DNA from: a virus
IMG/VR virus record: IMGVR_UViG_3300048929_000314
Location: 1 to 39,347 of that record
Length of the DNA: 39,347 nucleotides
Direction: 5' to 3' (one strand)
Both the position numbers and the translations under genes were made by a program. The notes under the pieces were generated by a model. That model did not search any database. It had not been told where the DNA came from and was given only the letters and a program-made list of their open reading frames with translations. Shown here piece by piece: positions 1-39,347 of this stretch; the stretch's first letter is position 1; each line of letters opens with the position of its first letter.

Positions 1-2
1 CA

Positions 3-137
3 CACATCGTCCCGATTCGTCTCGACGACGACGGCCTCGGCGAGCTCGACACGAAACGAGCCCGCCGGGGCCTCGACCGTTCCAACTACTTTCGGACCCT
101 GATGCAGGAGGACAGCAATGGCACCGAAGAAGCGTGA
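3..137 (+). CDS. Partial small protein, ribbon-helix-helix-like (5' end cut off by window)
   Basis: The reading frame is open from the window edge and ends with TGA at 135-137. The 44 visible residues include IRLDDDGLGELDTKRARRG followed by LDRSNYFRTLMQED. A short strand, then a helix with basic residues, then SNYFR is the look of ribbon-helix-helix (CopG/Arc-type) DNA-binding proteins, so a small regulator is possible. The next gene starts at 118 inside its 3' end, which supports translational coupling. The N-terminus is outside the window, so length and family cannot be settled. Confidence 0.55.
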   Translation, partial: HIVPIRLDDDGLGELDTKRARRGLDRSNYFRTLMQEDSNGTEEA

Positions 138-429
138 CGCCGTATTCGAGCGTCTGGCCCGACTGCGCCGCGAGTGCTGGCAGTCGCCGTGGCGCGGCGC
201 CCGTCGCGACCCGGAGACCGACCTGCCGTCGAAGTACGTCCGGCTGAACGCCGTCGAGATGCGCCACGCCGCGCTCACCGGCGGTGTCGCCATCGCTGAG
301 CGCGAGGCGCTGCGGCTCGGACTGATCGACCCGCCGGAGCCGGAGCCCGAGGAGCCGGCCGACATCCTCGACGCCATCGCCCAGACGGCGAAGACGTTCC
401 GGGCCGCCGCAGGTCAGGTGCCGGCATGA
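118..429 (+). CDS. Hypothetical protein, 103 aa, upstream of terminase small subunit
   Basis: I do not recognise a family. The N-terminal 35 residues are basic and arginine-rich (ERLARLRRECWQSPW), the middle is probably helical (AVEMRHAALTGGVAIAEREALRLGL), followed by an acidic proline-glutamate stretch and a short C-terminal helix. The ATG at 118 is preceded by AGGAGG at a good distance, which fixes the start. It overlaps the partial gene upstream by 20 nt and the terminase small subunit gene downstream by 4 nt (ATGA), so it is co-transcribed with the packaging genes. A DNA-binding accessory role would fit but is not shown. Confidence 0.75.
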   Translation: MAPKKRDAVFERLARLRRECWQSPWRGARRDPETDLPSKYVRLNAVEMRHAALTGGVAIAEREALRLGLIDPPEPEPEEPADILDAIAQTAKTFRAAAGQVPA

Positions 430-1064
430 CCGACCAGATCCGCCACGTCGAGATCCCGGCGCCGACCACCGTCCCGACGACGTCGAAGCGCAAGCCGCTG
501 AAGGCGCGCGTCCCCGTCCTGCCCCGGCTCGAGGTGGACGTCCAGCGCTTGCCGACGCCGACACAGCGCTCCGTCGCCTGCGTGAACCTGCGCCTCGACG
601 GCGTGCCGTTCTACAAGATCGCCGAGCTGCTGGACTACTCGGATGCCGCGGCCGCCAAGTCGGCGTACATCGCGGCGCTGTCGAGCACGCACGCCCCGGA
701 GGATTGGGACACGCTGCGCCAGTCCGAGGTGATGCGCGCCGAGCAGCAGTGGGCGCGCTCGTCGGCCATGGCCCAGGCGGACTTCCTGGTCATCTACGAC
801 GAGGAGACCGGCGAGGAGATCGAGCGCATCCCGAACACCGAAAAGCTGCGGTGGCATGAGCAGGCGTCGAAGGATCTGATGGCGCACGCGATCATCGCCG
901 GCGCCAAGGCGCCCAGCCGCGTCGAGGTGTCCGCCAGCTCGGCCGAGCTGAACCAGATGGTGCAGGTCATGCTCACCCAGGTCGACGGCGACAGGCTCGC
1001 GATCGAGGCCGACATCTGGGATGCCGACCTCGTGCCCGACGAGGCCGACCCGATGGGGGACTGA
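426..1064 (+). CDS. Terminase small subunit (putative)
   Basis: This 212-aa protein has a helix-turn-helix-like segment at about residues 55-95 (CVNLRLDGVPFYKIAELLDY, then a second helix), as expected for the DNA-recognition domain of phage small terminases. The C-terminal half is helical and acidic (LNQMVQVMLTQVDGDRLAIE), fitting an oligomerisation region. Small terminases bind the packaging start site and hand DNA to the large subunit. Position supports the call: it starts on the ATGA overlap with the gene before it and lies two tiny genes ahead of the large terminase. The assignment rests on context and fold-like pattern, because small terminases diverge strongly. Confidence 0.65.
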   Translation: MTDQIRHVEIPAPTTVPTTSKRKPLKARVPVLPRLEVDVQRLPTPTQRSVACVNLRLDGVPFYKIAELLDYSDAAAAKSAYIAALSSTHAPEDWDTLRQSEVMRAEQQWARSSAMAQADFLVIYDEETGEEIERIPNTEKLRWHEQASKDLMAHAIIAGAKAPSRVEVSASSAELNQMVQVMLTQVDGDRLAIEADIWDADLVPDEADPMGD

Positions 1065-1210
1065 TGGGCCCGCTCTACTTCGTCGGCCTGGCGATGGCGT
1101 TCCTGTTCTGGCCCGTCGTCGTGTTCGTGATCCTCCGCGCAATGTGGCGCTTCGTCGTGTTCGGGATCTCGCGTCCCGGGATGCCGGGGGATCGTCATGG
1201 GCGACCGTGA
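1064..1210 (+). CDS. Tiny single-span membrane protein, 48 aa
   Basis: The ATG at 1064 overlaps the TGA of the terminase small subunit (TGATG) and the frame ends with TGA at 1208-1210, inside the next gene. The product begins MGPLYFVGLAMAFLFWPVVV and continues hydrophobic to about residue 26, then turns basic (RAMWRF...RPGMPGDRHGRP). That is one clear transmembrane helix with a positive tail, predicted cytoplasmic. No family recognised. The tight overlaps on both sides argue that it is translated; function is unknown. Confidence 0.6.
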   Translation: MGPLYFVGLAMAFLFWPVVVFVILRAMWRFVVFGISRPGMPGDRHGRP

Positions 1211-1583
1211 CCCGCTTCAGGTCGTCCGGGATGCCGTTGCGGCGAGGGCCGCAGAGACGGCATCGCGTCACCGTGCAGCCAGCCAGTACGCCCACGTCTC
1301 GCGCGTCGGGCTGTCCGTGGCGGCGCACTCGTTCCTGGTAGAGGCTGCGCGCAAGCGCGGCATCTCCATCTCCGGCTACATCCGGCGCGCTACGCTGGCG
1401 CTCGTGGCGATGGACCTCGGTCTGGAAGCCACGGACCTGTTCGAGAAGGACATCGCGATCACCCCAATCGGGCGACGCGGTGCCCCACCCTCGCGTGATA
1501 TCGACGGAGCCCTGTACGGGCGGTGGGAGGTGCAGCCCGGTGAGCCTCGAGACGGTGCCGAACGCGAAGGATCTGCTGCGTAA
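1197..1583 (+). CDS. Hypothetical protein with ribbon-helix-helix-like core, 128 aa
   Basis: The central part (about residues 36-75) reads RVGLSVAAHSFLVEAARKRG then ISISGYIRRATLALVAMDLG. A basic strand, a helix, a turn and a second helix with the ISISGYIRR pattern resembles ribbon-helix-helix antitoxin or regulator folds. The C-terminal third is low in hydrophobics and probably disordered. It starts at 1197, 14 nt before the end of the tiny membrane gene, and overlaps the start of the large terminase by 44 nt. It may be a DNA-binding partner in packaging or a regulator; nothing in the sequence decides this. Confidence 0.65.
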   Translation: MGDRDPLQVVRDAVAARAAETASRHRAASQYAHVSRVGLSVAAHSFLVEAARKRGISISGYIRRATLALVAMDLGLEATDLFEKDIAITPIGRRGAPPSRDIDGALYGRWEVQPGEPRDGAEREGSAA

Positions 1584-3054
1584 GATCGACCGGCTGCCCG
1601 AGAAGCAGCGCGTCGAGCTGCTCGAGCGGTACAACCGCAAGACGAACGGCGAGGTCAAGATCTGGTACTGCACGCAGCGTGGCCGCTCGTGCGACGGGGA
1701 GCCTCACGAGGGCGTGCCGTACAAGCACGCTCGCGGTGACCAGTGGCCGCCGCCGGGGCAGTGGGACGTGTGGTTCTACATGGCCGGCCGAGGCGCCGGC
1801 AAGACGAAGGCCGGTGGCAACTGGGCCCGCAAGATGGCGCAGAAGACCGACCGCCTGGCGATGATCGGTCGGCGCGGCAAGGACGTCCGCCAGACGATGG
1901 TGGAGGGTCCGGCCGGGCTCATCAAGGCGTGTGAGGCAGCGGGCGAGAGCTACGACTGGAAGCCCGCCCTGATGGAGTTCACCTTCGAGAACGGCGCGAA
2001 GGCGTTCGGCTACTCGGCGGAGGAGCCGGAGTCGCTGCGTGGCCCGGAGCACGGTGGCGGCTGGCTCGACGAGCCCTGCCACATGGTGCTGATCGAGGAG
2101 GTCTGGTCGAACTACACGCTGGGTCTGCGGTCGCAGGGCGTCCCGGGTGGTGCCCGCACGCTGCTGACGTCGTCGCCACTGCCGGTGAAGTGGACCCGGG
2201 AGCGGATCGAGGAGAAGGGCCAGGAGCTCGAGTCGATCGACGAGGAGACCGGCCTGCCCGACCGGGCGCCGACGACCGTGCTGGTGTCGGTGCCGACGTC
2301 GGTGAACCTGAAGAACCTGGACGAGGGGTACAAGCGCCGCGTCATCAACCCGCTGAAGGGCACCCGGAAGGGTCGCCAGGAACTGGACGCCATGCTGCTC
2401 GAGGACGTCGAGGGCGCGCTGTGGCAGTCGGCCTGGCTGAAGCGGAAGAAGATCAAGCGCGAGGACATGGATCGCGTCGTCGTCGCGATCGACCCGGCGG
2501 GCTCCGACGCGAAGTCGTCCGACCTCACCGGCATCATCGCGGCCTGCAAGTACGGCGACCGCTACGGCGTGCTGAAGGACATCTCCGACCGCTACACGCC
2601 GAACGCCTGGGCGCTCGCCGCCATCAAGCTGTACGAGGATCTGGACGCCGACGCGATCGTGCTCGAGCGCTACGGTGGCGCGTCGGCCACCACGATCCTG
2701 CGCAACGCTGGATTCAAGGGCAAGATCATCGAGGTGAAGGCGCGGCAGGGGAAGTTCGCCCGGGCCGAGCCGATCGCCGGACTCTACGAGCAGATCGTCG
2801 TCGACCACCTGGAAGGTGCCGACCTCGCCGACTACGAGGACGAGCTGCTGACCTGGGTGCCCGGCGTCACGAAGAAGTCCCCCGACCGCCTCGACGCCGG
2901 GGTCTGGGCGCTGACCGACCTGTCGGGCAAGCATCACGTATCGTCGTCCCTCGGCTCCGCCAAGGGAACCGTCTCAGCACGCCCGCGCAACCAGGCGCCG
3001 GGCTCGAACTACCGGAGGAAGAATTGGGCGCAGGGCCTGCGGACATCGCGGTGA
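1540..3054 (+). CDS. terL: Terminase large subunit (packaging ATPase and nuclease)
   Basis: This is the motor that pumps DNA into the prohead and cuts it. The Walker A loop MAGRGAGKTKAG is near residue 78, and the region GPEHGGGWLDEP near residue 165 corresponds to Walker B (acidic pair DE). The nuclease half shows VVVAIDPAGSDAKSSDLTGI, then DAIVLERYGGASATT, then DRLDAGVWALTDL, the RNase H-like acidic motifs. I chose GTG at 1540 because GGGAGG lies 9 nt upstream; the ATG at 1480 has no good ribosome site and would deepen the overlap with the gene before. From 1540 the protein has 504 residues, normal for the family. It ends on a GTGA overlap with the next gene. Confidence 0.95.
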   Translation: MSLETVPNAKDLLRKIDRLPEKQRVELLERYNRKTNGEVKIWYCTQRGRSCDGEPHEGVPYKHARGDQWPPPGQWDVWFYMAGRGAGKTKAGGNWARKMAQKTDRLAMIGRRGKDVRQTMVEGPAGLIKACEAAGESYDWKPALMEFTFENGAKAFGYSAEEPESLRGPEHGGGWLDEPCHMVLIEEVWSNYTLGLRSQGVPGGARTLLTSSPLPVKWTRERIEEKGQELESIDEETGLPDRAPTTVLVSVPTSVNLKNLDEGYKRRVINPLKGTRKGRQELDAMLLEDVEGALWQSAWLKRKKIKREDMDRVVVAIDPAGSDAKSSDLTGIIAACKYGDRYGVLKDISDRYTPNAWALAAIKLYEDLDADAIVLERYGGASATTILRNAGFKGKIIEVKARQGKFARAEPIAGLYEQIVVDHLEGADLADYEDELLTWVPGVTKKSPDRLDAGVWALTDLSGKHHVSSSLGSAKGTVSARPRNQAPGSNYRRKNWAQGLRTSR

Positions 3055-3383
3055 CCTGGGAGACTCTCCCGATCATCGTGCTCACGATCGCGACGGCGAT
3101 CCTCGGCGTGGGGCGCTTCACGCGCGCCGTCGTCTACGACGACTTCCCGCCGACGAAGTGGTGGCGGGAGACGTGGGCCATCTGGACGGACGGCACCGGC
3201 TGGCTCGAGCTATTCACGTGCTGGTGGTGCTTCTCGTTCTGGGCTTCGCTCGCCTGCATCGGGTGGTACATCGGCGGCATGTTCGTGGTGTGGATCGCCT
3301 GGGCATGGTGGATCTTCTGGGGCGGCCTCGCGATTGCGTACCTCGCCGCTATGGTCATCACGCGCGACGACCCGAACAGCTAG
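3051..3383 (+). CDS. Membrane protein, DUF1360-like, 110 aa
   Basis: Starts with GTG in the GTGA overlap with the terminase stop. An N-terminal membrane helix (LPIIVLTIATAILGVGRFTR), a Trp-rich middle, the motif LFTCWWCFSFWASL, and two further hydrophobic stretches (CIGWYIGGMFVVWIAWAWWI, GGLAIAYLAAMVI) indicate an integral membrane protein of three or four helices. The CWWCxxFW pattern is typical of the DUF1360 family, found in many phages and Bacillus-type genomes; its function is not established. It is the last gene before a strong hairpin and the tRNA genes. Confidence 0.75.
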   Translation: MTWETLPIIVLTIATAILGVGRFTRAVVYDDFPPTKWWRETWAIWTDGTGWLELFTCWWCFSFWASLACIGWYIGGMFVVWIAWAWWIFWGGLAIAYLAAMVITRDDPNS

Positions 3384-3403
3384 GCTGGCCGCGTAGTCCC
3401 CAA

Positions 3404-3434
3404 GGCCCCCACCTCTCCCCAGGAGGTGGGGGCC
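3404..3434 (+). terminator. Strong hairpin after the terminase operon
   Basis: A perfect 12-bp stem, GGCCCCCACCTC (3404-3415) against GAGGTGGGGGCC (3423-3434), with loop TCCCCAG. There is no T-tract after it, so it is terminator-like, or an RNA-end stabiliser, rather than a textbook intrinsic terminator. It closes the first operon. Confidence 0.6.
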
Positions 3435-3438
3435 GCGC

Positions 3439-3444
3439 TATGCT
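3439..3444 (+). promoter_or_regulatory. Putative -10 element for tRNA-Gln/tRNA-Phe
   Basis: TATGCT matches TATAAT at four of six positions and lies 11 nt before the first base of tRNA-Gln, right behind the terminator hairpin. No convincing -35 box is visible. It belongs to a set of TANNNT hexamers found at gene ends across this arm. Confidence 0.4.
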
Positions 3445-3455
3445 CTGAGCAATGG

Positions 3456-3526
3456 TCCCCGCTGGTGTAACGGCAGCACGACTGGTTCTGGACCAGCCGG
3501 TCGAGGTTCGAATCCTTGGTGGGGAG
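3456..3526 (+). tRNA. tRNA-Gln (anticodon CTG)
   Basis: The cloverleaf folds well: acceptor stem TCCCCGC with GTGGGGA, D arm GTGT/GCAC, anticodon loop TTCTGGA (anticodon CTG at 3488-3490), T arm CGAGG-TTCGAAT-CCTTG, discriminator G at 3526. The outermost anticodon-stem pair is A:C, one mismatch. No CCA is encoded, so the host must add it. It decodes CAG, the main Gln codon of this genome. Confidence 0.9.
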
Positions 3527-3597
3527 CGGTGCGGAAACCGGGCTCAAGCAGTACCGGACCGTGCAAAGCCCATTCCCGGTTCGTCCGGGGTGGGTCT

Positions 3598-3670
3598 GGC
3601 CCTGTAGCTCAGTAGGCAGAGCGCGCGACTGAAAATCGCGAGGTCACTGGTTCAATCCCAGTCGGAGCCA
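3598..3670 (+). tRNA. tRNA-Phe (anticodon GAA)
   Basis: Acceptor GGCCCTG with CGGAGCC (one C:A mismatch at the fourth pair and one G:T), D arm GCTC/GAGC, anticodon stem CGCGA/TCGCG with loop CTGAAAA (GAA at 3631-3633), T arm ACTGG-TTCAATC-CCAGT, discriminator A at 3670. No encoded CCA. Decodes TTC and TTT. The 71 nt between this gene and tRNA-Gln carry no further tRNA that folds. Confidence 0.92.
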
Positions 3671-3700
3671 CGGTCGGACGCCGGTCACGCCGGGTTCGCA

Positions 3701-3740
3701 GCCTCCTCGTAACCCACATTCCGCTTTACGCCGAGGAGGC
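3701..3740 (+). promoter_or_regulatory. Inverted repeat that hides the ribosome site of the gene at 3744
   Basis: GCCTCCTCG at 3701-3709 is the exact reverse complement of CGAGGAGGC at 3732-3740. The right half contains the AGGAGG ribosome-binding sequence of the ATG at 3744. An alternative pairing keeps GCCTCCT/AGGAGGC and adds CGTAA (3708-3712) with TTACG (3726-3730) above a 3-nt bulge. Either fold would bury the ribosome site. Confidence 0.6.
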
Positions 3741-3743
3741 ATC

Positions 3744-4007
3744 ATGTCCGTCAAAGCCCGTTTCTGGGTGCAGAAGTGCACCCGCCAGGCCGTCTCTGGT
3801 GGCGCGATTGCGCGCACCGTCGAGCTGGCTCCCGTCGTCCGCGCAACGCCGCTGCCCGGCAGCGACGGCAACACCGACTGGTCGAAGTACACCCCGTCCG
3901 GCCGCATCGAGATGAACATCACCGCAGAGGGCGCCGGCGAGTGGTTCGAGGAGCGTGTCGGCAAGGACATCGCGATCTCGTTCGACGACCCTGACCCGGT
4001 CGACTAG
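3744..4007 (+). CDS. Small hypothetical protein, 87 aa, between tRNA genes
   Basis: A soluble protein with alternating strands: WVQKCTRQAV, ARTVELAPVVRA, then WSKYTPSGRIEMNITAEGAG, then EERVGKDIAISFDD. The pattern W-(S/K)-P-SG-x-I-x-M followed by a terminal strand resembles small phage proteins of unknown role often found near structural genes; I cannot name the family with certainty. The ATG at 3744 has AGGAGG 5 nt upstream, inside a hairpin that may limit its translation. The stop TAG forms the first three bases of a TAGGCT -10-like element that seems to drive the next transcript. Confidence 0.75.
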   Translation: MSVKARFWVQKCTRQAVSGGAIARTVELAPVVRATPLPGSDGNTDWSKYTPSGRIEMNITAEGAGEWFEERVGKDIAISFDDPDPVD

Positions 4008-4010
4008 GCT
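4005..4010 (+). promoter_or_regulatory. Putative -10 element for the leaderless leader peptide
   Basis: TAGGCT overlaps the stop codon of the gene before it and ends 6 nt before the ATG at 4017. That is the spacing expected of leaderless transcripts, common in Actinobacteria, where transcription starts at or next to the start codon. The -35 region is not recognisable. Confidence 0.45.
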
Positions 4011-4016
4011 GTGCTC

Positions 4017-4061
4017 ATGCGCAGTTATTCGTCGTACTCATCGGAGGCTTGGCCCCGGTAG
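4017..4061 (+). CDS. Ser/Tyr-rich leader peptide of a tRNA-operon attenuator, 14 aa
   Basis: ATG at 4017, TAG at 4059-4061, product MRSYSSYSSEAWPR. Five Ser and two Tyr codons (AGT, TAT, TCG, TCG, TAC, TCA, TCG) are packed in 4023-4043. The three tRNA genes behind the following terminator are tRNA-Tyr, tRNA-Ser(CGA) and tRNA-Ser(GCT), which read six of these seven codons (all but TCA). There is no Shine-Dalgarno sequence, but the -10-like TAGGCT lies 6 nt upstream, so a leaderless start is likely. By analogy with amino-acid operon leaders, a ribosome stalled for lack of charged tRNA-Ser or tRNA-Tyr would let transcription continue. Layout is seen; regulation is inferred. Confidence 0.55.
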   Translation: MRSYSSYSSEAWPR

Positions 4062-4082
4062 TTCGGCGACTCTCGAACTCCC
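4057..4082 (+). promoter_or_regulatory. Candidate antiterminator hairpin
   Basis: AGTTCG (4060-4065) pairs perfectly with CGAACT (4074-4079), and GG at 4057-4058 can pair with CC at 4081-4082 across a T:C mismatch. The right strand shares 4076-4082 with the left strand of the terminator, so both cannot form at once. A ribosome at the leader stop codon (4059-4061) would cover the left strand; one stalled on the Ser/Tyr codons would leave it free. Confidence 0.45.
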
Positions 4083-4109
4083 TCGGCCCTCCTGGGTCGG
4101 GGGAGTTTT
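4076..4109 (+). terminator. Intrinsic terminator ahead of tRNA-Tyr/Ser/Ser
   Basis: A 14-bp stem, AACTCCCTCGGCCC (4076-4089) with GGGTCGGGGGAGTT (4094-4107), two G:T wobbles, loop TCCT, running into TTTT at 4106-4109. It is the best-formed intrinsic terminator on this arm and lies 13 nt before tRNA-Tyr. Confidence 0.8.
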
Positions 4110-4122
4110 GCGTTCCGGCCAC

Positions 4123-4192
4123 GGCATCGAAACCAGGCGGTGGGCGCGGGCTGTAAACCTGTAGCCACGGGGTTCGACACCCTGCGATGCCA
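4123..4192 (+). tRNA. tRNA-Tyr (anticodon GTA), short variable arm
   Basis: Acceptor GGCATCG/CGATGCC is a perfect 7-bp stem; anticodon loop CTGTAAA (GTA at 4153-4155); T arm CGGGG-TTCGACA-CCCTG; discriminator A at 4192. The D arm is reduced (CCA/TGG around GGCGG). The variable region is only five bases (AGCCA), whereas bacterial tRNA-Tyr normally has a long variable arm. The gene is 70 nt without CCA. Decodes TAC/TAT. Confidence 0.88.
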
Positions 4193-4193
4193 C

Positions 4194-4275
4194 GGAGAGT
4201 GAAGCAGCGTGGCGCTGTACCCGTCTCGAAAACGGTTGGTCCGCAAGGGCAGGGGTTCGATCCCTCCTCTCTCCG
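4194..4275 (+). tRNA. tRNA-Ser (anticodon CGA)
   Basis: Only one base separates it from tRNA-Tyr. Acceptor GGAGAGT/TCTCTCC (last pair T:T), D stem AGC/GCT, anticodon loop CTCGAAA (CGA at 4227-4229) on a 4-bp stem CCGT/ACGG, a long variable arm around GTCCGCAAGGGC, T loop TTCGATC, discriminator G. The long variable arm and G73 are serine identity features. Decodes TCG, the codon used three times in the leader peptide. Confidence 0.87.
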
Positions 4276-4276
4276 C

Positions 4277-4361
4277 GGAAGGTGACGACCGGCAGGTGCC
4301 GGCGCTCGCTTGCTAGGCGACGCGCGCCGAGAGGCGTGGGGTTCGACTCCTCCGCCTTCCG
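4277..4361 (+). tRNA. tRNA-Ser (anticodon GCT)
   Basis: Starts one base after the previous tRNA. Acceptor GGAAGGT/GCCTTCC, anticodon loop TTGCTAG (GCT at 4312-4314) on TCGC/GCGA, long variable arm GCGCC-GAGA-GGCGT, T loop TTCGACT, discriminator G at 4361. Decodes AGC and AGT. The three genes Tyr, Ser, Ser must come from one precursor that is processed at the single-base joints. Confidence 0.9.
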
Positions 4362-4418
4362 CTCTGCTACGCTCGCCCCGACTGGTTCTCTGGACCGGGT
4401 CATGCACCCGATCCACAG

Positions 4419-4448
4419 CGAACGCCCCGCCGTAGTGCGGGGTGTTCG
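4419..4448 (+). terminator. Hairpin after the tRNA-Ser genes
   Basis: CGAACGCCCCGC (4419-4430) pairs with GCGGGGTGTTCG (4437-4448), 12 bp with one G:T, loop CGTAGT. No T-tract. A smaller hairpin, 4392-4400 with 4406-4414 (9 bp, one mismatch, loop CATGC), precedes it. The gap 4362-4522 otherwise holds a TACGCT hexamer (4368-4373) and a stretch similar to the tRNA-Gln anticodon arm. Confidence 0.55.
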
Positions 4449-4470
4449 TGCGTGTGGGCAGCCGCCCCGC

Positions 4471-4476
4471 TATGAT
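4471..4476 (+). promoter_or_regulatory. Putative -10 element for portal and head genes
   Basis: TATGAT matches TATAAT at five of six positions, lies directly after the terminator hairpin and 46 nt before the portal start. The -35 position (about 4448-4453) is poor. Best -10 match in the window. Confidence 0.5.
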
Positions 4477-4522
4477 CCATCGCAGGGCGCAGAGCGCCAC
4501 CAGCGCTACGTGAGGGGTCGGG

Positions 4523-6322
4523 ATGCCGCGGAGGGAGCGCCAGGTTCGTCCCAAGGCGATCATGGGGTCGGCCCGCAGCTACGGCGGCCGCAAGGGTCGG
4601 AAGGACTCCGCCCGCGGTGGCGAGGAGTTCCAGCGGGCCGCGTGGGACTTCTACGATCTGGTCCCCGACTTCGGCCAGGCGGCCAACATCGAGGGCGCTC
4701 TGATCTCGCGCGCGAAGCTCATCGTCGAGGAGCGTGACGCCGACGGCGTCTGGGCGAAGACGAAGAACCCGATCGCCCTCGCGGCGCTCGACGAGTTCTA
4801 CGGCGGCGAGGAGGGGCACCCCGAGTTCCTGCGCCTGTGCACTATGCACCTGACCGTTGCCGGCGAGGGCTGGACGATCTCCCCGATGGTGCAGCTCGTC
4901 CCGCTCGCAGCACCTGAGGACTGGCAGGTCGCCGCGGCGACCGAGGTCGTGCTGCAGGACGGCAACTGGCGAGTCAACGGCAAGCCGCTTGACGGCGAGC
5001 GCATGGGTCTGCGCATCTGGCGCGCACACCCGGTGAACAAGAAGAAGGCGGACACGCCCGCTCGCCGACTGCTCTCGACGCTGTCGCAGTACGTCCAGCT
5101 TCAGAAGCGCATCTCAGCGCAGATCGACTCGCGCCTCACGGGTGCCGGCGTCTGGCTGATCCCGGCCGAGACGTCGTTCCCGGCGCAGCCGATGCAGCAG
5201 CTCAACGCGGGCGACCCGATCACGCACACCGACGCGGTCGCCGCAGGCGACGCGCAGGGCCTCGCGGACCTGATGCTCGCGCGCGCGCAGATCGCGATCG
5301 AGAACCCCGAGTCGGCGGCCGCCACGATCCCCCTCATCGGTGAGGTGCCGGGCGAGTACATCGAGAAGATCCGCGACCCTGTGACCTTCTGGTCGGAGCT
5401 GGACAAGGTCGCGCCGCAGATCCGCGCCGAGCTGCGCGAGACGATCGCGCGCTGCACCGACATCCCGCCGGAGGTGCTGCTCGGCGGCATCGGCTCGAAC
5501 CACTGGCAGGCGTGGCTCTCCGACGAGAACAACATCAAGATCCACGCCGAGCCGACGCTGAAGATCATCACGTCCGGCCTGACGACGCAGTACCTGTGGA
5601 AGGCGCTCGAGGGCGAGGTCGGCAACGTCCGGAACTTCCGCATCGGCGCCGACACGAGCGAGATGCGGCTGCGCCCGAACCGCTCCCAGGAAGCGCTCGA
5701 GCTCAACGACCGGATGATCCTCTCGGACAAGGCCACCTTGCGCGAGAACGGCTTCACCGAGGCCGACATGATGGACAAGGAGGAGCTGAAGCTCGCCGTC
5801 CTGAAGAAGATGGCATCCGGCTCCACCACGCCCGAGATCGTCGCCATCGCGGCGCGCATGATCGGCGTCGACTTCCCCCAGATCACCGACAATCGGGAGC
5901 CCGCGGAGGCGCGGCCGACCCCGTCGCTCGAGGATCACCCGTCTCGGACGCCCCCGGAGCAGGAGAATCCGGCCGGTGGCGCCACGGCGGGGCTGCATCC
6001 GCTCGTCTTCGTGGCCGAGCAGATCGTGGACCGCGCGCTGCAGCGTGCCGGCAACCGGATCAAGGTCAAGTACGGCATCAAGTCGCCGCCGTGTGGTGCG
6101 AACCGGCTCTATCAGCACGTCGACATCGCGGTCGGAGACCTCGACGACCTGCTTCTGGACGCCTGGGATGCCTGTCAGCTCGGCGATTACGGCGTCGATC
6201 CGGTCGTGCTGTCGCGCGCGCTCGACTTCTACACGCGGGCGCTCATGAAGTCGCGCCGCGAGCCCACCAGGGCCACCATCTCGACCGCTCTGAAGCTGTT
6301 CGCCACGTCCAAGGCGGCCTGA
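4523..6322 (+). CDS. Portal protein, 599 aa
   Basis: The portal forms the dodecameric ring through which DNA enters and leaves the capsid and on which the terminase docks. The N-terminal part (GEEFQRAAWDFYDLVPDFGQ, then ANIEGALISRAKLIVEERDA) and the central helices (FWSELDKVAPQIRAELRET, then TDIPPEVLLGG) are typical of siphovirus portals of the SPP1/HK97 type. The C-terminal 120 residues carry a Pro-rich linker and an extra helical domain (HPLVFVAEQIVDRALQRAG...), as in many actinophage portals. ATG at 4523 was kept; ATG at 4562 (MGSARSYGG) is a possible later start, since the site before 4523 is only moderate. It follows the tRNA block and precedes the protease. Confidence 0.9.
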   Translation: MPRRERQVRPKAIMGSARSYGGRKGRKDSARGGEEFQRAAWDFYDLVPDFGQAANIEGALISRAKLIVEERDADGVWAKTKNPIALAALDEFYGGEEGHPEFLRLCTMHLTVAGEGWTISPMVQLVPLAAPEDWQVAAATEVVLQDGNWRVNGKPLDGERMGLRIWRAHPVNKKKADTPARRLLSTLSQYVQLQKRISAQIDSRLTGAGVWLIPAETSFPAQPMQQLNAGDPITHTDAVAAGDAQGLADLMLARAQIAIENPESAAATIPLIGEVPGEYIEKIRDPVTFWSELDKVAPQIRAELRETIARCTDIPPEVLLGGIGSNHWQAWLSDENNIKIHAEPTLKIITSGLTTQYLWKALEGEVGNVRNFRIGADTSEMRLRPNRSQEALELNDRMILSDKATLRENGFTEADMMDKEELKLAVLKKMASGSTTPEIVAIAARMIGVDFPQITDNREPAEARPTPSLEDHPSRTPPEQENPAGGATAGLHPLVFVAEQIVDRALQRAGNRIKVKYGIKSPPCGANRLYQHVDIAVGDLDDLLLDAWDACQLGDYGVDPVVLSRALDFYTRALMKSRREPTRATISTALKLFATSKAA

Positions 6323-6326
6323 GCGG

Positions 6327-6332
6327 TACGAT
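6327..6332 (+). promoter_or_regulatory. Putative -10 element before the capsid protease
   Basis: TACGAT sits in the 40-nt gap between portal and protease, 30 nt before the ATG at 6363 and ahead of its ribosome site. No clear -35 box. Confidence 0.3.
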
Positions 6333-6362
6333 GGCGGCGCAAATGCACCCACAGGAGGCGTG

Positions 6363-8462
6363 ATGCCGAAGGAGATCGAGGCCACCGAGGTCGCGAAGCT
6401 GTTCGTGGTCGAGTTCGGAGAGCGTCCGGACGGCGGACCACTCCTGGTCGGGCCATTCACCAGCGAGGAGGCGGCCCAGACCGCCATGAGCGAGCTGGGC
6501 ACCGGCGAATGGGTCGCCGAGGGCTCCATCGTGTCGCTCGCCGCCGTTGCCGCGGCCGCCGAGGAGGCGCCTGAGGTCGATATGCCGGTCGACGAGCCCG
6601 ATGAAGGCGAGGAGCTGAACACGCTCATCCCCGTGCACGGTGTGTCGACCGTCGAGGGGCGCCCGACGGGCGACGGCCGCGGATTCCGCGCCGGTGCCAT
6701 CGACATCGGCTCCCTTCCGCAGCCTCTCGGCTTCGAGTTCGAGTCCAGCCACGGCGGGGACAACTCACGGGTGGCCGTGATCGGCCACATCGCCCAGATG
6801 TCCAAGAAGGAGATCGGCGAGGGCGTCTTCGAGGTCCGCTGGCAGGGCTACATCAACACCCTGTTCCCGTACGCGAGCCAGGCGATCGAGGGCATCCTCG
6901 ACGGCAGCTACGTGGGCGGCTCCGTCATCGTCGACTCCGTCACGGTGGACGTGACCGAGCAGCGTGAGGCCATGCGCGAGCGCATTCTCGCCGATCAGGC
7001 CCGCTCGGGTGACAGCGAGCTCGACGACGAGCCGCACCAGATGTCGAGCGAGGAGATCGAGGAGCTGCTGGACGTCTTCGTCGGCGACGGCGAGCAGGAT
7101 GTCACGTGGTTCTCCGCGGCACGGCAGCGACGCCTCGACATGGTGCCGACCGGCGCCTTCATCGAGGCGTACACGAACCTGGGCTGGGAGTTCGAGGACG
7201 AGCTGACGCCGGAGGCGGTCACCGCGTCCATGGCGGCGCTCGAGGACTGCGGCTGCCTCGACGGACTCGAGACCGTCGACCTGACGCTGCTCTCGGTCGA
7301 GGAGATCGAGGAGTACGACGGCCTCGACGCCGACGCACAGCTCGAGTACGCGCGCGAGCGTGGTGCGATCGTGGCATCGGCCGAGGCCCTGGCGCCCGGC
7401 ACTCACGATGGACCCGGCTGGATCACGAACCCGCTGGCGACCGCACGCATCCGCCGGTACTGGACACGCGGCAAGGGCGCGGCGAAGATCCGCTGGGGCG
7501 TCCCCGGCGACTTCAACCGCTGCCGCACGCAGCTAGCGAAGTACGTGCAGAACCCCGACTGGCTCGCGGGCCTGTGCGCGAACATGCACAAGGAGGCCAT
7601 CGGCGTCTGGCCCGGCCAGGAGGACGGCGGCCGCAAGCACCACTCGCTCGTGGCATCCGGCGCGGCTCAGGCCGAGGAGCTGTTCCACATGGTCGAGGTG
7701 GACGCCGTGGACGCGGCGCTGTTCGCAGACCCGCACTTCAGCGCAGCCACCGGCATCGACATGGATGGCGACCACATCACCGGCTACATCGCCGTGTGGA
7801 ACGCCTGCCACATCGGCCGTCCCGACCGCTGCACGCTCGCGCCGCGGTCGAACACCAACTACGGCTTCTACCGCACCGGCAAGGTGAAGACGACCGAGGG
7901 CTACGTCCCGGTCGGCCAGATCACCATGGCGACCGGGCACGCTGGCGAGTTCCTGGGCCCGCGCGAGGCCGCGTCGCACTACGACAACACGGGCTTCGTG
8001 TTCGCCGACGTCGCCTGCGGTGAGGACTCGTTCGGCATCTGGTTCTCCGGCCGCATCCGCCCAGACGTGTCGGAGGAGGATCGCTTCGCGGTGCTCGCCT
8101 CCGGCCGGATCTCGGGCGACTGGCGCGAGATCCCCGGCGTCGGCTACGAGCTGGTCGCCGGCCTCGTCGTGAACACCCCGGGCTTCGGCTTCGTCGAGCC
8201 GGCACTCGTCGCGGGCGCGCAGGGCGTGACCGCGATCCTCGCCGCGGGCGTGTTCGAGCCCGAGGACGCGGAGGAGACCAAGGCCGAGCCGGTCCAGTTC
8301 ACCGCGGCCGAGATCGTCGGACTCATCGAGACGACGATCGACAGCTTCGTCTCCCGGCAGGATCACGCGCGTAAGCTCGACAAGCTCGCGCCGATCCGCC
8401 AGGAGCTGCGCACACGCCAGCTCGCGGCCGCGCGGGCGCACTTCGCCACGATCGAGGGATAG
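6363..8462 (+). CDS. Capsid maturation protease, 699 aa
   Basis: This protein would cleave the scaffold part of the capsid protein during head maturation. The C-terminal third has the sequence style annotated as capsid maturation protease in actinophages: GDHITGYIAVWNACHIGRPD, GQITMATGHAG, HYDNTGFVFADVACGED, and VLASGRISGDWREIPG. Conserved His and Ser residues there are the candidate catalytic set; I cannot assign them without a structure. The N-terminal 250 residues are acidic and may be scaffold-like, and the middle holds THDGPGWITNPLATARIRRY, a nucleic-acid-binding-like basic patch. The start is ATG 6363 because AGGAGG ends 4 nt before it; the GTG at 6360 is too close. Confidence 0.8.
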   Translation: MPKEIEATEVAKLFVVEFGERPDGGPLLVGPFTSEEAAQTAMSELGTGEWVAEGSIVSLAAVAAAAEEAPEVDMPVDEPDEGEELNTLIPVHGVSTVEGRPTGDGRGFRAGAIDIGSLPQPLGFEFESSHGGDNSRVAVIGHIAQMSKKEIGEGVFEVRWQGYINTLFPYASQAIEGILDGSYVGGSVIVDSVTVDVTEQREAMRERILADQARSGDSELDDEPHQMSSEEIEELLDVFVGDGEQDVTWFSAARQRRLDMVPTGAFIEAYTNLGWEFEDELTPEAVTASMAALEDCGCLDGLETVDLTLLSVEEIEEYDGLDADAQLEYARERGAIVASAEALAPGTHDGPGWITNPLATARIRRYWTRGKGAAKIRWGVPGDFNRCRTQLAKYVQNPDWLAGLCANMHKEAIGVWPGQEDGGRKHHSLVASGAAQAEELFHMVEVDAVDAALFADPHFSAATGIDMDGDHITGYIAVWNACHIGRPDRCTLAPRSNTNYGFYRTGKVKTTEGYVPVGQITMATGHAGEFLGPREAASHYDNTGFVFADVACGEDSFGIWFSGRIRPDVSEEDRFAVLASGRISGDWREIPGVGYELVAGLVVNTPGFGFVEPALVAGAQGVTAILAAGVFEPEDAEETKAEPVQFTAAEIVGLIETTIDSFVSRQDHARKLDKLAPIRQELRTRQLAAARAHFATIEG

Positions 8463-8465
8463 CTC

Positions 8466-8630
8466 ATGTGCTCCTGCAGCAAGCGCAAGTCGAACGCCGC
8501 TCCGGCGTCCACCATCGTCATCTACCAGGACGGCACGGAGAAGGCGTTCCAGTCGGCGATCACCGCGGCGGCCGTCGCAAATCGCACGCCCGGCGCATAT
8601 GTCAAGCCCATGGCGCCCGTGTCGGCTTGA
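8466..8630 (+). CDS. Small Cys-rich hypothetical protein, 54 aa
   Basis: ATG at 8466, three bases after the protease stop, ends TGA 8628-8630. The product begins MCSCSKRKSNAAPASTIVIY and has a short strand-rich body (YQDGTEKAFQSAITAAAVAN). Small proteins that begin MCSC with basic residues recur next to capsid genes of actinophages; their function is unknown. Its stop codon lies inside the TTGACA box of the putative capsid promoter. Confidence 0.65.
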   Translation: MCSCSKRKSNAAPASTIVIYQDGTEKAFQSAITAAAVANRTPGAYVKPMAPVSA

Positions 8631-8656
8631 CACGTAGCCGGGAGGCGTGCAATCCT
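8627..8656 (+). promoter_or_regulatory. Putative promoter of the major capsid gene
   Basis: TTGACA at 8627-8632 is a perfect -35 consensus; the best -10 at 18-nt spacing is AATCCT (three of six). The 129-nt gap 8631-8759 also contains small inverted repeats (CCGAC-GTA-GTCGG, GGCC-AGAA-GGCC) and ends with GAGGAGTGACTCC before the ATG. A separate promoter for the most abundant virion protein would make sense. Confidence 0.4.
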
Positions 8657-8759
8657 CTCGGTCAGCAGCAGTAGCTTCGCTCCGACGTAGTCGGGTGATG
8701 ATCCAGGCCAGAAGGCCCAGTCGATCCAACCCCGAATTCTTCTACCGAGGAGTGACTCC

Positions 8760-10529
8760 ATGAAGTTCCAGATGCCCGAGACCCTCGACGGTCTCAAGCT
8801 GGCGAAGGTCTCCGAGCTCGCTGCAGCCGCTCGCGCGGAGGCCACCGAACTCGCCGCCATCGACGCCGACAAGATCACCGACGAGCAGTCGGATGACCTG
8901 ATCGCCCTGTTCGGTTTCGTCGGCACGCTCGAGGATCGCGAAGGCGAGCTTCAGGTCGAGGCCGACGAGCGCGCCGCAGCGATCGAGGCGGCTCGCGCCG
9001 GTCTCGCCGCGGCCGACGAGGACGACCCCGAGGGTGGCGAAGACGACCCCGAGGACGACCCGGAGGGTGGCGAGGGCGACCACGAGGACGTCGAGGTCGA
9101 GGATGGCGCGCTGGTCGCGGCCGGTGCCAAGAAGCCCGCCGCCAAGCGCTCGTTCGCTTCCAAGGTGTCGAAGACGCCGGGCGAGAAGCCGGAGCCGAAG
9201 GCGGAGGCGCCCAAGGGTCTCGCGATCACCGCGGCCGCCAACATCCCGGGCTTCAGCTCGGGTCAGCCGCTCGACTCGATCGCGCAGCTCGCCGACGCCT
9301 ACGTCGGCCGCGGCAAGATGTTCGCCTCCGGTGGCACGAAGGGCGGCATGCCCGTCCGTGCCCCGGGCCGCTACGAGATGTCGAACAACGCGACGCGCTA
9401 CGCGGTCGCGAAGCTCGAGAAGCCGGAGAACCCCTTCACCATCGGTGAGAAGGACGGCGCCGAGCAGCAGTTCGACATCATCAAGGCCGCGGCCAAGGAG
9501 GGTCGCCTCGCTGGCGGCTCGCTCGTCGCCGCCGGTGGATGGTGCTCCCCCTCGGAGCAGATCTACGGCTTCCTCGAGCTCGAGTCGGCGGACGGCATGC
9601 TCTCCATCCCGGAGATCAACGCCAAGCGCGGCGGCATCCAGTTCACGCAGGGCCCCGACCTGGGCTCGCTCCTCGCGGAGACGGACCTCGGCTGGCACCT
9701 CACGGAGGCGCAGGTCATCGCCGGCGCCACCGAGAAGCCCTGCTACGAGATCGAGTGCCCCGACTGGGACGAGGTCCGGATGGACGCGGTCGGCTTCTGC
9801 ATCCGTGCAGGTCTGCTGACCAACGCCACCTACCCGGAGCTGATCCGTCGCTACCTCGGCCTCGGCCTGCTGGTGCACGCTCGCCGGATGAACGCGCTGA
9901 CGATCACGCAGATCTCGACGCTCATCACCGCGACGAGCGCCTTCGCGGCGGTCCAGACCGGCGGCGCCGGCTACCAGTCGACCACGTCGGACATCCTCGA
10001 CGCGATCGAGCTGAACGCCCTCCGCATCCGGGAGCAGTACAGCATGCCGCTGAACTCCTCGCTCGAGGCGGTGTTCCCGCTCTGGGTCAAGGCGTTCATC
10101 CGTTCGGACCTGTCGCGTCGCCCCGGCGAGGTCGACTTCCTGAACATCTCGGACGCGCAGATCGACCAGTGGTTCCGCGCTCGCGGCATCGCGGCCCAGT
10201 TCGTCCGTGACTACCAGGGGATCAACTCCGGCGCGGCCAACACCGCGGGTGGCACGGCCGCCTGGACGACCTACCCGACGCAGTTCACGTTCATGCTGTA
10301 CCCGGCTGGCGCCTTCGTGCGTCTCGCCACGGACGTGATCGACCTCGACACGGTCTACGACACCGACGGCCTGCAGAACAACACCTACACGGCGGCGTTC
10401 TTCGAGGAGGGCTTCGGCATCGCCAACACCGGCGGTTCCGGCGTCAAGGTCACGGTGCAGCTCGGCAACCGCTTCGGCGCAACGGGCTACCCGCTCGTCG
10501 GCGCGAAGACCGCGGTCACCTTCTCCTGA
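8760..10529 (+). CDS. Major capsid protein with fused acidic N-terminal (scaffold-like) region, 589 aa
   Basis: The C-terminal 400 residues have HK97-type capsid features: a long region with loops and strands (GWCSPSEQIYGFLELESADG, RMNALTITQISTLITATSAF), an A-domain-like segment LNSSLEAVFPLWVKAFIRSD, and a strand-rich end. Residues 1-150 differ: helical and coiled-coil-like, then a run of Asp/Glu/Gly with three DDPEGGE-type repeats (about 80-118), then a Lys/Ala/Pro stretch. This looks like a delta or scaffold domain removed by the protease just upstream, so mature protein would start near residue 150-165. At 589 residues it is much longer than HK97 gp5. Possibly the hexamer-forming capsid protein if the next gene supplies pentamers. 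Confidence 0.85.
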   Translation: MKFQMPETLDGLKLAKVSELAAAARAEATELAAIDADKITDEQSDDLIALFGFVGTLEDREGELQVEADERAAAIEAARAGLAAADEDDPEGGEDDPEDDPEGGEGDHEDVEVEDGALVAAGAKKPAAKRSFASKVSKTPGEKPEPKAEAPKGLAITAAANIPGFSSGQPLDSIAQLADAYVGRGKMFASGGTKGGMPVRAPGRYEMSNNATRYAVAKLEKPENPFTIGEKDGAEQQFDIIKAAAKEGRLAGGSLVAAGGWCSPSEQIYGFLELESADGMLSIPEINAKRGGIQFTQGPDLGSLLAETDLGWHLTEAQVIAGATEKPCYEIECPDWDEVRMDAVGFCIRAGLLTNATYPELIRRYLGLGLLVHARRMNALTITQISTLITATSAFAAVQTGGAGYQSTTSDILDAIELNALRIREQYSMPLNSSLEAVFPLWVKAFIRSDLSRRPGEVDFLNISDAQIDQWFRARGIAAQFVRDYQGINSGAANTAGGTAAWTTYPTQFTFMLYPAGAFVRLATDVIDLDTVYDTDGLQNNTYTAAFFEEGFGIANTGGSGVKVTVQLGNRFGATGYPLVGAKTAVTFS

Positions 10530-10535
10530 CCTGCA

Positions 10536-10570
10536 ACCCCGGGGAGCACGGGCCCAGTGCTCCCCGGGGT
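10536..10570 (+). terminator. Perfect 14-bp hairpin after the major capsid gene
   Basis: ACCCCGGGGAGCAC (10536-10549) pairs without mismatch with GTGCTCCCCGGGGT (10557-10570), loop GGGCCCA. It is followed by TCTCACTCC, not a T-tract. A partial terminator or a 3'-end stabiliser would raise capsid mRNA relative to the genes downstream. Confidence 0.6.
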
Positions 10571-10595
10571 CTCACTCCGATAGGAGGTGGGCATC

Positions 10596-11657
10596 ATGGC
10601 AGGACCGACCATCGACGTCGGCGCCCCGCAGCGCCCCGACCGTGCAGGCGGCATCGAGACCGTCGTACCCTTCATCACCGACAGCCGCTTCGGCATCGCC
10701 CAGGATCTGGTGTTCCAGTCCGACGGCTGCGAGTTCCCGGAGCTGTCGGAGCACCTGTGCTACACCGGCTCGGCGAACCCGGCCGACAAGGACTTCAGCT
10801 CGATCGACATCATGGACGCGATCGGCGTCCCCTTCCCGCTGTACGCAGGCGTCGTCTGCTGGGCAGGCCCGGATGCCGACGAGCTTCCCCGGGCCCAGGC
10901 GGCGCTCCGCAGCGGCCGCGGTCGCTCGATCGAGGAGCAGCTCGCGATCTGGGCGAACCAGGGGACCATCGTCCCCGGTGGCGGCATCGGGGGATCTGTC
11001 ACCGGGGCGATTGCTCTGATCGAGCAGGAACTCGATGACAGCTACGTGGGTCAGGGCATCATCCTGATGTCGCGCGCCGACGCTGTCCGCGCCGACGCGG
11101 AGGGCTCGCTGCACACCGACGGCACGCGGATCACGACGATCAACGGCACGCCCGTGATCGCCAGCGGCCGCGTCACGCCGGGACAGATCTTCGGGCTCGG
11201 CGCCGCCAAGGTGCTCGAGTCGCCGGTCGAGGCCCGCGACGTCATCGAGACCACCTGGAACAAGCACTGGGCGCTCGCTGAGGCGATCTACGCGATCGTC
11301 GTGGACTGCGAGTTCCGCATCCGCGCGTCGACCACCGCGACGGCCCCGCCGGCACCCGCTGACATCACCGTCTTCACGGCCAACGGCACCTTCGCCGCAG
11401 CCTCGACCACGGCGGCGTTCAACGTGACGGAGACCGGCGCGACGCCGATCACCAGCCAGCTTCAGTACCAGGACAAGGTCACCGGCGCATGGGTCGACAT
11501 GCCCGACCCGACGTCCACCACCGGCGGCGTCTGGACCTACCCGTTCAACGTCGCAACGAAGGGCTTCGTCGCGACCGACGTGGTCCACTTCCGCCTCAAC
11601 GCATCGAACATCGCGGGCAGCGACAGCGTCGCCCTCAACCGCACCGTCACCGCCTAA
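10596..11657 (+). CDS. Second capsid-type protein (pentamer or vertex candidate) with C-terminal Ig-like domain, 353 aa
   Basis: Residues 1-245 form a soluble domain with mixed helices and strands (VVPFITDSRFGIAQDLVFQS, RAQAALRSGRGRSIEEQLAI, VIASGRVTPGQIFGLG). Residues about 255-353 are a separate strand-rich domain (ITVFTANGTFAAASTTAAF, ..., FRLNASNIAGSDSVALNRT) with the spacing of an Ig-like or Big-type fold, often displayed on phage surfaces. Genes in this position in some actinophages are annotated as pentamer capsid proteins; I rely on context for that. ATG 10596 is chosen over GTG 10587 because AGGAGG lies 8 nt before the ATG and overlaps the GTG. Confidence 0.6.
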   Translation: MAGPTIDVGAPQRPDRAGGIETVVPFITDSRFGIAQDLVFQSDGCEFPELSEHLCYTGSANPADKDFSSIDIMDAIGVPFPLYAGVVCWAGPDADELPRAQAALRSGRGRSIEEQLAIWANQGTIVPGGGIGGSVTGAIALIEQELDDSYVGQGIILMSRADAVRADAEGSLHTDGTRITTINGTPVIASGRVTPGQIFGLGAAKVLESPVEARDVIETTWNKHWALAEAIYAIVVDCEFRIRASTTATAPPAPADITVFTANGTFAAASTTAAFNVTETGATPITSQLQYQDKVTGAWVDMPDPTSTTGGVWTYPFNVATKGFVATDVVHFRLNASNIAGSDSVALNRTVTA

Positions 11658-11668
11658 GGAGAGAGACC

Positions 11669-12319
11669 ATGGCACCCATCCGTACCCCCGAGGGCTTCGT
11701 GCACATCGCGAACGGGCCCGACGTCGCGGTGCTGCTGCTCGAGGCAGCCGACCGCGCCGAGGTCGACCAGAAGCAGATCCGCACGGTCTGGGCTGGCTTC
11801 CACGTCCCGCAGGAGGTGGCCGACGAGTTCGAGGCCCTGCTCGACGAGCTCGAGGAGGCCGCTGCTGCGGCCGCCGAGGCAGCCGACGCTGAGGCCGCAG
11901 GCGACAACGACGACGACCCGGATGCCGGCAATGGCGACGACCAGGGCAACGGCGACCCCGACGTGATCGTCTCGACGAGCAACACGGGCGAGCCGGTGGT
12001 CATCACGGGCGAGATCCTCGAGCCCGGCGAGGTCGTCACCCCGGCCGTGGTCGAGAACGCCGACGGCTCGAAGCCCGAGACCGACGAGAACGGCGTGCCG
12101 ATCCTCACCGACCAGAGCGGCACACCCGTCGACCTCGGCGACGACGCACCGGCGGACGACGAGCCCGAGCCCCTCGGCGTGACCGAGGAGAACTCGCACG
12201 ACGAGATCGACGACTACGCCTCGAAGCTCGACCCGCCCGTCAAGGTCTCCGGCAACAAGGCCGAGAAGATCGCGCAGCTCGAGGCCGCGCGCACCGCCAA
12301 CACCCAGAAGGAGGACTGA
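11669..12319 (+). CDS. Acidic protein with C-terminal HeH/SAP-like domain, 216 aa
   Basis: The first 55 residues are a small domain (VHIANGPDVAVLLLEAADRA). Residues 60-180 are extremely acidic and low in complexity (EEAAAAAAEAADAEAAGDND), probably disordered. The last 35 residues, beginning SHDEIDDYASKLDPPVKVSG and continuing NKAEKIAQLEAAR, look like the helix-extended-helix (HeH/SAP/Rho-N) fold found at the ends of phage head-tail or decoration proteins. Between capsid and major tail genes a head-associated or connector role is likely. Ribosome site GGAGAGAG precedes ATG 11669. Confidence 0.6.
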   Translation: MAPIRTPEGFVHIANGPDVAVLLLEAADRAEVDQKQIRTVWAGFHVPQEVADEFEALLDELEEAAAAAAEAADAEAAGDNDDDPDAGNGDDQGNGDPDVIVSTSNTGEPVVITGEILEPGEVVTPAVVENADGSKPETDENGVPILTDQSGTPVDLGDDAPADDEPEPLGVTEENSHDEIDDYASKLDPPVKVSGNKAEKIAQLEAARTANTQKED

Positions 12320-12323
12320 GGTC

Positions 12324-13607
12324 ATGACCTCGAAGCCTTTCAAGCTCGTCCGCGGCAAGCGGCTCCGGGCAACACGCCTCGACGGCTGTGGCCGTCCCGT
12401 CTACGGTGAGTCGTCGGTCGCCGTCTCGGACGGAGCCGTCTCGGTCGCCATGACCCTGAACACCTCCGACACGGACGCGATCGTCCAGCAGAACATGAAC
12501 GGCGACAAGTGCGTCAACGAGCCCGCCGAGACTGAGTTCTCGAGCTACTCGGTCGTCATCACCTTCTGCGAGGTCGACCCCGAGGTGTTCTCGCTCATCA
12601 CCGGGCAGCGCGTCTACCTCGACGCCAACGGCAACGCCGTCGGCTTCGCGGTGAACTCGGACGTCAACCTGGACAACCAGGGCTACGCGCTCGAGGTCTG
12701 GGCGGGCGTCTCCGCCGGCTCCGCCTGCGACACCGAGGGTGCCGCGGGAAGCTGGGGTTACCTGCTCCTGCCGTACCTCAAGGGCGGCGTGCTCGGCGAC
12801 CACACGATTGAGAACGGCTCGATCAACTTCACGATCTCCGGCGCCACCACGCGCGACGGAAACCGCTGGGGTTCGGGCCCGTTCAACGTCATGCTCGGCT
12901 CGGCGATCGGCGGCACCAGCTCGGTGCAGACGGTCTCGATCACCGGCACCCCGACGAGCGGCACGTTCACGCTGTCCTTCGGCGGCCAGACCACGGCGCC
13001 CATCCAGTACAACGCCATCGCTTCCGCCGTGCAGACGGCGCTGCAGGCGCTGTCGTCGGTCGGTGCGGGCAACGCGACGGTCACCGGAGGCCCCGGCCCC
13101 GGCACGCCGTACGTCATCACCTTCGCGGGTGCGCTCGCGCAGAAGGCAGTCGGTGCGATCACCGCGGTCGGCTCGTTCTCGGGCGGCACCTCGCCCGCGA
13201 TCAACGTCGCGCAGACCACGCCGGGCGTGAACCCGTCGGTGCCTGCCGTGCCGCTCCTCACCCCGCTGCTCCCGAACGACCACGAGCTGCTGATCGAGGT
13301 CGGCGTCGCCCCTCCGGACTTCTACGCCGGGACGCGCCCGCTGCTCGACCCCGACTCGTCGGCTCTCTCGAGCCTCACGGTCGCCAAGGGCGCGAACGCG
13401 CAGACCGCCAACTTCACCTTCGGTGGGGGCCTGGCGGGCACGCCGGTGTGGATCGACTTCGGCGACGGCACCTGGGACTACCTGCCCTCGGGCAACGGCA
13501 CCCCGGGCGCCAGCCACGTCTACGTCGGCTCCGGCACCTTCACCGCGCAGGCGTCGTCCGACGGCGAGACCTGGAAGACCGTCAGCGTCACCGTCCCCCT
13601 CCCGTAA
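12324..13607 (+). CDS. Major tail protein with Ig-like insert and C-terminal PKD-like domain, 427 aa
   Basis: The tail tube subunit. Residues 1-195 match the actinophage major tail family: GKRLRATRLDGCGRPVYGES, FCEVDPEVFSLITGQRVYLD, GYALEVWAGVSAGSACD, GVLGDHTIENGSINFTISGA. After FNVMLGSA there is an insert at about 195-295 (SGTFTLSFGGQTTAPIQYNA, VTGGPGPGTPYVITFAG), a module seen in many actinophage virion proteins. The last 80 residues contain VWIDFGDGTWDYLPSG and HVYVGSGTFTAQASSDG, the FGDG and xYxxxGTFT signature of PKD domains. Both extra domains probably face outward on the tube. The gene lies before the connectors, which is unusual. Confidence 0.85.
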   Translation: MTSKPFKLVRGKRLRATRLDGCGRPVYGESSVAVSDGAVSVAMTLNTSDTDAIVQQNMNGDKCVNEPAETEFSSYSVVITFCEVDPEVFSLITGQRVYLDANGNAVGFAVNSDVNLDNQGYALEVWAGVSAGSACDTEGAAGSWGYLLLPYLKGGVLGDHTIENGSINFTISGATTRDGNRWGSGPFNVMLGSAIGGTSSVQTVSITGTPTSGTFTLSFGGQTTAPIQYNAIASAVQTALQALSSVGAGNATVTGGPGPGTPYVITFAGALAQKAVGAITAVGSFSGGTSPAINVAQTTPGVNPSVPAVPLLTPLLPNDHELLIEVGVAPPDFYAGTRPLLDPDSSALSSLTVAKGANAQTANFTFGGGLAGTPVWIDFGDGTWDYLPSGNGTPGASHVYVGSGTFTAQASSDGETWKTVSVTVPLP

Positions 13608-13615
13608 CGAGTTGT

Positions 13616-13633
13616 GGGGGCCTTCGGGCCCCC
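13616..13633 (+). terminator. GC-rich hairpin with TTCG tetraloop after the major tail gene
   Basis: GGGGGCC (13616-13622), loop TTCG, GGCCCCC (13627-13633). UUCG tetraloops are very stable. No T-tract follows, so this may be a weak terminator or mRNA end stabiliser; the next gene starts 28 nt later. Confidence 0.6.
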
Positions 13634-13661
13634 GCTCTCAACCAGCTCTGAGGAGAGCAGC

Positions 13662-13985
13662 ATGGCCGACCAGGCAATCGACCCCCGCATCGACAAGAAG
13701 CGCATCACCATGCGCTCGGCCGTCCTGACGCCCCCGCAGCCCGGACAGACCGAAGATCAGCCGCCCGCCGTGGAGATCCACCAGGCCGTCGACTACGTGC
13801 GCGAGCACCTGGTCGAGGCGTACGTGGCCGACGCGGTGAAGCACTGGCAGCAGGTCTGGGTCTCCGAGGAGTACGACGCGGGCCCCGGCGGATACGACGG
13901 CGCCACCTACGTTCCCCCGCAGCTCGACGTCCCCGACGCGGGCGTCCTGTACCCCGCGACTGAGCCCGAGGAGGCGTCGGCATGA
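13662..13985 (+). CDS. Hypothetical protein, 107 aa, after the major tail gene
   Basis: Starts MADQAIDPRIDKKRITMRSA, followed by a Pro/Gln stretch, a helix (VDYVREHLVEAYVADAVKHW), and a Pro/Asp-rich tail with aromatic residues (EEYDAGPGGYDGATYVPPQL). No family recognised. ATG 13662 follows GAGGAGAGCAGC; an ATG 48 nt upstream lies in the hairpin and has no ribosome site. It ends on an ATGA overlap with the next gene, so the two are probably coupled. Likely a virion or tail assembly component by position. Confidence 0.7.
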   Translation: MADQAIDPRIDKKRITMRSAVLTPPQPGQTEDQPPAVEIHQAVDYVREHLVEAYVADAVKHWQQVWVSEEYDAGPGGYDGATYVPPQLDVPDAGVLYPATEPEEASA

Positions 13986-14329
13986 CGATCCAGACCGCCA
14001 CCCAGAAGAACACGCTGGCGTCCGCCTACGGCGCCGCGGCCCTCTACGGTGCCGTCTACACGACTGCCCCAGGCAGCTCGCAGGGCACCGAGCCCACCGG
14101 CGGTTCCCCGGCGTACGCGCGCAAGTCGCTGACGTGGGGCTCGCCGACGAACGGTGTCATCTCGACCACCGCGGTGACCTTCGACATCCCGGCCTCGACG
14201 ACGATCGTCGGCGCCGGCGTCCACACCGCGGTCTCGAGCGGCACGTACCTCGACGGCGCGTCGGTGACGAGCCAGACCTTCAGCTCGCAGGGCACGTACC
14301 AGGTGACGTACACCTACACCCAGACCTGA
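13982..14329 (+). CDS. Tail-associated protein of the short strand-rich phage family, 115 aa
   Basis: The sequence has the plan of small phage tail or fibre-base proteins: an N-terminal helix (TQKNTLASAYGAAALYGAVY) with TTAPGSSQGTEPTGGSPAYA, then RKSLTWGSPTNGV, then ISTTAVTFDIPASTTIVGAG, and a strand-rich end (DGASVTSQTFSSQGTYQVTY). Similar proteins usually stand next to tail fibre genes and are annotated as minor tail or hypothetical proteins. It is coupled to the gene before by ATGA and is followed directly by the large repeat-rich fibre gene. Confidence 0.65.
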   Translation: MTIQTATQKNTLASAYGAAALYGAVYTTAPGSSQGTEPTGGSPAYARKSLTWGSPTNGVISTTAVTFDIPASTTIVGAGVHTAVSSGTYLDGASVTSQTFSSQGTYQVTYTYTQT

Positions 14330-14343
14330 GTTAGGGGACTCGG

Positions 14344-16833
14344 ATGTCCCTTACCGCGTTCGGCACGACGAACTTCACGTCTGCGGGAACATCCGTCACG
14401 AACGGGTGCACGAAGCCCATCGCGATCACGGGTGCCTCAGTCGACGATTGGCTCGTCGTCTGGGGCACCGCTGAAGCGAACGGCACCGTTCCTTCGGCCA
14501 ACAACATCGCGATCACCACCGGCCCGCTGGCGGCTGCCGGCGGCTGGACGCTGATGAAGGTGAACATCTCCACGAGTGGCACCGGAACCCCGTTCGTGAT
14601 GGGGTTCGCGAAGGTCACTACGGGCGGTTCCGGCACGATCACGATCACCCTCAACACGCAGAACAACGCGAACTTCATGGGCGGTCGGGCCTATCTCGTT
14701 CCGGCCGCAGACGTGGCGGGTTCGACACCCACCTTCCTGACGACCAACTCCTTCTTCACGAACACGACCGGCGCCGTGTCGTGCACGCTCTCCGGCGCGG
14801 CCAGCCTCGTCATCGAAGCGATGGGCGACTGGAACGCGGCGTCGATCGCCTCGACGGCAGGCATCCCCGCCACGCCGTCGTACGACGTGCGGAACGTCTC
14901 GGCGGGCGCCTACTCGTGGTGGTCGGCCTACTGGACCTCCGGCACGGGCGTCACTGCAGGGACGCGCAACTACGGCATGTCGTCGCCGCCATCGGTGAAC
15001 GTCTCAGGCGCCGTCGTCGCGTTCATCAACTCCACCCCCGTCGGCGCTCCGGCGCTGTCCGGTGCTGGCACACTCTCCGCGGCCGCCACCCCGAAGTTCA
15101 ACCAGGGTGTCGCCCTCTCGGGTGTGGGCACGCTGGTGGGCGCCGGCAACGCCCCTGGTGCCGCCGTCTTCTCCGGCGCAGGGACGCTCGGCGTCACCGT
15201 AAAGCCCGGCGTGGCCGCCAGTCCGGCACTCTCCGGGGCGGGCGTTCTGACCGCAGCGGCCGAGGTTCCCTCAGGGACGCACTCGGTCTGGGATGGTGCC
15301 ACGCCGAGCGGCGTGTGGAACAACTACACCGACGGCGGCACGATCTCCTGGGAAGGTCAGCAGTTCTTCTCTCTCGACGACGATGGCAACATCACCGCGG
15401 TGATGATCTACGCCTACGGGGCGATGGGGACGTCCAGCCTCACGGGCAAGGTGGCCGTGGTCGTCGTGCCTGGGCACATCGTCACCGGGTCGGACTATCC
15501 TGCAGGATTCGTCGGCGTCATCCAGCCCTGGCTCGACTACACGACTTTCACGACTCCGCTCGTGAGCGGGTGGAACACGATCCCGCTGGCGTCGCCTGTG
15601 CCGTTCTCTGCCGGTGACGGCCTCCTGGCGTTCTACTCGCTCGGCGGCAACTACCTCTACGCTTCGACGTTCGATATCAACCGCGTGCAGGCTCTCGATG
15701 GCTCCGACTTGTGGCTGGCGCAGCGAGGCACGCTGGGATCCGACGACCAGCGCGGCTTCTACAACACCGACGGTGCGGATGCCGACTGGACCACTTCGTC
15801 GTCGCCCTGGTACGGCATCGACATTGTCGTGGACTTCGGCGGCGGCACGCCAACAGTGGGCGTCACACTCTCCGGCTCCGGCACGCTCACCGCTGTGGGC
15901 AAGCCAGCCCTCGCGGCCGCCGTCGCCCTCGCCGGTGCGGGCACGCTCGTCGCCAATGGCAAGCCCGGCCAGACATCCGGAGCTGCGCTCTCCGGCGAGG
16001 GCACCCTGTCGATCGTCGGCAAGGCAGGCGTGGCATCCGGCGCGCAGCTCTCCGGCGTTGGCACGCTGACCGCCGCGGGCTCCGCGGTCGGCGCGGTGAA
16101 CGTGGGCCTCTCTGGCTCTGGCACGCTCTCCATCGGCGGCACGCCATCCATCCCCGTCGGCGTGGCCCTGAGCGGCGCTGGCACGCTCTCTGTGGGCGCG
16201 AAGCCGCAGCAGGCAGCGGTGGCCGCGCTCAGCGGCAGCGGCACGCTGACGGTGGGCGCCAAGCCCAGCCAGACCGCCACAGCGGCGCTGTCCGGCGACG
16301 GCCAGCTCACCGTGGGCGTAAAGCCCGGCGCATCGGCAGTCGTGCCCCTGTCGGGCAGCGGCACACTGACGGCATCCGGCGGGAACAGTCCGTCCGGCAC
16401 CGTCTTCCTGTCCGGCGACGGCGACCTCGACGCGGGCGGCAAGGCGACCGTGTCCGGCACCGTGCATCTGTCCGGCGACGGGCAGCTCACGCTCGCCGGC
16501 AAGCCCGGCCAGAGCGCCGCCGTGCAGCTCTCCGGCACGGGCCAGCTCACCGTCGGCGGGAACCCCGCTGTGCGGGTCACCGTGGCCCTGTCTGGCGACG
16601 GAATCCTCACCGCCGGGGGCAACCCGGCCACGGCCCAGAACGTGGCGCTGTCGGGCGCCGGCCAGCTCGTCATCATCGGCACCAGCGGCGAAGTCGTGTG
16701 CTTCCCGTGGCCCCTGGATCTGTCGCTCGAGCACGACCACTACGGGCTGCGAATCGCCACCGATCAGTTCGAGCTCCTGCTCGAGGAGTCGGCTGTTACC
16801 CTGAGCATCGAGACCTACTGCGTGGAGGACTGA
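14344..16833 (+). CDS. Repeat-rich fibre or surface protein, 829 aa
   Basis: Residues 1-225 form a Thr/Ser/Gly-rich strand domain. Then come four repeats, then a domain at about 315-505 resembling DUF4082-type jelly-roll modules (WEGQQFFSLDDDGNITAVMI, SGWNTIPLASPVPFSAGDGL, GNYLYASTFDI), then fourteen 20-residue repeats of the form LSGxGTLxxxGKP, and a 60-residue acidic end (DLSLEHDHYGLRIATDQFEL). The regular period suggests a beta-solenoid or triple-stranded shaft. I infer a tail fibre, or another surface appendage that binds the host. It stands before the connectors rather than after the tape measure, so a head or neck fibre is also possible. Weak ribosome site (GGGGAC). Confidence 0.65.
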   Translation: MSLTAFGTTNFTSAGTSVTNGCTKPIAITGASVDDWLVVWGTAEANGTVPSANNIAITTGPLAAAGGWTLMKVNISTSGTGTPFVMGFAKVTTGGSGTITITLNTQNNANFMGGRAYLVPAADVAGSTPTFLTTNSFFTNTTGAVSCTLSGAASLVIEAMGDWNAASIASTAGIPATPSYDVRNVSAGAYSWWSAYWTSGTGVTAGTRNYGMSSPPSVNVSGAVVAFINSTPVGAPALSGAGTLSAAATPKFNQGVALSGVGTLVGAGNAPGAAVFSGAGTLGVTVKPGVAASPALSGAGVLTAAAEVPSGTHSVWDGATPSGVWNNYTDGGTISWEGQQFFSLDDDGNITAVMIYAYGAMGTSSLTGKVAVVVVPGHIVTGSDYPAGFVGVIQPWLDYTTFTTPLVSGWNTIPLASPVPFSAGDGLLAFYSLGGNYLYASTFDINRVQALDGSDLWLAQRGTLGSDDQRGFYNTDGADADWTTSSSPWYGIDIVVDFGGGTPTVGVTLSGSGTLTAVGKPALAAAVALAGAGTLVANGKPGQTSGAALSGEGTLSIVGKAGVASGAQLSGVGTLTAAGSAVGAVNVGLSGSGTLSIGGTPSIPVGVALSGAGTLSVGAKPQQAAVAALSGSGTLTVGAKPSQTATAALSGDGQLTVGVKPGASAVVPLSGSGTLTASGGNSPSGTVFLSGDGDLDAGGKATVSGTVHLSGDGQLTLAGKPGQSAAVQLSGTGQLTVGGNPAVRVTVALSGDGILTAGGNPATAQNVALSGAGQLVIIGTSGEVVCFPWPLDLSLEHDHYGLRIATDQFELLLEESAVTLSIETYCVED
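15047..15270 (+). repeat. First block of LSG repeats, four units
   Basis: Four copies of about 19-20 codons encode PALSGAGTLSAA, VALSGVGTLVGA, VFSGAGTLGVT and PALSGAGVLTAA. They share the motif of the larger array downstream and are separated from it by the jelly-roll-like domain. Confidence 0.75.
15856..16688 (+). repeat. Second block of LSG repeats, fourteen units of 60 bp
   Basis: Units are 20 codons, nearly without length change: TLSGSGTLTAVGKP, ALAGAGTLVANGKP, ALSGEGTLSIVGKA and so on to ALSGAGQLVIIG. The DNA is diverged at third positions, but (C/T)TSTCCGGC...GGCACGCT recurs often enough to allow recombination between units. Confidence 0.8.
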
Positions 16834-17144
16834 TGAAGGTCGGCGACAACAACGTGATCTGGCTGTCCGTCTGGACCAAGGACACCGCCGGGAACCGCGT
16901 CCCCGTCGACCTCACCCCCTACACCGACGTCAAGGTGATCGGCGCCGACCCGTACGGGGTGGGCTCCTACTTCACCGTTCTCGAGCGCAGCGGGAACCGC
17001 GTGCGGATCGACCCGGCGCCGATCATCACCACCGGCGAGTGGTCGTTCGTCACCGAGCTGTGGCTCGCCGGCAAGAAGGTGACGGCGCCGACGACCGGCG
17101 TCACCACGCTGCTCGTGGAGTCGTCCCTGACGGTGGGAGCCTGA
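16833..17144 (+). CDS. Hypothetical virion protein, 103 aa
   Basis: Starts on the TGATG overlap with the fibre gene. Strand-rich: NNVIWLSVWTKDTAGNRVPV, TDVKVIGADPYGVGSYFTVL, RVRIDPAPIITTGEWSF, GVTTLLVESSLTVG. The pattern resembles a small Ig-like or BppU-type domain placed at fibre bases, but I cannot name the family. Ends one base before the adaptor gene. It may attach the fibre to the neck or be a connector accessory. Confidence 0.65.
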   Translation: MKVGDNNVIWLSVWTKDTAGNRVPVDLTPYTDVKVIGADPYGVGSYFTVLERSGNRVRIDPAPIITTGEWSFVTELWLAGKKVTAPTTGVTTLLVESSLTVGA

Positions 17145-17145
17145 G

Positions 17146-17979
17146 ATGCTGTGCTACCCCTCGAACACTGACTGGTCGTGCTACGGCGACGCCCAGAAGA
17201 TCTCGACGCTCGACCCGCGGCAGAAGGCCCTGTCGGAAGCGCGCGCCTGGTACGCGCTCGCCAGCATGACGGCGTTCCGCATCGGCGTCTGCCCGACCGT
17301 CATCCGCCCCTGCGCCGCATCGTGCGCGCCGCGCGGCTCGTGGATCGCGGCCCCCGCATCCGGCGCCAGCTACGCGGGCCTGCCGGTCCTGACGATCGGC
17401 GGCATGTTCACGCCGTACATCACCGGCGGCCAGTGGGTCAACGGCTGCGGCTGCGGCCAGCGCACCCGTGACTGCGGCTGCGACCTGCTCTCCACGGTCT
17501 ACCTGCCCGGGCCGGTCGGCGGCATCGAGTCCGTCACGATCGACGGCGCGGTGGTGGACGCTTCGAAGTACCGCGTCGACAACGGCACCGAGCTGGTCTC
17601 GCTCGACCCCGACCTGAAGTGGCCGACCTGCCAGAACATGGCGGCCTCGGACGACGCCGAGGGCTCGTTCACGGTGAGCTACTACCGGGGCATGGCGCCA
17701 AACGAGCTGACCCGGAACACCGCGGGCATCCTCGCGGCCGAGTTCTACAAGGCGTGCAACGACGACAAGGGCTGCCGCCTCCCCCGCAACGTGAAGACGG
17801 TCACCCGGTACGGCACCGCCATCGAGCTCAACCCCGACCTCTACGCCTCCCTGATGGTGATCCCGGAGATCGCCATGCTGGTGAACCTGCTGAACCCGAA
17901 CCAGCTCAAGCAGGCGCCGCGAGTGCTCTCCCCTGACGGCCCGCCGCGGCCGCGGCAGACGACGGTGGGGCGCTGGTGA
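17146..17979 (+). CDS. Head-to-tail adaptor, 277 aa, Cys-rich
   Basis: The adaptor ring sits under the portal (gp6/gp15-type). Typical of actinophage adaptors are the helical start LDPRQKALSEARAWYALASM followed by FRIGVCPTVIRPC and a Cys cluster (CAASCAPRG, CGCGQRTRDCGCDLL). The middle has strands (VGGIESVTIDGAVVDASKYR) and the end a helix (TRNTAGILAAEFYKACNDDK). At least eleven cysteines suggest metal binding or disulfides in the virion. It starts one base after the previous stop and overlaps the next gene by 4 nt (GTGA). Confidence 0.75.
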   Translation: MLCYPSNTDWSCYGDAQKISTLDPRQKALSEARAWYALASMTAFRIGVCPTVIRPCAASCAPRGSWIAAPASGASYAGLPVLTIGGMFTPYITGGQWVNGCGCGQRTRDCGCDLLSTVYLPGPVGGIESVTIDGAVVDASKYRVDNGTELVSLDPDLKWPTCQNMAASDDAEGSFTVSYYRGMAPNELTRNTAGILAAEFYKACNDDKGCRLPRNVKTVTRYGTAIELNPDLYASLMVIPEIAMLVNLLNPNQLKQAPRVLSPDGPPRPRQTTVGRW

Positions 17980-18494
17980 ACGAGTTCGACTTCGTAGACG
18001 ACCCGTTCGTCTACCCGATCCTCACCGAGCTGCTCGCCTGCCTGCGTTCCGAGCTCGGAGATCAGGTGGAGCAGATGTGCTACACCGGCATCCTGCTCGG
18101 CACCCAGGTGCCGGCCGACTATGCCGGGATGGACACCTCGATCGGCGCCGCGTACGTGCGCCTGCAGGACGGCTACCCGAGCGTGGCGAGCTTCCCTGAG
18201 CCGGACGCCACGCCCGCGTGCGACTCCAAGCTGGCGTTCACGATCACGCTCGGCATCCTGCGCTGCACGACCATCGGTGACGAGCAGGGGAACCCGCCCG
18301 ACCAGGACGAGCTGGACTGGCTCGCCCGCGTGCAGCTCGCCGACTTCCGCATCATGCGCCGCGCCATCCAGTGCTGCGCGCGTACGAGCCTGAACGAAGA
18401 CCACCAGATCATGCTGGGCAGCTACACCCCGCTCGAGAACCAGGGCGGCGTGGCTGGTGGTGAGTTCGGACTGATCGTCCAGGAGGCCATCTAG
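17976..18494 (+). CDS. Head-tail connector protein (stopper or terminator position), 172 aa
   Basis: Begins with GTG in the GTGA overlap. An N-terminal helix (PILTELLACLRSELGDQVEQ), strands (YVRLQDGYPSVASF, SKLAFTITLGILRC), a helical segment (DELDWLARVQLADFRIMRRA) and a Gly-rich end (GGVAGGEFGLIVQEAI) fit connector proteins that follow the adaptor in actinophages. Four cysteines echo the adaptor. I cannot tell stopper from tail terminator by sequence alone. Ends overlapping the next start (TAGTG). Confidence 0.6.
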   Translation: MNEFDFVDDPFVYPILTELLACLRSELGDQVEQMCYTGILLGTQVPADYAGMDTSIGAAYVRLQDGYPSVASFPEPDATPACDSKLAFTITLGILRCTTIGDEQGNPPDQDELDWLARVQLADFRIMRRAIQCCARTSLNEDHQIMLGSYTPLENQGGVAGGEFGLIVQEAI

Positions 18495-18910
18495 TGGCCG
18501 CCTACCGCACCGTCGTCTACAACAGTGCGATCATCGCGCTGATCCAGACCGGCGAGGGCGCGCGCTGGTCGCATGACAAGGCGAAGCTGATCGAGAACAC
18601 GGCCCGTCGACCGGGATTCTCCCCCGTGCGCAGCGGGCGGCTTCGCGCCTCACACGTCACGCTCCCCGGCGTCGGCACGAACCAGTACCAGAAGCGTTGG
18701 GCCGTGTCCGCTCTGGCGTACTATGCGGCGTACGTCCACCAGGGCACCGGCATCTATGGGCCGCGGCACCGGCCGATCATCGGGTGGCAGCGCGTTCCCT
18801 GGAACATCGGCGGTCGCAACAAGCCGGGGAAGACATCCGTGGTCTACATGACGAAGGGGCAACTCCCGAACCCGTGGCTGCTCCGGGCAGCCGAGAGCGT
18901 AATACACTAA
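18494..18910 (+). CDS. Tail completion protein, HK97 gp10-like position, 138 aa
   Basis: GTG start overlapping the previous stop. Contains an N-terminal helix (VVYNSAIIALIQTGEGARWS), KLIENTARRPGFSPVRSG, RLRASHVTLPGVGTNQY, and ALAYYAAYVHQGTGIYGPRH, then PNPWLLRAAESV. The segment YAAYVHQGTGIYGPRHRPI and the final helix are the hallmarks of the HK97 gp10/minor capsid-like family that completes the neck or tail. The TACACT hexamer at its 3' end may be a promoter for the chaperone genes. Confidence 0.75.
   Translation: MAAYRTVVYNSAIIALIQTGEGARWSHDKAKLIENTARRPGFSPVRSGRLRASHVTLPGVGTNQYQKRWAVSALAYYAAYVHQGTGIYGPRHRPIIGWQRVPWNIGGRNKPGKTSVVYMTKGQLPNPWLLRAAESVIH
18903..18908 (+). promoter_or_regulatory. 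Putative -10 element before the tail assembly chaperone
   Basis: TACACT (four of six to TATAAT) reaches the first base of the TAA stop of the tail completion gene and lies 36 nt before ATG 18945. The GGAGAAGGAGAT ribosome site follows. No clear -35. Confidence 0.3.
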
Positions 18911-18944
18911 CTCCGATGGCATCCGCCGGAGAAGGAGATCCCCC

Positions 18945-19466
18945 ATGTCCGAGACCCGCTCATTCCGCAGGGCCGCCAAGAAGCAGTTCGCCACCCAGGT
19001 CGAGGATGACCGCGATGTCGTCAAGTTCGACCTGACGACCACGGTCACCGACGAGTTCGGCAACGACGTCATCGACCCCGAGACCGGCGAGCCGAAGATC
19101 TTCCGGCAGGACTGGTTCCACGCGAAGAAGCCCGACGACGACGCGATCCTCACGGCCATGGGCCGGGGGGCCACCGAGCTGTCGACGCGCGCGGATGTCA
19201 TCGCGGCCACCCTCGACCTGTTCAGGGAGGCGCTGCCCGAGAAGGAGTTCGAGCTGATGATGAAGCGCCTTCGGGACAAGAAGGACGAGGTCAGCCTCTC
19301 CATGCTGCTCGAGGTGTTCGACTGGCTGCAGGAGCAGTGGACGAGTTTCCCTACGTCACAGTCCACCGGCTCATCGCCACAGCAGAGTCCCAGTGGAACG
19401 CGCTCGACGGGTCGTTCGCCTGGCGCGGGGTCCAGCCTTTCGATGGTGGACTCGCCCGCTTCCTGA
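18945..19466 (+). CDS. Tail assembly chaperone, short form (G-like), 173 aa
   Basis: Chaperones of this type coat the tape measure during tail assembly. The N-terminal 130 residues are a proper domain (KFDLTTTVTDEFGNDVIDPE, FRQDWFHAKKPDDDAILTAM, LPEKEFELMMKRLRDKKDEV, LSMLLEVFDWLQEQ). The last 37 residues after TSFP are low-complexity Ser/Gly/Pro-rich and look like the wrong frame of the overlapping T-like segment. The position immediately before the tape measure is diagnostic. Strong ribosome site AAGGAGAT. Confidence 0.85.
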   Translation: MSETRSFRRAAKKQFATQVEDDRDVVKFDLTTTVTDEFGNDVIDPETGEPKIFRQDWFHAKKPDDDAILTAMGRGATELSTRADVIAATLDLFREALPEKEFELMMKRLRDKKDEVSLSMLLEVFDWLQEQWTSFPTSQSTGSSPQQSPSGTRSTGRSPGAGSSLSMVDSPAS

Positions 19467-19651
19467 GGCTGATGTACTGGATGGTCCTGCAGACCGCCGA
19501 GGACGAAGCGGACTACCAGCGCCTCAAGGCCGAACTCGCCGATCCGATCAAGGGCAACCCCATCTCGGAGCACCTGAACGACATCACGTCGCCCCAGTCT
19601 GCGCAGGATGAGATGACCCTGTTCCGTGCAGCAGCGGGGTCCGGCAGATAG
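18945..19651 (+). CDS. Tail assembly chaperone, frameshifted long form (G-T-like), 235 aa by -1 shift
   Basis: The -1 frame stays open to TAG 19649-19651 and encodes PYVTVHRLIATAESQWNALD, FAWRGVQPFDGGLARFLRLM, YWMVLQTAEDEADYQRLKAE, a sensible helical domain. Slippage at T TTC CCT (19346-19352) joins residue 136 of the G-like part to 99 residues of the T-like part. This mirrors the lambda G/GT arrangement conserved in long-tailed phages. A GTG at 19337 could start the second part alone, but has no good ribosome site. Confidence 0.8.
19346..19352 (+). promoter_or_regulatory. -1 slippery heptamer T TTC CCT
   Basis: The zero-frame codons are AGT TTC CCT. The sequence fits X XXY YYZ (T TTC CCT); after slipping, the tRNAs re-pair on TTT CCC and translation goes on with TAC GTC. 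It is the only such heptamer found at the point where the G-like domain ends and the T-like domain begins. Confidence 0.75.
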
Positions 19652-19654
19652 ACT
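19649..19654 (+). promoter_or_regulatory. Putative -10 element before the tape measure gene
   Basis: TAGACT begins with the TAG stop of the frameshifted chaperone and lies 25 nt before ATG 19680, ahead of its GGGAGGCGAG ribosome site. The -35 region is weak. The same hexamer precedes the endolysin gene. Confidence 0.3.
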
Positions 19655-19679
19655 GCCCCGCGAGACTCCGGGAGGCGAG

Positions 19680-22600
19680 ATGACGACGACGATCGGTCGT
19701 GTCGAGTTCATCGTCTCCCTGGACGGCAAGCGCATCCCCGTCGAGGCGAAGGCGCTCGGCAAGGTCATCGGTCGCGAGATGGGCGACGGGCTCGACAGCT
19801 CGTTCCAGGATCAGCTCACGAAGATCGGCGCCCGCGTCTCCGACAAGCTTGGCGCCCAGGGCAAGCTGGCAGGTGAGCGCTTCGGCTCGACGTTCGACCG
19901 CGAGCTGCAGTCGCGGTTCTCCGGCGTGCAGAACCAGGTGGCCGCGGCGCTCGCCGACAAGGGCGAGTTCCGCAAGTTCGCGGATAACTTCCTGACCGTG
20001 GACGAGGCCGTGCAGCGACTGCAGTCCGACCTGCAAGATCTCGCCGGCCAGAAGATCATCGACGACGAGGGCAACGAGCGCCTCGTGCTCACGAAGAAGC
20101 AGCTCGCGGACTTCTCGGCCGAGGCCCGGCGGCTCGGCTCCGACCTGACCAAGGTCAAGGCCCAGGAGAAGCAGTTCTTTGACGGCATGGCGCAGTTCTC
20201 GAACCTCCGCTCCAAGCTCGACGAGACCTGGGAGTCCGCGAAGCGCTTCGACGACGAGCTCATCAACGCGGAGCACAGCGCGGGCCGGTTCGAGAACGCG
20301 ATCAAGAGCGCCGGCAACAACTCGGGCTGGAAGAACCTCTCCGCCAACACCCGGCAGTGGACCCTCATCATCGGCGCCATCGCGGCGGGCGGCTCCGACA
20401 TCGGTGCCCTCGGTTCGGCGGCCGGTGCCGGGCTGGTCGCGCTCGGCTCGGCGCTGTCGTCCGCCGTCGCCGGTGGCGCGGTCGCCTACGTGGCGTTCAA
20501 GAACCTCACCGGCTCGATCGAGGATCTGCCCCCGGCCGTGCAGGACGCCGCGGGCGCGTTCCAGGATCTCAAGAAGCCACTCGCTGACCTGCAGGACTTC
20601 ATCGAGACCACGGCGCTCGCGAACTCGACGCGAGACTGGCAGTCGCTCGGCAACACGATCCGGGCCATCACGCCCGCCTTCGCGCCGCTCTCGCAGGAAA
20701 TCGGCAACCTGGTGCACGAGCTGGCCGACAACCTCGCACCGGGAACCGAGGCGTTCTCGGTGCTCGAGGGCTTCCTGCGCGGCTCGGCGCCCATCTTCCA
20801 CAGCATCGCGGCCGACGCGGGCACCCTCGGTCTGGCGCTGCTGCGCGGCTTCACGCGCGCGCAGCCGGAGGCGCAGAAGCTGGTCGGCTGGATTGGCCGA
20901 CTCATCGGTCAGTTCGACAAGTTCACCCAGAGCGACGACTTCGACGTGTGGCTGCGCAACGCGGACTCGGTGCTCACCCACCTGGGCGGGCTGCTCGACT
21001 CGACAGGTCGGATGCTCGACAACCTGGTCACGAAGTCCGCGATCGACCGGCTCAACGACTTCACGGACAACCTCTCCGAGTTCATGCCGAATCTGGGTCG
21101 GCTGCTCGACGTGCTCGGCCGACTCGACGTCTTCGGCCTACTGGCCCAGGGGCTCAACGACTTCGGCCAGGCCCTCGAGCCCCTCGCGGGGCCCGCGGCA
21201 GACCTGGCAGACGCCCTGCGGCGGCTGCTCTCCATCTCGATCTCCGAGTTCGCGGACGCGCTCGGTGGTCTCGCCCAGGTACTCGCGCCCGTGGTGCAGG
21301 CGTTCGCCGACTTCCTGAACGCCCTGCCACCCGACGTGATTCAGGGGCTCGCGAATGGACTTCTCGTACTCGCCGGCGCCTTCGTCGTCCTTCGTGGCGC
21401 GATGGCGATCGGCTCCGCCATGGACGCATTGGACCTGTTCGGCGTGAAGCTCGGCAAGCTCGGTCCCCTCGGGACGACTGCTGCATCCGGGCTCAGCAAG
21501 TTCACGGCCGCACTGCCCGCCCTGGGCACCCTCGGCCTCATCGCGGCGGGCGCCGTCGCCGTCGGCGCGGCCCTGCACTCGGCCTTCATCCCCTCGGTCG
21601 ACGAGAGCACCGCGGCGCTCAAGAAGGCGGGGTCGGCAGCGGAGCAGTTCCAGACCGGCATCGCGGCCGTAACCCCCTTCGGCGTCAACATCGACGCCCT
21701 CTCGGCTTCCGTGAAGACGCTCGGCAAGGATCTCGACGAGGCCCAGGGCACCACGGGGTGGCTGCAGGACATCTCCGGATTCATCCCCACCTCGATCACT
21801 GCGGTGCAGGGCCTGTCGGATTCCTTCGCCGAGCTGGCGCAGACGAACCTTCCGCTCGCGCAGCAGAAGTTCGAGCAGCTCACCGAGTCGGCCAACCTGA
21901 ACTCGACCCAGTCGAGCGAGCTGATCGACAAGATGGGCTCGTTCAAGGACGCGCTCTCGAAGGTCGCCGACCAGCAGGGCCTCACCGCGGACTCGCAGAC
22001 GCTGCTCAACATCGCGATGGGCGAGACCGGATCGAAGGTCACGAGCACAGCGACCACGCTCGGCTCGCTGCACGACGCCGCCCTCGACACCTCGACGTCC
22101 ATCACCGACCTGTCGAATAGGATCAACGGCTTTGGCTCCGCCAACCTCGACGCCCGCTCGGCCGCGCGCGACTACCAGCAGTCGCTCGCCGACCTGTCGA
22201 AGTCCATCCAGGACAACGGCACCTCGCTGGACATCGCGACCCAGAAGGGCCGCGACAATGAGGCGGCCATCGACGCGCTGGCGCAGTCGATCATCGCGAA
22301 TGCCGGTGCCACGAAGACGCTGACCGGATCGCAGGATGCCGCGAATGCCACCCTCGAGACCGGGCGCCAGGCGCTCATCAAGATGCTCGCCTCGTTCGGC
22401 ATCGCGGGCTCGGCGGCCGAGACCTATGCCGACAAGCTCGGTCTGATCCCGGCGAAGAAGAACACGGTCATCACGGCCGACACCACGCAGGCGTCGAACG
22501 CGCTGGGCACCCTGGTGAAGCAGTACGACGGCCGGGTCATCACCCTTTACGTGCACACCGACGGCTCCATCACGATCCCTGGCTCGCGCGTCACGGCGCA

Positions 22601-22886
22601 CGCTCGAGGTACGATCACCTCCGGGCCGGAATACTCGCTCATCGGTGAGGCTGGCCGCGAGGCGGTCGTGCCCCTGGACCGCCCGCTCAGCCAGGTCGAC
22701 CCGTCGGTGCGAGCCCTCTCGGCCATCGCTCAGGGCCTGTCGACGACGGCGCTCGCCGGCGGCGGTACGGGTGGCGGCGGCTCGACGACGCTGTTGCCCG
22801 GTAGCGTGGTCATCCAGGATGCGCGCGACCCGTACCGCACCGGGCTCGAGGTCGTGGACGCCATCGCTGAGAAGGTGAACAGCTAG
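19680..22886 (+). CDS. Tape measure protein, 1068 aa
   Basis: Sets tail length and exits during DNA injection. ATG 19680 is chosen for its ribosome site (GGGAGGCGAG); an in-frame ATG at 19626 overlaps the chaperone. The N-terminal 220 residues are coiled-coil-like (RFSGVQNQVAAALADKGEFR, LTKKQLADFSAEARRLGSDL). Hydrophobic segments follow at about 236-275 (LIIGAIAAGGSDIGALGSAA), 555-590 (GLANGLLVLAGAFVVLRGAM) and 610-640 (TLGLIAAGAVAVGAALHSAF). The end has GPEYSLIGEAGREAVVPLDR, common in tape measures. With about 1.5 angstrom per residue the tail should be near 160 nm. Ends TAGTG with the next gene. Confidence 0.93.
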   Translation: MTTTIGRVEFIVSLDGKRIPVEAKALGKVIGREMGDGLDSSFQDQLTKIGARVSDKLGAQGKLAGERFGSTFDRELQSRFSGVQNQVAAALADKGEFRKFADNFLTVDEAVQRLQSDLQDLAGQKIIDDEGNERLVLTKKQLADFSAEARRLGSDLTKVKAQEKQFFDGMAQFSNLRSKLDETWESAKRFDDELINAEHSAGRFENAIKSAGNNSGWKNLSANTRQWTLIIGAIAAGGSDIGALGSAAGAGLVALGSALSSAVAGGAVAYVAFKNLTGSIEDLPPAVQDAAGAFQDLKKPLADLQDFIETTALANSTRDWQSLGNTIRAITPAFAPLSQEIGNLVHELADNLAPGTEAFSVLEGFLRGSAPIFHSIAADAGTLGLALLRGFTRAQPEAQKLVGWIGRLIGQFDKFTQSDDFDVWLRNADSVLTHLGGLLDSTGRMLDNLVTKSAIDRLNDFTDNLSEFMPNLGRLLDVLGRLDVFGLLAQGLNDFGQALEPLAGPAADLADALRRLLSISISEFADALGGLAQVLAPVVQAFADFLNALPPDVIQGLANGLLVLAGAFVVLRGAMAIGSAMDALDLFGVKLGKLGPLGTTAASGLSKFTAALPALGTLGLIAAGAVAVGAALHSAFIPSVDESTAALKKAGSAAEQFQTGIAAVTPFGVNIDALSASVKTLGKDLDEAQGTTGWLQDISGFIPTSITAVQGLSDSFAELAQTNLPLAQQKFEQLTESANLNSTQSSELIDKMGSFKDALSKVADQQGLTADSQTLLNIAMGETGSKVTSTATTLGSLHDAALDTSTSITDLSNRINGFGSANLDARSAARDYQQSLADLSKSIQDNGTSLDIATQKGRDNEAAIDALAQSIIANAGATKTLTGSQDAANATLETGRQALIKMLASFGIAGSAAETYADKLGLIPAKKNTVITADTTQASNALGTLVKQYDGRVITLYVHTDGSITIPGSRVTAHARGTITSGPEYSLIGEAGREAVVPLDRPLSQVDPSVRALSAIAQGLSTTALAGGGTGGGGSTTLLPGSVVIQDARDPYRTGLEVVDAIAEKVNS

Positions 22887-24163
22887 TGTTCCAGGGCTAT
22901 CTCGAGGTGGGCGGGACGGAGATCCTCAACGCCGCTCGCGCCTACGGCTACTCCCAGACGGCCGACTGCCCTGTCACCTGGTTCAACGACCCGGAGTGCC
23001 CGGAGATCGCCGACGCCCTGGGCGACGTCGCCTACGACTACGCCGACATCACCTCGGCGCCCTGGTACGACCCGCAGGACGAGGCGACGACGCGGTTCTT
23101 CGGTGCCTACCCGCTGACGATCCAGGGCCTCGACGAGTCCACCGCGGTCGGCGACTCGACGCAGAACATCGGTCCTGGTGGCGTCATCGCCCGCGAGCGC
23201 TTCGCGACCCGCGTCGTCAAGGTCAAGGCCATGCTGGTCGCGCGCGAGCTCGACGCTCTCGAGGCGGGGATGTCGTGGCTGGCGGCCATGATGCAGCTCC
23301 GCGCGTGCGCGACGCACGACAGTGCGTGCGGCGACATGGACCTGCACTTCTTCGCCAACTGCCCCAGCACGAGCGACGAGGCCGACCTCTGGGGCCGCAA
23401 CGTCCACGGCGTGCGTCGCGTGTCGGGCCCGATCCCGATCGACGAGTTCCGCCGGAAGACGAACCACGGCGACATCGTCGGGCGCACCGTGCAGTTCGTC
23501 TTCGAGGCGGCATCCGCGTTCATCTACGCGAACCCCGAGGAGATCGCGCTCACCCCGACCGACCCGACCACGTTCCAGGACATCTACACGAACCTGGTGC
23601 GCTACCCGTCGGCGCAGATCCGCGCGGCCGCGGTGGACGTGGTCGTCGCCACGAACTACTCACCGAACCCGTCGTGCGAGGTGAACGTCACCGGCTGGGC
23701 ATCCGGCGGTGACGGAACCGGCGTCACGACAGGCGTCGCAGCTCCGGTGCGCGACACGACCCAGTTCTACGTGGGCGCTGCATCCGCGCGAGCCACCTAC
23801 ACGGCGCCGGCTGCCGGCTCGAACGGCTACGTCTACGAGCGCCAGGAGGTCACGCTGCCCACCGGCATTACCGGGCTGCGCTACTCGTGCGGCCTGTGGG
23901 CGCTGGCGAACGTGCAGTCCGGCACCGCGGTGATCTCCGGCATCGACATCGTCGCGATCTGGCGCAACGCCGGTGTCGCACTCCGCACCGACGTGATCCA
24001 GTCGGCCATTCCGATCACGGGCGGCTACTTCTCGCTGGCGAGCATCCAGCCACCCGCGGGAGCCACGACCGTTATCCTCGAGGCACGTGCCAAGCTGACA
24101 TCCTGGGCATCCGGCGCGGTGGTCCGCCTGTTCGCGGACGCATGCCTGGTCTCAGTGCCGTAG
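22886..24163 (+). CDS. Minor tail protein (distal tail-like) with C-terminal carbohydrate-binding-like domain, 425 aa
   Basis: First gene after the tape measure, GTG start overlapping its stop. The N-terminal 260 residues have distal-tail style (FQGYLEVGGTEILNAARAYG, RVVKVKAMLVARELDALEAG, HGVRRVSGPIPIDEFRRKTN, GRTVQFVFEAASAFIYANPE). Residues 265-425 form a second domain starting NYSPNPSCEVNVTGWASGGD, the entry motif of jelly-roll carbohydrate-binding modules (CBM4/9-like), and running through GYVYERQEVTLPTGITGL to the end. I infer that it builds the tail tip hub and touches host surface sugars. Confidence 0.75.
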   Translation: MFQGYLEVGGTEILNAARAYGYSQTADCPVTWFNDPECPEIADALGDVAYDYADITSAPWYDPQDEATTRFFGAYPLTIQGLDESTAVGDSTQNIGPGGVIARERFATRVVKVKAMLVARELDALEAGMSWLAAMMQLRACATHDSACGDMDLHFFANCPSTSDEADLWGRNVHGVRRVSGPIPIDEFRRKTNHGDIVGRTVQFVFEAASAFIYANPEEIALTPTDPTTFQDIYTNLVRYPSAQIRAAAVDVVVATNYSPNPSCEVNVTGWASGGDGTGVTTGVAAPVRDTTQFYVGAASARATYTAPAAGSNGYVYERQEVTLPTGITGLRYSCGLWALANVQSGTAVISGIDIVAIWRNAGVALRTDVIQSAIPITGGYFSLASIQPPAGATTVILEARAKLTSWASGAVVRLFADACLVSVP

Positions 24164-24173
24164 GGAGGGCGAG

Positions 24174-26372
24174 ATGACGCAGACAACGTGGGGTGTTGGC
24201 GGCACGACCCGCTCGACCAACACCTCGGGTGCTGGCGACGGCTGGCGCACCCCCGGTATCGGAACCCCGACCTGCCGCGCCATCTACGACGGCACGCGCC
24301 CCGTGCAGATCTTCTCGGTCGTGCCCGCCGCGGGCACCGGCGACCGGCTGGGCCGCTTCCGCCTGCAGGGCGATGGCTCGGATCGCGCGAGCGGCTACTT
24401 CGGCAGCTCCGGATTCGCCATCGAGTTCCGCGTCATCCGCAACAGCGGCAACATCCAGCTCGGCCTGCTCGGCAACGGCCAGGGCCCGACCTACTGGATC
24501 TCCTCCGGCGACCCGGTGAACTGGTCGCCGAACGGCATCCAGCCCGGCACGCTGACCTACTTCCAAGCGCCGAGCGCGCCGACGAACGTGGTCATCACGC
24601 CTGGCACTGGGCAGATCTCCGTCGCGTTCGCGAACCCGACCGACAACGGCGGTCTGGCGCTGACGCAGTTCCGTCACCAGGTCTCGCTGCGCAGCGACTT
24701 CGCGACCATCGTGAAGGAGGTCACGGACACAAACACCCCGACCGTCATCACGGGGCTGCCCTCCAACGTGGTGCTCTACCACCGGATGATGGCGGAGAAC
24801 GCTGTCACCGCGGCGCTGTCGAAGAAGGGCGGCGCGGCCACCGCGACGAAGTCCTTCACGCTCGGCACGCCGCCGGCTACGGCGCCGACGCTCGGTGTCG
24901 CCTCGAGCTCGGACGGCTCGTACGCCTCGATCATCCTCACGCCCCCGACCACGGGCGGCCCGTTCCTGGACTACACGCTCACCACGACGCCCGTGGATGC
25001 AGCCGGCAACGCGACCGGCGCGCCGACGACCAACACGTTCACCACGATCATTTACAACAAGACGGGCCTGATTCCGGGGCAGCGGTACAAGTACACGGCG
25101 ACCGCGCGCTCTGCCAGCGGTAATTCGCCAGCGTCGACCCCGGTGTTCGTCACGCAGACAAGGCCGACCCTCGAGCCGGGCGACTACTTCGACGGGGCCA
25201 AGGTCGCGCTCACGGATGACGCCTTCAACTGGACGGGCACCGCGGGCTCCTCGACGAGCCAGGCGAAGGGCTTCTCCACCACTGGATGGCGCGCGTTCCC
25301 GACGTCGGGCGACGCGCACGGCGCGACAGGCGTCTGCTACTCGATGACCGGCGGGTTCAACCGCTCCCGCTCGGTGCGCTGCCAGTTCTTCTCGGACGCC
25401 ACCTCGGCCGGTGTCGTCTTCGGCACCGCGGAAGATCCCGCCAACGAGCTCGTGGACTACTCGGCCATGGTCGGGGCGCGGACGACAGGCCGTTCGCAGC
25501 AGCTTGCGATGGCGATCCGCTTCACGGACGCCTCGCACGCACAGCTCGCCACCGTGGTCGGCCAGAACGTCCTGGTGCCCGCCGGCGCCTTCACGCTGCT
25601 GCCGTCCGTCTACGCGCTGTCCCCCGCCGGGACAGCGTTCGTGAGCGTGCTCGTGATCGACGTGAACGACGGCACGAACTGGGCGCTGTGGCGCGGCGGA
25701 GATCTCCTGCGCCTCGACTCGGCGATCTTCTCCGTCGGCCAGCTCGACGGCTACTTCGACGGCGCGTACGTCGACAACAACCAGTGGAACTACGCCTGGA
25801 CCGGCACGGCGGATGCCTCGACCTCGACGCGCACGCCCGTCATCGCGGCGCCGACCGACCCGCTCGCCGACCCCGACTGCCCAGCACCCCCGGACCCGCC
25901 TCGAGCGCCCATCATCGACGACCTCTGCATCGACGAGACGGGCACCTGGCGGCGCTACTGGGCCACGATCCCGGCGACCGACATCCCCGAGTTCACGAGC
26001 ACGCTGCCCACGCTGATCCTGTCGACCGCGGGCGACGAGGCTCGGCAGGCCCGCATCCGGATCTACCCGAACCCGGACGCGCTGGACCCTGACGACATCG
26101 ACGACGCCAGCTACGACTCCGAGCTGATCGTCTCGTACATGCCGCCGAACACGGACATGACGCTCGACTCCCCGATGCAGCGCGCCTACGCATCCGTGGC
26201 CGGGAGTGCCACGATCCCCGCCGACCATCTCCTCTACGGCACGGGCGGAACCCCGCCGGTGTGGCCTGAGCTCGGATGTGGGCAGGCGTACATCGTCTCC
26301 TTCGACGTGCCAGTGACCGCTCCGATCGGGAACTTCTCGACCCGCGTGCTGCTGACGCGAAAGATCATCTGA
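24174..26372 (+). CDS. Minor tail protein with two fibronectin type III-like domains, 732 aa
   Basis: Residues 1-125 form a strand-rich start (TTWGVGGTTRSTNTSGAGDG, GRFRLQGDGSDRASGYFGS). At about 128-220 (PSAPTNVVITPGTGQISVAF, ..., NGGLALTQFRHQV) and 232-325 (APTLGVASSSDGSYASIILT, ..., GLIPGQRYKYTATARSASG) are two FN3-type repeats. About 330-550 is a lectin-like jelly-roll (SRSVRCQFFSDATSAGVVFG, QQLAMAIRFTDASHAQLATV). A Pro-rich hinge and a C-terminal 150-residue domain follow. Such multi-domain proteins form side fibres or tip proteins. Start has GGAGGGCGAG; ends TGATG with the next gene. Confidence 0.8.
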   Translation: MTQTTWGVGGTTRSTNTSGAGDGWRTPGIGTPTCRAIYDGTRPVQIFSVVPAAGTGDRLGRFRLQGDGSDRASGYFGSSGFAIEFRVIRNSGNIQLGLLGNGQGPTYWISSGDPVNWSPNGIQPGTLTYFQAPSAPTNVVITPGTGQISVAFANPTDNGGLALTQFRHQVSLRSDFATIVKEVTDTNTPTVITGLPSNVVLYHRMMAENAVTAALSKKGGAATATKSFTLGTPPATAPTLGVASSSDGSYASIILTPPTTGGPFLDYTLTTTPVDAAGNATGAPTTNTFTTIIYNKTGLIPGQRYKYTATARSASGNSPASTPVFVTQTRPTLEPGDYFDGAKVALTDDAFNWTGTAGSSTSQAKGFSTTGWRAFPTSGDAHGATGVCYSMTGGFNRSRSVRCQFFSDATSAGVVFGTAEDPANELVDYSAMVGARTTGRSQQLAMAIRFTDASHAQLATVVGQNVLVPAGAFTLLPSVYALSPAGTAFVSVLVIDVNDGTNWALWRGGDLLRLDSAIFSVGQLDGYFDGAYVDNNQWNYAWTGTADASTSTRTPVIAAPTDPLADPDCPAPPDPPRAPIIDDLCIDETGTWRRYWATIPATDIPEFTSTLPTLILSTAGDEARQARIRIYPNPDALDPDDIDDASYDSELIVSYMPPNTDMTLDSPMQRAYASVAGSATIPADHLLYGTGGTPPVWPELGCGQAYIVSFDVPVTAPIGNFSTRVLLTRKII

Positions 26373-27523
26373 TGGGCGTATTCACCGAGGCCCAGTGTGT
26401 CTCCGGACACACGGCCTACATCATGGACCGTGGCGGCATGAAGCGCGTCGGCCAGCTTCAGGACATGTCGCAGGTCCAGTGGGGCCGCGTCCGCGACACC
26501 GTCTCCGAGGCGTCGCTCGTGATCCAGGGCGACGCCTGCGCAGCGCAGTCCGACTTCCTGAAGTCGATCGAGCCGCACCGCAGTGAGCTGTGCCTCTACC
26601 GCGGCACTGAGCGGGTCTGGGAGGGGCCGGTCTCGCTGGTCGGGTGGCACCGCGACTACGTGGAGATCGGCGCCAAGGACGTCTTCGAGTACCTCAACTT
26701 CCGGCCGCTGCAGCAGGCGTACGACAACAGCTACCCGAACGACACGCTCGCGACCACCCGCGTCGCGAACATCCTGGCGTACGAGCTGACGCACCCCTTC
26801 ACCTTCACTGATGGTGCCGGCGTCGCGCAGTCGCTGCCGGGATGGGAGCAGCTCGACCCGCCGGCCAACATCCAGCCGTTCCTGCAGATCCTCCACTTCG
26901 CCGGCGAGGCTGGCACATCAGCCGTGACCACGAAGGGCTCGATGACGGTCGGCCAGCACATCGACAACCTGGCCCGCACGGGCGGCATCGACTACACCGT
27001 GGTCGGCCGCGCGATCATCGTGTGGGACGTGTCGAACCCGCTGTCGCAGACCAGGACGATGACCGAGGCGGACTTCTTCGGCTCGCCGATCGTGACGGCG
27101 TACGGCGCCGACCACGCCGTGGCAGCGCTCGCCCTGGGAGCCAGTGGCGCCTTCGGCGCAGCGGGCGCCAACGACGCCTACTACGGCCCGTGGGCGAAGA
27201 TCTTCACCACGTACGACGAGACCGACACGAACATCCCGACCCAGTCGCAGCTCAACTCGCAGGCCGACCGGAACATGTCCGGCCGGAACCCAGTGCCGGT
27301 CGAGGTGCGCATCCCCGACAATTCGAGCATCCGGCTGAGCGACGGCTTCGCACTTCAGGATCTGATCCCGGGCGTCTACGTCCCGGTGCGTGCGACGCTA
27401 AACGCGCGCCAGCTCGTGCAGATGCAGAAGGTGCAGCAGGTCACGGTGCGCGAGACAGGCGCCGACGGCGAGACCGTGCAGCTCACGCTCGTGCCTGCTA
27501 CGGCGCCTGACGAGGAGGACTGA
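26372..27523 (+). CDS. Minor tail protein (tail tip, Gp37-like), 383 aa
   Basis: ATG 26372 overlaps the previous stop. Contains RGGMKRVGQLQDMSQVQWGR, CLYRGTERVWEGPVSLVGWH, DYVEIGAKDVFEYLNFRPLQ, VGQHIDNLARTGGIDYTVVG, and a C-terminal strand domain (GVYVPVRATLNARQLVQMQK). This follows the plan of actinophage tail-tip proteins that resemble gp27/Gp37 of the baseplate hub (split barrel domains RxxGxLxxxSxVxWxR and ExxAxDxxExL). Assignment is by pattern and place, not by search. Ends with EEEDTGATG-style coupling: GAGGAGGACTG ahead of the next ATG. Confidence 0.65.
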   Translation: MGVFTEAQCVSGHTAYIMDRGGMKRVGQLQDMSQVQWGRVRDTVSEASLVIQGDACAAQSDFLKSIEPHRSELCLYRGTERVWEGPVSLVGWHRDYVEIGAKDVFEYLNFRPLQQAYDNSYPNDTLATTRVANILAYELTHPFTFTDGAGVAQSLPGWEQLDPPANIQPFLQILHFAGEAGTSAVTTKGSMTVGQHIDNLARTGGIDYTVVGRAIIVWDVSNPLSQTRTMTEADFFGSPIVTAYGADHAVAALALGASGAFGAAGANDAYYGPWAKIFTTYDETDTNIPTQSQLNSQADRNMSGRNPVPVEVRIPDNSSIRLSDGFALQDLIPGVYVPVRATLNARQLVQMQKVQQVTVRETGADGETVQLTLVPATAPDEED

Positions 27524-28032
27524 TGACCGGCGCAGGCGGCACTCCGCGCACCGGCGTCGAGCTGTGGCGCGATCAGGGCGAGCGCATCGGCTCGCTCGAG
27601 CGGGCCATGGTCGCGTCGCGTCGCCGTGGCATCAACCAGGGCACGACCGACCAGATGAATGCGTACACGCCGACGTACTGGGAGTTCTGGTACAACACCG
27701 ACGACACTCACCTCTACGTCGGCAACAAGTCCGGCGGCTGGCGCCTGTTCAGCGGGAATGTGGCCGTCGCATCCGCGGCCTGGGACACGACAAATGGCAC
27801 CGGCACCGCAGCCCTTGCCGGCCGCACCGTGAACATCACGATCCCGACGATTCTCGAGACGACCGAGACCCTTATCTTCCAGGCCGGGTCGGTCGGTTCT
27901 GGATTCGGCTTCATCTCGGGGGTATCCATCACTCGCAACCCGACGAACACCATCCTCACCGTCCGGTTCATGCAGATCATGTCGAACGCCACGCAGGCAT
28001 TCTCGGTCATCTGGCAGATCTCTCCGCTGTAA
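27523..28032 (+). CDS. Minor tail or fibre-tip protein, 169 aa
   Basis: Starts at the TGATG overlap. The N-terminal 45 residues are basic and helical (RDQGERIGSLERAMVASRRR), followed by WEFWYNTDDTHLYVGNKSGG and WRLFSGN, a short pattern common in phage collar or fibre-base segments, then a beta domain (GRTVNITIPTILETTETLIF, FGFISGVSITRNPTNTILTV). Placed last in the tail operon, so probably the terminal tip component or receptor-binding part. No named family recognised. Confidence 0.65.
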   Translation: MTGAGGTPRTGVELWRDQGERIGSLERAMVASRRRGINQGTTDQMNAYTPTYWEFWYNTDDTHLYVGNKSGGWRLFSGNVAVASAAWDTTNGTGTAALAGRTVNITIPTILETTETLIFQAGSVGSGFGFISGVSITRNPTNTILTVRFMQIMSNATQAFSVIWQISPL

Positions 28033-28045
28033 TACGAAACGGGGT

Positions 28046-28051
28046 TAGACT
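28046..28051 (+). promoter_or_regulatory. Putative -10 element for a leaderless endolysin transcript
   Basis: TAGACT ends 7 nt before the endolysin ATG at 28059, and no Shine-Dalgarno sequence is present in the 26-nt gap. This spacing is that of leaderless genes in Actinobacteria. No -35 box is seen. Confidence 0.4.
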
Positions 28052-28058
28052 GCCGCCC

Positions 28059-28940
28059 ATGGTGCAATCGCTGATTATCCCGTTCAGAGATCACGACATC
28101 GACATCCCGTGTTCGTGGCAGTGTCACAAGAACCGCAACCCGCCGTCGGTCGAGCCGGGCACCGACCTCGCGATCCCCAAGGGCACGCAGCTCATCTCGT
28201 CCATGGACGGAATCGTGCGCGGCGTGAAGCTGACGAACAGCGGAGCGATGGGCCGAGTCGTCTTCATCCAGGGCGCCGACGGCACCACCTGGACCCGCTC
28301 GCTGCACATGCTCGAGGTGAACATCCGCGAAGGCTCCCGCGTCTTCCAGGGCGACGACATCGGTCTCTCCGGCTGTTCGGCCAACGGCTACGACGTCCCC
28401 ATGTTCGGCGTCGGCTGGCACGTGCACCAGAGCCTCTGGGTCGACCGGAAGAACCCGGTCCCCGGCATCACCCCGACCGTCGACTTCATGCAGTACGTCG
28501 GCGGGTCGCCCGCTGGCGGCGGCGGCAAGCCCATCAATCCACCCACCCCAACCCCGACGCCTCAGGAGGAGGACGACATGGCCGGAAACAGCGGCTTCTA
28601 TTACACCCGCAAGGGCACTGGTGGCGTCAAGGACGCCACCATCTACCTCATCGTCAACGGCGATGAGTCCACGTACCACGAGTACAGCAACGGCGCCGGC
28701 AACGGCCCGATGCCCTCGGCGTACAACAACGCGATCGCTGCGGCCTACCGGACGGGCTCGTTCGCGCCCATCACCGAGGGCCACGCGAACGTCATCAAGG
28801 CGCAGAACTCGGCCAAGGCCGGGCAGCTCGCCGTCGAGCTCAACTGGGACGACGTGGAGGACGTCAAGAAGCTGCTCGCCGCGCAGTCCAGCGATCTGAG
28901 CTCCGGCTCTGTCGCTGCCACGGCGGCGTCGCTCGCCTAG
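28059..28940 (+). CDS. Endolysin, M23 peptidase domain plus C-terminal domain, 293 aa
   Basis: Cleaves peptide cross-bridges of the host wall at the end of infection. Residues 1-150 are a LytM/M23 domain: NPPSVEPGTDLAIPKGT, LISSMDGIVRGVKL, TWTRSLHMLEVNI, VFQGDDIGLSG, and GWHVHQSLW. The HxH zinc pair (WHVHQ) is present. In the HxxxD motif the His is replaced by Glu (EPGTD). After a linker (GGSPAGGGGKP, then PPTPTPTPQEEDD) a separate 120-residue domain follows (AGNSGFYYTRKGTGGVKDAT, VELNWDDVEDVKKLLAAQSS), presumably wall-binding. A strong internal start lies at 28578. No signal peptide, so a holin should be needed. Confidence 0.88.
   Translation: MVQSLIIPFRDHDIDIPCSWQCHKNRNPPSVEPGTDLAIPKGTQLISSMDGIVRGVKLTNSGAMGRVVFIQGADGTTWTRSLHMLEVNIREGSRVFQGDDIGLSGCSANGYDVPMFGVGWHVHQSLWVDRKNPVPGITPTVDFMQYVGGSPAGGGGKPINPPTPTPTPQEEDDMAGNSGFYYTRKGTGGVKDATIYLIVNGDESTYHEYSNGAGNGPMPSAYNNAIAAAYRTGSFAPITEGHANVIKAQNSAKAGQLAVELNWDDVEDVKKLLAAQSSDLSSGSVAATAASLA
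28564..28580 (+). promoter_or_regulatory. Internal ribosome site and ATG inside the endolysin gene
   Basis: AGGAGGAGG (28564-28572) stands 5 nt before an in-frame ATG at 28578. It opens exactly at the start of the C-terminal domain and would yield a 120-residue product ending at 28940. It is a better ribosome site than any at the gene's own start. Confidence 0.55.
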
Positions 28941-28946
28941 TAAGCT
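28941..28946 (+). promoter_or_regulatory. Putative -10 element for the lysis-membrane genes
   Basis: TAAGCT directly follows the endolysin stop codon and lies ahead of a hairpin and the gene at 29008. One more member of the TANNNT set at gene ends. Confidence 0.3.
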
Positions 28947-28958
28947 CTGCGGTGACTG

Positions 28959-28982
28959 GGGTGGTCGGGAAACCGACCACCC
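28959..28982 (+). terminator. Hairpin with GAAA tetraloop after the endolysin gene
   Basis: GGGTGGTCGG (28959-28968), loop GAAA, CCGACCACCC (28973-28982): a perfect 10-bp stem capped by a stable GNRA loop. Tail is TTCGCC, not a T-tract. It could end or slow the endolysin transcript. Confidence 0.6.
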
Positions 28983-29007
28983 TTCGCCATGAATCGGGGG
29001 AGTGGGA

Positions 29008-29493
29008 ATGCCGGGAGAGCTCTACGCCGCGGCGCTGGTGGCGGTGGCCGCCATTCGAACCGCCGTCCCCGACTGGGGTTCCTGGCTCGGCGACACGATC
29101 TCCGCTCAGTCGATCCTGCAGCTCCTCGGCGGGGGCGTGCTCATCATCCTGTTCGCGACGAACCGCATCCTCACGCGCGGCCAGCACCTCGACCGGATCG
29201 CGGACCTGCAGAAGCACCACGCGGCAGAGATGGATGCCGCCGAGGAGCGCCGCAAGGGCGAGGTCGCCGCGGCAGAGGCTAAGTACACTCTCATGCTTTC
29301 CGAGAAGGACGCGCGCTACTCTGAGCAGAAGGAGCAGTTGACCTACTGGCAGAACACCGCCGCACGACACGACGCCCGGGCGAACAAGGCCACTGAGCAG
29401 CTCGTCGAGATGAACGAGGTTGCCAAGTTCGGTGTCCACGCCCTGCACTCGTTCGAGGAGGCGGCAGCCGCGGAGAGGGGAGAGTCGGCATGA
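29008..29493 (+). CDS. Membrane protein with coiled coil, holin candidate, 161 aa
   Basis: Start ATG 29008 has GGGGGAG 5 nt upstream (a GTG at 29002 overlaps that site). A weak N-terminal hydrophobic stretch (ELYAAALVAVAAIRTAVPDW), a clear membrane helix (SILQLLGGGVLIILFATNRI) near residue 40, then about 90 residues of charged heptad-like helix (DLQKHHAAEMDAAEERRKGE, YSEQKEQLTYWQNTAARHDA). One or two membrane spans plus a long coiled coil behind the endolysin fits a holin or another lysis protein. It overlaps the next gene by 4 nt. Confidence 0.65.
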   Translation: MPGELYAAALVAVAAIRTAVPDWGSWLGDTISAQSILQLLGGGVLIILFATNRILTRGQHLDRIADLQKHHAAEMDAAEERRKGEVAAAEAKYTLMLSEKDARYSEQKEQLTYWQNTAARHDARANKATEQLVEMNEVAKFGVHALHSFEEAAAAERGESA

Positions 29494-29717
29494 TGCTCGA
29501 CGGCGACCCGATCGACGAGGACACCGAAGTCCGCCACCAGCGCACAGCCGAGGCCAAGGTCGCTCTCGACAGCGCCGAGATCGCGACGATTCACACCGAC
29601 GAGGTCGTGGCAGAATCTATTGGCCTGGTCTCTCTATACCGGGCAGCGCGCCAGGAGAATCACCTCATGCAGAAGTGGCGCAGGATTCTGCAGGGCTACG
29701 GACAGGGGGCGGCGTGA
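29490..29717 (+). CDS. Small hypothetical protein in the lysis cassette, 75 aa
   Basis: ATGA overlap with the gene before. Soluble and helical: an acidic start (MMLDGDPIDEDTEVRHQRTA), then KVALDSAEIATIHTDEVVAE, then a basic end (LYRAARQENHLMQKWRRILQ). Similar short proteins with NHLxxxWRxxL near lysis genes are common in phages of Actinobacteria; no function is known. Ends on GTGA with the next gene, so all four genes here are coupled. Confidence 0.65.
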   Translation: MMLDGDPIDEDTEVRHQRTAEAKVALDSAEIATIHTDEVVAESIGLVSLYRAARQENHLMQKWRRILQGYGQGAA

Positions 29718-30046
29718 ACGCTGAACAGATCAACGCGCTGGCGACGCCGTTCGCTCTCGGGATGGGCGTCCCGTGGTTCCTATTCACCCTGATCTACGGG
29801 GTTCTCTCGCCGTGGTATAGGTCGCTGCTGGGCTGGGTGATGTTCCTGCTCGGCCTGTCCGTGACCGCCGTCTTCGCCAACATCGTCGCTCGCCGGATCT
29901 GGGGCGAGTTCGAGGGCTACCAGTGGTGGGCGCTCTCCATCTACGTCTTCGGTCTCTTGACGGCCGCGGCGTTCGTCGTCATCGTTGTCGTGGAGATCGC
30001 CCGTGGTGGCGTTCTGCAGATCATTCTCAAACGGAAGAAGAAGTGA
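29714..30046 (+). CDS. Integral membrane protein, 110 aa, holin-like
   Basis: GTG start in the GTGA overlap. Three hydrophobic helices: LATPFALGMGVPWFLFTLIY, LLGWVMFLLGLSVTAVFANI, and WWALSIYVFGLLTAAAFVVI, with a strongly basic end (LKRKKK), which is cytoplasmic by the positive-inside rule. Class I holins have this size and three spans. It competes with the neighbours as the true holin; several membrane proteins per lysis cassette are normal in actinophages. Confidence 0.6.
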   Translation: MNAEQINALATPFALGMGVPWFLFTLIYGVLSPWYRSLLGWVMFLLGLSVTAVFANIVARRIWGEFEGYQWWALSIYVFGLLTAAAFVVIVVVEIARGGVLQIILKRKKK

Positions 30047-30486
30047 TGCCCTCTCTCGCCCACAAGTACCTCGTCGCCGCCATGCAGGCGGCGTTCGTCG
30101 TGCTGACCGCGCTGCTCACCGTGCTCTCGAAGGGCACCCCCGACGCCACTGACATCTGGCAGCTCGTCGGCGTCGGCGTCGCGGCGATCCTGGCGGTCAC
30201 CCTGCCGCTGCTCGCGACCAAGCAGGCCGCGGTGCTCAAGGTCTTCGGTGCCGTGATCGGTGCGCTGATCGCCGCGGCCGCGCCCATCCTGATCCCGGGC
30301 GGCTGGAACGCGACGAACGTCATCGTGGTCGTGCTGGCTGGTCTGAATGCGTTCTTCGTCTCCGTCGGCGTGGACGTCCGTGTCGACGCCCTCACGAAGG
30401 CGATCGTCGATCCGAACGTGGACACGACCGTCGCCGTGCAGCTCGACCCGAAGGCGTCCAAGGCCGCGTACGCTCGAGCTGCCTGA
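30046..30486 (+). CDS. Integral membrane protein, 146 aa, holin-like, last gene of the rightward arm
   Basis: TGATG overlap with the gene before. Hydrophobic helices at about 8-25 (YLVAAMQAAFVVLTALLTVL), 38-57 (WQLVGVGVAAILAVTLPLLA), 62-83 (VLKVFGAVIGALIAAAAPIL) and 90-105 (VIVVVLAGLNAFFVSVGVDV), followed by a soluble 35-residue tail (DALTKAIVDPNVDTTVAVQL). Four-span proteins of this type in actinophages are often called holins. The strong bidirectional hairpin begins 13 nt after its stop. Confidence 0.6.
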   Translation: MPSLAHKYLVAAMQAAFVVLTALLTVLSKGTPDATDIWQLVGVGVAAILAVTLPLLATKQAAVLKVFGAVIGALIAAAAPILIPGGWNATNVIVVVLAGLNAFFVSVGVDVRVDALTKAIVDPNVDTTVAVQLDPKASKAAYARAA

Positions 30487-30498
30487 CGCACTACAGAC

Positions 30499-30536
30499 GA
30501 GAGCCCCTCACCCCCCGGCCGGGGTGAGGGGCTCTC
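30499..30536. terminator. Bidirectional terminator hairpin between the two arms
   Basis: GAGAGCCCCTCACCCC (30499-30514) pairs perfectly with GGGGTGAGGGGCTCTC (30521-30536), 16 bp, loop CCGGCC. It lies where the rightward and leftward arms converge, and the stop codon of the last leftward gene (30508-30510) is inside the stem. Neither side has a long T-tract. Confidence 0.8.
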
Positions 30537-30792
30537 CTGTTATGGCCCAGCGCTGCAGCGACTCGGGCGGCGCCTCGAACACGAGCAGGTTCGGGCGGCC
30601 GTCCCACTCGTCGCGGTGCGTGATGTGCCAGTGGTGGCAGTCTGGGCAGCGGTAGCCGAACATGTCGAACGACAGCTCGCCGGTCTGGTTGAGGTGGATG
30701 GCGAAGGACCGAGCTGCGATCCGGGTGCGCTCGATGGACGAGTGCCCTGCCTTGCCGCTGGCGCAGTGGTGCGCGCCCTGAGGTCCGGTCAT
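30508..30792 (-). CDS. Small zinc-ribbon-like protein, 94 aa
   Basis: Start ATG at 30792 (ATGA overlap with the tiny membrane gene). The sequence has HHCASGKAGHSSIERTRIAA and later FGYRCPDCHHWHITHRDEWD, a CxxC-x-x-x-H pattern that with the earlier Cys/His could hold one zinc ion. The YRCPxCxxWHxTH motif is widespread in small proteins of Actinobacteria and their phages; its role is unknown. It is the last gene of the leftward operon. Confidence 0.7.
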   Translation of the reverse strand: MTGPQGAHHCASGKAGHSSIERTRIAARSFAIHLNQTGELSFDMFGYRCPDCHHWHITHRDEWDGRPNLLVFEAPPESLQRWAITGEPLTPAGG

Positions 30793-30893
30793 CGGTGCCA
30801 CACCGCGCTCAGGAGAAGCCACCACAGAACACCCGAGATCGGCGCTGCGATCGCGACGATCACCCAGTCACGCCACCACGGGCGGCGGGTCAC
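30789..30893 (-). CDS. Tiny membrane protein, 34 aa
   Basis: GTG start at 30893 within the GTGA overlap with the gene before; stop TGA overlaps the next ATG (ATGA). Product starts MTRRPWWRDWVIVAIAAPIS and goes on GVLWWLLLSAVWHR: a basic Trp-rich start and one membrane helix. GGAGG lies just upstream. Exact overlaps on both sides support it as a gene; function unknown, possibly a membrane-acting small protein. Confidence 0.6.
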   Translation of the reverse strand: MTRRPWWRDWVIVAIAAPISGVLWWLLLSAVWHR

Positions 30894-31195
30894 GAGCCAT
30901 CCTCCGGATCGGTCGGTTGGTGCAGCACGACGATCGGCCCTCGAAGGTCGTCAAGCGGGCGCTCGAAGTCGCTGATGTAGCTCTCCGCAGACGGTTCGCC
31001 TTCGACCGACACGTATCGGTCGTCGCCCTGATCGCTGAGATAGGCGGTGCCCATGGTGTCGCCTTCGTCGATCCCGTACGCGACGCCGGCGATGCCCTGA
31101 GCGTCGAGGAACGCAACAGACGGCGTAATGCCCGCCTCGTTCAGGTCGTGCAGCAGCTGCTCCAACGCATCGGCATTTGCAACCGTGGTGATCAT
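30890..31195 (-). CDS. Hypothetical acidic protein, 101 aa
   Basis: Start ATG 31195 with CGGGAGCG upstream. The sequence alternates helix and strand (NADALEQLLHDLNEAGITPS, VAFLDAQGIAGVAYGID, YISDFERPLDDLRGPIVVLH) and is strongly acidic. The strand-helix plan is that of a small alpha/beta fold, but no family is recognised. Ends on GTGA with the tiny membrane gene. Confidence 0.65.
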   Translation of the reverse strand: MITTVANADALEQLLHDLNEAGITPSVAFLDAQGIAGVAYGIDEGDTMGTAYLSDQGDDRYVSVEGEPSAESYISDFERPLDDLRGPIVVLHQPTDPEDGS

Positions 31196-31227
31196 CGTTC
31201 GCTCCCGTTCACTTGGATGGTGCTCAT
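31192..31227 (-). CDS. Possible 11-codon mini-ORF bridging two genes
   Basis: ATG at 31227 overlaps the stop of the SLOG gene, and its own stop overlaps the ATG at 31195 (both ATGA). Product MSTIQVNGSER. Its GGGAGCG is also the ribosome site of the next gene. It could keep ribosomes moving across the gap; it may equally be chance. Confidence 0.2.
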   Translation of the reverse strand: MSTIQVNGSER

Positions 31228-31616
31228 ATCGTGATCCTCACTGTCGGAATGCCGGCGGCCTCTGCCTTCTCCGCGCAGTCCGTCGCGCCCCGGCTGTTCT
31301 GGTAGATGAAGGCGTAGCAGATGTCCGCCCCCAGGGTGACCATCTCGCTGTTGCGCAGCTTGCCCGCGTGCGGGTTGTAGATGCCGTTCTTCCGCCAGTT
31401 CGGGAGGTGTACCTCGGCGGTGATGTTGGGAGCCTGCGCCTCAACCCAGTCCCCAGCTTCGCGATCCACGCCCTGCGCACCACCGTGCACGACGACTATC
31501 GCTTGCTCGTCGTGCGTCGACCAGCCGTAGCGGACGCGCTCGCCGTAGAGGATCGAGTGCACGAGCATGGGCATCGGCCACTCGCGCGAGCCAGTGATGA
31601 GTATGCGACGGGTCAT
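31224..31616 (-). CDS. SLOG-domain protein (DUF2493-like), 130 aa
   Basis: Rossmann-type start RRILITGSREWPMPMLV, then AIVVVHGGAQGVDREAGDWV, then VHLPNWRKNGIYNPHAGKLR, NSEMVTLGADICYAFIYQNS, and RGATDCAEKAEAAGIPTVRI. This is the full signature of the YspA/DUF2493 branch of the SLOG (SMF/DprA/LOG) superfamily, which binds nucleotides or related small molecules; GSRE and GGAxGVD are the binding loops. Enzymes and sensors of nucleotide signals in defence systems use related folds. It begins on the TGATG overlap with the 2H phosphoesterase gene, so the two are made together. Confidence 0.85.
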   Translation of the reverse strand: MTRRILITGSREWPMPMLVHSILYGERVRYGWSTHDEQAIVVVHGGAQGVDREAGDWVEAQAPNITAEVHLPNWRKNGIYNPHAGKLRNSEMVTLGADICYAFIYQNSRGATDCAEKAEAAGIPTVRITI

Positions 31617-32203
31617 CAGTCGAACTCCTTGCCGTAGTCGACGCCGACGACCGCGAGCCTGGTTCTACTGAGCGAGAAGTCCAGCTCCGCCATCGCGTCC
31701 GCCGCCATATCCTCGCGCACGTAGGCGAGCGTGATGTGTGGCCGGTACGTGGCGAACGAGTCGATGTGCGGCAGCACGCTGAGCGCCGCGTTGAGCTCGA
31801 GCATCTCGTCTCCGAGCTCGGCCACGATGCAGGCGTAGGGCAGGTCGGGGTTGTGCGAGCCGAAGTTGGTCACGCCCTGAATCGTCACGATGATCCCGGT
31901 GGGGTCGCCGATCAGCTCATCCACGATCTCGCGCATCTCGTACGCCGGGGTAAGCAGCCCGTACTTCGCGGTCACGTGGGGGTGGTTGCCGACCGGGCCC
32001 TTCACCCACCACTCGCGCGCACCCTCCGGGGCGTAGACGTAGTCGCGGTCGATGAAGCTACGGCCCGTGGCGTACCCGTCGGCGAGGATGCCCTTCACGT
32101 CGATCGTGCGGAACTCGAGGCCGACGTAGCCGAGCTTGCGGGTGTCGATTCCGAGCTGCTCGAAGATGGCCTCGCGGCCGACGAACTGGTTGCGGTCAGG
32201 CAT
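31616..32203 (-). CDS. 2H phosphoesterase (2'-5' RNA ligase-like), 195 aa
   Basis: Two HxT motifs are present: NHPHVTAKYGLL (H76, T78) and YRPHITLAYV (H156, T158), 80 residues apart, as in the 2H phosphoesterase superfamily (LigT, CPDases, AKAP7, Acb1). These enzymes open 2',3'-cyclic phosphates or cut 2'-5' or 3'-5' linkages of small nucleotides. Between the motifs lies a mostly beta segment (GIIVTIQGVTNFGSHNPDL, YACIVAELGDEM). Start ATG 32203 has AAGGAG at 7-8 nt. Substrate is not visible from sequence; RNA repair or clearing of cyclic nucleotide signals are the main options. Confidence 0.85.
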   Translation of the reverse strand: MPDRNQFVGREAIFEQLGIDTRKLGYVGLEFRTIDVKGILADGYATGRSFIDRDYVYAPEGAREWWVKGPVGNHPHVTAKYGLLTPAYEMREIVDELIGDPTGIIVTIQGVTNFGSHNPDLPYACIVAELGDEMLELNAALSVLPHIDSFATYRPHITLAYVREDMAADAMAELDFSLSRTRLAVVGVDYGKEFD

Positions 32204-32531
32204 GAAATTGCTCCTTGCTCTCAGAGGGCACAGAATCGCCTGTGCCGCGCGTGACCCTCACTTGGCTAGGGTCATGTGACCCCGCCTCTACGGCGGGCAG
32301 GACGGTGGCAGCGAGGCGCTGCGCGACGGCAAGCCGTTCTTCAGGGGTAGCCAGCGTGGCAACGATCGCCACTCCGAACGCCAGAAACCCCTGGCGCAAC
32401 TGCTCCATGGCCTTCACCATGGCGTTCGCGATGATCGGGAAAGCCGCCAGCGCGACGATCTCCTCGTTCCACATCGCCTCCCGACGGGCCTTGCGGATGG
32501 CGCGTCCAGCGCGCCGCTTCTCAGGAAGCAT
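32196..32531 (-). CDS. Hypothetical protein with central hydrophobic helix, 111 aa
   Basis: ATG 32531 is chosen because GGAGG lies 6 nt before it; an ATG at 32543 (MEDRM) has no ribosome site. A very basic start (MLPEKRRAGRAIRKARREAM), a hydrophobic middle (EIVALAAFPIIANAMVKAME, GFLAFGVAIVATLATPEERL) and a polar tail. The middle could be two amphipathic or membrane helices. No family recognised. Overlaps the genes on both sides (11 and 8 nt). Confidence 0.6.
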   Translation of the reverse strand: MLPEKRRAGRAIRKARREAMWNEEIVALAAFPIIANAMVKAMEQLRQGFLAFGVAIVATLATPEERLAVAQRLAATVLPAVEAGSHDPSQVRVTRGTGDSVPSESKEQFHA

Positions 32532-32832
32532 TCGGTCCTCCATTCAGTTCGAGATTCTCCGGGTCCGACGTCGTCGACACCGGCAGTGCAGTGAAGGTCG
32601 ACGGCGGCTGCACCCAGTCGCCCTCGCCCAGCTCGATCGCCAGCTCCGCGTTGCGGCGCATCACGTCACCCAGGTAGGCGTGACCGAGCGGAGTGATGTG
32701 CCACTTCGTCGGCCGCGGCGGGTCGTTCTTCTTCTCGCCCTTCACCCACGAGACGGGGTAGGCGAAGTCCTTGCTGATGTGCGCCAGCTCGGCAACCGAC
32801 GGAACGTACTCCGGCAGGCGGTCGTCGGTCAT
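32521..32832 (-). CDS. Hypothetical winged-helix-like protein, 103 aa
   Basis: Start ATG 32832 on the ATGA overlap. Contains PSVAELAHISKDFAYPVSWV, KGEKKNDPPRPTKWHITPLG, HAYLGDVMRRNAELAIELG. The plan (helix, strand pair, WHITPLGHAYL) resembles small winged-helix or transcription-regulator-like proteins with the ITxxG turn, but the match is loose. No name given. Probably cytoplasmic. Confidence 0.6.
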   Translation of the reverse strand: MTDDRLPEYVPSVAELAHISKDFAYPVSWVKGEKKNDPPRPTKWHITPLGHAYLGDVMRRNAELAIELGEGDWVQPPSTFTALPVSTTSDPENLELNGGPNAS

Positions 32833-33017
32833 GTCACGTGGACCTCGAAGGTGGGTCGGAGCGACCGACCGTTCATCTCCCAGAACCAATGGTCGAACGA
32901 CCTGACGATCCACTCGCCCTCGAGTGCCAACCAGACGTAGACGAGGTCATCGTCGTACCCCAGGACGATGCCGGTGATCTGCTTCACGCCGTCGCGCGCG
33001 TCACCCTGCAGGCTCAC
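32829..33017 (-). CDS. Small hypothetical beta-rich protein, 62 aa
   Basis: GTG start in the GTGA overlap with the J-domain gene. Product: GVKQITGIVLGYDDDLVYVW, LALEGEWIVRSFDHWFWEMN, then SLRPTFEVHVT. A five-strand barrel-like pattern (KOW/SH3-like small barrel) is possible. Not recognised. Coupled on both sides. Confidence 0.6.
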   Translation of the reverse strand: MSLQGDARDGVKQITGIVLGYDDDLVYVWLALEGEWIVRSFDHWFWEMNGRSLRPTFEVHVT

Positions 33018-33661
33018 AGCAGGCCCTGGTCTCGCAGCATCGCCTCGGCGAGCGAGAGTCGCTGGAAGACGTCCTGATCGCCGCCCAGGTCCGGGTGCGT
33101 CGCACGCTTCGCCAGACGCATGCTCCGCACGTTCGACTCTCGCTGGCCGCGGATGATCGGAATTTCGGAGAGCTCGGCCACGAACGCCATCGCCTCCGTC
33201 ACATCGCGGAACGCGGCCGGTGCTGCGAACGCCTCGAGCGCCAGGAACCCGCGGTACTGCTCACCGCGCTTCGTGACGCCGTAGCGGTCAACCTTGCGCA
33301 GCGCCTCGAGGGCGAGCGCGACCGCGCGGAAGTTGTCCTGCCAGGTGGTGAACGTATCGCAGGGGTACGAGAGGTGGCCGAACTTCGAGTCGATCGAGAA
33401 GATCACGCCGGGGTGCCCGGTCTGGGCGTCAGCTCGTGGTCGCCCGTCGAGGCGCCAGCCACCGGTGGGCAGATCGAGCAGCAGCTCGGCCGACTCTCGC
33501 TGCTCGCGCGTCGTGGTCAGCTCGTCGATCTCGCGGCGCAGCATCTTCACGGTGCTGGACAGCGGAGCCTTGAACTGTGACGGCCGCCGCCGCTGCGTGA
33601 ACTCACCGGGCCAATCCCGGATCGACCCACCCTTCAGGTCGTCAGGCCACTGGATAGCCAT
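33014..33661 (-). CDS. J-domain-containing protein, 215 aa
   Basis: The last 35 residues, RLAKRATHPDLGGDQDVFQR then LSLAEAML, carry the HPD tripeptide and following helix of J-domains, which stimulate Hsp70 (DnaK) ATPase. The preceding helix (EIPIIRGQRESNVRSM) gives the first half of the J hairpin. The rest (GVIFSIDSKFGHLSYPCDTF, TTWQDNFRAVALALEALRKV) is a separate domain common in actinophage J-proteins. ATG 33661 has GAGGAG 5 nt upstream and is better than GTG 33667. It probably directs host DnaK to a phage complex, for example at replication. Confidence 0.75.
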   Translation of the reverse strand: MAIQWPDDLKGGSIRDWPGEFTQRRRPSQFKAPLSSTVKMLRREIDELTTTREQRESAELLLDLPTGGWRLDGRPRADAQTGHPGVIFSIDSKFGHLSYPCDTFTTWQDNFRAVALALEALRKVDRYGVTKRGEQYRGFLALEAFAAPAAFRDVTEAMAFVAELSEIPIIRGQRESNVRSMRLAKRATHPDLGGDQDVFQRLSLAEAMLRDQGLL

Positions 33662-33663
33662 CG

Positions 33664-33984
33664 TCACTCCTCACTCGCGCCGGAGTCACCGGCATGTCCA
33701 TCGGGCCCCTCGGTCGGGGGCTTCACTCCCATGCGCCGAGCGGCGCGCTTGACGGCACGATCTTCCGCAGCCGTGGCCTTCCGCATCTTCGCTGCGTTGA
33801 CACGCTGGCGGCGACGCAGCCAGCGATCCACCGACGCCGGGCGGACCTCGAAGCGGTACATCGTGTCGTAGCTCGAGGCGTCGACCGAGATGGTCACGTA
33901 GGTGCCGCGCAGCAGCGCGAGCATGAGCGCCCAGCGCAGCACCCACGGCACCTTTCCGAGCCGCATCGTGGACTTCGACGGCAT
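33664..33984 (-). CDS. Hypothetical basic protein, 106 aa
   Basis: Starts MPSKSTMRLGKVPWVLRWAL with a short hydrophobic segment (WVLRWALMLALLRGTYVTIS), then a strand pair (SVDASSYDTMYRFEVRPASV), then a long arginine-rich helix (DRWLRRRQRVNAAKMRKATA). Could be membrane-anchored or nucleic-acid-binding. TGATG overlap with the gene before (a GTG one codon upstream is an alternative start). No family recognised. Confidence 0.6.
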   Translation of the reverse strand: MPSKSTMRLGKVPWVLRWALMLALLRGTYVTISVDASSYDTMYRFEVRPASVDRWLRRRQRVNAAKMRKATAAEDRAVKRAARRMGVKPPTEGPDGHAGDSGASEE

Positions 33985-34175
33985 CACTTCACCGCCTTCA
34001 CGCAGATCGCGTCGCCGGAGCCGTACTCCTGGACGGCGACACCGCCGACGCTGTGGCAGTGGTCGATCTTCGTGTCCTGCTGGCCTGCCCAGAAGATGTA
34101 GATCCCGAGCAGGATGAGCAGCGCCAGGACCACCGTCACGGCGACCGCAAGGATCACCTTCGCTACGCGGTCCAT
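33984..34175 (-). CDS. Small membrane-anchored protein, 63 aa
   Basis: One clear membrane helix at residues 7-29 (VILAVAVTVVLALLILLGIY), then a 33-residue polar domain with two cysteines (DHCHSVGGVAVQEYGSGDAI, then CVKAVK), probably outside the membrane and disulfide-linked. Starts on the TGATG overlap with the Spo11-like gene. Could be a superinfection-exclusion-type or stress protein; this is only a guess from topology. Confidence 0.65.
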   Translation of the reverse strand: MDRVAKVILAVAVTVVLALLILLGIYIFWAGQQDTKIDHCHSVGGVAVQEYGSGDAICVKAVK

Positions 34176-35104
34176 CAGATCAGCCCCCGTTCGCGCAGCA
34201 GCGCCTCGGCTTCGGTCCAGTTGGCGGAGAGGTTGACGTACACCTGCTTGCCCTCCTTCTCCTCGGCCTTCGTGGCATTGAACTTCTCGACGTCGATCTC
34301 CGAACGGATCTCGTCCTGGATGATCTTGACGAGCTGGTCAGGCGAGATCGCGTCCAGCTCCCACGACGACGTCCCGTACTTCGCGACGTACTTGTCCGAC
34401 CGCGAGTCGGTCAGCTTCGCCGGGTTTGGCGGCGGGTTGAGCACGCGGATCTGCGGCATGTTCAGCGCCAGGCGCCGCACCTCGACCTCCTCGCCAGCGA
34501 ACAACGAGAGCCGCTCCTGGATGTCGCGCGTCATGTCGATGCCCGACGGGTCGTGGTCGCCGAGGTGGAGGATCAGCGGCTCCTGCCCCTCCTCGATCGC
34601 CTCGCGCTGGCGCTCGCCGGCACGCCACATCTCGGACTGACTGACGTAGCCCTTGCACGCGAAGTAGCCAACACGGAAGCTCTGCGCTGCGCGCTGAGCG
34701 ACCTCCTCGAGCGCCTGCTTCTCGACCCACACCTCGACGCGACGGTCCTGGTCGCGCCAGAGGTCCAGGTTGTGGCCGTACTGCAGGTACGAGATCCGCG
34801 AGGCCAGGTCAGCGGGCTCGCTGCCGAGCCAATCGGTGGCGTGCGACTCACGACCGCGGTCCTCGATGTGATCCCAGTCGATCATCCCGACCATGCGCGC
34901 GTCGTTGATGATCGAGCCCAGGCGCTTGTAGCTGCGCTCGCTGTTCGGGAATGCATCTCGCGAGATGAACTGGTAGTAGAGCTGACGCAGGGTGAGGTTG
35001 TACCCCTGGTTCTTGTACTGCGTGGCGATCTGATCCGCGAGCGCGATGATCGCGAGCGAATCGGGGCGGAAGTTGATGTCTTCCTTGTATGCGGTGTACG
35101 GCAT
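34175..35104 (-). CDS. Spo11/topoisomerase VI A-like protein (TOPRIM plus 5Y-CAP), Mini-A type, 309 aa
   Basis: Type IIB topoisomerase A subunits and Spo11 cut both DNA strands with a Tyr in a winged-helix (5Y-CAP) domain and a Mg-binding TOPRIM domain. Here residues 38-46 read TLRQLYYQF, like the TLRExYY catalytic segment (Y44 the likely nucleophile). The TOPRIM part has VWVEKQAL (E128) and LHLGDHDPSGIDM (D183, D185), close to topo VI A. No B subunit or ATPase is in the window, as in the Mini-A proteins known from mobile elements. ATG 35104 is preceded by GGGGGAG; a parS-like site lies 18 nt upstream. Activity is not proven by sequence. Confidence 0.75.
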   Translation of the reverse strand: MPYTAYKEDINFRPDSLAIIALADQIATQYKNQGYNLTLRQLYYQFISRDAFPNSERSYKRLGSIINDARMVGMIDWDHIEDRGRESHATDWLGSEPADLASRISYLQYGHNLDLWRDQDRRVEVWVEKQALEEVAQRAAQSFRVGYFACKGYVSQSEMWRAGERQREAIEEGQEPLILHLGDHDPSGIDMTRDIQERLSLFAGEEVEVRRLALNMPQIRVLNPPPNPAKLTDSRSDKYVAKYGTSSWELDAISPDQLVKIIQDEIRSEIDVEKFNATKAEEKEGKQVYVNLSANWTEAEALLRERGLI

Positions 35105-35122
35105 TGCTCCCCCTTCCAGGGA

Positions 35123-35138
35123 TGTTTCACGTGAAACG
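35123..35138. promoter_or_regulatory. parS-like site (host ParB box)
   Basis: TGTTTCACGTGAAACG differs from the bacterial chromosomal parS consensus TGTTTCACGTGAAACA only at the last base; the inner 14 bp form a perfect palindrome. It fills the 35-nt gap between the HNH gene and the Spo11-like gene, just before the latter's ribosome site. No ParA or ParB gene is in the window. Confidence 0.7.
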
Positions 35139-35139
35139 A

Positions 35140-35484
35140 CTACAGCTCGCCAATGCGGCAGAGCTTGAGGATGGTGCGCTTGGGCACCTTGGCTTGGAGC
35201 AGCGCCTGCACGGCATTGCCCGATCTGCGATTGCACGGCCCACAGCAGGGCCGGATGTTGCCCCGTGCGTAGGTGCCACCGAGTACGCCGGGGATGATCC
35301 GGTCGGCCTCGAGCGTGGAGTACAGCAGCACCTTCGCACACGAGAAGCACAGGCACGAGACGCCGTCGCCGAACCACGAGAGCATCCAGCACTTCCGGCT
35401 GCGGCGGTCGGCGGCCGAGCCACGAGAGTTCGTGTTCGTTGTGCCGCGCCGCGTCTTCCCGTCGGCCGATCGCCTTCCGCTCAC
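35140..35484 (-). CDS. HNH endonuclease, 114 aa
   Basis: GTG start in the GTGA overlap with the nuclease gene. Zinc pairs CLCFSC and CCGPC flank the core LEADRIIPGVLGGTYARG followed by NIRPCCGPCNRRSG, the D-R/H-I-x-P...N-I-x-x-x-C-x-x-C-N pattern of HNH nucleases. The first 30 residues are basic and flexible. Phage HNH proteins help terminase packaging or act as nicking or homing enzymes; here the neighbours suggest recombination or replication. Short but complete. Confidence 0.8.
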   Translation of the reverse strand: MSGRRSADGKTRRGTTNTNSRGSAADRRSRKCWMLSWFGDGVSCLCFSCAKVLLYSTLEADRIIPGVLGGTYARGNIRPCCGPCNRRSGNAVQALLQAKVPKRTILKLCRIGEL

Positions 35485-37151
35485 GGTCGCTCACCTCGAG
35501 CGAGCCGCTCAGCCACCGCGTCGGCGGCCTTGGCGAGACCCTCGGCACGGGATGCCTCGGCGCTCTGCTGCAGCTTCCGCAGCCGCTCGGCGCGCTCGGC
35601 GTCCTTGCGGCGGTACTCGAGCTGCTCGGGCGTGGGCTGAGCCGGTGTCGGCGGCGCGACGACGACCGGCTCAGGAGCGGGCTCCTCGACTGGCTCGGGC
35701 TCGACCACCTCGACGGGTGCCTCCGTCCACGTCGGCGTCGGCGCAGCGTCGTACTCGAACGCGGGCGCCTGGCCGTAGTCGCCGTAGTAGGTGGCGGGCC
35801 CGACGTCTTCGGGCGGCGGCGGGAACTCCTCCGGGTCCGGCGGCGGCTCTTGATTCACACCGTGTGAATCGGAAGCCTGCGCATTCCCTGTCCACTCGTA
35901 GGCGATGTCCTGCTGGCCACCGTCGTCGAAGAAGGGGCCCTCCGAGGGCACGGTTTGTGGCTGCGGCGCGCTTTCCGCAGCAGCAGGGGCCGCTTCTAGG
36001 CTCTCCTGCTGGGGGGACGCACCCTCGGAGGGGGCTTTGATCTTACGCGGGGCTGGTGTCACCAGGCTGATCGCACCGCGGCGATCCCACGACAGCATGT
36101 CGCCGTCGGGAAAGACGCCGGTGATGCCCTTGAGGTCGTCGCGCGCCGACTTCTTCATGCCGTCGGCCAGGTTCGCGAGACGCCGACCCTCGGCGTATCG
36201 CTCCTTCGCCGAGATCAGGTCGGCCGCCGAGATCATCTGATCCTCGGTCGGCTCGTAGCCCGCCCAGCAGCGCATCCGCAGCGGGCACATGACCTTCGGC
36301 GAGAAGCAGAACGACGGCGCCTGGTCGCGCAGACCGAACACCTTGTGCATCTGGCCGAGGTCGGCGCCCTTGTCCAGGAACTCCTGGGCGGCCACGACCT
36401 GCTGGATGCGAACCTGCGCGATCTCGTAGAACAGGTCGATCTCCTCGGCAGAGATCTCGATCGCGATGAAGCCCTGGTAGTTGCCGCTGCGATCGTAGAA
36501 GACGAGCCGACCCTCGGCGCCCTCCGACAGGATCTCCGCCTGGATCGCGCCCTTCACATACGTCGCCACCTGGCAGAAGTAGTGCAGCTTCGCGAACCGG
36601 CTGAGCAGCCCGAGCGTCTCCTCGTACTCACCGCCGGACGTCGGGATCATGTGGTTGAACAGCAGGCCCTCGCGGCGCAGCGCAACCATCCGCGCGATGG
36701 CGACGGCGTTCTTGTCCATGTCGTAGAGAATCCCGCCGGCATCCGTCATCGACTTCAGGTCGGTGATTTGGTTGTCGTTCACGAAGATGACGTCGCTCGC
36801 ACCCGAGATGGACACTCCCCACTCGTCGAGCAGCGTGGTGATGCGCTGCTGCGTGACCGCGTCGAGGCGCTCGCCGAAGATCCGCTCGAGCTCGTCGCCC
36901 ATCACGGTGCCGACGTGCGCGGCTGTGGCCCACTCGGTCTCGTCGGCGACCAGCTCGGGCAGGTCCGTCTCAAACAGCCCGGCGCGCAGCAGCTCACGGC
37001 AGAAGCCGATGGCGCTGGGCCCGACCTGCGCCTGCTTGTTGCGCGGCTGGTTGTTGCGATCGGCGATGACCGCCTCGAGCAACCGCTCCTCGAGCGCTTC
37101 GTCGCGCCGTGCTTTGATCTCGATCTCTACGATCTCAGGCTGCTCGTCCAC
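35481..37151 (-). CDS. Cas4/RecB-like nuclease with long acidic Pro-rich tail, 556 aa
   Basis: PD-(D/E)XK nuclease of the RecB/Cas4 type. Motifs in order: C51 (IGFCRELL), H79 (ATAAHVGTVMG), D120 (SGASDVIF), D131-L-K133 (QITDLKS), QxxxY (FCQVATYVKG), and a late Cys group CFSPKVMCPLRMRC. With C51 these make four cysteines that can hold an iron-sulfur cluster as in Cas4 and AddB. Such enzymes resect DNA ends for annealing. Residues about 385-500 are Pro/Glu-rich and disordered, followed by a charged helix (YRRKDAERAERLRKLQQSAE), unusual for the family. Stands next to a Rad52-like gene, as exonuclease/annealase pairs do. Confidence 0.85.
   Translation of the reverse strand: MDEQPEIVEIEIKARRDEALEERLLEAVIADRNNQPRNKQAQVGPSAIGFCRELLRAGLFETDLPELVADETEWATAAHVGTVMGDELERIFGERLDAVTQQRITTLLDEWGVSISGASDVIFVNDNQITDLKSMTDAGGILYDMDKNAVAIARMVALRREGLLFNHMIPTSGGEYEETLGLLSRFAKLHYFCQVATYVKGAIQAEILSEGAEGRLVFYDRSGNYQGFIAIEISAEEIDLFYEIAQVRIQQVVAAQEFLDKGADLGQMHKVFGLRDQAPSFCFSPKVMCPLRMRCWAGYEPTEDQMISAADLISAKERYAEGRRLANLADGMKKSARDDLKGITGVFPDGDMLSWDRRGAISLVTPAPRKIKAPSEGASPQQESLEAAPAAAESAPQPQTVPSEGPFFDDGGQQDIAYEWTGNAQASDSHGVNQEPPPDPEEFPPPPEDVGPATYYGDYGQAPAFEYDAAPTPTWTEAPVEVVEPEPVEEPAPEPVVVAPPTPAQPTPEQLEYRRKDAERAERLRKLQQSAEASRAEGLAKAADAVAERLARGERP
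35852..35870. promoter_or_regulatory. AT-rich perfect palindrome inside the nuclease gene
   Basis: GATTCACAC-C-GTGTGAATC, two 9-bp arms around one base, in a region otherwise very GC-rich. It lies in the disordered-tail part of the coding sequence, where codon choice is free. Looks like a dimeric operator. Confidence 0.4.
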
Positions 37152-37287
37152 TGGGCTGCACCTCCTTCTCGTTCATCTGCTCGACGACGGCATTCGCCTC
37201 GTCGCGGTCGGTGTACTTCACGGCCAGGGTCTCGACGACCAGGCCACCGACGACGAACACGATGTGCTCGCCGTGCCGTTCCCACAT
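37135..37287 (-). CDS. Small hypothetical protein, 50 aa
   Basis: ATG 37287 overlaps the previous stop (TGATG); ends 17 nt inside the nuclease gene. Product begins MWERHGEHIVFVVGGLVVET and continues LAVKYTDRDEANAVVEQMNE, a beta hairpin followed by a helix. The pattern strand-strand-helix (with YTDRDEAN) occurs in many very small phage proteins. No function assigned. Confidence 0.6.
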   Translation of the reverse strand: MWERHGEHIVFVVGGLVVETLAVKYTDRDEANAVVEQMNEKEVQPSGRAA

Positions 37288-37499
37288 CAGTCGGCCTCGA
37301 CCTTCTCGAGACCTGCGTTCACCGCGCGAAGGATCGCCATCAGCACCCGCATCTCGCCGGACTGCGGGAGATCCTTCTCCTGGTCGGGGACGACGAACGT
37401 GTCCCAGACGTCCTTGACCATCGGCGCGGTCACCTCGAAGCCGGACGGTGCGACCAGCGGGATCGGGCACTCGAACGTCTTCGGCTCCTGGTCGGCCAT
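37287..37499 (-). CDS. Small hypothetical protein, 70 aa
   Basis: ATG 37499 on the TGATG overlap with the Rad52-like gene. Sequence FECPIPLVAPSGFEVTAPMV, then KDVWDTFVVPDQEKDLPQSG, then EMRVLMAILRAVNAGLEKVE: a short strand region and a C-terminal helix. Between annealing protein and nuclease, it may be an accessory to recombination, but it has no known motif. Confidence 0.6.
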   Translation of the reverse strand: MADQEPKTFECPIPLVAPSGFEVTAPMVKDVWDTFVVPDQEKDLPQSGEMRVLMAILRAVNAGLEKVEAD

Positions 37500-38191
37500 C
37501 AGCCCTGCACCCCCTGCTGCTCGTCGACCTTCATGCCCTGCTGCACGCGGTCCTTCCACTCCTCGCGGCCCTGCTGCATCTGCTGCTGGACGTCCTGGAA
37601 GTGGCTCTGCTGCGGCTGCTGCGGGGGCATCTGCTGCTGCGCCGGCGGCTGGTACTGCTGCTGCAGGCTCTGCCAGTAGCGCATTGCGCCGCCCGCCTGA
37701 TCGGGGGCAACGACCTCGCCGACGACGTCGGCGTACTGGCCGTCCTTGTTGTAGAGCGAGAGCCCGAAGCGGTTGCCCAGGAAGATGCAGCAGCGCTTTA
37801 GCGCGTCCGTCTCCGCCGACTTCATCGCCGCATCCGCGGACTCCGTCCAGTCGGGGAGTGTGCCGTCGGCGATGGCCGTCTCCTGGAAGACAGCGCCGAG
37901 CTGCAGGATCGTCAGCCGCACCGTGGCCTGGGCGGTGACCTTATGGTTCACCTTGTCCTTGTTGCTCGACTGTGCCTGCTCGACCGAGCGGATGATCTTC
38001 GAGTCGAGCACCTCGCTCGAGACGCCGCCATAGCCGAAGATCGTGATGAGGCTGGCCTTGACCGCCCAGCCCTCCATGTACGTGAGCGTGCTGCCACCCT
38101 GGCGACGGTTGTTCGTGCTGTTCGGATCGAGGAACTGAGCGAGCCAGTAGAGCTGGGCGTCGGACAGCGGCTGATAGGGACGTTCAGGCAT
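37499..38191 (-). CDS. Rad52-like single-strand annealing protein, 230 aa
   Basis: Anneals complementary single strands during phage recombination. Rad52-family features: LTYMEGWAVKASLITIFGYG followed by GVSSEVLDSK, an amphipathic strand run (VTAQATVRLTILQLGAVFQE), and the helix AAMKSAETDALKRCCIFLGN then RFGLSLY, the ExxAxxDAxKRxxxxxGxxFGxxLY signature. The last 60 residues are Gln/Pro-rich (QQQYQPPAQQQMPPQQPQQS) and end in a charged helix, a likely docking tail for SSB or the nuclease. Start ATG 38191 overlaps the gene before by 8 nt. Confidence 0.88.
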   Translation of the reverse strand: MPERPYQPLSDAQLYWLAQFLDPNSTNNRRQGGSTLTYMEGWAVKASLITIFGYGGVSSEVLDSKIIRSVEQAQSSNKDKVNHKVTAQATVRLTILQLGAVFQETAIADGTLPDWTESADAAMKSAETDALKRCCIFLGNRFGLSLYNKDGQYADVVGEVVAPDQAGGAMRYWQSLQQQYQPPAQQQMPPQQPQQSHFQDVQQQMQQGREEWKDRVQQGMKVDEQQGVQG

Positions 38192-38723
38192 TCGCGTTCT
38201 CCTTCCGTCGGCGCCGCATCGCGGCCGCCGAGCGATCGTTGGTACAGGTCCGGCAGCGACGCTTGTGGTCGCGCGTGGTGATCGTGTTCTCGGGTGTGTA
38301 GTCGTGCCCCTGCGGGCACTTCGTCTTCGCGGCGTTCGTGTCGCCGGTGACCGGCGGCCGCGAGGCTCGGTAGCAGATGGCGCAGCGGTAGCCGCCAGGG
38401 GCGCCAGGGGCCAGCTCGTTGCCCTCGTACGGGTGGCCGTTGCGGCAGTGCGTGCCGAGGGTGCGGCGCCCCTGGATGACGACGAACAGGAACGGGTTGA
38501 CGTTCCCGCGCACGCCGCTGCGGTCCCACATCCGCTCGTCCCACTCGAGCGGGCGGATGAGGATGTTGTGGAGGTGGCGGTGCAGGTCGATCGGGAGTCC
38601 GTCGACCAGCACCACCACCCGCTCCCGGCGTCCGTAGGCGAACGGCGGGAGGACGACCGGCTTGCTCGGATCTTCGAGCACCGCCTCCACGATGCTGGCC
38701 TCGACGTCGGGCGTGAGAATCAT
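38184..38723 (-). CDS. HNH-related zinc-finger protein, 179 aa
   Basis: Two tandem zinc-finger units: CRNGHPYEGNEL...YRCAIC and CPQGHDYTPENT...RRCRTC, the CxxGHxYxxxNx...RxCxxC module that usually ends phage HNH endonucleases. The N-terminal 100 residues keep traces of an HNH-like segment (VLVDGLPIDLHRHLHNILIR, GNVNPFLFVVIQG) but lack the usual His-Cys core, so it may be a derived or inactive HNH protein acting as a DNA-binding factor. ATGA overlap with the gene before. Confidence 0.65.
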   Translation of the reverse strand: MILTPDVEASIVEAVLEDPSKPVVLPPFAYGRRERVVVLVDGLPIDLHRHLHNILIRPLEWDERMWDRSGVRGNVNPFLFVVIQGRRTLGTHCRNGHPYEGNELAPGAPGGYRCAICYRASRPPVTGDTNAAKTKCPQGHDYTPENTITTRDHKRRCRTCTNDRSAAAMRRRRKENANA

Positions 38724-39142
38724 TCCGGGCTCACCAGCCGCATCACCATGTGAGCATCCGGGCCGAGACCCGGGTCGAACTCCTCGAGCTGCACGCTGTG
38801 GCCGTGCATCCAGACGTCGTACGACTCGAAGCGGTCCGGGTCTCCCCGGTGCTCAGCCTCAGTGAAGTTGGGCACGAGCCAGACGGTGGCCTGGGCAGCC
38901 ATGTCCATCTCGCCGTACTCGCCGTCGCGCGTGGGTTTCGACTCGAGGTGGAGTAGCGCACGACCCTGCAGCTTGCTCGCGACCGCCTGTGGCGGCTGGA
39001 CGTGCTCGGTCGTGGCGTAGCCGGCACGCTCGAGCGCGACGATCAGCTCCTCGGAGAGCCGGTCAGCCGAGACCTGCGAGCCGATGTCCGCGGCATCCGT
39101 GTTGTCGATCACGTCGTGGATGATCTGGGCGATGGACCTCAT
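38720..39142 (-). CDS. Hypothetical protein, 140 aa
   Basis: Start ATG 39142 on the ATGA overlap. Contains AQIIHDVIDNTDAADIGSQV, RLSEELIVALERAGYATTEH, then a strand-rich half (GRALLHLESKPTRDGEY, AAQATVWLVPNFTEAEHRGD, FDPGLGPDAHMVMRLVSPE). Mixed alpha/beta; no family recognised. By position it belongs to the early operon. Confidence 0.65.
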   Translation of the reverse strand: MRSIAQIIHDVIDNTDAADIGSQVSADRLSEELIVALERAGYATTEHVQPPQAVASKLQGRALLHLESKPTRDGEYGEMDMAAQATVWLVPNFTEAEHRGDPDRFESYDVWMHGHSVQLEEFDPGLGPDAHMVMRLVSPE

Positions 39143-39347
39143 AGCAGGTCATCCGGTGCGTCGATGTCGATGGACTTCGGATCGAACTCCACGCCGCCGA
39201 GCAGCCGGACGAAGTCGTCGAGCTCCATCGTCACGTAGGACTGACCGATCTGCAGCGCGCCCTTGCCGAGCCGCTTGTGAATGACGACGCCGATCCTGGC
39301 GCCGTCGTTGTCGGCCACGGGGCGGGCCGCCTTCACCCACACGGCGA
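39139..39347 (-). CDS. Hypothetical protein, partial (5' end cut off by window)
   Basis: The frame is open to the window edge. Visible part: VKAARPVADNDGARIGVVIH, KRLGKGALQIGQSYVTMELD, DFVRLLGGVEFDPKSIDIDA, PDDLL. A GTG codon at 39342 is the only possible start seen but it may be internal. Strands followed by a helix (YVTMELDDFVRLLGG). It ends on the ATGA overlap with the next gene. Confidence 0.6.
   Translation of the reverse strand, partial: AVWVKAARPVADNDGARIGVVIHKRLGKGALQIGQSYVTMELDDFVRLLGGVEFDPKSIDIDAPDDLL

Follow-up and report, generated by a model that had tools for sequence, protein, structure and literature searches.

A predicted Type II internal-start endolysin gene, with a candidate free C-terminal domain, in a virus akin to Microbacterium phages

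The endolysin gene and its predicted products

We found that the M23-family endolysin gene of an environmental virus record is, with high probability, a Type II internal-start gene giving two products, the full-length enzyme and a free copy of its C-terminal domain (CTD); the short product is predicted to be translated, to bind the cell wall and to form multimers. Ribosomes starting at 28059 would make the full M23 endolysin (catalytic domain, linker and CTD), while those entering at an internal AGGAGG site and starting at 28578 would make only the CTD, of 120 aa. This free CTD would most likely join the CTD of the full-length chain, giving one catalytic arm with several wall-binding heads and more avidity; we infer this assembly of several CTDs per catalytic chain because published Type II cases assemble. 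The linker, Shine-Dalgarno (SD) site, ATG and CTD would form an exchange module, in which the ribosome site moves together with the CTD and which is joined to varied catalytic domains.

The gene lies in a window of 39,347 bases, which is the whole stretch of DNA that was analysed and is an IMG/VR virus record. The first 20 kb of the window matched 46 phage records, 43 of which were Microbacterium phages, and its structural genes show a distant kinship to Microbacterium phages. The features discussed below are the following:

28059-28940, + strand: M23-family endolysin gene, 293 aa (open reading frame; PF01551; holin gene downstream)
28152-28448, + strand: M23 catalytic domain, residues 32-130 (Pfam match)
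28503-28577 (edges approximate), + strand: linker, Gly/Pro-rich and then acidic (..PTPTPTPQEEDD), from the translation
28520-28836, + strand: putative recently exchanged block, with the linker end, SD, ATG and conserved CTD core
28564-28572, + strand: internal SD site AGGAGGAGG
28578-28580, + strand: internal in-frame ATG, codon 174 (Met174)
28578-28940, + strand: predicted second product, a free 120-aa CTD of an uncharacterised family (from the family alignment)

The endolysin matched the Pfam Peptidase M23 profile PF01551 (E = 2.7e-12, 47.1 bits, cut-off 28.7), and its layout is that of Type II endolysins, with an N-terminal catalytic domain and a C-terminal non-catalytic domain in one gene.

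Position and strength of the internal start

The earlier note on this DNA had described a strong in-frame start at the border of linker and CTD, and this was borne out. The ATG follows AGGAGGAGG at a spacing of 5 nt, or 8 nt counted from the first AGGAGG, and the 120-aa frame starts exactly at the start of the conserved C-terminal family; Type II genes likewise have, in the linker where the domains meet, an in-frame start codon with an SD. The pattern AGGAGGN{3,9}ATG had 9 matches in the window (8 ATGs), all on the + strand, when 1.6 were expected, and 0 of 100 shuffles reached 9. Comparison with the ORF list placed only the ATG at 28578 deep within a gene, the other 7 being at ORF starts; those at 6363 and 10596 lie just inside listed GTG starts.

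Coding-like ORFs of the window were selected on codon-position GC content; in the 31 chosen, the site at 28578 had the top SD energy (-11.0) of 124 internal in-frame ATGs and was joint best among 383 internal ATG, GTG and TTG codons; one site counted as internal in this set, 11669, is probably a true gene start. Starts were also scored with our own simplified Salis-type thermodynamic model (SD duplex, spacing and start codon, less the local fold), which is crude. The start at 28578 scored 1.1, second best of the 23 window start sites scored (best 0.7), and the main start at 28059 was far behind at 12.3 with an SD energy of -5.7, in agreement with the earlier claim that the internal site is stronger than the signals of the main start.

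The C-terminal domain family

Relatives were sought in annotated phages, viral contigs and genomes. The CTD was found in the endolysins of Isperia, Wyvern, Matzah, Cinna, MementoMori, Damascus and DizzyRudy, in the viral contigs L002 and L011-L015, in L031, a prophage of Cutibacterium porci with an endolysin that reads as in L014, and in L040, another genome of the same family. A first genome scan gave no copy of the CTD and a second gave one (Cutibacterium porci, L031). Besides the centre genome, a match was found in 1 of 197 wider-family genomes (2 of 197 with the centre included) and in none at class level (1 of 394 with the centre included). The CTD of Camille also belongs to this family (profile E = 3.4e-8), and the endolysins of Camille and Damascus share 54% identity.

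The CTD is joined to three catalytic types: M23 (window, L002, Wyvern, Matzah and L011), Amidase_2 (Isperia and L014, with L015 and L040 under the curated cut-off) and VanY-like (Damascus, under the curated cut-off). Searches of the CTD against Pfam, NCBIfam and PHROG gave nothing above cut-off, and its profile gave a single chance-level match to PDB sequences (E = 0.49). The predicted CTD monomer model had a pLDDT of 57, which is low confidence, and the full-length model one of 40; a PDB fold search with the CTD model gave 0 matches at E ≤ 0.001. Given the low pLDDT and the lack of a PDB fold match, we make no claim about the fold. The CTD would appear, on sequence grounds, to be a new and uncharacterised family, which we predict to bind the wall.

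The only viral match at E ≤ 0.001 in the fold search was a stand-alone paralogue in MementoMori. This protein, gp79 (L033:1363-1761), and Cinna gp78 (L032:1323-1721) were the only stand-alone CTD copies found; in both an N-terminal hydrophobic segment, identified by eye, replaces the catalytic domain, and both are encoded about 18 kb from the endolysin in the same genomes. These paralogues are perhaps membrane-tethered wall binders or lysis modulators. They sit in a non-structural genome region near a sigma-factor gene.

Conservation of the border Met and ribosome site

The border Met is invariant in the endolysins (13 of 13 aligned copies) and is replaced by Thr in both stand-alone paralogues. 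Its distance to the first conserved Gly is 5 residues in the window, 3 in Matzah and 2 in L014, L015 and L040, a shift of up to 3. Since the Met floats relative to the fold, a fixed structural role for it is unlikely. The residues before it vary (QEEDD, EEEEDD, EEAID, EIEDDD, EIGDQD, EGDET, QEDT and, in Camille, the basic KKRRKP); despite this the DNA has a GGAG or GAGGA-type stretch at start-codon distance, in differing codon registers. Every endolysin copy of the CTD family that we found has both the SD-like stretch and the border Met, with the site at the same relative position in relatives, as in Type II endolysins. This conservation supports the earlier suggestion that the internal start gives a free CTD, the production of which is a prediction here.

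It may be that needs of the protein (spacing, solubility or protease resistance) maintain the acidic linker, that its SD likeness is accidental and that little or no short product is made. We consider this improbable. It is consistent with the occurrence of EEEEDD in many members and with an SD strength no higher than the synonymous expectation given below. However, in Camille the charge of the linker is reversed from acidic to basic and an SD-like site, ACGGAGAAAG, is retained (SD against synonyms: p = 0.026); the linkers of L014, L015 and L040 are hardly acidic and have GGAG in other codon registers; and an accidental SD leaves the invariant, floating Met unexplained, as well as the lack of border starts in those endolysins whose wall-binding regions are repeated or multi-module (see below). 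We also looked, as the earlier note had suggested, for relatives with the same protein and no ribosome site; none was found, and Camille shows the reverse.

The SD energies of 9 border ATGs were better than those of 95 other internal starts (Mann-Whitney: p = 9e-7). Compared with synonymous-codon shuffles, SD strength gave no signal (window p = 0.74; Fisher 0.91 for 9 endolysins and 0.22 for 18), because Glu-Glu codons by themselves give SD-like DNA, and so we make no claim that the SD itself is under selection at the codon level. GAA, and not the SD-stronger GAG, is the codon found in Isperia, Wyvern and LeeroyJenkins, and the internal SD of L011 is the third of 14 in its own gene by SD energy. 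With the full score, which includes local folding, the comparison with synonymous shuffles was significant for 9 family endolysins (Fisher: p = 8e-4), where none of the 41 control ATGs fell under 0.05, and for 18 endolysins (Fisher: p = 2.7e-6), which are not 18 independent lineages. It should be noted that p values in the wider survey are inflated, because the best internal start was chosen by score in the survey endolysins outside the window's CTD family. The significance was driven mainly by L011, L014, L015, OneinaGillian, Appa and Fork, and the window gene alone was not significant (p = 0.28). The combined tests left out, as redundant, L002 and the near-identical copies Cinna, DizzyRudy, L012 and L013, and Matzah or MementoMori in turn; LeeroyJenkins was scored but stands outside the 9-lineage Fisher values. 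The internal start outscored the main start in all 10 homologues scored, LeeroyJenkins included, and in the window, and over 10 genes the 41 other internal ATGs, taken as controls, all scored worse than the border start of their gene.

In two-gene endolysins of the PlyC kind, the binding and catalytic subunits are encoded by separate, adjacent genes. The earlier note had raised the idea that two genes became joined here when a stop codon was lost, which would make the SD and ATG relics of a downstream gene. The junction is indeed like gene overlaps elsewhere in the genome, and the gene-end look-alike GAGGAGGACTGATG that had been pointed out is present, at 27512-27525, 2 nt from where it had been placed; such a resemblance is to be expected where an SD site overlaps Glu/Asp codons. 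Fusion has also been raised, in the available text of PMC12203907, as an untested origin of Type I sites. Against this, the CTD and the catalytic domain share one open frame in 13 of 13 records, a split version was found in 0 of 13 and in none of the surveyed endolysins, and the site persists in strongly diverged copies, which is unexpected of a relic. We therefore rejected fusion by stop loss, for which neither the 13 records nor the survey gave a split relative, as very improbable.

Probable exchange of the module between phages

We compared the window with L002 and found that the block at 28520-28836 is 97.8% identical (310/317). Identity over the rest of the endolysin gene is 84.2% upstream of the block and 71.2% downstream, and the flanking genes stand at 76.1% (preceding) and 86.3% (following). 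The simplest reading of these sequences is that the block reflects a recent recombination between two phages, with its left end in the Gly-rich linker and the ribosome site moving with the domain. The sharp edges of the block make local purifying selection a less likely cause.

Survey of endolysins and a candidate single-CTD rule

The first 20 Microbacterium-phage endolysins suggested a rule, which was fixed before six held-out phages were fetched. In all, 29 endolysins were surveyed: border starts were found in 18 with one unrepeated CTD and in 0 of 11 with repeated or multi-module wall-binding regions. The 18 are those of the window, Wyvern, Isperia, Damascus, MementoMori, LeeroyJenkins, OneinaGillian (gp45), Goodman, AnnaSerena, Hortus1, Fireman, L011, L014, L015, L040 and the held-out Appa, Camille and Fork; their best internal start is at the border of catalytic domain and CTD, with scores of -2.8 to 11.2. 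The 11 are those of Golden, Dismas, BonaeVitae, RubyRalph, Birdfeeder, EugeneKrabs, TinyTimothy, Burro and the held-out Floof, Zeta1847 and ValentiniPuff, with best internal scores of 12.9 to 21.0. In 17 of the 18 the main start is outscored by the internal one (the exception being Appa, 8.7 against 8.1); the same is true of 1 of the 11, Zeta1847, where the internal start is away from the domain border. The held-out phages were 6 of 6 as predicted (Fisher: p = 0.10), and with this p value the support for the rule is suggestive only.

Self-BLASTP gave no off-diagonal match for internal repeats in 24 endolysins, even clearly repetitive ones; as it was blind to clear repeats, it was replaced by a local-alignment test with shuffles. 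Protein self-similarity z ranged from -1.1 to 2.8 in the 18 and from 2.0 to 46.9 in the 11, and a cut at 2.0 misplaces LeeroyJenkins (2.8) only. Modest z values (2.0-3.0) were seen in a related set, Burro and the three EK phages; all four endolysins have M23, a PG_binding_1 match (below cut-off in EugeneKrabs) and about 100 more residues.

The border-start CTDs fall into four groups, among which mutual blastp or profile matches are absent or marginal:

Group 1: the window's CTD family, with Camille
Group 2: AnnaSerena, OneinaGillian, Goodman, Fork and Appa
Group 3: LeeroyJenkins and Hortus1 (marginal mutual match, E = 0.01)
Group 4: Fireman

OneinaGillian gp45 (L041:7420-8241) is annotated as a 'membrane associated protein'. 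By eye it is CHAP-like, without a Pfam match, and it has its own border start (AGGAGGATGACACC-ATG) and a CTD in common with AnnaSerena lysin A. It is probably an unrecognised endolysin and was counted as such on that reading.

We tentatively propose, with slightly less than even confidence, that Microbacterium phages, and possibly phages of Gram-positive hosts at large, have two exclusive routes to several wall-binding heads: a chain with tandem or multiple modules, or one small CTD whose internal ribosome site makes free heads, with CTDs of this second kind moving as cassettes with their own start. If this is true, an internal start would be predictable from domain architecture alone. The rule makes the question of why only some endolysins use internal starts testable in hundreds of sequenced phages.

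Comparison with known systems

Published Type II cases, as described in the available text of PMC4777826, PMC7098653, PMC9430671 and PMC12203907, share the layout of the window gene, and the same texts give ratios of full-length chain to CTD of 1:3 for Lys170 and LysIME-EF1, 2:2 for the clostridial enzymes and 1:5 for LysP7951. LysIME-EF1 and Lys170, from Enterococcus phages, resemble the window in having one gene with an internal SD and ATG between the catalytic domain and the cell wall-binding domain (CBD); in LysIME-EF1 the internal SD is AAGGAGA and a Met starts the CBD in all relatives, according to the sections available of PMC7098653. However, the catalytic domain of LysIME-EF1 is CHAP and that of the window M23, no sequence relation of the CTD was found in Pfam or PDB, and the window product is a predicted one. 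CTP1L, CS74L and CD27L, from Clostridium and Clostridioides phages, also have a linker start, a free CBD and an SD conserved in relatives, but differ from the window in domains, host group and GC content, and the internal start is GTG in CTP1L and CS74L (PMC4777826, in part). LysP7951, from a Streptococcus thermophilus phage, forms a 1:5 complex and shares the Type II layout and an avidity model (PMC9430671, in part); its domains are different, and its stoichiometry was measured. The Type I endolysins Ms6 LysA and Ply2638A also have an in-frame internal start in the endolysin gene, and Ms6 is likewise an actinobacteriophage; unlike in the window, the start is between two catalytic domains and the short form is catalytic (PMC9430671 and PMC12203907, in part).

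It could also be that the short product is made and works alone, blocking wall sites or limiting endolysin activity, without forming a multimer, which we think unlikely. The stand-alone, membrane-anchored CTD copies of Cinna and MementoMori would fit such a role, as would the repression of CTP1L activity by added free CBD (available text of PMC4777826). However, the tested Type II cases yield heteromultimers, as far as the available text of PMC9430671 goes, and the restriction of border starts to single-CTD endolysins among the 29 surveyed fits a need for more heads. We thus favour assembly of the free CTD with the full-length chain.

The screen in PMC9430671 covered 3,780 endolysins and, according to the part of the paper available, gave predicted internal starts for 49.1% of a non-redundant set of 635, so that the phenomenon appears to be common. 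The available main text of that paper has no mention of Microbacterium and does not use the words repeat or tandem, and its tables may list a relative. Among the matches listed in the open-licence literature, none dealt with an internal start in the endolysin of a Microbacterium phage, or with a single-CTD rule. Internal-start endolysins themselves are known; what appears to be new here is the CTD family, the putative exchange module with its own ribosome site and the candidate general rule.

Predictions of internal starts have so far rested mostly on the scoring of single genes. Here, natural variation uncouples the ribosome site from the protein, through acidic and basic linkers, a floating Met and Met-less paralogues, and the start site appears to travel with the binding cassette. 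It should also be noted that genes recoded for expression may silently lose the second subunit (compare the codon-optimised CTP1L gene in the available text of PMC4777826).

The main start and the surrounding region

The main start at 28059 is without a good SD (-5.7 at a spacing of 12). One further feature lies upstream of it:

28046-28051, + strand: TAGACT, possible -10 element (weak) of a leaderless endolysin transcript, kept in L002

TAGACT ends 7 nt before the main start. It is not enriched in the window (2 found against 3.85 expected) and was rejected as a recurrent promoter on that ground, and a sigma-70 promoter scan of 26000-30500 gave no match. The earlier note had described the main start as apparently leaderless; because TAGACT is unenriched in the window, we grade a leaderless endolysin transcript as no more than possible.

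Residues 231-248 of the endolysin (28749-28802), TGSFAPITEGHANVIKA, are like the nucleotide-binding motif of phosphopantetheine adenylyltransferase, with weak matches in NCBIfam and PDB (E 0.02 to 0.5); this likeness is probably due to chance.

The zinc-ligand pattern of M23 peptidases is HxxxD ... HxH. By eye, residues 32-36 of the window protein are EPGTD (28152-28166), with D36 and HVH present and Glu32 where the first His of the zinc motif is expected. The same Glu was seen by eye in L002, Wyvern, LeeroyJenkins, the EK phages, Burro and RubyRalph, and the first His is kept in Matzah and L011.

Downstream of the endolysin is a lysis cassette (29002-30486). It encodes a protein with an N-terminal hydrophobic stretch and a charged helical part (29008-29493), a holin and a further membrane protein (30043-30486):

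29714-30046: Phage_holin_2 gene, downstream of the endolysin

The interval between the endolysin and the next gene contains a short hairpin, GGTGGTCGG-..-CCGACCACC (28958-28984), which may act as a weak terminator or as an element that stabilises the RNA; its stem is kept in L002, with one G-U pair.
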